A stretch of DNA of 36,827 bases. Origin: Candidatus Zhuqueibacterota bacterium (GTDB lineage Bacteria > Zhuqueibacterota > Zhuqueibacteria > Residuimicrobiales > Krinioviventaceae). A program made the position numbers and the translations under genes. Within the stretch, counting starts at the first letter, position 1, and each line of letters begins with the position of its first letter. A model generated the notes under the pieces. The model was not told where the DNA came from, did no database searches, and saw only the letters and a program-made list of their open reading frames with translations. The stretch lies in NCBI GenBank assembly GCA_003854995.1, contig RQOI01000083.1, positions 1 through 36,827 of the forward strand, in the 5' to 3' direction. Below, piece by piece: positions 1 to 36,827 of this stretch.

Positions 1-1377
1 ATAGCGCTGGAGAGCGGTGCACCCGGCGTCGCGATTCTTCCCCGTCAACCCATCATGGATCCCCAGATAAAGTCGGCTTTTGAATCACGGGTGCAGAACA
101 TGTGGTCGGAACCGGCGTCGCCGGCGCCAATGCCCTGGAAAATCTATACCAAAGACAATCTGGGTCCGGCATTTTCGCAAATCCAGACGATCCCCTCTCC
201 CCTTCCTCCCCATACGCCATTCCGCATTGTGGCCAAAATCACCGATCCTTCCGGTGTTTATGATGACACGGCGGCGCCGGGAGGCCAGGGCGTCTACCTC
301 GAATATGGCGCCACCTGGCCGCCGCCTGATTCACTCTTTGTGACCCTGTCACCTGTTGAAAAAGCACAAGACTGGTATATCAGCGACAGCTTTTTGCCTG
401 GCCAACCGGCCGGTGCTGTATTGCACGCTCGACTGTACGCCCATGACAATTATCACGAGGGCTTGAATAGCCCCAAACGCAATGCGGGGCACAGCGATGT
501 CGAGTATTTTCCGGTCATCCACAGCATCTCATCGTTTGAATATGCCGGCGATATTGGCCCCATTCTGTGGCAGCCGGGCGCAGTGACAGTGGATTCACGA
601 CATCAGCTGTGGGTGACGACGGGCGATGGTTCGCTGGTGATCATGGATTCGACGGGCAAACCGCTGAGCTTTTCGCCGCTCAGCAGCGGCATGAGCGGCG
701 ATTATCAATCCATGACAATGACGAGCATTGTCGGATGTGCGACCGATGCCTACAGCAATATGCTCGTCGCCTGCAACACCAATCCGCCCATGATCTTCCG
801 TTTCAACATCCTGGACGGCGAGCCGTTGCCCGGCCTGTCCGTCAACATGGCCATAGGGAGATCGGACAGCATCCGCGCGTTCACCACCGATGACCATGGC
901 AATTTGTACATCCTGGAAAAACAGTCCGCTCGATGGTTCATCCTTTCGCCAACAGGCGATGACCTGAAAGGGATGCCCTACGGTGATCCGCAAAGGACCG
1001 GCACAGACATCGCTGTGCTCGGAAACAGCGCCATGGTTTTCATATCGGATCGAACATCCGATGTCGTGCAGTGCTGGTACGGCGCTGTCGAGGGCAGCCA
1101 TTCGCAGTATTGGAGAGCGGATAATTTCCTGCCCAGCACGGTTGGCCTGGGAAAACTCTATGTGGGAAAGGACGATCATATTTTCGTGCCCCACAGGCGC
1201 CATCATTTCATCGCCGAATACGATCGCGCGGGTCGGTTACTGGGCCACATTTTCGGCGCGGGTGAGCTCTTTGCGCCGCAGGCGCTGGCGTTTTCACCGA
1301 ACGGTGAGTTCCTGTACATCACGCAGGTCGTGGGCGACGGCCCCGACCGGATCAAGCGATGGAGACGAAAAGGATAG
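1..1377 (+). CDS. NHL-repeat / beta-propeller-like protein, 5'-truncated by window edge
   Basis: Frame is open from base 1 (IALESGAPGVAILPRQPIMDPQ...); repeated propeller-like blades (VDSRHQLWVTTGDGSLVIMD, DDHGNLYILEKQSARWFILSPTGD, YDRAGRLLGHIFGAGELFAPQALAFSPNGEFLYIT). The ATG at 55 is probably internal. Confidence 0.6.
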   Translation: MALESGAPGVAILPRQPIMDPQIKSAFESRVQNMWSEPASPAPMPWKIYTKDNLGPAFSQIQTIPSPLPPHTPFRIVAKITDPSGVYDDTAAPGGQGVYLEYGATWPPPDSLFVTLSPVEKAQDWYISDSFLPGQPAGAVLHARLYAHDNYHEGLNSPKRNAGHSDVEYFPVIHSISSFEYAGDIGPILWQPGAVTVDSRHQLWVTTGDGSLVIMDSTGKPLSFSPLSSGMSGDYQSMTMTSIVGCATDAYSNMLVACNTNPPMIFRFNILDGEPLPGLSVNMAIGRSDSIRAFTTDDHGNLYILEKQSARWFILSPTGDDLKGMPYGDPQRTGTDIAVLGNSAMVFISDRTSDVVQCWYGAVEGSHSQYWRADNFLPSTVGLGKLYVGKDDHIFVPHRRHHFIAEYDRAGRLLGHIFGAGELFAPQALAFSPNGEFLYITQVVGDGPDRIKRWRRKG

Positions 1378-1389
1378 AGAGGGAAGATT

Positions 1390-2493
1390 ATGCCATTCGC
1401 CAAGATTGAACCGGAACAGGTCAGAGTGTTTCCGCTCGCATCGCGCAAGAGCAAGAGTGCCATCGAGGCGGTCGCCATCGACCCAACGGAAAAGCCGGCC
1501 ATGAGCGGTGACATTGAAATCATCCTGCGGGAAACGGCGCAGCGCATCAGGCGCGCGCGCGAAAAGGGCGCTTCGGTCATACTCGCATTTGGCGCACATC
1601 TGATCAAGAACGGCCTTGGGCTGGCGGTCATCGAACTGATGAAAAGCGGCTGGGTGACGCATATCGCCACCAACGGCGCAGGTGGTATTCACGATTGGGA
1701 ATTCGCCTGGCTCGGACGCTCTGAGGAAGACGTGCGCGCCAATGTCGCAACCGGCACATTCGGGACATGGGAAGAGACCGGCAAATACATCAACCTTGCG
1801 GTGCAGACTGGCGCTCTCGCCGACATGGGCTATGGTGAATCGCTCGGCGCGCTGATCGACCGGGAAGAGCTCTCTTTCCCTGATCCCTCTGAACTTGATG
1901 CAGAGATGAAATCTTCCTCAACAGCAGATGATCTCTTCCTCAGCGCCCGGGTCGAGCTGCTGCAGACGATGCGAAAATTTCAGCTGGCGGGCCGCTGGCG
2001 CATCGCGCATCCCTATAAAAAATACTCTGTCCTGGGACACGCTTTTGAACTCGGAATCCCGGCGACGATCCATCCCGGCATCGGCTATGACATCATCTAT
2101 CTCAATCCCTACGCCAATGGCGCAGCCCTGGGACGCGCAGCGCACACAGATTTCAAGATCATGGTCAATTCTGTGGCCAATCTGTCGCATGGCGTGTTTT
2201 TGTCGGTCGGCTCTGCCGTCATGGCGCCGCAAATTTTCGAAAAAGCGCTCTCCTTTGCCAATAACATAAAGATACAGGCCGGCGATCCGATCGTTCACGA
2301 TCATTGCATGGTTGTCAATGATTTGCAGCAAGGGGCATGGGACTGGCAGCAGGGCGAACCGCCGAGAGAGACGCCTGACTATTATTTTCGTTTTCTCAAA
2401 AGCTTTTATCGCATGGGCGGTGCGGTGCACTATGTTGCTGCGGACAATCGGACTTTTTTATTGAATCTATATCATCTGCTGATCTCGGGATAG
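1390..2493 (+). CDS. Conserved protein, possibly deoxyhypusine synthase-like Rossmann fold
   Basis: 367 aa ORF 12 bp after the previous stop; motif THIATNGAGGIHDWEFAWLGRSEEDV resembles the glycine-rich TAGGIEED region of DHS-like proteins; no other family recognised. Confidence 0.4.
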   Translation: MPFAKIEPEQVRVFPLASRKSKSAIEAVAIDPTEKPAMSGDIEIILRETAQRIRRAREKGASVILAFGAHLIKNGLGLAVIELMKSGWVTHIATNGAGGIHDWEFAWLGRSEEDVRANVATGTFGTWEETGKYINLAVQTGALADMGYGESLGALIDREELSFPDPSELDAEMKSSSTADDLFLSARVELLQTMRKFQLAGRWRIAHPYKKYSVLGHAFELGIPATIHPGIGYDIIYLNPYANGAALGRAAHTDFKIMVNSVANLSHGVFLSVGSAVMAPQIFEKALSFANNIKIQAGDPIVHDHCMVVNDLQQGAWDWQQGEPPRETPDYYFRFLKSFYRMGGAVHYVAADNRTFLLNLYHLLISG

Positions 2494-2606
2494 GGGAATA
2501 TGCGACATAATCGGACTGTTAACAAAAGCATCAAGTTTAAATGGTAGGGGGCGAACAGCAGATCCGCCAGTCATGGGGAATGCATAAAATGGGAGGATGA
2601 AGCACC

Positions 2607-4151
2607 TTGGGGAAACGCCAGAAAAGTTTCAGCGAACCAAAATACGAAATCAATGTAGAATCGAAAGACAAGGTCCTCATCAGGCAAGAGAAGCGGAATC
2701 CTCTCTGGCGTCTTTTCGTGCAAATGATCGTCACATCCGTCATCGCTTATGCAGTGATCCTCATCTTGGCACTCCTCTATAACAGCACCAGTCATCTTTT
2801 CGTCCCGTCAAAAATTGTCATCTCACCCCTTTACGGTGTCAATGCAGAACCGTTGTCAGGGCAGGCGTGTGAGGAGATCAATGTCTATATCGATGGCCGT
2901 AAAAAGCCATTGCCGAAAAAGATATCCCGCGACGGGATTTCCGTGCCCTTCAAACGGCGCGGACAACACCTCATCGGCATCGAAAATGTCAATAGCCGCC
3001 TGGACTCACTGGCGTTTGCGCAGGAAAAAAGAGCGCTCGACTCACTGGACCTGGCCAAAGACGTATATTCTGCCATACGCCCACTCTCTGATTATGTTTT
3101 TCACCAGGTCGTCGATGAAAGAGATTTCTCCGCCTCGCGGTTTTTATATTTCATTCAGCGCAAACCGTACGCTGACAAGCCCTACCTGCTTTTTTTCTCC
3201 AAACCTGACAAAGCCGCTATTCATTTCGGAGAGGCGGCAGTCAAAAACATGTCCGAAAACTCGACCGTATTGAAAGATTTTTACAGCAGCCTCTATTCCC
3301 GTATTTCACCCTTCTGTCCGGACGTGGGTCACTTGACAGACGACTTTCTCAATCGCCTTGAACAAACCTATGCCGTCGACATTCCCCGGTTCGATGGATT
3401 CGAATGGTTTTCGGAGAACCGAATGAAGCGATTCCGCTATGCCGATGGCATGCGACAACTTTTCCGGAGCTCTGTTTTCATTCTGCCCTATATTGAAAAA
3501 GATCCGCGGAGCAGGCTAGTCGCCAGGCTCGTGCTCTCGTTTGCGGATGTGGGCGCCACTCAATTCGACGCCATTGAAATTAAGAATATAGAGCTCACTG
3601 AAAGAGAGATTGTGCCGCCAGATGCTGCTCTTTTTGAAATCATTGGCGCGTATCTCCACATTTATTATTCATTTTTATCATCCGGCAGCACAGACGAGTC
3701 TGATCTGCGCGACTTGATCGCCGTATGCAATCGTTCCAGTCCAGATGTCGATGCGCTCGACCTGCTCGGCAACAGGGTTGTGCGTCGCAGCTCAATGCCG
3801 CACGTTCGTGCGCTGGCTGATTTTTTTGCCAGGATCGAGCGCCTGCAATGCCGTCAACTCTATGACGAGCTGGCCTCTTTTTGGCAGAATGATCCGTATA
3901 ACCTTGGTGCAATCGGATTCACGGCGCAAGAAAAAGAGGTCATGCGCGCCATCATCAAATATACCCTGGCGTTAAAAGAGAACGAACATCGTTGCGTTGC
4001 GCAGGAGTGGCCGAATATCGACCAGCGTCTGGCTCTCTTTTCTCAGGCAAAAAAAATGATCGACACGACGGTGTCGCTCGCCTGGCTGCAGGACGAAGTT
4101 TTGTACGCTGTCTTAAAGGCGGAGATAGCGAACCTCGATCAAAAATTATAG
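2607..4151 (+). CDS. Inner-membrane-anchored protein of unknown function
   Basis: 514 aa ORF with TTG start, GGGAGG about 10 nt upstream; basic N-terminus then one TM helix (LFVQMIVTSVIAYAVILILALLY) and a ~440 aa soluble part with no recognised domain. Confidence 0.6.
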   Translation: MGKRQKSFSEPKYEINVESKDKVLIRQEKRNPLWRLFVQMIVTSVIAYAVILILALLYNSTSHLFVPSKIVISPLYGVNAEPLSGQACEEINVYIDGRKKPLPKKISRDGISVPFKRRGQHLIGIENVNSRLDSLAFAQEKRALDSLDLAKDVYSAIRPLSDYVFHQVVDERDFSASRFLYFIQRKPYADKPYLLFFSKPDKAAIHFGEAAVKNMSENSTVLKDFYSSLYSRISPFCPDVGHLTDDFLNRLEQTYAVDIPRFDGFEWFSENRMKRFRYADGMRQLFRSSVFILPYIEKDPRSRLVARLVLSFADVGATQFDAIEIKNIELTEREIVPPDAALFEIIGAYLHIYYSFLSSGSTDESDLRDLIAVCNRSSPDVDALDLLGNRVVRRSSMPHVRALADFFARIERLQCRQLYDELASFWQNDPYNLGAIGFTAQEKEVMRAIIKYTLALKENEHRCVAQEWPNIDQRLALFSQAKKMIDTTVSLAWLQDEVLYAVLKAEIANLDQKL

Positions 4152-4158
4152 AAAGATT

Positions 4159-5652
4159 ATGCGGACTCTATTTTTACTGCTCATCATTGGCGAGATGACC
4201 CTGGCGGCCACAGTTGATGGCACGCTCATCACCCAGATAAAGGGAATACCGGACAATGCGACGATCCGCAGTTCCTCAAATCCCGCCATCCTGCAACGTT
4301 CGCTGCCAAATGGATCATATTCCGTTCAGGTCGCATCACCCGTCAATGACTATATCATCATCAGCCCGGCAGAGGGCGATGCGAATCTCTACGCCCCGCG
4401 CATCATTCGGGCTGCCAACGCGGGTACGGACACTCTGTATATCATTCCGCCTATGAATGAGCGCATTTCGATCTTTGTCGATAACAAGACCGGCAGAGAT
4501 TTTGCGTTTATCGTTGACAAAGCCGTCGTTTCGGACAAGTTGGTCACATCAGAAAAAGACTACCGACTGGAGATCACGCCGCAGCGCGTCGGCATATCGC
4601 AGCTGCTCATCGCGGCTTTCGCATCGGATTTCCCGGCGGTCGTGCGTCGAGTTGCCATACTGCCAGGTCAAGGGAGAGGATATCTGGTCATTGAACGACA
4701 AGATATCGGTCTCGCGCCACTGCCCGTCGCCGTCTCTCCACCGCCAAGCTACACACGCGCGCGGACTGAAGAGCGGCTTTCAGCGCCTCACATCGCAACC
4801 GAGCGGAACAAGCCTTTAGGGCGCGAGTCCGCGTCGCCTTCCGCTGGCCTCGAGCGCGCGGAAGAACTCTACGTCCCCCTGTCGAGGGCGCCGGCGGTTC
4901 GGCCGCTCACTCAAGAGCGCGACACAAATAAAGACCGCGAACGGGCCATTGACGCCGCCCAGTCGGCCTACTATTTTTCTGACCGATTGATGGTCAAGGA
5001 CAAAATCAATGGCTCGCTGGCCATCCATGGCAGCTACCAAACGTTTCTCCATGGCGCCGAAGCAGTTGAGTTCCTGCATTATGGCCTGGAGGTTTATAAC
5101 ATCCGCCTGTTCGGAAGCTTTTATGATCTCAGCATGGAAGCAGCAAAATCTGAACAGTTGCCCGATGCATACTATTCGGGATCGCTCACCTGGCATCACT
5201 CGCCGTACGCCGCCATTGATCTCGCGTACAAATCAGGGCTTGATGATGCGTGGTATTCGCGCTATGATGCTGCCCGGATGTCGCTGGGCGTGAACGGCTG
5301 CTATAAAAGTCGCGGTGAAAAATTTCAAATCGGCGTGGGGGTGCGTTTTCAAGTGGACTATGGTGATTTTGCCGCCCATGTCAATGAGACAGAGGAGAGT
5401 CAATTTCGCTACCTACCTGGCTTTTATCTGATCGCCGGCAGAAATTTTGCCGGCACAACAGCATCGGTCGTCGCCGGCGTCATCGATGAAGCGTTCTATG
5501 CCAGCGCATCCATACTGATTGCCCGGCATGTTGGTCTGACCTATGCTTACAAAGGGGAGACTCTTGGCAGCGCACCGCTGACGTCACTGGAGAAAGAGCC
5601 CTATCACAAGCTGACGCTCGCGTTAAGCTTGACAATGAAGAAAAGGCCTTAA
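4159..5652 (+). CDS. Secreted protein with predicted C-terminal outer-membrane beta-barrel-like region, unknown function
   Basis: Signal peptide MRTLFLLLIIGEMTLAA; Pro/Arg/Glu-rich middle; C-terminal alternating amphipathic strands ending KLTLALSLTMKKRP. Starts 7 bp after the preceding stop. Confidence 0.55.
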   Translation: MRTLFLLLIIGEMTLAATVDGTLITQIKGIPDNATIRSSSNPAILQRSLPNGSYSVQVASPVNDYIIISPAEGDANLYAPRIIRAANAGTDTLYIIPPMNERISIFVDNKTGRDFAFIVDKAVVSDKLVTSEKDYRLEITPQRVGISQLLIAAFASDFPAVVRRVAILPGQGRGYLVIERQDIGLAPLPVAVSPPPSYTRARTEERLSAPHIATERNKPLGRESASPSAGLERAEELYVPLSRAPAVRPLTQERDTNKDRERAIDAAQSAYYFSDRLMVKDKINGSLAIHGSYQTFLHGAEAVEFLHYGLEVYNIRLFGSFYDLSMEAAKSEQLPDAYYSGSLTWHHSPYAAIDLAYKSGLDDAWYSRYDAARMSLGVNGCYKSRGEKFQIGVGVRFQVDYGDFAAHVNETEESQFRYLPGFYLIAGRNFAGTTASVVAGVIDEAFYASASILIARHVGLTYAYKGETLGSAPLTSLEKEPYHKLTLALSLTMKKRP

Positions 5653-5671
5653 CCGATTCGCCAGTCAAACC

Positions 5672-7444
5672 TCATGCCGCTTCATCATCGAGGTTCAAGA
5701 ACTCTTTTCGCGATCCCTTCACTTTGGCCGGCACACCCATGGCCACTGAATAGGGAGGGATATCTCGCGTCACCACAGAGCCGGCGCCAATGACGCTGCC
5801 GTTGCCGATGGTGATGCCATCGAGAACCTTGACATCCGTGCCCAGCCAGACATCATCCCCTATCAAAACGCCGCCGCGATTGGCATAGCCCTGGCGCATG
5901 ATCGGCACATCGGTTCGATGGTAGTTATGTTGCGCCCCGCCAATGTAACAGTTCGCCGCCAGCAAGACGTGCTTGCCGAGCTTGATTTCAGACGTCGTGC
6001 CCAGGCGGCAATTGCCGCCGATGTTGGAGAAATCGCCGATCTCGATTCGACCGTCGCGCGTCCCCAGCACTGTGCCGCGTCCGAGCAGCACTTCATTGCC
6101 CAGAACAATCTCGGACTCGCCATTGCCTTGCGCACTCAGCTTGCAATACTCATCAATGACGCATTTTCGGCCAATGGTGATCTTTTTGCCATGCTGGATG
6201 GTCATGCTGCGGCCAAAAAGCGTACCTGGGCCCACTTTTTTGAACAGCGACGGGAAGAGCAGCTTTCTGAGAAAATAGCCGAGAATGCCCGGCAGGTAGC
6301 CGCAAAAGAAGGTGACCAGTTCGAACGTGCACAGGGTGAAAAGGTTATACGAGCCAATTTGAATGTCCTGATATTTTTTCAAGGCGGACTTGCGCTGTCG
6401 CATGATATCCTCAAAGCTACTAAAATATTTGACATCTCCCTTGACATCGCCGGCATCGATGTGATAGGTTATCTTATCGCCAATGATAACACTCTTGACG
6501 TGAATGCCCAGAGTCGCATAGTACAGTCCGCCGACAATGCCGGCGACAAGTGCTTTGGCGCGCAAAAGCAGAGCGACGGACAATCCCACGGCGCCCGCCA
6601 CGCCCATTCGCGAAAAGACAATAAAGTAGGCGCTTTCCGCCAATCCAATGCCACCGATCGAAATGGGTATCATGGTGATGGTCATGACGATGGGCGTTAT
6701 GATCAGAGCATCCATAAAAGTGATGGAGGCGCGGAAGGCCAGGGCGCTCACATAGACGTTGAAAGAAGCCAATAAATAGAAAAGGACAGAGTTGATCATG
6801 GCGAACAGAAAGGCACTCCGGTTATTCTTCAGCGACAGGGTGGCTTTTTGAAATTTGAGCAATTTGCAGAAAATCCTTTGTGCCGCGGTCCATTTGATCT
6901 GTTGTGAAAAGCGATGCAATATCTTTGGATTGAGAATGATGATGAGAATTGAGGCATAGCCGAAGAGGCAGATCGCCAAGCCGACCATCAGCCAGAGGCT
7001 GTTCAATTGATGCAAAGCGATGCCAAAAGCGATGATAGCCATGAGCAACAGTACGGACAGTCCGGTGAAGCGCTCGACAAAGACCGACGAAAATGTTTCA
7101 GCAGGCTTTTGGGTGGATTTTCCCAAGGCATAGGCGCGCACGACATCCCCTCCCACATTCGTCGGCAATATCGTATTAAAAAAATAGCCGACGATATAGA
7201 GCCAAAAGCATCGCCACAGCGTCACATTGATGTTGAACGCCTTGAGGATCACCTGCCATTTCCAGGCGCTGCAAAAAACAAGCATTGGCGTGATGGCGAT
7301 CGACAGCAACAAATAGTTCACGTCCGTTTGTTTTATGGTTTGCCAGATCTGCGCAAAGCCTGCCTTATAAAACACATAGGCGATGAGAGCCAGGCTCACG
7401 CCGATGCGCAGGAAAAATTCGAGGCTGTTCGCTTTTTTGCCCAT
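5672..7444 (-). CDS. Fusion: lysylphosphatidylglycerol synthase TM-region (UPF0104-like) domain + LbH (hexapeptide) acyltransferase domain
   Basis: N-terminal multi-TM ~330 aa with GGDVVRAYALGK and PISIGGIGLAES; C-terminal hexapeptide repeats plus GGAQHNYHRTDVPIM and IGAGSVVTRDIPPYSVAMGVPAK. ORF track starts at 7507, but ATG at 7444 (MGKKANSLEFF) clears the upstream gene stop at 7458. Confidence 0.8.
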   Translation of the reverse strand: MGKKANSLEFFLRIGVSLALIAYVFYKAGFAQIWQTIKQTDVNYLLLSIAITPMLVFCSAWKWQVILKAFNINVTLWRCFWLYIVGYFFNTILPTNVGGDVVRAYALGKSTQKPAETFSSVFVERFTGLSVLLLMAIIAFGIALHQLNSLWLMVGLAICLFGYASILIIILNPKILHRFSQQIKWTAAQRIFCKLLKFQKATLSLKNNRSAFLFAMINSVLFYLLASFNVYVSALAFRASITFMDALIITPIVMTITMIPISIGGIGLAESAYFIVFSRMGVAGAVGLSVALLLRAKALVAGIVGGLYYATLGIHVKSVIIGDKITYHIDAGDVKGDVKYFSSFEDIMRQRKSALKKYQDIQIGSYNLFTLCTFELVTFFCGYLPGILGYFLRKLLFPSLFKKVGPGTLFGRSMTIQHGKKITIGRKCVIDEYCKLSAQGNGESEIVLGNEVLLGRGTVLGTRDGRIEIGDFSNIGGNCRLGTTSEIKLGKHVLLAANCYIGGAQHNYHRTDVPIMRQGYANRGGVLIGDDVWLGTDVKVLDGITIGNGSVIGAGSVVTRDIPPYSVAMGVPAKVKGSRKEFLNLDDEAA

Positions 7445-7457
7445 CGCTGACCTGTTT

Positions 7458-8645
7458 TTAATTCGTATATCCGCGCAATAAAGACCGCAGATGATGTGCT
7501 GCCGCACGAGCTTTGGCTTTTTCTTTGACGAGCAACGGCACCATTTTATTCTTCAGGGCGTCGCGGTTCTCGTATGAGCGCACGATTAGCTCGAGATATT
7601 TTTCCAACGAGAGATCGCTGAAATCAATGAGGTTGTCTTGCATACCGATTGTGCGCATAAAACCGCGATTTTTCGGATAGGTGTTGATGCCGACCGGCAC
7701 GACGCCCATCGCTGACGAGAGAATCAGCGAATGCGTTCGCATGCCGACAAAAAGCTCCATTCGTTTGAGAATCGCGCAGATATCCTGGTAACTGTACTTT
7801 TTGTTTGTCACCAGTCGGATTCGTTCCTTTGTCTTGACTCTCTGCAAAACCTGGCTTGCGATACCCATGTCCATATGTTGAGTCTCAACAAAAATGACAT
7901 CGACATCCAGGGCGGCGATGACCCTGTCTACGGTTTCAGCATACAATTCGACAAGGTTGTCGCGGCCAAAAGCAGATCCGTCACCTTTCACAAATGCATC
8001 CACATAACTGTTCACATTAAATCCGATCACGGATTTGCCGGTCTCGAACAGGCGTTCCGAACGCTTCACTTCTTCAAAGCGCTTCTCCCCTGACGCTTCA
8101 GCGTTGAGGGCGCAATCCGCCCCTTCGATGATATTGGGATGCGTCAGGTTGAGCTTTTCGAGCAGTTCGACGGAAGCCTGGTCGCGCAGGATCAGAGCAT
8201 CCGCACAATCGACGATCCATTGCAGCGCCTTTTTGCCTGCGTCGGTGCGGACTGGCCCGAGGCTGCTGTTGTAGAGGACGATCGGGATTCGTCGTTTCTT
8301 CGCCATTGGCAGGATTTTTGAGAGCGTCCAAAGGTAATTGTAAAGCGGGTTATAGAGTTTGCGATCAAACAAGATCGCATCGGTCACGAGTACAAGATTC
8401 GAACGCAAGACCGTTCTCAGCGTGGGAATGCCAAATATTTTCACGCTGCCATTCCAGGGCAGCAAACTGACCGGCTTGACGCCGAACTTTTCAAACGAAT
8501 GCCGCACAAATGCCGGATTGATGGTGGGAACGAGGAATTCCACACGTTTGTAACGAGCAGCAATGTCCGTCAGCAGACACCCGAGAATGGCCGCATCGCC
8601 CGCGTTACGACCGGAATTATTGCCAATGACAGCGATCTTTTTCAT
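7458..8645 (-). CDS. Polysaccharide pyruvyl transferase family protein
   Basis: N-terminal GNNSGRNAGDAAIL motif, C-terminal FVGMRTHSLILSSAMGVVPVGINTYPKNRGFM; typical of PF04230. Confidence 0.8.
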   Translation of the reverse strand: MKKIAVIGNNSGRNAGDAAILGCLLTDIAARYKRVEFLVPTINPAFVRHSFEKFGVKPVSLLPWNGSVKIFGIPTLRTVLRSNLVLVTDAILFDRKLYNPLYNYLWTLSKILPMAKKRRIPIVLYNSSLGPVRTDAGKKALQWIVDCADALILRDQASVELLEKLNLTHPNIIEGADCALNAEASGEKRFEEVKRSERLFETGKSVIGFNVNSYVDAFVKGDGSAFGRDNLVELYAETVDRVIAALDVDVIFVETQHMDMGIASQVLQRVKTKERIRLVTNKKYSYQDICAILKRMELFVGMRTHSLILSSAMGVVPVGINTYPKNRGFMRTIGMQDNLIDFSDLSLEKYLELIVRSYENRDALKNKMVPLLVKEKAKARAAAHHLRSLLRGYTN

Positions 8646-9640
8646 GCCTTTTTTCTCATGTTTAGATGACCTTTTTCAATGTACCAGTTCGCCGTCCGGT
8701 GAACGCCCTCTTTCATGCCAACGTGCGGCGCATAGCCCAATTCGCGCTTTGCTTTCGAGATATCAAACGCACGGTCATGCGTAAAAATGTGAACCCGGCG
8801 CGGGTAGATGGGCGGTTGCAGTCGAAGAGGCACGCAGATTTTTTCGCACACCTGCGCGGCAATTTCCAACGGCCACACCGGTGGTTTCCACTGCGGCGGA
8901 CGTACGCCTAGCTCTTCGGCGACCATGTTGGCAAAAGCCTTCAGCGTGGTGTGGGATTCGCCGGCGATGATGTAGGTTTGTCCGACAGCCTTTTCGTTTT
9001 CTGCGGCAAGTCGGAAACCCTCGACCGTATCGGTGACATAAGTGAGGTGATAGAGGACCTGTCCGCCGCCAAACATCATGAATCGCTGCTTCTGAATCGA
9101 CCGATATAACTTGAGCATGCGGGTATCGCCAGGACCATAAATACCAACCGGGCGGACAACGGTCACGGGCAATCCAAAGTTCGCATGATAGTGGTGCGCG
9201 AGCTTTTCACCTTCATATTTTGTCGTCTGATAAATATCCTCCGGCTCTATGGGTGCATTTTCATCTGCCGGCGGATTTTTGATATCGCCATGTACGCCAC
9301 ATGTGCTGCAATGGAGAAAGCGATGCACGCCGACCGCGTGCGCCGCTTTCAGCAGATTGGCCGTGCCTGTCACGTTGACAGCCCAGTAAGCGCTATCGGG
9401 CACATTGGCAGCCCGATAGAGCGCCGCAATATGAAAGACAGCGTCGACGCCATCGACCGCATCCAGAACCTGCCTTTCATTCTGCAGATCGCCATAGGCA
9501 AATTCGATCGGCAAATGCTGTAATGCGGAGAGAACGCTCTGCGGACGCACGAAAGCTCGAACAGCATAACCGTGCTCGAGAAGGTTCCGAACCATATAGC
9601 CGCCGGTAAACCCGGAGGCGCCTGTGACCAGTGCTTTCAT
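8642..9640 (-). CDS. NAD-dependent epimerase/dehydratase (extended SDR)
   Basis: VTGASGFTGGYMVRNLLEHG Rossmann motif, STCGVHG and YQTTKYEGEK (YxxxK) active site. Confidence 0.85.
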   Translation of the reverse strand: MKALVTGASGFTGGYMVRNLLEHGYAVRAFVRPQSVLSALQHLPIEFAYGDLQNERQVLDAVDGVDAVFHIAALYRAANVPDSAYWAVNVTGTANLLKAAHAVGVHRFLHCSTCGVHGDIKNPPADENAPIEPEDIYQTTKYEGEKLAHHYHANFGLPVTVVRPVGIYGPGDTRMLKLYRSIQKQRFMMFGGGQVLYHLTYVTDTVEGFRLAAENEKAVGQTYIIAGESHTTLKAFANMVAEELGVRPPQWKPPVWPLEIAAQVCEKICVPLRLQPPIYPRRVHIFTHDRAFDISKAKRELGYAPHVGMKEGVHRTANWYIEKGHLNMRKKA

Positions 9641-9661
9641 CTCGTAGCGACTCCGTTCTCG

Positions 9662-10483
9662 TCACTTTTTCGCCACGACACAAATGGCATGACCGAATTT
9701 TTTCCGAATCCCAGTTGGCAGCAGGTTATAGATCGGTACAAAAATGTGATTGAACAAGCCGGCGAGGAATCCTTTTCGGGGGGACGTTGTCGCGCGGATA
9801 TAATCCAAAAAGACCTCAACCTGTCGAAAATCCGAAAACAGCTCGCGAATATTTTTTTTATCGTACAGGCGCGTGATCGGGGCGTCCTCATGCGCGAACT
9901 CAAAGTTCACTTTGCCAAGCTTGGTGAGAAGAATTTTCCAGGAATACTTGTAATAGAGCGTGATCAACGCCTCACCGCCGGGCTTTAAAACTCGCAAGAC
10001 CTCTGCCACTGCATTCTCAGTGCTCTCTGTCTGATGCAGCACGCCGAGTGAAGCGACGATATCGAATGTATTGTCGGCAAAAGGCAACTTTTCCGCACTG
10101 CCGTGTTCAAATTTGGCTTGCAGGCGGTTATGCTGAAAATTCTTTTTCGCCAGCTCTAAAGCGGCCGCAGATAAATCCAGTCCTGTCGCACGCATACCAC
10201 AGCGAGCCCAGTGCAGCAATTCCCAGCCCGCACCACAGCCAATTTCCAAAATTGATCCGCCGGGGAATTTTGCCGCTTGCTTTTCAATCAGACGATACCG
10301 ATGCTCATAATTTTTCCTGATGAACGAAGCCACGGTATCAAAGAACTCGCCGGAGCCAATCTGCCGTGGATCTCCCTGCCAGAATTGAGTTGTATTGACA
10401 TTATCGGTCCAATATCGTTGCACCTCATCGATCGTCTTTACGTCACTCCCCTTCCACAAATAGGTACCTATAGAATCGGTCAT
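9662..10483 (-). CDS. Class I SAM-dependent methyltransferase
   Basis: ILEIGCGAGWELLHWAR motif I, DIVASLGVLHQTESTENAVAEVLRVLKPGGEALIT. Confidence 0.85.
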   Translation of the reverse strand: MTDSIGTYLWKGSDVKTIDEVQRYWTDNVNTTQFWQGDPRQIGSGEFFDTVASFIRKNYEHRYRLIEKQAAKFPGGSILEIGCGAGWELLHWARCGMRATGLDLSAAALELAKKNFQHNRLQAKFEHGSAEKLPFADNTFDIVASLGVLHQTESTENAVAEVLRVLKPGGEALITLYYKYSWKILLTKLGKVNFEFAHEDAPITRLYDKKNIRELFSDFRQVEVFLDYIRATTSPRKGFLAGLFNHIFVPIYNLLPTGIRKKFGHAICVVAKK

Positions 10484-10505
10484 TTCATCATCCGTTTTTC
10501 AATTT

Positions 10506-12164
10506 TCATGATTTATAAATTTTCTTGTAATCATCTATCTCGTCGTTCCGCCGCTCCGGCGTCCACTGCAGCTCCTGCGTCATCAGGTCAGCAACAGCAG
10601 AAATCTGCGTCTCTGTTGCCAGGCCTGCAGTGCCAAGCTCTGTTCTCCGCATCAGCATATCGGACAGTGTGTACGCCATTTCGTGCCGAATAGCAAAAAT
10701 GATTTCAGCCTTGAGGATGTGCGAGTCGCTGCTCACTGGTTCGGCCATTCGGGGATTGCCATTCGCACAAGCGAGGACATCGCGATAGCGAGAGCCATAG
10801 GTATGGAGCAGATGCTCTTTGCTGTCATCTGGCAGGGCGTGCAGATTTGTCATGCCATCGCCGACAAATTGATCCGTAGAGTTGATATCGCCACCCCATA
10901 CTGGGGTGGAGCGACTCGCGCGGCTTTTATCGCCATAGCCGAGTTTCTCGACAATCCGATCGACGGCCGCCTCAGAGACGCCGCGAGCTGTCGTATATTT
11001 GACGGTCAGCAGAGAGAGCAGGCCATCGAGACCGTCTTTTTGCTTGTGGTCAATGATGTCAAAGTGTTTTGTGAGGGTCACGTCGCCTGATTCTTTGTTG
11101 ACACCGGACATCGGCAGCAGACCAGCGTGAACGTGATCGATTTCATCGCGCCTGATTTTTTCATCTGGCAGGGAGCTTTTGACTTGGTCCAGAAACTCGC
11201 CAATATCCGCCTCGGTGACTGAATAATCCTCGGCAGCTCCATAATAGGGCTTGTGCGCCGTGCCGGCCAACGTCTTGCCGCGCCACGGCACAAAGAACAA
11301 CATTCTCGATCCCTTGTTGATGAGGGCATCGCTATCCCTGAAAGCTGCCCTGGTGGGAGCGGCAAAGGCCATTTTCGCCAATGGTCGATTGATGATGAGG
11401 TTCATGGCTGTCGAGAATTGAATTTTTTCTCTTTCAGGCCGATGATCGGCAATAAGATCATTGATCCACGGGCCGAGGGTGGTGATGGTCATCTTTGCCC
11501 TGACATCAAAAGAATCACCGCTCAACAGATCGCGCGCCTGTACGCCGTACACGCGGCCGTTCTTGCTGAGCACCTTTTCGGCTTTGACATAATTTGCCGC
11601 GACAGCCCCCTTTTCAACGGCTGCGTGCAAAAAAGAAAAAAGCAGCCGTTCCGAATTGATCATGTGACCGTCGTACCACATTGCGCCGCCATTGACATCC
11701 TTTCGATTCACTGCCGGAATTGACTGCAGCACCTGCTTTTTCGTCAATATCTTGCCACGCGGCAGCTGATGAGCTGCATCCAGTCCCCTATTCCGATCCG
11801 CGCTGAAAAGGTCGTTCATCAACAGGCCGAGTCGCATCACTTCCGGACCCTTCATCGCATGTCCGAACGTCGGCATGACACACCGCATTGGGAAGACGAG
11901 ATGCGGTGCGATCCTGAGCAAGATGCGTCGTTCGGTGATGGATTCGCGCATACGGATGAAATCCGCGTGCTGCAAATAGCGTAATCCGCCGTGGATGATT
12001 TTCAGGCTGTTGGAAGATGTTCCCGAGGCAAAATCTTTTTTTTCAATGAGCGCCACGCGTAATCCGCGCAGCACAGCATCCCAGGTCAACGTCGCGCCAT
12101 AGATGCCGCCACCGATGACGAGCAGGTCAAACTCTTCCTCCAGGCTGTGCAGATCTCGAATCAT
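10506..12164 (-). CDS. Glycerol-3-phosphate dehydrogenase/oxidase-like FAD protein
   Basis: DLLVIGGGIYGATLTWDAVLRGLRVALIEKKDFASGTSSNSLKIIHGGLRYLQH and C-terminal DAO_C-like region. ORF track starts at 12194; ATG at 12164 (MIRDLHSLEEEFD) is the more likely start. Confidence 0.75.
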   Translation of the reverse strand: MIRDLHSLEEEFDLLVIGGGIYGATLTWDAVLRGLRVALIEKKDFASGTSSNSLKIIHGGLRYLQHADFIRMRESITERRILLRIAPHLVFPMRCVMPTFGHAMKGPEVMRLGLLMNDLFSADRNRGLDAAHQLPRGKILTKKQVLQSIPAVNRKDVNGGAMWYDGHMINSERLLFSFLHAAVEKGAVAANYVKAEKVLSKNGRVYGVQARDLLSGDSFDVRAKMTITTLGPWINDLIADHRPEREKIQFSTAMNLIINRPLAKMAFAAPTRAAFRDSDALINKGSRMLFFVPWRGKTLAGTAHKPYYGAAEDYSVTEADIGEFLDQVKSSLPDEKIRRDEIDHVHAGLLPMSGVNKESGDVTLTKHFDIIDHKQKDGLDGLLSLLTVKYTTARGVSEAAVDRIVEKLGYGDKSRASRSTPVWGGDINSTDQFVGDGMTNLHALPDDSKEHLLHTYGSRYRDVLACANGNPRMAEPVSSDSHILKAEIIFAIRHEMAYTLSDMLMRRTELGTAGLATETQISAVADLMTQELQWTPERRNDEIDDYKKIYKS

Positions 12165-12177
12165 ATGAATAGCATCC

Positions 12178-14070
12178 TCAAGTTTTCGTGCCATGTTTCA
12201 TATACAAGTCATACCACAGGTGAAACACCATCAATGCCCATAATCTGTGACTATGATTCTCTCTGCTCTTCAGGTGTTCACTGACAAGTCGCTTGACAAA
12301 CTGCGGATCAAAATAGCCCTTTTCCTTCACATTCTTTTCCGATAACGACTCGAGCATCATCGGCTTGAGCTCATTTTTGATCCAGTTTTTGATCGGAATA
12401 CTGAAACCTTCTTTACCGCGCTCAATGATAGAGAGCGGCAGCTCATTCTGCATGCAGGTCTTGAGAATATGTTTTGTCCGTTTGCCTTTCAAGCGCAAAT
12501 GGCTTGGTATCGTCGCGGCAAACTCGACAAACCGAAAATCGAGAAAAGGTACGCGCGCTTCCAGCGAATTGGCCATGCTCATGCGATCAACCTTGACAAG
12601 GATATCATCAACCAGATAGCTTTTGATGTCCACATATTCCTGTTGGTCGAGAGGTTCGCGTGAGGTCACGCGCGCGAAATACTCTTCGATGAAACCAAAA
12701 GAATTGTAGCCGTGCAAAGACCGGGAGAACTCGGGCGAGTACAAAAGATCTTTTTCAGCCTTTTGCATAAATATCATCCAGCGGACATGTTGCAGATTGC
12801 CGGGTAATCTCGCACCTTCAATGAAGCGTTTGGCTCTGTTGATCAGTCCTTTCTTCTTTTCCGTTGGCGGCAGGGCGTCTATTATAGGATCAATTGATAA
12901 TTTTCGCAGAAATCCAGGCAATCTTGCATATTTTTTCGCCAGTCTCTGCGCGATGTAGGTGTCATAGCCGGCGAGCAGTTCATCACCGCCATCGCCCGAG
13001 AGCACGACCGTCACATTCTTGCGCGCCATTTGCGAGACGAGGTATGTCGGGAATACGGAAAAATCTCCAAAGGGTTCGTCGAGCATCCACACTATTTTTT
13101 CCGTCAGGTCGGCTGCGTCGGGCTTTATAATTTCTTCAAAATGCTCTGTCCGGAATCTCTCGGCAACGGCGCGCGCGTAGGGGAGCTCGTTATAGGTCGT
13201 TTCGTCAAAACCGATGGAAAAGCTTTTGACCGGACCAGTGTTGTTGCGGCTCATCATCGCGACAATAGTGCTTGAATCAAGACCACCGCTCAGAAAAGCG
13301 CCGAGAGGTACGTCACTCATCAATCGAATTTTAACTGCGTCCGCAAGAAGCTCATCCAGACGTTCGTTCAGTGCTGCCTCACTGGCCGTGGAGCAGTTGT
13401 ACTGCACATCCCAGTATTGTCGCACCAAAAGTCGGCCATCGCGATAGGACAGCCAATGCCCTGGCGGCAATTTGTGGATGTTGGTGAAAATGGTGTATGG
13501 ACTGGGAATATACTCAAAAGTGAGGAAAGCATCCAGCGCTTTCGGCTCAATCTCTTTCGGAATGGAATCGAGTTGTACAATCGATTTGAGTTCCGACGCA
13601 AATACGAGTTGCTGTGCATCGCAGTAATAATAGAGCGGTTTGATGCCGATGCGATCTCGAGCGAGGAAAAGTCCCTTTCGCCGGCCATCCCAAATGGCAA
13701 AAGCAAACATGCCGTTCAATCTTTCGAGACAGTTTATCCCCCACTCTTCATACGCATGCAGAATCGCTTCGGTGTCTGTTTTCGTAACGAAGACATGGCC
13801 TTTTGCCGTCAGCTCTCTGCGGATGTCGACATGGTTGTAAATCTCGCCATTGAAGACGATGGCCATTGATCGGTCCTCATTGAAAATCGGCTGATGGCCG
13901 GTGGACAGATCGATGATGCTCAGTCGTCGCATTCCGATGCCCACATTGTCGCAGACGAATTGACCTTCGTCATCCGGGCCACGATGTTTGATGACATTGC
14001 ACATTTTTATCACATCAGCGCGCGCAACCGGATGCTCTTTTTCCCGATGGATGATGCCGCAGATGCCGCA
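12178..14070 (-). CDS. asnB: Asparagine synthase (glutamine-hydrolysing)-type amidotransferase
   Basis: MCGICGIIH N-terminal nucleophile Cys; GALSGGLDSSTIVA PP-loop (sequence LGAFLSGGLDSSTIVAMMS); conserved C-terminal region. Start set to the MCGICG ATG. Confidence 0.85.
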   Translation of the reverse strand, partial: CGICGIIHREKEHPVARADVIKMCNVIKHRGPDDEGQFVCDNVGIGMRRLSIIDLSTGHQPIFNEDRSMAIVFNGEIYNHVDIRRELTAKGHVFVTKTDTEAILHAYEEWGINCLERLNGMFAFAIWDGRRKGLFLARDRIGIKPLYYYCDAQQLVFASELKSIVQLDSIPKEIEPKALDAFLTFEYIPSPYTIFTNIHKLPPGHWLSYRDGRLLVRQYWDVQYNCSTASEAALNERLDELLADAVKIRLMSDVPLGAFLSGGLDSSTIVAMMSRNNTGPVKSFSIGFDETTYNELPYARAVAERFRTEHFEEIIKPDAADLTEKIVWMLDEPFGDFSVFPTYLVSQMARKNVTVVLSGDGGDELLAGYDTYIAQRLAKKYARLPGFLRKLSIDPIIDALPPTEKKKGLINRAKRFIEGARLPGNLQHVRWMIFMQKAEKDLLYSPEFSRSLHGYNSFGFIEEYFARVTSREPLDQQEYVDIKSYLVDDILVKVDRMSMANSLEARVPFLDFRFVEFAATIPSHLRLKGKRTKHILKTCMQNELPLSIIERGKEGFSIPIKNWIKNELKPMMLESLSEKNVKEKGYFDPQFVKRLVSEHLKSRENHSHRLWALMVFHLWYDLYMKHGTKT

Positions 14071-14072
14071 CA

Positions 14073-15290
14073 TTAGCCTGTCGTCCTCATCACTCGTTCC
14101 ACAATCCATTTTGTCTTTTGCAGATAATCATCATAGCTGTAATGCTGTTCAGCCAGATGCTGCGCTGCAGCGACAAGACGCCGTTGAGCATCTCTATCGT
14201 CCAGAATAGAGAGCAGGGCCTCCGCAAATGCTTCCGGATTCGGATCGGCTAAAACAGATGTGGAGTCACTGAGTATTTGTGTGTGTGTGATGTGACGCGT
14301 GGCCACAATGGGCTTGCCGCTCCTCAAATAGGAATAGATCTTGAGGGGGGAATTGCTCCCCTGCAATCGCGGCGAGACGAGCACATCGCTGAGTGAGACA
14401 AAACCGGGGATCATGTTGGGCGGCACAAAGCCGGTGAAGGTGAATTTAGATTCAACTCCGAGTTTTTGTGCTTGCGCCCGATACATCGACACCTGCTGTT
14501 CATTGCCGCCGACCATTAAAAATCGGACGTCTCCGCGGCGTTTTTCCACCCGAGCGGCGCTTTCGACGAGCATATCAATCCCCTGATACGCCTCAAACGT
14601 GCCATAGTAGAGCACTATCTTTGCGCCATTGATATTGTACTGCTTTTTCAAGCTTTCCTGCAGGGCAGCGGTCGCCGGGAAGACAATGCTGTTATCCGCG
14701 ACGTTTTCAATGAGCATACAGCGCTGATCGGGAAATTTTTTTTCGACATAGCTCTGCAACTCTGGGCAAATCGTTATCACGCCGGCAGATTTCCTGATCG
14801 TCTGTCGCTCCAGTGCTTCAAACAGCTCGAGCAGCAGCTTGGACGTGGAGAATTTGAAATTACCGAGCTGCTGCGGCAAACTGGAATGCATGTCATACAG
14901 ATGCGGCAGGCCGTATTTCGCGGCCAGAGAAACGCCAAAAAAACCGGCTTCTTCGTGAGTGTGCAGATAGTCATAGCGGAATTTCTTCAGCAATTCCACA
15001 GCTTTGAAATAGAGGGCGATATCCAGAAATATCTTGGGCAGCGATGGTCCGATCTTTACTTTTTTGATGAACGGCACCTTTGCCGCACGATGGATGGAGA
15101 GGTTATCGATCGACACATCTTCACCGACATGATAGGTGACCAAATCGACTTTGTGGCCAAGCAGCGACAATGCCTTGATGCGATGCAATACACTGAAAGG
15201 CGTACCACGAGGCTGGAACCACGGTTGGGGCGCGATCATGAGAATGCGCAGCTTTTCCACTTCATCGCCATCATGGATGTTAACATTCAT
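14073..15290 (-). CDS. Glycosyltransferase family 4 (GT-B)
   Basis: ILMIAPQPWFQPRGTPFSVLHRIKALSLLGHKVDLVTY; C-terminal VLVSPRLQGSNSPLKIYSYLRSGKPIVATRHITHTQILSD. Confidence 0.85.
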   Translation of the reverse strand: MNVNIHDGDEVEKLRILMIAPQPWFQPRGTPFSVLHRIKALSLLGHKVDLVTYHVGEDVSIDNLSIHRAAKVPFIKKVKIGPSLPKIFLDIALYFKAVELLKKFRYDYLHTHEEAGFFGVSLAAKYGLPHLYDMHSSLPQQLGNFKFSTSKLLLELFEALERQTIRKSAGVITICPELQSYVEKKFPDQRCMLIENVADNSIVFPATAALQESLKKQYNINGAKIVLYYGTFEAYQGIDMLVESAARVEKRRGDVRFLMVGGNEQQVSMYRAQAQKLGVESKFTFTGFVPPNMIPGFVSLSDVLVSPRLQGSNSPLKIYSYLRSGKPIVATRHITHTQILSDSTSVLADPNPEAFAEALLSILDDRDAQRRLVAAAQHLAEQHYSYDDYLQKTKWIVERVMRTTG

Positions 15291-15320
15291 CGAAAAACAC
15301 CTTTGATAAAATTTTGAGAC

Positions 15321-16778
15321 TTATTGAGCACCGTAGCCGGTGATGACAACCCAAAAGGTTCGAAACATCAGTTTGAGATCCAATACGAGAGACCAATGAT
15401 CGATGTATTCCAGATCCATCCTCATCCACTCTTCAAAACCGATTTTGTTCCGGCCGCTGACCTGCCAGATACAGGTAATTCCGGGCTTGAGAGAGAGCCT
15501 TCGGCGCTGCCAAATCTCATAGTGCTCGACTTCGCTTCGCAAGGGTGGCCGCGGGCCGACAATGCTCATATCACCTTTCAACACATTGAAGAATTGCGGA
15601 ATTTCATCGATGCTGGTTTTACGGATGAGATATCCGATGGGTGTGATACGCGGGTCATGCTTGATCTTGAACACCGGGCCATCCATCTCATTATGATGCG
15701 CAAGCGACTCTTTTAACGCTTCCGCATCTGAGACCATAGACCGGAATTTGTACAGCGAAAATTTACGTCCATTCAGCCCGATACGTTCTTGTCGGAAAAA
15801 GATGGGGCCCTTCGACGTGATGCGGATCAAGAGTGCGACAAGCATGATGAGTGGTGAGAAGAAGACGATGGCACAGGCTGAAATGCAAATGTCCAGCACT
15901 CTTTTGATAAAGAGCTGCCATTCCTTTGCGTAAAAGGTCTGGAATTCCAGCAGCGGAAAGCCGTTAAAATCGGTCTGCCTCGCTTTGGCAATGTGCAGAT
16001 TATAGAGGTCCAAAGAGATTGAGGTCGAGACGCCCACCTTTTCGCACTCCAGTATTGCACCTTCGATTCGATCCAACCAAATCCGCGGCACGACAAAAAT
16101 GACCCGGTCAATGACGAGTCGGTTCACAATGAAACCGATGTCCTGAATGCGACCGAGGACGCGATACCCTTCGATCTCTTTGCCAAAATAGCGCGGATCA
16201 TCATCAATCAAGCCGACGATGTGCAATCCCCAGTTCGAGTGACCCTTGACATTGCGAATGAATTCGCGGGCGCGATTGCCGGTTCCAACGATGAGTAAAT
16301 TTTCCTGGTTATAACCTTTGGCATGCATCCGTTCCAAAATGAACAGGAGCATGGCTTTTTCCAATATGATCAACGTGTAAGCTGTGCCAGAGTAAACGAG
16401 GAAGAATAACCGGCTGGCCATATCAAATTTGAGAAAGAAGACAAAACTGCCGCACACGAAACTGGCCCAAATGGAGGTGACAAAAAGAATCCACGCCAGA
16501 TTTTTAAAAGTGCGCGTCCTGTACTCCTGATAGATTTTATTCAGCTTATACAGCACCCACCAGATGAGCGGAAAACCAATGAACATGATCCAGTATTTTG
16601 AGGCAAAATACATTAGACCGGATACATCGACGCTGGTCGCATAGGCCTTCACATTCCAGAACGTAATGTAGCGAATGAATTCGTCGACATAGTACGCCAA
16701 TGGAAATGCGACATAAAGAATGAGCAGATCGATGAACTGCATCACATTCTGAATGAACTTTTCTTTATCGACCAACAT
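15321..16778 (-). CDS. Initiating undecaprenyl-phosphate sugar phosphotransferase (polyprenyl glycosylphosphotransferase)
   Basis: N-terminal TM helices, central NAD-binding-like domain, C-terminal bacterial sugar transferase: KRVLDICIS...KGPIFFRQERIGLNGRKFSLYKFRSM...SIDEIPQFFNVLKGDMSIVGPRP...KPGITCIWQVSGR. Confidence 0.9.
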   Translation of the reverse strand: MLVDKEKFIQNVMQFIDLLILYVAFPLAYYVDEFIRYITFWNVKAYATSVDVSGLMYFASKYWIMFIGFPLIWWVLYKLNKIYQEYRTRTFKNLAWILFVTSIWASFVCGSFVFFLKFDMASRLFFLVYSGTAYTLIILEKAMLLFILERMHAKGYNQENLLIVGTGNRAREFIRNVKGHSNWGLHIVGLIDDDPRYFGKEIEGYRVLGRIQDIGFIVNRLVIDRVIFVVPRIWLDRIEGAILECEKVGVSTSISLDLYNLHIAKARQTDFNGFPLLEFQTFYAKEWQLFIKRVLDICISACAIVFFSPLIMLVALLIRITSKGPIFFRQERIGLNGRKFSLYKFRSMVSDAEALKESLAHHNEMDGPVFKIKHDPRITPIGYLIRKTSIDEIPQFFNVLKGDMSIVGPRPPLRSEVEHYEIWQRRRLSLKPGITCIWQVSGRNKIGFEEWMRMDLEYIDHWSLVLDLKLMFRTFWVVITGYGAQ

Positions 16779-16785
16779 GTCTCAA

Positions 16786-17772
16786 TCACGTCCTCGAAAG
16801 GTCTTGTTCATGTCGTTGATTATTCTGCAGGAACCATTGCACAAAATACCTTATACCATCTTCGATCTGAATCTGCGGATCATATTCAAGCTCTCTCCTC
16901 GCCTTTTCGACATTCGAAAAGGTGACAGGCACATCACCCGGCTGATCCGGCCTGAATTCGAGGAGCGCTTCAATGCCGAGAGCGTCCTGTATCAGTCTGA
17001 TGAGCGCAATGAGTTCGATCGTCTTTGATTCGCCGAGATTATAAATATTATAGCCATCGCAATGGTGGATCGCTGCTGTGATGCCCTGAATGATGTCGGA
17101 AATATAGGTGTAATCGCGACGACTGGCGCCGGCGCCAAAGACTTGAATCGGTTTTTTGCTGTAGATGAGACGGGTAAATTTATGAATCGCCATGTCCGGG
17201 CGTTGCCGCGGACCGTATACGGTGAAAAAGCGCAGACAATTGACCGAAATATCGTAAAGGTGGTGATAGGTGTAGCAGATGAGCTCACCGGCCTTCTTTG
17301 TCGCGGCGTAGGGTGAAATCGGATGATCGACAAGATCTGTTTCTTCAAACGGCACTTTCTCATTGGCGCCATAGACAGACGAAGAAGAGGCAAAGACAAA
17401 TTTTTTTATGTTATGAATTCTGCACTGCTCGAGCACATTCATCGTGCCGCGCACGTTCACGCTCTCGTAGAGCAAAGGGTGCTCGATTGAGGGACGAACA
17501 CCGGCTCTCGCTGCGAGATGAACGACGAGATCAAAAGGATGCTGATGAAAAAGTTCCTGCAGGCCGGACTCATCCAGGATGTCCAATTCAGCGAGTCTAC
17601 AGTTTGCCGACCGCAACGCCGCACTGATATTTTGTCGTTTGATGGCTGGACTGTAATAATCATTGAAATTATCCAGACAAACGATATTATGCTTTTCTTC
17701 CACCAGCCTTTCGATCAAATGCGAACCGATAAAACCGGCGCCACCTGTGACGAGAATATTCAAAGCGCTCAT
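16786..17772 (-). CDS. NAD-dependent epimerase, UDP-glucuronate 4-epimerase-like
   Basis: ILVTGGAGFIGSHLIERL, SSSSVYGANEKVPFEE, YAATKKAGE; LRFFTVYGPRQRPDMAIHKFTRLI matches UDP-GlcA/Gal epimerase subgroup. Confidence 0.85.
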   Translation of the reverse strand: MSALNILVTGGAGFIGSHLIERLVEEKHNIVCLDNFNDYYSPAIKRQNISAALRSANCRLAELDILDESGLQELFHQHPFDLVVHLAARAGVRPSIEHPLLYESVNVRGTMNVLEQCRIHNIKKFVFASSSSVYGANEKVPFEETDLVDHPISPYAATKKAGELICYTYHHLYDISVNCLRFFTVYGPRQRPDMAIHKFTRLIYSKKPIQVFGAGASRRDYTYISDIIQGITAAIHHCDGYNIYNLGESKTIELIALIRLIQDALGIEALLEFRPDQPGDVPVTFSNVEKARRELEYDPQIQIEDGIRYFVQWFLQNNQRHEQDLSRT

Positions 17773-17779
17773 CTTCCTC

Positions 17780-20101
17780 TTAGTAATGATAATAGCTGTA
17801 CGAACTTTTCATGTTTGCCTCTTCCGTACCATTCATGACGACGCCGACGAGATTAGCCGGCACTGTGTTAAATATGTCCAATCTTTCTTTTGCATTGTTA
17901 CGATTGGTCTTGCCCGCTTTCACGACGATGACGACCGCATCAACCAGGGTGCTGATGACAACCGAATCGGTTGCTGCATCAAGTGGCGGTGCATCAAATA
18001 TGATAAAGTCGTACTTTCTCTTCACCTCGGCGACAAATCGCCGCATCTGCATTGAGCCGAGCAATTCTGATGGATTGGGAATTAAGGAACCGCAACTCAG
18101 CACAGAGAGATTGGGAACATGCGTCGGCTGGACCAGTCCGACGAGGGTCGCCTTATTGCTCAGATAGTTAGTCAAACCAGGATCCTTTGAGGTGCTAAAG
18201 GTATTATGCTGAACGCCGCGACGCAAATCGGCGTCAACCAACAGCGTATTCGTGCGTTGTTGGGCCATGATGATGGCGAGATTGCTCGCGGTGAACGATT
18301 TCCCCTCCTCCGGGCTGATGCTGGTGATGAGTAATGTCCGGATCCGTTCCGAGCCGCGCGCGAACAGCAGCTGTGTTCGTAACGCCCGATACGCTTCGCC
18401 GACCGGTGTCGGCGAATAGTCATGCGTCACCAGCTGGCGATCAATTTGCAGCGCTTTTTGGTCATCGCGAAAATCGGGAATATCTTTGAAAGAAACAACT
18501 GGTATTGTTCCGAGCACCGGCAAGTTCAGATACCGTTCGACATCGCGAAGTGTATACAACGATCGATCCGCGATGTCAAGGCCAATCGAGAGGAAGAGCC
18601 CAAACAGCAAACCAAGACCACTGCCCAGCATGACCTGCCTTTTTTTGCTCGGATTGACCGGAGTGGTCGGCCGCGCGGCGCGGTCCAGGATGCGAATGCC
18701 GGCATCCGAACCGGTGCCAGAAACCTGCAGTCTTTTCATTTCAACATAGAAAGTCGTGAACAGCTCTTCATCGACCTGTTTTTTTCGCTCCAGCTCCATC
18801 AGCCGTCTTTCATCACTCGGCAGGGTGTGCAGCTTTGCCTCAAGTTCCACTTTTTCCTTGCGTTGAGCAGATTCTTGCTCGGCAAGAATATTTCGATAGT
18901 TGGATGCAAATTCAATAATTTTATCCTGCGTCTCCTGGATCCTTTTGGCATAGTTGATGACATCTTTGTGCTCAGCGGAAAACTCGGAATACAATCGATC
19001 ATATTCCTTTTCCAAATTCTCGAGGTTTTGTCGATAGATTATTAATTCCGGCTCTTGCGTCATGGCGCCAAAAGAGGCAAGCTGATGAACGACGACGCGT
19101 CGATATTCGCGCTCGTAGCCATCTTCAGGATTTTCAAGCTTCATGAGTAGATTTGAAAGCATTCGACGCTGATGAGGTAAATCCCTCAACGCGCTTTCGT
19201 TAGCTGCCAATCGATTCATGAGGCTCTTTTTCTCAGCATCCAGGGAAAGCGGATACTGGGAATAGAATCGGTGCAGGCCCTCTTCACTATTCTTCATATT
19301 CTCTTCGGCTGCGGAAAGGTTTCGGCTCAGCATATCCCGATAGGTGTCCGAATCCATCAACTTGAGTCTCTTGATTTCGAGCAGATAAGCCTCGGCAATC
19401 CGATTGAGAAGTTTTGGTATCAGATCAGGATTTTCATCTTCAAGCTCGATCACCAAAAAATTCCCGGCCCGGTTGAAAGTTTTTTCAACAGAATAATAGA
19501 GGAATTTAAATCCCTTGATAAACGGCCTGATGCGGAAATGAAATTCTCCCGGCTTGTAGCTGAAATTTGGATTAAGGCGATATGAAATGCCGTTTATAGA
19601 GCGCGGCGTATCGACAGCCTCCCAGACGTCGGCGCTATCGACCGGCGTCGCCATATCGCTGTCTTTTCGATACAAGTAATAAGTGCCCAGTTTATCAATG
19701 ACGATTTTGTACTGCGCCTCAACGGGATTCGTTGTCGTGTGATATTCAAGGAACACTTCATCAAAATCTTTATATACAGAGTCTAAATTCACAAATGCCA
19801 AACCGAGGACAGCTGCCATGCGCTCGGTGAAGGATTGACTGCGAATTTCGGCCTGTGTATCACCATCAAAAATATTATACTCGTCGGTGCCAACCTTTTT
19901 TGACTGTATGACAACCCTGCATCGATATCTGGGCACCTGATTCTTGGCAATAAAATAAAAAGGGATGGCAAAGACAAGGCTCAAACTGATGATGAGCCAC
20001 TTGCGTCTCCATATGCCTCGAAAAAATTTTGCAAAATCTATTTGACTGGACAGCTCTTTATCAATCGGCTCTTCAAATGTCTCGAAATCTTCCATTGCCA
20101 T
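17780..20101 (-). CDS. Polysaccharide co-polymerase with fused BY-kinase (Wzz + tyrosine autokinase)
   Basis: N-terminal Wzz-type TM domain, coiled coils, second TM, then Walker A SISPEEGKS, A' LLVDADLRR, B FIIFDAPP and C-terminal Tyr cluster SSYSYYHY. Confidence 0.9.
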   Translation of the reverse strand: MAMEDFETFEEPIDKELSSQIDFAKFFRGIWRRKWLIISLSLVFAIPFYFIAKNQVPRYRCRVVIQSKKVGTDEYNIFDGDTQAEIRSQSFTERMAAVLGLAFVNLDSVYKDFDEVFLEYHTTTNPVEAQYKIVIDKLGTYYLYRKDSDMATPVDSADVWEAVDTPRSINGISYRLNPNFSYKPGEFHFRIRPFIKGFKFLYYSVEKTFNRAGNFLVIELEDENPDLIPKLLNRIAEAYLLEIKRLKLMDSDTYRDMLSRNLSAAEENMKNSEEGLHRFYSQYPLSLDAEKKSLMNRLAANESALRDLPHQRRMLSNLLMKLENPEDGYEREYRRVVVHQLASFGAMTQEPELIIYRQNLENLEKEYDRLYSEFSAEHKDVINYAKRIQETQDKIIEFASNYRNILAEQESAQRKEKVELEAKLHTLPSDERRLMELERKKQVDEELFTTFYVEMKRLQVSGTGSDAGIRILDRAARPTTPVNPSKKRQVMLGSGLGLLFGLFLSIGLDIADRSLYTLRDVERYLNLPVLGTIPVVSFKDIPDFRDDQKALQIDRQLVTHDYSPTPVGEAYRALRTQLLFARGSERIRTLLITSISPEEGKSFTASNLAIIMAQQRTNTLLVDADLRRGVQHNTFSTSKDPGLTNYLSNKATLVGLVQPTHVPNLSVLSCGSLIPNPSELLGSMQMRRFVAEVKRKYDFIIFDAPPLDAATDSVVISTLVDAVVIVVKAGKTNRNNAKERLDIFNTVPANLVGVVMNGTEEANMKSSYSYYHY

Positions 20102-20111
20102 AATTCAACCT

Positions 20112-20777
20112 TTAATTTTTATCACTGAATGCGTAGTATAAAAGCACGAGCGATGCGAAAAAGTTGACATATCTCGTAATCGCATCAAAACTGATTCTGC
20201 TAACTCGCGGAACGACGATCTCATCACCAGATACAAGTCTCAGCTCGCGAATGGATGTCCCTTCATACAAGGAATTCCAAAAATCTGCGTAAATGATTTC
20301 GCCATTTCGCACGACGTAAATATCTTCAGCTGCGAGGTTACTCGACAGTCCGCCCGCCTCGGCAACTACATCCCAAAAAGAGGTCGTCGGGCTAAAGCGG
20401 TACATTCCTGGTTTGCCGAACTCTCCCTTCAGGATCAGCCGAATGAGAGGATTGATCATGATGGTCAAATTTTTTCCGTACGTTTTAAACTTTTCTTCAA
20501 ACAGCTTTGTCACTTCCTCGAGCGACATGTCTGCCACATAGACTCGGCCAAATGATCCCAATTGTACATAACCTTCGCCATCAATCACAAATTCGACATC
20601 ATGAAAGTTTGACAGGATTCTATTGCGGTTAGGCTCCATTTCATTGTCGTAGATCAATATTTTCAAGCCATCGGCCTTTTTAAATCTGAAATCTTCTGTT
20701 GCATGCGCAGTAAGGTGCACGGCGAAAAATAATGCGATGATCAAACTCTTGCATAAAGTTTTCTGAACCACGTCCAA
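20112..20777 (-). CDS. Polysaccharide export protein, Wza-like
   Basis: Signal peptide; DGEGYVQLGSFGRVYVADMSLEEVTKLFEEKFKTY poly-export motif; SLBB-like GKPGMYRFSPTTSFWDVVAEAGGLS. Confidence 0.85.
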   Translation of the reverse strand: MDVVQKTLCKSLIIALFFAVHLTAHATEDFRFKKADGLKILIYDNEMEPNRNRILSNFHDVEFVIDGEGYVQLGSFGRVYVADMSLEEVTKLFEEKFKTYGKNLTIMINPLIRLILKGEFGKPGMYRFSPTTSFWDVVAEAGGLSSNLAAEDIYVVRNGEIIYADFWNSLYEGTSIRELRLVSGDEIVVPRVSRISFDAITRYVNFFASLVLLYYAFSDKN

Positions 20778-20789
20778 TCTCTCCTCAAT

Positions 20790-21530
20790 TTACCGTGAGC
20801 GGAAATAACGAAATCTCTTGGTCTTTGTATCCAGAGACAAGCTTTTCAATATGTTGTATAGTTTGAGCAAACCGACCCTGGTATAGCCAAAGCGTGGTGA
20901 AAAGAGCATCCTTTTCAATCCCCAGGCGCCAAGAATCGGATTCTCCAGAACGATCTTTTTTATTTTTTCATTGATCGGCAATAGAGTTTCATCGATTTCC
21001 CTGCTGTGGGATCGACTCGGCTTCGAATCAGAGGGCGTGATCGCAGCAGCGGGTGTCCGATGCTGTCGATCGATCTGATCGCTGACCAGCGCACTCTTTG
21101 TCGACGCATTGACGCTCATGCCGGCGACAGGGCGGATGTAGGAAGATGGAGCTGCCGCGCTGTTGAGTCCACGACAAAAATCAAAATCCTCAATAGCTTC
21201 CTCGATCGAGTCATAGCTGGAAAGGATGCGATGAAATTCGAGCATTTCGAATACTTCAAAAACCTCCGATGACATCTGCGTGATTTTCAAATCACCGCCT
21301 TTTTCCTGCAATCTGCGTATTTCGCCGACAAACACGCCCCATCCTGCGCTGCTGACATATTGAACCGCCGCCATATCGATGATAAATTGACAGATGCCCT
21401 GTTCAATCGTCTGCCCCAGCAACTTTTGCAGCTCAGACGATGTGTTCGTATCGACATAGCCATGCGTTTTAAGCAATGCGATATCCTTCAACGCTCCGAC
21501 CCGATACTCTTCAATTTGAATACCTTCCAT
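20790..21530 (-). CDS. STAS-domain (anti-sigma-factor antagonist-like) protein with C-terminal HTH-like domain
   Basis: STAS core QFIIDMAAVQYVSSAGWGVFVGEIRRLQEKGGDLKI; C-terminal IKKIVLENPILGAWGLKRMLFSPRFGYTRVGLLKLYNILKSLSLDTKTKRFRYF. ORF track starts at 21656; ATG at 21530 (MEGIQIEEY) is preceded by AAGGAAATT. Confidence 0.75.
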   Translation of the reverse strand: MEGIQIEEYRVGALKDIALLKTHGYVDTNTSSELQKLLGQTIEQGICQFIIDMAAVQYVSSAGWGVFVGEIRRLQEKGGDLKITQMSSEVFEVFEMLEFHRILSSYDSIEEAIEDFDFCRGLNSAAAPSSYIRPVAGMSVNASTKSALVSDQIDRQHRTPAAAITPSDSKPSRSHSREIDETLLPINEKIKKIVLENPILGAWGLKRMLFSPRFGYTRVGLLKLYNILKSLSLDTKTKRFRYFRSR

Positions 21531-21833
21531 AATTTCCTTTTCACCTGTTCGTTCGCTTTTTTCCAGCGCGACCGCACCACACGCATTGAGGGTCACTGCC
21601 TGCAGAGAGCGGTTTATTGAGCAAAGTTGGTGCCAATGGAAGAGATCATGCGGCAAATGAAAGGGGGATGAAACGGCGCAGGTTTGTATGCCAGTAATTC
21701 TATATTTTTATTAGTCTAATAGCGGAAAGTTTTGCAAGAATATGCACGCCTTTGATTCCGATTCAAGCCGGCGGCATAAAATAAAACAGGTCTGTCAAGG
21801 CACGAGACAAAGATGTCCCACCCTAATACATCA

Positions 21834-21862
21834 GTAAAAAAACCGCATCACTTGCGTTTTTT
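21834..21862 (-). terminator. Possible intrinsic terminator overlapping the glgA stop codon
   Basis: Minus strand AAAAACGCA-AGTGA-TGCG(G)TTTTTTT; imperfect stem with stop TGA in the loop, followed by T-tract. Confidence 0.4.
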
Positions 21863-23329
21863 GCTCTCCAGCTTTTGATAGACCTTGATATAGTTCTCAG
21901 CTGACTGTGTCCATGAAAAATCAACCTTCATCCCGCGTCGCTGGATTTTGATCCAATTCTTTTGATCCTGAAAAGCCGTGACGGCGTGATGAATGGCGGT
22001 CAGCATGGCGTTGCTGCTATAGTCGGTGAAAACAAAGCCAGTGCCTTTTTCAGGTTCCAGGACAAAATCAATGATCGTATCCGCCAGCCCGCCGGTTTTT
22101 CGAACAATGGGGACAGTGCCATATCTGAGGCTATACATCTGATTGAGTCCACAGGGTTCGAACCGGGAAGGCATCAAAAACATATCACTACCCGCTTCGA
22201 TCAGGTGAGCGAGTTCTTCATCAAAGGTGAGAAAAGCGGCGATTTGATTCGGGTTGGTTTTGGCGGCTTTTTTGAAAAACTTGTGGTATCTCTCATCGCC
22301 GGTGCCCAAAACGACGAGCTGGACTTTCAATGATATCAGCTTGTCAATGACATCAGCAATGAGGTCAAAGCCTTTTTGATCAACCATTCGCGAGACGATG
22401 CCGATGATCGGCGTTTTTTCATCGAACGGCAGCTTGGCTCGGGCAGTCAGCGCTTTTTTATTTTCAAGCTTGCCACTCAGATTGTCAGCATCATAGGGAG
22501 AGATGAACGGATCTTTCTCGGGATTCCAGACAGAATAATCAACGCCGTTCAAAATGCCGTGAATATCATTTTTACGTCGCCGCAGAATATCCAAAAGGCC
22601 GGCGCTCTGCTCCATATCTGTCTGTATTTCTTCGGCATACGTCGGGCTGACCGTCGTGATGAGGTCGGACGTCACCAAACCACTCTTTAGGAAATTGATT
22701 CGGTCCCAGATCTCCAGATCGCTGGTATTCACCTCGGGGCCGATGCCGATCCTCGGCAGCACCGATTTATCAAAGCTGCCTTGATAAGACAAATTATGGA
22801 CCGAGAGCACCGTTGCAGTGCCGGCAAAGAACGGATCCTGGGCGTATTCGTGCTTCAATAACCAGGGTATCATAGCTGTCTGCCAATCGTTGCAGTGGAT
22901 CACCTGCGGCTGCCAATGAAGCAGTTTTGTCGTTGCCAGGGTGGCCCGGCACAACAGCATGAATCGCTCGGCATTGTCTGGAAAATCTGTGCCTGTTTTT
23001 GCATCCACATAGAGTTCCGGACGGCTGAAATAGGCGGGATAATCCAGAAAATAGACCTGCACTTTCGAATCGGGAATGAACGCTGACTTGGCGCACGTCA
23101 CATGTTCCTTGCTCCCCATGCGCACCGGAATTTTTTTGAGTCGAATGACCTCGCGCAGGATATATTTCCGTTCACTGATGATCCCGTATTTGGGCATTAT
23201 AATCCGGACATCATGCCCCATATCGTACAGAGCTTTGGGCAGCGAACTCGTCACATCCGCCAGACCGCCGGTTTTTGCAAACGGGGATACCTCTGAAGCA
23301 AGAAATAGGATTCTGAATCGATTTTTCAT
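21848..23329 (-). CDS. glgA: Glycogen synthase (GT5)
   Basis: LFLASEVSPFAKTGGLADVTSSLPKAL N-terminus and PSRFEPCGLNQMYSLRYGTVPIVRKTGGLADTI. Confidence 0.92.
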   Translation of the reverse strand: MKNRFRILFLASEVSPFAKTGGLADVTSSLPKALYDMGHDVRIIMPKYGIISERKYILREVIRLKKIPVRMGSKEHVTCAKSAFIPDSKVQVYFLDYPAYFSRPELYVDAKTGTDFPDNAERFMLLCRATLATTKLLHWQPQVIHCNDWQTAMIPWLLKHEYAQDPFFAGTATVLSVHNLSYQGSFDKSVLPRIGIGPEVNTSDLEIWDRINFLKSGLVTSDLITTVSPTYAEEIQTDMEQSAGLLDILRRRKNDIHGILNGVDYSVWNPEKDPFISPYDADNLSGKLENKKALTARAKLPFDEKTPIIGIVSRMVDQKGFDLIADVIDKLISLKVQLVVLGTGDERYHKFFKKAAKTNPNQIAAFLTFDEELAHLIEAGSDMFLMPSRFEPCGLNQMYSLRYGTVPIVRKTGGLADTIIDFVLEPEKGTGFVFTDYSSNAMLTAIHHAVTAFQDQKNWIKIQRRGMKVDFSWTQSAENYIKVYQKLESKKRK

Positions 23330-23434
23330 ATCATCGCCTTAGTATGAGAACACTGATACAACATCCCCTTGCATATGAATACAAGCAATCTAATTAAGAA
23401 TCCTAAAGTTAGCAAAATTTTTGTGAAATGCAAT

Positions 23435-23458
23435 AAAAAAGGGTAACGTTCGTTACCC
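23435..23458 (-). terminator. Intrinsic terminator downstream of the TPR lipoprotein gene
   Basis: Perfect inverted repeat GGGTAAC-GTTC-GTTACCC, followed on the minus strand by TTTTTT. Confidence 0.85.
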
Positions 23459-23465
23459 TCTTGAC

Positions 23466-24230
23466 TCAAAGCTGACCGAGATGTGATTGTGCTCGGCCGG
23501 CATATTCACTGGTGGGATGTTCTTTGAGCAGTTTCTCAAACTCCCTTTTTGCCTGCGCTTTATCATTCAATTGAATATAGCATAATCCCAGCTTGAGCTG
23601 AGCGTCATCTAGTTTATTCGAATTTGGAAAGTTGAAAACCTTTTGGAACTCCATGATGGCTTGGTTATAGTTGCCCAATCCATAGTAGCATTCACCTTTC
23701 CAGTACTGGCAATTATCTGACAGAGAGTTGTTTTCGCCCGATGCCAACAACTGATCGAACGCGAAAATAGCGTCGTTGTATCGCCGGCTGTAATAAAGTC
23801 GCAGCGCGTCATCATATCGGCTCTTAAAGCTCGTCCCGGTCGGCACCGTTATTTGCGTGAGGGTTTGCGATTTGGCTTGAATTTGCGCATCCTTTTCCTC
23901 AAGTTGGTTCTTCAGCGACGCCAGTTGCCGATCTCTTTCAGTGACTTCGCTTTCCAGACGCCCAATTTCATCCTGCAATATCTGTTGTTCGTCCTTTGTC
24001 TCGGTCGTCGGCGGTTCAGTCTCCACTTGCTCATCTTTTATACCGAGCAGGCGCAGCACTTCATCTTCATCGGAAGAGGCGGCTTGATCATCGGTCATCG
24101 TCTCGCCGGGATACAACTCTTCCTCACCGTATGCACCTGCCTGATTACCCGCGCACGAAAAGATGAGAAAACCAGAAAGAATAAAAGTGAATAAAAGCGA
24201 ATAAATCCAAATCAGGCGTTTCATGTTCAT
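23466..24230 (-). CDS. TPR-containing lipoprotein, YbgF/CpoB-like
   Basis: Lipoprotein-like signal (FLIFSCAGN), coiled coil, then TPR units ALRLYYSRRYNDAIFAFDQLL, YWKGECYYGLGNYNQAIMEFQKV, LKLGLCYIQLNDKAQAKREFEKLL. Confidence 0.75.
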   Translation of the reverse strand: MNMKRLIWIYSLLFTFILSGFLIFSCAGNQAGAYGEEELYPGETMTDDQAASSDEDEVLRLLGIKDEQVETEPPTTETKDEQQILQDEIGRLESEVTERDRQLASLKNQLEEKDAQIQAKSQTLTQITVPTGTSFKSRYDDALRLYYSRRYNDAIFAFDQLLASGENNSLSDNCQYWKGECYYGLGNYNQAIMEFQKVFNFPNSNKLDDAQLKLGLCYIQLNDKAQAKREFEKLLKEHPTSEYAGRAQSHLGQL

Positions 24231-24234
24231 TCTC

Positions 24235-25431
24235 CTAATTTTGCTTCGTCATGACGATATAAGTGGCTGCACCCCAGCCGAAGAATGCTACTAATGCCGA
24301 GACGATTCGCCAGTTACGGCCACTGCTCGCGACCTTGACCTGGATGGGCCGTTTTGGCAACCCGGAATATCCAATGCCTTTCAGATCTGTGTCAACAGCC
24401 ACAACACAGTATTCGATTCCAGCGGTCGTCACATAGGCCCCATTGATGACCGCTTCGTAATAGACATCCCCCATATTTTTCAACGGCGCCAGTTTCCATT
24501 TTTGCGTTCCTGTCGTGCGATAGATGACGGTCGCTGTCCGAATTGGTATCTCGGATGTGATGACAGCTGTCAAACGCAAGTCCCGTCCCTCTTCCGCCTG
24601 AAAAACAGGATAATGGATGACCGTCGGCGCTTTGGTCGGCTTGGGTGGTTTTCCCAAATCCGGCTTGCCATCATGGTCCCAAAAACCATTTCGATCTTCC
24701 GGGCGATAGAGATCGAGGTCCAGCCTCTTTGTCACGTTATCGCGATCCAAATCGAGCGGATCCTTTTTTAGGAAAGAATAGTTGATTCCAGCCCAGATGG
24801 AGGTGATGCCGTCATTCAAGTCGCCTGTATCGCGCTGATCGAGCAGATCCACCCCGGTATAGCGGAAATCAGCGCCGATGGCCAGACCCAGTCCGTTGTC
24901 AAAATTGAACTCCAGGCCGCCGGACGTTTTGAAAAACAGGTCAAAATTTTTCTGTTCTTTTCCTTCGCGAACGACCGTGCTGCCATCATATTTGGATTCC
25001 CAGTTAACCCCGCCAAAGCCGAGCGAGGCAAACGGATTGACCGTGTTGCGCGGGAGAAAATTGAATTTAAAGTCGAGCTCAATGGGCATCGCAACTGTCT
25101 GAAATTCATTTATATCAACTTGATCGACCGGAAGATAATGGGCGACCTCATGGAGGTCTTTGCTCTCTTTCGTCATCAGGTTCGAATAGTTTACCTCGAC
25201 ACCAATGGCAAAATATGAGATGGGAGAGTACGAGATCAACAATGATCCCATGGGATTGAATCGTGGTGTGTACCAATCCCCCTCAAGTTTGTTGACGCCA
25301 GCTTTCAAGCCGATGCCGAATTTATCGTCGGCCGCGTGCAAGCTGTTTTTCGTCAACAATTGGACAAAGAGGGAGACGACAAGCAGAGTGAAAACGGCTC
25401 TTCTCAAAGTGGCTTCCTTTCTACCAAACAC
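24235..25431 (-). CDS. Outer-membrane beta-barrel-like protein with C-terminal Ig-like/TM region
   Basis: Hydrophobic signal, GIGLKAGVNKLEGDW...; alternating barrel strands (LGLAIGADFRYTGVDLLDQRDTGDLNDGITSIWAGINYSF); C-terminal hydrophobic helix VSALVAFFGWGAATYIVM. Ends 4 bp before the next gene start. Confidence 0.65.
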   Translation of the reverse strand: MFGRKEATLRRAVFTLLVVSLFVQLLTKNSLHAADDKFGIGLKAGVNKLEGDWYTPRFNPMGSLLISYSPISYFAIGVEVNYSNLMTKESKDLHEVAHYLPVDQVDINEFQTVAMPIELDFKFNFLPRNTVNPFASLGFGGVNWESKYDGSTVVREGKEQKNFDLFFKTSGGLEFNFDNGLGLAIGADFRYTGVDLLDQRDTGDLNDGITSIWAGINYSFLKKDPLDLDRDNVTKRLDLDLYRPEDRNGFWDHDGKPDLGKPPKPTKAPTVIHYPVFQAEEGRDLRLTAVITSEIPIRTATVIYRTTGTQKWKLAPLKNMGDVYYEAVINGAYVTTAGIEYCVVAVDTDLKGIGYSGLPKRPIQVKVASSGRNWRIVSALVAFFGWGAATYIVMTKQN

Positions 25432-25452
25432 CCTTTGTTCGTTTATGCTCTC

Positions 25453-25481
25453 AAGATATTAAAGTTGCCATTGAATGTCAA
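25453..25481 (-). promoter_or_regulatory. Candidate sigma70-type promoter
   Basis: Minus strand TTGACA-N17-TATCTT, ending 22 bp upstream of the 25431 start. Confidence 0.5.
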
Positions 25482-25537
25482 GTTCTTTTTGACTCAAAAT
25501 TAATGGATACAATATATTAGGCCAATTTAGAAGACAT

Positions 25538-26371
25538 CTATGAAGAGACTTTGCCGGCTGCTGTTCTTTTTATTTTATTATAACCAATTATAAGTAAAAT
25601 AATTCCAGCAAGGACAAAGATTATGCTTATGCCCTGGTTGAGGCTGATCCCTCTGTCGCCCATCGGCAGGATGACCATGCTGTCCTCGTAATAGCGATAG
25701 ATGTCGATGATGAAACGGGCAATGCCATACAGGATCAAAAAAATGGCCAGGAGAAAACCATCAAATTTTTTCCAGCGCTCGACGAGCAGCAGCGCGATGA
25801 ATATGATCAAGCCATAGAGGGAAGAATAGAGCTGCGCCGGTACGAGCGGCACGCCCGGGAATTGGCTTCCAGCAGCGCTGTTGAGCGGAAAGGTGACGCA
25901 GAGATGTCCATGGCCTTCGCATGGCAATCCAAAGCAGCAGCCGTTCAAAAAGCAGCCGATTCGCGTCAAAAAAATGCCGAATCCGACCGCCGGCATCAAG
26001 ACATCGGCAAATTTATAGAATGGCAGCTTTTTCATTCTGAGGTAGATGACGGCGCTGATGAAGCAGAGGACAATGCCACCCAGCACCGTCAATCCCGCAA
26101 TGCCGATCTGGCCATCACTCTGAAAAGGATTGACCGTGTCAAGCCAGTGCCCGCGAAACTCGTCCAGATGAAAAAGGACGTAGAGAAGACGAGAGCCGAC
26201 GATGGCGCTCACAATCAGGATGACCGAGAGGTCCATGATGTGGTTCGGATCTATGCCGCGGGATTTTGCGCGCCGCACGGACAGGTATATCCCGATCAGA
26301 AAAGACAAGGCCAGCAGCAGTCCATAAGCGCGGATCTCAAGCGCGCCAATTCTCAGCAATACAGGGTACAC
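25538..26371 (-). CDS. lgt: Prolipoprotein diacylglyceryl transferase
   Basis: IRAYGLLLALSFLIGI; TRIGCFLNGCCFG signature; GDRGISLNQGISI. Confidence 0.9.
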   Translation of the reverse strand: MYPVLLRIGALEIRAYGLLLALSFLIGIYLSVRRAKSRGIDPNHIMDLSVILIVSAIVGSRLLYVLFHLDEFRGHWLDTVNPFQSDGQIGIAGLTVLGGIVLCFISAVIYLRMKKLPFYKFADVLMPAVGFGIFLTRIGCFLNGCCFGLPCEGHGHLCVTFPLNSAAGSQFPGVPLVPAQLYSSLYGLIIFIALLLVERWKKFDGFLLAIFLILYGIARFIIDIYRYYEDSMVILPMGDRGISLNQGISIIFVLAGIILLIIGYNKIKRTAAGKVSS

Positions 26372-26381
26372 GAGCTCCTCC

Positions 26382-27164
26382 TCAAATTATAAATTTACGA
26401 TTGCCCGGCGGAAAGGTCGGAGAGTGGGGAATTCCTTTTTCACCATTCCATACATACAAGCCGGGTTCACCATTGTCAACAACAGCATAAGTGTAATCCA
26501 TGCCCCAAAAACCGGGATTGATATAATGGCCGTTCTTATAAGGCGCGAGCGCAGCCCAGTGCGTGTGTCCCAGCACGACCATATCATAGCCAGCATCAAT
26601 TTTTTCCTGAGCATACTCCCGATAGTCATCATCCATATAGACAGTGCTCTTTTTCTCGCGCGAGCTCCGGCTGAGATTTGAGAAGAACAGGGCCAGGGGA
26701 ATTCCGATATCAGGATGCAAAAGCTGATATAGAACGATATTCATCTTGTTTCTCAACACTCTCTTGAGCAAGCGATAGCCATGGTCAGTTTTCAACAGGC
26801 CATCGCCATGCGTGATATAGATGCGGCGTCCGCCGTTCTCGAGGACAAGATCGTGCTCGTGAATGCTCAGGCCTATCTCATGACTCATGAAGGAATCGAG
26901 CCAAAAGTCGTGGTTGCCGGCCGTATAATAGACTTTATGGCGAGCGCTCAGCAGCGACAACAGACCGAGAACGCGCAAGTGTCTTCGTGGCACGACGGTC
27001 TTGTACTCAAACCAGAAATCAAACAGATCGCCGACAATGACGAGTTCAGCATCCTCTTTTTCCACCATCTGCAAAAAAGAGACGAGCCGCTGCTCTTTTC
27101 GTTTTTCCAGCTCTTCCGAATGCGCGCCCAGGTGCACATCGGAAAAAAAATAGATTTTACTCAT
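26382..27164 (-). CDS. lpxH: UDP-2,3-diacylglucosamine pyrophosphatase-like metallophosphoesterase
   Basis: FFSDVHLGAHSEE, VIVGDLFDFWFEYK, AGNHDFWLD, ITHGDGL, VVLGHTHWAAL. Start reset to ATG at 27164 (MSKIYFFSD). Confidence 0.8.
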   Translation of the reverse strand: MSKIYFFSDVHLGAHSEELEKRKEQRLVSFLQMVEKEDAELVIVGDLFDFWFEYKTVVPRRHLRVLGLLSLLSARHKVYYTAGNHDFWLDSFMSHEIGLSIHEHDLVLENGGRRIYITHGDGLLKTDHGYRLLKRVLRNKMNIVLYQLLHPDIGIPLALFFSNLSRSSREKKSTVYMDDDYREYAQEKIDAGYDMVVLGHTHWAALAPYKNGHYINPGFWGMDYTYAVVDNGEPGLYVWNGEKGIPHSPTFPPGNRKFII

Positions 27165-27324
27165 AAAACTCTTTTCTGGCACATGAACTTTGCTAAATTA
27201 AGGATAAACCTGCTGAAATGCAAGATGCAGGTTGAAGAATCGCGCAGAGGCTTCGGCAGAGTGGCGATTCTCATGTCAGCGTTATTATGCACATATCAGT
27301 CGTCTGCAAAAAGCGAGAGTCTGC

Positions 27325-28170
27325 ATGCAATTGAATTCTTATGCCAAAATCAATATTGGCTTACGGATTGTCAGCAAGCGTCTCGATGGCTTCCACAACA
27401 TTGAGACATTTTTCCAGCAAATCGATCTGCACGATACTTTGTGCATCGAGACGGCCGAGGACGGTCAGATCACTCTGCAGACGAGCGGGCGCGATTGTCC
27501 ATCGGATTCCACCAACCTGGCTCATCGCGCTGCCGAGTTGCTCAGAGAGACGATCGGCGACAGATCGCTCGGTTGCCGGATAGAGTTGACAAAGCGCATC
27601 CCGATCGGCGCCGGCTTGGGCGGAGGCAGCAGCAATGCTGGCGTGACCCTCGCGGCGCTCCGGCAATTGTGGCCGAACGCTCTTTCGAGACAGGACATAG
27701 CGGCGTGTGCGGCCAGGCTCGGCTCGGATGTGCCGTTCTTTCTGCAGGGTGGTTTCGCGTTGGGCGAAGGCAAGGGCGACATCCTCACAGCCATTGCAGC
27801 AAAGCTCGACTATTTTGGCCTCCTGGTCTATCCGCACATTCATCTCTCGACGGCATGGGTTTACCGCAACTTTAACTTGACAAGAAAGAATAAAATAGCT
27901 AAATTTAAAAGCTTTATTCCAAAGATTTCGAAACAGCATCTTTGGAGAAAAGAGCTGGGAAATGACTTGACGCAAGTCGTTTTCGCAAAGCATCCTGAAT
28001 TCGCGAGCATTGTAGATCAATTTTACGACTGCGGCGCTTTTTATGCGCAGATGTCCGGAAGCGGATCGACGTTTTTCGGTTTGTTTGCAGAGCGAACGCA
28101 GGCGAGGCGTGCGGCGCATCTTTTCAGGGAGCGATACGAGACGATACCGTTCATTCCCATCAGCCTATAG
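27325..28170 (+). CDS. ispE: 4-diphosphocytidyl-2-C-methyl-D-erythritol kinase
   Basis: SYAKINIGLRIVSKRLDGFHNIETFFQ; IPIGAGLGGGSSNAG GHMP motif; AQMSGSGSTFFGLF. Start set to ATG at 27325. Confidence 0.9.
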   Translation: MQLNSYAKINIGLRIVSKRLDGFHNIETFFQQIDLHDTLCIETAEDGQITLQTSGRDCPSDSTNLAHRAAELLRETIGDRSLGCRIELTKRIPIGAGLGGGSSNAGVTLAALRQLWPNALSRQDIAACAARLGSDVPFFLQGGFALGEGKGDILTAIAAKLDYFGLLVYPHIHLSTAWVYRNFNLTRKNKIAKFKSFIPKISKQHLWRKELGNDLTQVVFAKHPEFASIVDQFYDCGAFYAQMSGSGSTFFGLFAERTQARRAAHLFRERYETIPFIPISL

Positions 28171-28242
28171 TGGGGCGTCGGCAAGTGGCAAGCCACTGGG
28201 TTTTGGCTCCAGTATTCGGAGGTTCGAATCCTCCCGCCCCAG
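28171..28242 (+). tRNA. tRNA-Gln (anticodon TTG)
   Basis: Cloverleaf: TGGGGCG / TC / GGC-AAGTGGCAA-GCC / A / CTGGG-TTTTGGC-TCCAG / TATTC / GGAGG-TTCGAAT-CCTCC / CGCCCCA / G; CCA not encoded. Confidence 0.95.
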
Positions 28243-28253
28243 CAGCCGAATAT

Positions 28254-28286
28254 GACGAAAGTCGAGCTGATTTTCGTCTTTTTTTT
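28254..28286 (+). terminator. Intrinsic terminator after tRNA-Gln
   Basis: GACGAAAGTC-GAGCT-GATTTTCGTC: 10-bp stem with one G-U pair, then T8. Confidence 0.85.
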
Positions 28287-28320
28287 CGTCTCATGACCGT
28301 GTTATAGAGTCAACCTTGAC

Positions 28321-29289
28321 ATGAACACACCGCGCAATGGTGAAGCTAAAATTTTCGCAGGCCGTTCGAATCCCGATCTGGCGCTAAAGATTGCAGAATG
28401 TCTGAACAAACCCATCGGCCATGTCATCACGAAAAATTTTTCCGATGGCGAAATCTGGGTCAAGTATGAAGAGAACATCAGGGGGACGGATGTCTTCATC
28501 GTTCAGTCAACGAACGCGCCGGCAGACAATTTAATAGAGCTGCTCATCATGCTGGACGCGGCGCGGCGATCATCGGCGCATCGCATTACAGCAGTCATTC
28601 CTTATTTTGGTTATGCGCGCCAAGATCGTAAGGATCAGCCGCGAGTCTCCATCACCGCCAAGATGGTCGCCAATCTCATCGTCCATGCGGGCGCGGATCG
28701 GGTTCTCACGCTGGACTTGCATGCGCCGCAAATTCAGGGCTTTTTCGATATACCGCTCGATCATTTGTATGGCGCCACTATTTTCGTCAAGCATATCAAC
28801 GATATGCATCTCAAGGATTTGGTGGTGGTCTCTCCGGACATCGGCGGGGTCCATCTTGCCCGCTCTTATGCCGGTCGACTGAACACCGATTTAGCCCTGC
28901 TGAACAAGAGACGCGTTGGACATAACGTCTGCGCAGTGACCGAAATCATCGGCGATGTCGATGGCAAAAACGTCCTCATCGTTGACGACCTCGTCGATAC
29001 GGGCGGAACGCTGCTCAAAGGAGTGGAAGTGCTGAAAAGCAAAGGTGCAAAAGAGATCTATGTGGCCTGCACGCACCCTGTTCTATCCGGAAACGCGGCC
29101 GAGCAGATCGAGTCCTCGCCCATCACGAAGATTTTTTTCACCGATTCGATTCAATTGCCGCCAGAGCGCATCACGCCCAAAATGCAAATCCTCAGTCTGG
29201 CATCACTTTTTGCTGATTCGATCATTCGAATTCATAATGAAATATCTATTTCTGATCTCTTTCCGCAAAAGAACGGACCAATGCACTAG
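28321..29289 (+). CDS. prs: Ribose-phosphate pyrophosphokinase
   Basis: PYFGYARQDRK, DLHAPQIQGFFDIPLDHLYG, VLIVDDLVDTGGTL PRPP-binding motif. Confidence 0.95.
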   Translation: MNTPRNGEAKIFAGRSNPDLALKIAECLNKPIGHVITKNFSDGEIWVKYEENIRGTDVFIVQSTNAPADNLIELLIMLDAARRSSAHRITAVIPYFGYARQDRKDQPRVSITAKMVANLIVHAGADRVLTLDLHAPQIQGFFDIPLDHLYGATIFVKHINDMHLKDLVVVSPDIGGVHLARSYAGRLNTDLALLNKRRVGHNVCAVTEIIGDVDGKNVLIVDDLVDTGGTLLKGVEVLKSKGAKEIYVACTHPVLSGNAAEQIESSPITKIFFTDSIQLPPERITPKMQILSLASLFADSIIRIHNEISISDLFPQKNGPMH

Positions 29290-29319
29290 GTGTGAAAATT
29301 TACTTATTGGAGATATAAC

Positions 29320-29958
29320 ATGTCGGATATCACTTTAAATGTCGAAACACGCCAGGGAACTGGCACCCAGATGGCAAAAAAATTGCGCAGCCAGAATAAA
29401 ATTCCCGGCATCTATTATTTTCACGGCAGTAAAAGCATTCCTTTGTCCCTGGAGCGCACCGAGTTGCGCTCGATATGGGGCCATGAATCGGGCTTGATTG
29501 AAGTCATTTTCGATGGCAAAGAGCACAAAAAGTGCGTCATCCGTGACATCCAGTTCGATCCGATCAAAGGCACTCCCATCCATGTCGATTTTCTGGGCAT
29601 CAAGATGACTGAAAAGCTGACCGTTCGCACGCCCATCACACTCGTAGGGACATCGATCGGTGTGAAAAATAATGGCGGCATCCTGCAACAAGTGGTGCGC
29701 GAACTGGAAATAGAGTGTCTGCCGGCAGATATTCCGGATCACATTGAGATTGATGTCACGGCACTCGAAATTGGCGACAGCATATCTGTGTCTGATATCG
29801 TGCCGGAGAATTATACGATTCTGGCGGATCCGACAACCGCGCTCGTCACGGTGAGCGCACCGCGGATAATTGAAACTGAGGCTGAGGTGGCAGTTGAAGA
29901 AACCGCCGAACCGGAAGTCATCACACAGCGAGCCGCGGAGCCAAAGCAAGAGGACTGA
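29320..29958 (+). CDS. rplY: 50S ribosomal protein L25/general stress protein Ctc
   Basis: Start ETRQGTGTQMAKKLRSQNKIPGIYYFHG; long CTC-type C-terminal domain; GGAGA SD. Confidence 0.9.
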   Translation: MSDITLNVETRQGTGTQMAKKLRSQNKIPGIYYFHGSKSIPLSLERTELRSIWGHESGLIEVIFDGKEHKKCVIRDIQFDPIKGTPIHVDFLGIKMTEKLTVRTPITLVGTSIGVKNNGGILQQVVRELEIECLPADIPDHIEIDVTALEIGDSISVSDIVPENYTILADPTTALVTVSAPRIIETEAEVAVEETAEPEVITQRAAEPKQED

Positions 29959-29969
29959 TATCTATCCAT

Positions 29970-30566
29970 ATGTCCGAAAAATACATGATTGTCGGTCTTG
30001 GAAATCCGGGATCAGAGTACGAAAAGACGCGTCATAATATCGGTTATATGGTTGTTGATCGCCTGGCGCAAGAGTTCAATGCGTCGTTTAAAAAAGGTCG
30101 TGCCGGCTGTTATTATCATGCGACCGCAGTGATAGAAGGCCAGCCCGCGATCGTGGCCAAGCCGCTCACTTTTATGAACAACAGCGGCGTCGCGGTGGCG
30201 CGCCTTTTAGACTATTACGACATTCATCTGTCGCGTTTGTTGGTCATTTTTGATGAAGTTGACCTGCCATTTGGTCGCCTGCGCCTGCGGAAGCAGGGCG
30301 GCTCTGGTGGGCACCACGGCATCGACTCCATCATACAATATGTGAATTCAAATGAGTTTGCTCGTTTGCGCATCGGCATCGGGACTGAATACGCAAAGAA
30401 GGACATGATAAAGTTTGTCTTGTCCGACTTTTCCAGAAATGAGCAGCAAGAGCTCGACGCTGTCATAGCGACGGCCATCAGGGTCATCGTCAGTTTTATA
30501 GGCAACGGAATTGAGAGAACGATGAGCACCTTCAATCAGACGCCACCGGAAGCTCAATCGCTGTGA
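29970..30566 (+). CDS. pth: Peptidyl-tRNA hydrolase
   Basis: MIVGLGNPGSEYEKTRHNIGYMVVD; KPLTFMNNSGVAV; GGSGGHHGIDSI. Confidence 0.95.
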   Translation: MSEKYMIVGLGNPGSEYEKTRHNIGYMVVDRLAQEFNASFKKGRAGCYYHATAVIEGQPAIVAKPLTFMNNSGVAVARLLDYYDIHLSRLLVIFDEVDLPFGRLRLRKQGGSGGHHGIDSIIQYVNSNEFARLRIGIGTEYAKKDMIKFVLSDFSRNEQQELDAVIATAIRVIVSFIGNGIERTMSTFNQTPPEAQSL

Positions 30567-30710
30567 CGATCTCGCCGATGAGCTCTTGCAGTGGGTGGCT
30601 GCTGTTTCTGCGATTTCCATTCTTCCCCCGCCGAAAAAGGCCCTTGCGCGGAGCACTTGAGGATTGATTAGATTCTGATTTTCATGTACCTTAAAAAAAC
30701 GGAGGATAAT

Positions 30711-31214
30711 TTGCAAAAGTATGAAACAATCTTTATCATCGATTCACTGCTGAAAAGTGAAGAAATTGACAGCATCATCAACAAGTACGAACGTTTTCTG
30801 TCCGCAAATGGCGGTCAGATCGAGACGGTCGAACGGTGGGGCAAGAAGCGGCTGGCCTACGAGATAAAAAAACGCCAGTATGGCTATTACGTCGTCATTC
30901 GCTTTTCTGGTCCGCCGACAATGATCAAACAACTGGAACGCGAATACAGATTGAACGAATCCTTGCTGCGCTTTAAGACTCTGGCAATGCCCAAAGGTGC
31001 TGTTCAAGCCGTGGAATCAAAAATCGCTGCCGACAAAACGCAAAAGCCGGAAGCTGCCGTTGAAAAGGCGCCGCTGCCAGAACCCCAAGCTGCAACAGAT
31101 GTCGCTGATGATGCAGCAGCTGGCCCGGCAAGTGAGCCGCAATCGGTCGAATCGGCCCAGGAAACAGCCGACGACGAGACGGCGAACGCCACGGCTGAAA
31201 ATAAAGCTGAATGA
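30711..31214 (+). CDS. rpsF: 30S ribosomal protein S6 with Ala/Glu-rich C-terminal extension
   Basis: LQKYETIFIIDSLL...VERWGKKRLAYEIKKRQYGYYVVIRF. TTG at 30711 has ACGGAGGA upstream; the track start (30684) is probably too long. Confidence 0.85.
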   Translation: MQKYETIFIIDSLLKSEEIDSIINKYERFLSANGGQIETVERWGKKRLAYEIKKRQYGYYVVIRFSGPPTMIKQLEREYRLNESLLRFKTLAMPKGAVQAVESKIAADKTQKPEAAVEKAPLPEPQAATDVADDAAAGPASEPQSVESAQETADDETANATAENKAE

Positions 31215-31261
31215 CGAGCGTTCATGAACTGATTTCATAACCGGACGATAGGAGTCCAGGA

Positions 31262-31720
31262 ATGCCAGATTTAAAAATGCCGGACATCAATAACGTTCTG
31301 ATTGCCGGCAATGTCAGTAACGAGCCGACGCTGCGGCGCACATCGAGTGGTACGCCGGTGGCCAATTTTTATATCAGCTCAAATCGAAAGTATAGAGACA
31401 ATTCGGGTATCTGGCGAGAAAACGTATGTCATGTGGGCATCGTCGCGTGGCACAAACTCGCTGAAACATGTATCACAACGCTGAAGGTCGGCAGCTCTGT
31501 ACTCATCGACGGTGAACTGCAGAGTCGCAGCTGGAAAAATGATGACGGATCGACTCGCAGTGTCGTCGAGATCAGGGCGCGGCGGATCCAATTCCTTGAA
31601 CCAGGCATGACCCAGGATGTGGAAGAACTCGCCACTGAAAGATCCGAGCCAAAGATGGATACACTGCAACAGATTGAACCGACTGAATTTGATTTTGGTT
31701 ACCAGAATTTGAAAATTTAA
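31262..31720 (+). CDS. ssb: Single-stranded DNA-binding protein, OB fold
   Basis: NNVLIAGNVSNEPTLRRTSSGTPVANFYISSNRKYRD...WHKLAETC...GSSVLIDGELQSRSW; lies between rpsF and rpsR. Confidence 0.85.
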   Translation: MPDLKMPDINNVLIAGNVSNEPTLRRTSSGTPVANFYISSNRKYRDNSGIWRENVCHVGIVAWHKLAETCITTLKVGSSVLIDGELQSRSWKNDDGSTRSVVEIRARRIQFLEPGMTQDVEELATERSEPKMDTLQQIEPTEFDFGYQNLKI

Positions 31721-31738
31721 AGGACAGAGAGGGTGCAT

Positions 31739-31960
31739 ATGCTGAAAAAGAAAAGAATTTGCCGATTTTGTGAAGAAAGAATCGACTATATTGATTTCAA
31801 AGATGAAAAACGATTGAGCCGTTTCACAACCGAGCAGGGCAAAATTATACCCCGCCGTACGAGCGGGACGTGTGCAAAACACCAACGTCAGCTCGTCAAA
31901 TCGATAAAAATCGCTCGTGAACTTGCATTGATTCCGTACATTTCAGACATGGCCAAGTAA
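31739..31960 (+). CDS. rpsR: 30S ribosomal protein S18
   Basis: [63 protein letters not shown] at 31739 used; GTG at 31733 also possible. Confidence 0.95.
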
Positions 31961-31982
31961 TCATAGAATAGGAAAGCTGCGA

Positions 31983-32426
31983 ATGAAAATTATCTTGAAA
32001 AAAGACATGGAAAAGCTCGGAAAAGCCGGCGAAATTGTCGTGACGAAAACCGGATATGCGAGGAACTATCTGATCCCACAAGGCTTTGCAATAGCGGCAT
32101 CACCAGCAAATTTAAAGATATATGAACAAGAACGCCTGGCAGAACAGCGAATCATGCAAAAAGAGATGCTGGAAGCTCAAGCCCTGGCCGAAGAACTCGA
32201 CAAGGTTTCGATCACTGCCACCGTCCAAGTCGGAGAAGAAGACAAAGTCTTTGGCGCTGTCACAAACCAGCACATCGCTGACCTGCTGAAAGAGAAGGGT
32301 TTTGATATCGATCGTAAAAAAATCATCCTCGAAGAACCGCTGAAAGCTCTTGGCGTCTTTGAGGTCCCGATTAAACTCCATAGCGAAGTCGAAGCACGAA
32401 TCAAAGTCTGGATTGTGAGAGAATAG
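31983..32426 (+). CDS. rplI: 50S ribosomal protein L9
   Basis: MKIILKKDMEKLGKAGEIVVTKTGYARNYLIPQGFAI. Confidence 0.95.
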   Translation: MKIILKKDMEKLGKAGEIVVTKTGYARNYLIPQGFAIAASPANLKIYEQERLAEQRIMQKEMLEAQALAEELDKVSITATVQVGEEDKVFGAVTNQHIADLLKEKGFDIDRKKIILEEPLKALGVFEVPIKLHSEVEARIKVWIVRE

Positions 32427-32452
32427 GGGGCCAAATCCTGGGCGAAACCACC

Positions 32453-33166
32453 ATGTTCTTTTGGAGCCTATTACTAGCCCACGTGATTGGCGATTTTCCT
32501 CTGCAGACTGATGCGATCTTTCGTCTGAAGACGAGATATTCCTGGGGTGTGTTGCCGCATGTCCTCATCTGCTCAATCGTCAACACCCTGGTGCTCATCC
32601 CCTATCTGAGCAACATCAGAACGTGGATGGCCATCTTTCTCCTCGGATTCATTCATATCGTTTTGGATCGGACGAAAATAAGCGTTTCGGAAAAAATTTC
32701 AAGAGACAATTTTTTTCAGTTTTTCATCGATCAGGCGCTGCACGTTTTTTCTGTCTGGCTCGTCGCTCTCTGGTTGTCAAAGACGGTCAATAGAGAGGAC
32801 TATGCCGTCGTCGGTATTTTAGCCAACCGCGATCTCATCATACAACTGACAGCGTATATTTTCGCGGCTTTTGCCGGAGTCCCCATTATCTTTTACGCGC
32901 TCAAATTTTGGCTCAAATTTAAACACAGCGCGCTACCCGTCTTGTACCCAAATTTTCTGCAGCGCGTGCCCGGCTATTTTGAACGATTCCTCGCCACATT
33001 GGGAGTTGTCTGGAGCGGCTGGTGGCTCCTCCTGACAATAGGCGCCTTCCTGCCGCGACTCATACTCAAATGGAGGGATGCAGACCGCCCCATCATGAGC
33101 AGAACTGCGGCTGTTGGCTTGCTCCTGAGTCTGTTGTGCGGCATTGCTGTTCATCTTTTAACCTAG
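32453..33166 (+). CDS. DUF3307-like integral membrane protein
   Basis: Multi-TM; N-terminal LLAHVIGDFPLQTDAIFRLK and HIVLDRTK resemble DUF3307 proteins. Confidence 0.7.
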   Translation: MFFWSLLLAHVIGDFPLQTDAIFRLKTRYSWGVLPHVLICSIVNTLVLIPYLSNIRTWMAIFLLGFIHIVLDRTKISVSEKISRDNFFQFFIDQALHVFSVWLVALWLSKTVNREDYAVVGILANRDLIIQLTAYIFAAFAGVPIIFYALKFWLKFKHSALPVLYPNFLQRVPGYFERFLATLGVVWSGWWLLLTIGAFLPRLILKWRDADRPIMSRTAAVGLLLSLLCGIAVHLLT

Positions 33167-33277
33167 CGCAATCTGAAAAAATTGATTGACTTTCAGATAA
33201 TTAACCCGTAGTTTTAATAATAACAATATTAGAGGTAATTTCTAATCATCCGATAGAGTACAAGCCAGGAAAAAGAA

Positions 33278-33469
33278 ATGGAAAACTCGTATCCCGCATG
33301 CTTAAAATGCAATATTGGCGTTCTCATTCCACTCTCAGATTACGGTCGAGAAGGCTCCTCCATCCGCTATAAAGCGTGGGTATGCACCAATCCGGAATGC
33401 GGATTCAGCATTCGCATCGATAACGGTGAAATCAGCCGCGGCAGTGAGATTCGAATGGCCACCAAGTAA
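33278..33469 (+). CDS. Small zinc-ribbon-like protein
   Basis: 63 aa with CLKC...CTNPEC knuckles; ATG preceded by GCCAGGAAAAAGAA. Confidence 0.5.
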   Translation: MENSYPACLKCNIGVLIPLSDYGREGSSIRYKAWVCTNPECGFSIRIDNGEISRGSEIRMATK

Positions 33470-33534
33470 AAGACCAACCGGGGATGTCTCACACTCTAAC
33501 AATTTTCTCCTGATTTGATTGAAGACTATGTTGT

Positions 33535-34503
33535 ATGACCTATAACCGCACAGCCTTTCAAAGAGAAAAGAATTTTTGGCATCAACACAAGATCAAGATT
33601 TTTTCGACATTGCTGGCGATTCTCATCTGGTTTCTCGTGGTCACAGGAAATGTATACGAATACGAGACAACCATCCCGATCGAACTGAGCCAAAATAATC
33701 CCGACTATATCATCACTTCCAAAATTCCGACTAAAGCCCACATCATTTTGCAGGGATCAGGACGCTATTTGTTCAGCTATATGCTGTTTCGGGAAGCGCG
33801 CTTGCGTCTGGACGTCAATTGGTCGCCGGGTGAGCATATCCTGCACCCTTCACGTGAAAATATCTTCCTCTCCGGCAATGCCAAAAATCTTCTCATCAGA
33901 CATTTCCTGGGGCCGGATTCAATCCATTACCGAGTCGAAAGGTTGGTGACGTTGAAAATTCCGGTTCGGAACAATATCGTCTTGAAACCACAGCCTGGCT
34001 ATACGATTGTCGGAGATGTCATCATGGAGCCGGATTCTGTTCGAGTTCAGGGTCCGGAAAAACTCGTCGCCCAACTGGACTCTCTGGACACCCCAAGCCA
34101 GGTGCGCGACAACTTGAGATTCCGAATTCAGGAAGAAATTTCCCTGCTCCAGCCGGATGACGGACAAATCAAAATTCTGGATCCAAAGGTGACAATTGCG
34201 GCCGACGTTCAACGGCTCTTGGAAAAAGTCATTCATCAGATTCCCGTCACCGTTCGCTACCTGCCGCAGAACATCGATGCGCTCGTTCATCCAACCCACA
34301 TCTCGATCAAAGTTCAGGGCGGCATGCAGAGGATCTCGCTCTTGAATGCGAATGACATCAATGCCTACGTCGAATATCAAAGCCTGCCTGACTCGATGCT
34401 GACCAATGCAGCCATCAGCATAGAACCAATCTCGGGAGTTACCTTTCGAGAGCTCAGTTCGGAACGCGCTAAAATTACATTCATCCGCAACAGAGATCAA
34501 TAG
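33535..34503 (+). CDS. YbbR-like domain protein
   Basis: N-terminal TM KIFSTLLAILIWFLVVTGNVYEYETTIPIEL followed by repeated YbbR-like units (KIPVRNNIVLKPQPGYTIVGDVIMEPDSVRVQGPEKLV). Confidence 0.75.
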   Translation: MTYNRTAFQREKNFWHQHKIKIFSTLLAILIWFLVVTGNVYEYETTIPIELSQNNPDYIITSKIPTKAHIILQGSGRYLFSYMLFREARLRLDVNWSPGEHILHPSRENIFLSGNAKNLLIRHFLGPDSIHYRVERLVTLKIPVRNNIVLKPQPGYTIVGDVIMEPDSVRVQGPEKLVAQLDSLDTPSQVRDNLRFRIQEEISLLQPDDGQIKILDPKVTIAADVQRLLEKVIHQIPVTVRYLPQNIDALVHPTHISIKVQGGMQRISLLNANDINAYVEYQSLPDSMLTNAAISIEPISGVTFRELSSERAKITFIRNRDQ

Positions 34504-35523
34504 ATGATGCATATGACCGTATTGGGCATCGAGACATCGTGCGACGAGACAAGCGCTGCTGTTGTGAACGATCAGGCGATTCTGTCTAATATCATCAGGA
34601 CGCAGACCATTCATCAAAATTACGGCGGCGTCGTCCCCGAGTTTGCCTCGCGCGCCCACCTGAAACAACTCGTGCCGATCATCAACATGGCCCTGGCAGA
34701 GGCGGAGCTGAGCCTCTGCGATCTGGACGGCATTGCGGTCACGCACGGCCCTGGATTGGCCGGCTCACTCCTGGTGGGACTCGGCGTCGCGAAAGGACTG
34801 GCTCTCAGCCTGAATATACCCTTCATTGGCGTCAATCACATAGAGGGACATATCGTCGCCGGCGCCGGCGAGTCTCCGGCTATCGATCACCCCTATATAG
34901 CAATGGTCGCTTCAGGTGGACACTCGCTGCTGATTTTTGTGGAAAAGCCGTGCAGCTATAAAATAATTGGCCAAACGATAGACGATGCCGCAGGTGAAGC
35001 ATTTGACAAGGTGGCAAAAGTGCTGGAGCTTGGTTACCCCGGCGGACCTCTCATCGAAAAAAAAGCACGGGAGGGAAATGATCAAGCCGTCAATTTTCCC
35101 CGGGCGCTCCTGGACAAGAACAACCTCGATTTCAGCTTCAGCGGCCTGAAAACATCTGTCCTCTACTATGTCCAGAATAAAAAGCGCCGCGCTGAGACGT
35201 TCTCTGTCGCCGATGTCGCGGCAAGTTTCCAGAAAGCCGTTGTGGACGTACTGGTCGAAAAATCATTTCGCGCATTAGGCCTCTACGGCTGCAAGCAACT
35301 CGTCCTCGCCGGCGGCGTCATTCGAAACAGCGCACTGCGTGCAGAATTCGAATCCAGATGCGCGCGGGAACAGATTGTACTGCGCATCCCCGATCCCGTT
35401 CTCTGCACGGACAACGCCGGGATGATCGCTCGCGCCGGGCACTTTCGCCTGCAACGGGGCGAGCGCTCAGACTTTGGCCTGGATGTTCATCCAAATCTGT
35501 CTATCGAAAGAGATCTGGCATGA
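34504..35523 (+). CDS. tsaD: tRNA N6-adenosine threonylcarbamoyltransferase
   Basis: LGIETSCDETSAAVV, GGVVPEFASRAHLKQL, NHIEGHIVA, SGGHSLL, FSFSGLKTSVL, VLAGGVIRNSALR. Confidence 0.95.
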   Translation: MMHMTVLGIETSCDETSAAVVNDQAILSNIIRTQTIHQNYGGVVPEFASRAHLKQLVPIINMALAEAELSLCDLDGIAVTHGPGLAGSLLVGLGVAKGLALSLNIPFIGVNHIEGHIVAGAGESPAIDHPYIAMVASGGHSLLIFVEKPCSYKIIGQTIDDAAGEAFDKVAKVLELGYPGGPLIEKKAREGNDQAVNFPRALLDKNNLDFSFSGLKTSVLYYVQNKKRRAETFSVADVAASFQKAVVDVLVEKSFRALGLYGCKQLVLAGGVIRNSALRAEFESRCAREQIVLRIPDPVLCTDNAGMIARAGHFRLQRGERSDFGLDVHPNLSIERDLA

Positions 35524-36827
35524 TTGTCAAAATGGCACTGGACAGTCTCTATTTATCATTTTCACGGCACGCAGCCGTTCTCTTTCCCCTGCTGCTGATC
35601 GCCATCCTTTTTTCCATTTTTGTCTATCGTCGCACGAATCCGGCTGTATCGCTCTTCCTGCGCGGCACGCTGACGACTCTGCGGACGCTCAGCCTCTTGC
35701 TCCTGCTCTTTGTCATATATGAAACCACGCTCCATTTTCGCCAGCACAAAAACAATCCACCCATTTTGGCGATCGCTCTCGACAACACCGCCAGCATGAC
35801 CATCACGGACAGCAAAGGTCCTCGCCGGGCGATCCTGCGCGACATCCTCCAGAGTGATCCGCTGGCCGAACTGGAGCGCACGTTTGACGTCGTTTATTAC
35901 TCCTTTGCCAACGGCATTGAACCTTTTCAGCCCAAGCAGGGGGATTCGCTGAGCTTTGCCGGAGATGTGACCGACATCCGCGCAGCTGTCGAGCTCATCA
36001 AGGCGCAACATGCCACGCAGAACCTGACCGGCATTCTTTTAATTTCAGACGGCAGCTACAATGACGGCGGGAATCCTGTCCGCGATGCAGAGGGACTGGG
36101 CATCCCCATACACTCCATCGGCATCGGCTCCAGCGATCCAATGACCGATCTGGCGATCACCCGCGCAGAGGCCAATCCCTTCTCCTACGTCAATCAAAAT
36201 ACTCCAGTTCAAATGACAGTGCGAAATATGGGATTTGGAGAAATGGCCGTCCCCGTTGAACTCCGCCAGGATGGCGTGGTGATCAGTCGAGAAATCGTGC
36301 AGCTTGCCCCGGCACCCGCGGAAAAGACGGTGACCCTGCCTTTCACACCGCAAACGGTTGGCCGGCTGAAACTCGACCTCACCGTGCCGCAGCAGGTGGG
36401 TGAACAGATCATCGACAATAACTCGCGCACCCTGTACATAAATGTGCTCAAATCAAAGCTCAAGATCTTGCTGATCGCCGGCGCAGTAACGCCGGACATC
36501 ACGTTCATGAAAAAAATCCTGCAAAACGATCGCTATGAGATCGAAAATGTCGTTCACAAATCGAGTGGTGATTTTTATCAGCCGCCGCCGTCGCTCGCTG
36601 CGCTGCAAGAGATCGACATCTTTATATTCTATGACTACCCCATACGCGGCGCCGCGCCCTCATTCAACCAGAATCTGGCAGCCAGCCTGGACTCGAAAAA
36701 GCAGTCGGTCCTGTTCATCCCGGGCACGAATACATCGCTGCCAGATGTGGCAAAATTTGCCAATTTCATTCCCCTGCAAAACGCTGCCATGCTGCAACGG
36801 GAACAGCCCGTCATCGCCGAACCCTCA
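35520..36827 (+). CDS. VWA-domain-like membrane protein, 3'-truncated by window edge
   Basis: Open frame from ATG overlapping tsaD stop (ATGA) to window end: MIVKMALDSLYLSFSRHAAVLFPLLL..., two TM helices, LAIALDNTASMTITD (MIDAS-like) and GILLISDGSYNDGG. Not in the ORF track. Confidence 0.8.
   Translation, partial: MIVKMALDSLYLSFSRHAAVLFPLLLIAILFSIFVYRRTNPAVSLFLRGTLTTLRTLSLLLLLFVIYETTLHFRQHKNNPPILAIALDNTASMTITDSKGPRRAILRDILQSDPLAELERTFDVVYYSFANGIEPFQPKQGDSLSFAGDVTDIRAAVELIKAQHATQNLTGILLISDGSYNDGGNPVRDAEGLGIPIHSIGIGSSDPMTDLAITRAEANPFSYVNQNTPVQMTVRNMGFGEMAVPVELRQDGVVISREIVQLAPAPAEKTVTLPFTPQTVGRLKLDLTVPQQVGEQIIDNNSRTLYINVLKSKLKILLIAGAVTPDITFMKKILQNDRYEIENVVHKSSGDFYQPPPSLAALQEIDIFIFYDYPIRGAAPSFNQNLAASLDSKKQSVLFIPGTNTSLPDVAKFANFIPLQNAAMLQREQPVIAEPS

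Follow-up and report, generated by a model that had tools for sequence, protein, structure and literature searches.

The window analysed here, a stretch of 36,827 nucleotides, encodes on its reverse strand a protein of 246 amino acids, STAS-A, in which a STAS domain, a linker, and a helix-turn-helix (HTH)-like domain follow one another. The gene occupies positions 20793 to 21530, with an ATG at 21530 and a stop codon at 20790 to 20792, and an AAGGA ribosome-binding site, read from the sequence, lies on the same strand 4 nt before the ATG (21535 to 21539). A TTG at 21656 offers only a longer option and was rejected, as the homologues start at ATG 21530, where their alignment has a conserved M-E/Q/D-G beginning.

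Twelve nucleotides after STAS-A comes a wza-like polysaccharide export gene with Poly_export and SLBB domains (20112 to 20777), followed by a wzc-like gene for a chain-length/tyrosine autokinase (17780 to 20101), a nucleotide-sugar epimerase gene (16786 to 17772), a gene for an exopolysaccharide (EPS) polyprenyl glycosylphosphotransferase scoring over the TIGR03025 cut-off (15321 to 16778), and, in the same run, glycosyltransferase and XrtA-type amidotransferase-like genes (12178 to 15290). All are on the reverse strand, which confirms the view of the initial annotation that STAS-A is the first gene of an EPS operon. The amidotransferase (12178 to 14109, reverse strand) is near the XrtA/PEP-CTERM type, its 680 bits against TIGR03108 lying below that model's cut-off of 817. 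Upstream of STAS-A is a conserved neighbor, a glgA-type glycogen synthase gene (21848 to 23329, reverse strand). The STAS-HTH architecture recurs beside wza and wzc in other genomes, where STAS-A precedes the pair without exception in about 24 distinct loci and glgA is upstream in all but one of them; the order of Lgt, YbgF-like, and other genes around STAS-A is conserved as well. Judged by this synteny, the STAS-A family extends across the KSB1 phylum and keeps a fixed place, with glgA on one side and wza-wzc on the other. No anti-sigma or sigma factor gene lies beside the STAS-A locus, and there is no CapK-type kinase (HTH-STAS-GHKL) among its neighbors in the window.

The N-terminal STAS fold that had been read from the sequence was borne out. 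Residues 15 to 112 (21195 to 21488, reverse strand) match PF01740 at an E value of 8.1e-18, the match to TIGR00377 exceeds the model's cut-off, and the fold is similar to those of SpoIIAA and RsbV (Foldseek E values of about 1e-8; 1.3e-8 for SpoIIAA). A UXS1_N match inside the domain was discarded as spurious, being below cut-off and overlapping the STAS match. The candidate phosphoserine context noted earlier, the SSAGW motif containing S60 and S61, is present in 61 of 61 homologues with no variation. Ser61 (codon at 21348 to 21350, reverse strand), invariant in this set, is the predicted phospho-acceptor, and on the strength of the motif we take it to be the equivalent of SpoIIAA Ser58. An invariant STAS serine supports the likely phospho-switch that had been proposed for this protein.

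Residues 120 to 183 (20982 to 21173, reverse strand) form a low-confidence, presumably disordered linker, with AF2 pLDDT values mostly below 65 and values below 50 for residues 138 to 165. The remainder, residues 184 to 246 (20793 to 20981, reverse strand), is the HTH-like C-terminal domain (CTD), defined by family profile matches and the AF2 model: 63 helical amino acids related to the transposase HTHs HTH_21 and HTH_32. Since a search with the window's CTD as a single sequence matched no Pfam model, a family profile was needed. Among homologous CTDs, 18 of 62 matched HTH_21 (PF13276; best E value, 5.5e-6) and 3 of 62 matched HTH_32. The members checked scored 22 to 24 bits against HTH_21, below the curated cut-off of 28.1, and we therefore do not claim membership in that family; a MarR model was absent from the 25 families shown for the homologous CTDs. 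When HMMs of the CTD and of the phylum's true HTH_21 transposases were compared directly, the E value was 0.02 at best. The HTH_21 and HTH_32 domains of IS3-, IS481-, and Tc-type transposases have the sequence signature and helix layout seen in the CTD, but the CTD stands without a catalytic domain and is a C-terminal or internal module of signaling proteins.

Structure prediction gave a compact domain of four helices (pLDDT, 94 to 98) with no beta wing in the AF2 model. The nearest PDB folds are mostly those of DNA-binding HTH proteins (LmrR, PerR, AhrC, and Pax), and the Foldseek matches, all with E values above 1 and a TM of about 0.6, are compatible with an HTH but weak evidence for one. 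A PDB sequence search with the CTD profile returned no match, and one with the full STAS-A profile matched STAS-only antagonists alone. The resemblance to the N-terminal HTH of IS3-type transposases could be taken to mean that the CTD is a decayed, functionless transposase fragment. This is scarcely credible, as it is already contradicted by conservation of the domain over its full length, with invariant residues, across the phylum; nor is a DDE catalytic domain present, no Pfam match to one being found and STAS-A ending 63 amino acids past the linker. In STAS-A the basic C-terminal tail of the CTD is invariant (R56, R58, R61, S62, and R63 in domain numbering), whereas surface positions of the recognition helix vary from protein to protein.

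Searches of related genomes assign the window to candidate division KSB1. The KSB1 phylum contains two paralogous groups of such proteins, group A, which includes the window gene, and group B (STAS-B), and the CTD is present in every full-length in-phylum member of either group compared. Directly upstream of STAS-B, in 20 of 20 in-phylum loci, is a gene for a kinase/phosphatase of 1050 to 1480 amino acids, which comprises, in order, an RsbW/SpoIIAB-like HATPase_c_2 kinase, two transmembrane helices, a HAMP domain, a SpoIIE phosphatase, a pair of HTHs, a linker that is acidic (net charge, -32 to -116), and TPRs. The enzyme occurs in 76 of 82 phylum genomes, with its catalytic motifs (HATPase N-box and SpoIIE) intact in nearly all; in the genome to which the window belongs, the enzyme is divided between contigs C491 and C375, and STAS-B is on C375. 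The second HTH of the enzyme and the CTD are homologues (hhalign, 98.1%; E value, 1.1e-13), and the HTH pair matches HTH_23, HTH_28, HTH_29, HTH_32, and HTH_Tnp_1 with E values down to 1.3e-11. This homology and the family matches of the CTD itself make the assignment of a transposase-type HTH to the C terminus, as made in the initial annotation, a sound one.

A CTD profile search found matches in 60 of 60 phylum genomes, 54 of which had at least three. The matches read among those listed belonged to STAS-A, STAS-B, the kinase/phosphatase, and a rarer long-linker STAS, and in the nine genomes with extra matches those read were further kinase/phosphatases or STAS proteins whose linker is long and acidic. 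Being common to STAS-A, STAS-B, and the kinase/phosphatase, the CTD is, within the scope of the matches read, a domain of a single partner-switching system. The third kind of STAS protein, found in several genomes of the class, has 385 to 550 amino acids, with the CTD after the long acidic linker, and genome G026 encodes additional HATPase-SpoIIE-HTH proteins, one of 1990 amino acids. Outside the phylum, G090 has a STAS gene and a kinase/phosphatase homologue side by side, and in G133, from another phylum, a STAS gene whose CTD is shortened after helix 3 is divergent from a glgA-like gene, with the kinase/phosphatase homologue encoded elsewhere.

Partner-switching STAS proteins usually work solely via other proteins. 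The CTD could be a protein-docking module that delivers the STAS substrates to their membrane kinase/phosphatase by HTH-HTH contacts or by contacts between the basic CTD and the acidic tail of the kinase; STAS-A would then act by protein contact as SypA does. The origin of the CTD would then be a transposase HTH captured once and spread within one signaling system. As a reading of the CTD, docking is as serious as DNA binding, since the same domain sits on a membrane kinase/phosphatase and is neutral there: the mean net charge of the CTD is +11.5 in STAS-A and +7.6 in STAS-B and is +0.4 in the kinase/phosphatase copy. The confinement of all CTD matches read to components of one system, the strongly negative linker of the enzyme, its membrane anchoring, and the fact that the invariant surface of STAS-A is the basic C-terminal helix and not the recognition helix are all in keeping with docking. 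A purely kinase-docking role, however, does not account for the invariance of the A tail (RFYRSR) beside a variable B tail although the kinase is shared, or for the constant place of STAS-A beside the wza promoter, and CapS shows that a STAS-winged HTH layout is able to bind DNA. We regard docking as the whole function of the CTD as a substantial possibility, though one falling short of even probability.

The noncoding DNA of the locus carries conserved signals of its own. In the 317-bp gap between glgA and STAS-A, 105 nt before the ATG, is a sigma54-type -24/-12 promoter, TGGCACCAACTTTGCT (21620 to 21635, reverse strand), which fits TGG-N10-GC at -24/-12 with correct spacing. A score of at least 13 of 15 for this element was reached by 63% of 51 homologous upstream regions and by 3.5% of shuffles, and 41 of the 51 regions align on it. 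The sigma54 consensus occurs 10 times in genome G000 and 11 times in G001, whereas the reversed control pattern occurs once and twice, respectively. The genome has rpoN, and the domain of sigma54 activators has about 26 matches in it. Sigma54-like elements also precede dnaK, grpE, and leuS, with 16-mers that two species of the genus share letter for letter, which suggests sigma54 control of chaperones, and on contig C138 of G001 a second SLBB polysaccharide-export gene lies behind a sigma54-like element, about 1.6 kb from the gene of a sigma54 activator.

Upstream of the promoter, and like it conserved across the class, are two enhancer-like dyads, TGTATTAGGGTGGGACAT (dyad 1; 21813 to 21830, reverse strand) and, 21 bp from it, TGTCTCGTGCCTTGACAG (dyad 2; 21792 to 21809, reverse strand). 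An unbiased search for k-mers and inverted repeats returned mostly AT-rich noise except for ACAATGTTTC and TGTT-N9-AACA, and from these two signals the tandem dyads were recognized as 18-bp TGT-N11-ACA elements, each an imperfect palindrome. With a weight matrix whose training set came from other families, 95% of the members of the window's order scored beyond the 95th percentile of shuffled sequences, and with the roles exchanged the share was 77%; this is the fair test, as figures fitted on their own training data are inflated. The dyads are helically phased, with a spacing of 21 bp in the window's order (15 of 20 members) and of 18 to 20 bp elsewhere (18 bp in 12 of 18). In the genomes searched, the STAS-A promoter is the sole occurrence of perfect tandem dyads.

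These features might indicate that STAS-A is a local repressor or co-activator acting on the dyads of its own sigma54 promoter, in line with the possible autoregulation raised in the initial annotation: the dyads are conserved and phased, in perfect tandem form they are confined to this promoter, and as imperfect palindromes they are fit for a dimer. Tandem activator sites upstream of a -24/-12 element are, however, the usual layout of sigma54 promoters, and a position 80 to 230 bp upstream is typical of enhancer-binding proteins; with about 26 sigma54 activators, the genome has more obvious owners for the dyads than STAS-A. By a strict pattern, the sigma54 element is 5' of STAS-A in 35 of 51 loci and 3' of it, directly before wza and mostly behind a terminator, in 7 of 51; no locus of the 51 has both positions at once, and nine have neither, several of these with near matches. 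In sister classes the element lies between STAS-A and wza, there is no recognizable promoter 5' of STAS-A, and the dyads are absent, yet the CTD, tail included, is unchanged. That the CTD is the same in both promoter arrangements argues that the dyads are activator sites and not CTD sites. In some sister-class loci a terminator with a GCATCCG stem is followed by TGGTAT-N5-TTGC directly before wza. Neither sigma54 nor dyad elements were found 5' of the kinase/phosphatase, and the STAS-B upstream regions have no convincing sigma54 consensus. Autoregulation as a conserved property is weakened by these observations, and we consider autoregulation by STAS-A at the dyads improbable; the conserved trait, as far as promoter predictions indicate, is sigma54-type control of export together with the adjacency of STAS-A.

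STAS-A, STAS-B, and the kinase/phosphatase look like one signaling system controlling the cell's coat. The shared CTD, the intact catalytic motifs, the invariant serine, the fixed synteny, and the conserved sigma54 and dyad DNA support a model, the best explanation of the whole and one that we hold with even confidence, in which three proteins form a partner-switching system and STAS-A, encoded in the operon itself, is its output. The membrane kinase/phosphatase would be the input, responding to an outside signal by phosphorylating or dephosphorylating the conserved serine of STAS-A and STAS-B, and the phosphorylation state of STAS-A would decide its action, via the basic HTH, at the adjacent sigma54-type export promoter. 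We infer the kinase-substrate pairing for STAS-A from the shared domain, on which it rests because STAS-A is not adjacent to the enzyme; for STAS-B, adjacency and the shared domain together make the predicted pairing stronger.

Direct contact of the CTD with DNA is the least certain part of this model, and within it we give such contact slightly better than even odds. The mean charge in STAS-A, the HTH ancestry, and the precedent of CapS speak for it. Against it are the near neutrality of the kinase/phosphatase copy, which argues against a common DNA-binding role, and the invariance of the basic tail beside a variable recognition-helix surface; the absence of dyads from sister classes with the same CTD counts against a link between CTD and dyads. 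The CTD may also contact DNA and protein, each in turn. A more speculative idea, which we put forward tentatively as rather less probable than otherwise, is that the KSB1 lineage domesticated a transposase HTH a single time and that the domain then reached every member of one system, the membrane kinase/phosphatase and two or three STAS proteins, to serve as a docking code peculiar to them. One fold might in this way let a STAS protein be held either by the acidic tail of the kinase or by promoter DNA, in a phospho-controlled hand-over from membrane to gene.

The initial annotation did not include STAS-B, its neighboring kinase/phosphatase, the sigma54-type promoter, or the pair of dyads. We know of no STAS target in SypA-type polysaccharide systems. 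Here, a whole phylum keeps a STAS-HTH protein at an export operon, with a candidate kinase/phosphatase sharing its domain and a defined sigma54-type promoter that has enhancer-like sites, which brings STAS control of polysaccharide synthesis within reach of direct tests on three purified proteins and a single DNA of 320 bp. A literature search that covered few subscription journals found no description of the STAS-A/kinase system and no paper on STAS proteins in KSB1. STAS-HTH regulators have been known since CapS (2026), and polysaccharide STAS proteins under a kinase/phosphatase since SypE/SypA; what is new is that all partners share a transposase-type HTH, that the enzyme has this membrane architecture, that STAS-A is fixed at the export operon throughout the phylum, and that a sigma54 element and dyads make up the control region.

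Like the SpoIIAA-SpoIIAB-SpoIIE and RsbV-RsbW-RsbU systems, the set described here has a STAS substrate, a HATPase_c_2 kinase, and a SpoIIE-type phosphatase, but here a single membrane protein combines kinase and phosphatase, each partner has an HTH in addition, and no sigma-factor target was found. In Vibrio fischeri, the bifunctional serine kinase/phosphatase SypE controls the STAS protein SypA, which in turn governs the forming of a polysaccharide biofilm (PMC4517449, PMC8256260), and PMC3610818 presents SypE as a response regulator whose receiver domain is central. Here, the enzyme encoded beside STAS-B has both a kinase and a phosphatase domain with their motifs and would act on STAS-A in a comparable way; SypA is a STAS domain only, whereas STAS-A and STAS-B carry the CTD, and these accounts describe an HTH for neither SypE nor SypA.

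A further likeness is to CapK/CapS. CapS consists of a STAS domain and a C-terminal winged HTH, and its dimer represses its own operon until the STAS serine is phosphorylated by a GHKL kinase, a direct read-out at DNA; that kinase, CapK (HTH-STAS-GHKL), is activated by single-stranded DNA, has no phosphatase domain described, and with CapS guards immune operons (EMBO J 2026, PMC13373217). Both systems combine a STAS domain with a C-terminal HTH, a conserved serine, an HTH on the kinase, and a regulator beside an operon, a likeness of domain layout, as CapS is not among the structures matched by STAS-A. The winged HTH of CapS is MarR-like, whereas homologues of the STAS-A CTD match HTH_21 and HTH_32, and in place of immune operons there are here a membrane kinase/phosphatase, two STAS paralogues, an EPS operon, and a sigma54-type promoter. 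Taken with CapK/CapS, STAS-HTH regulators are thus more widespread than immune loci.
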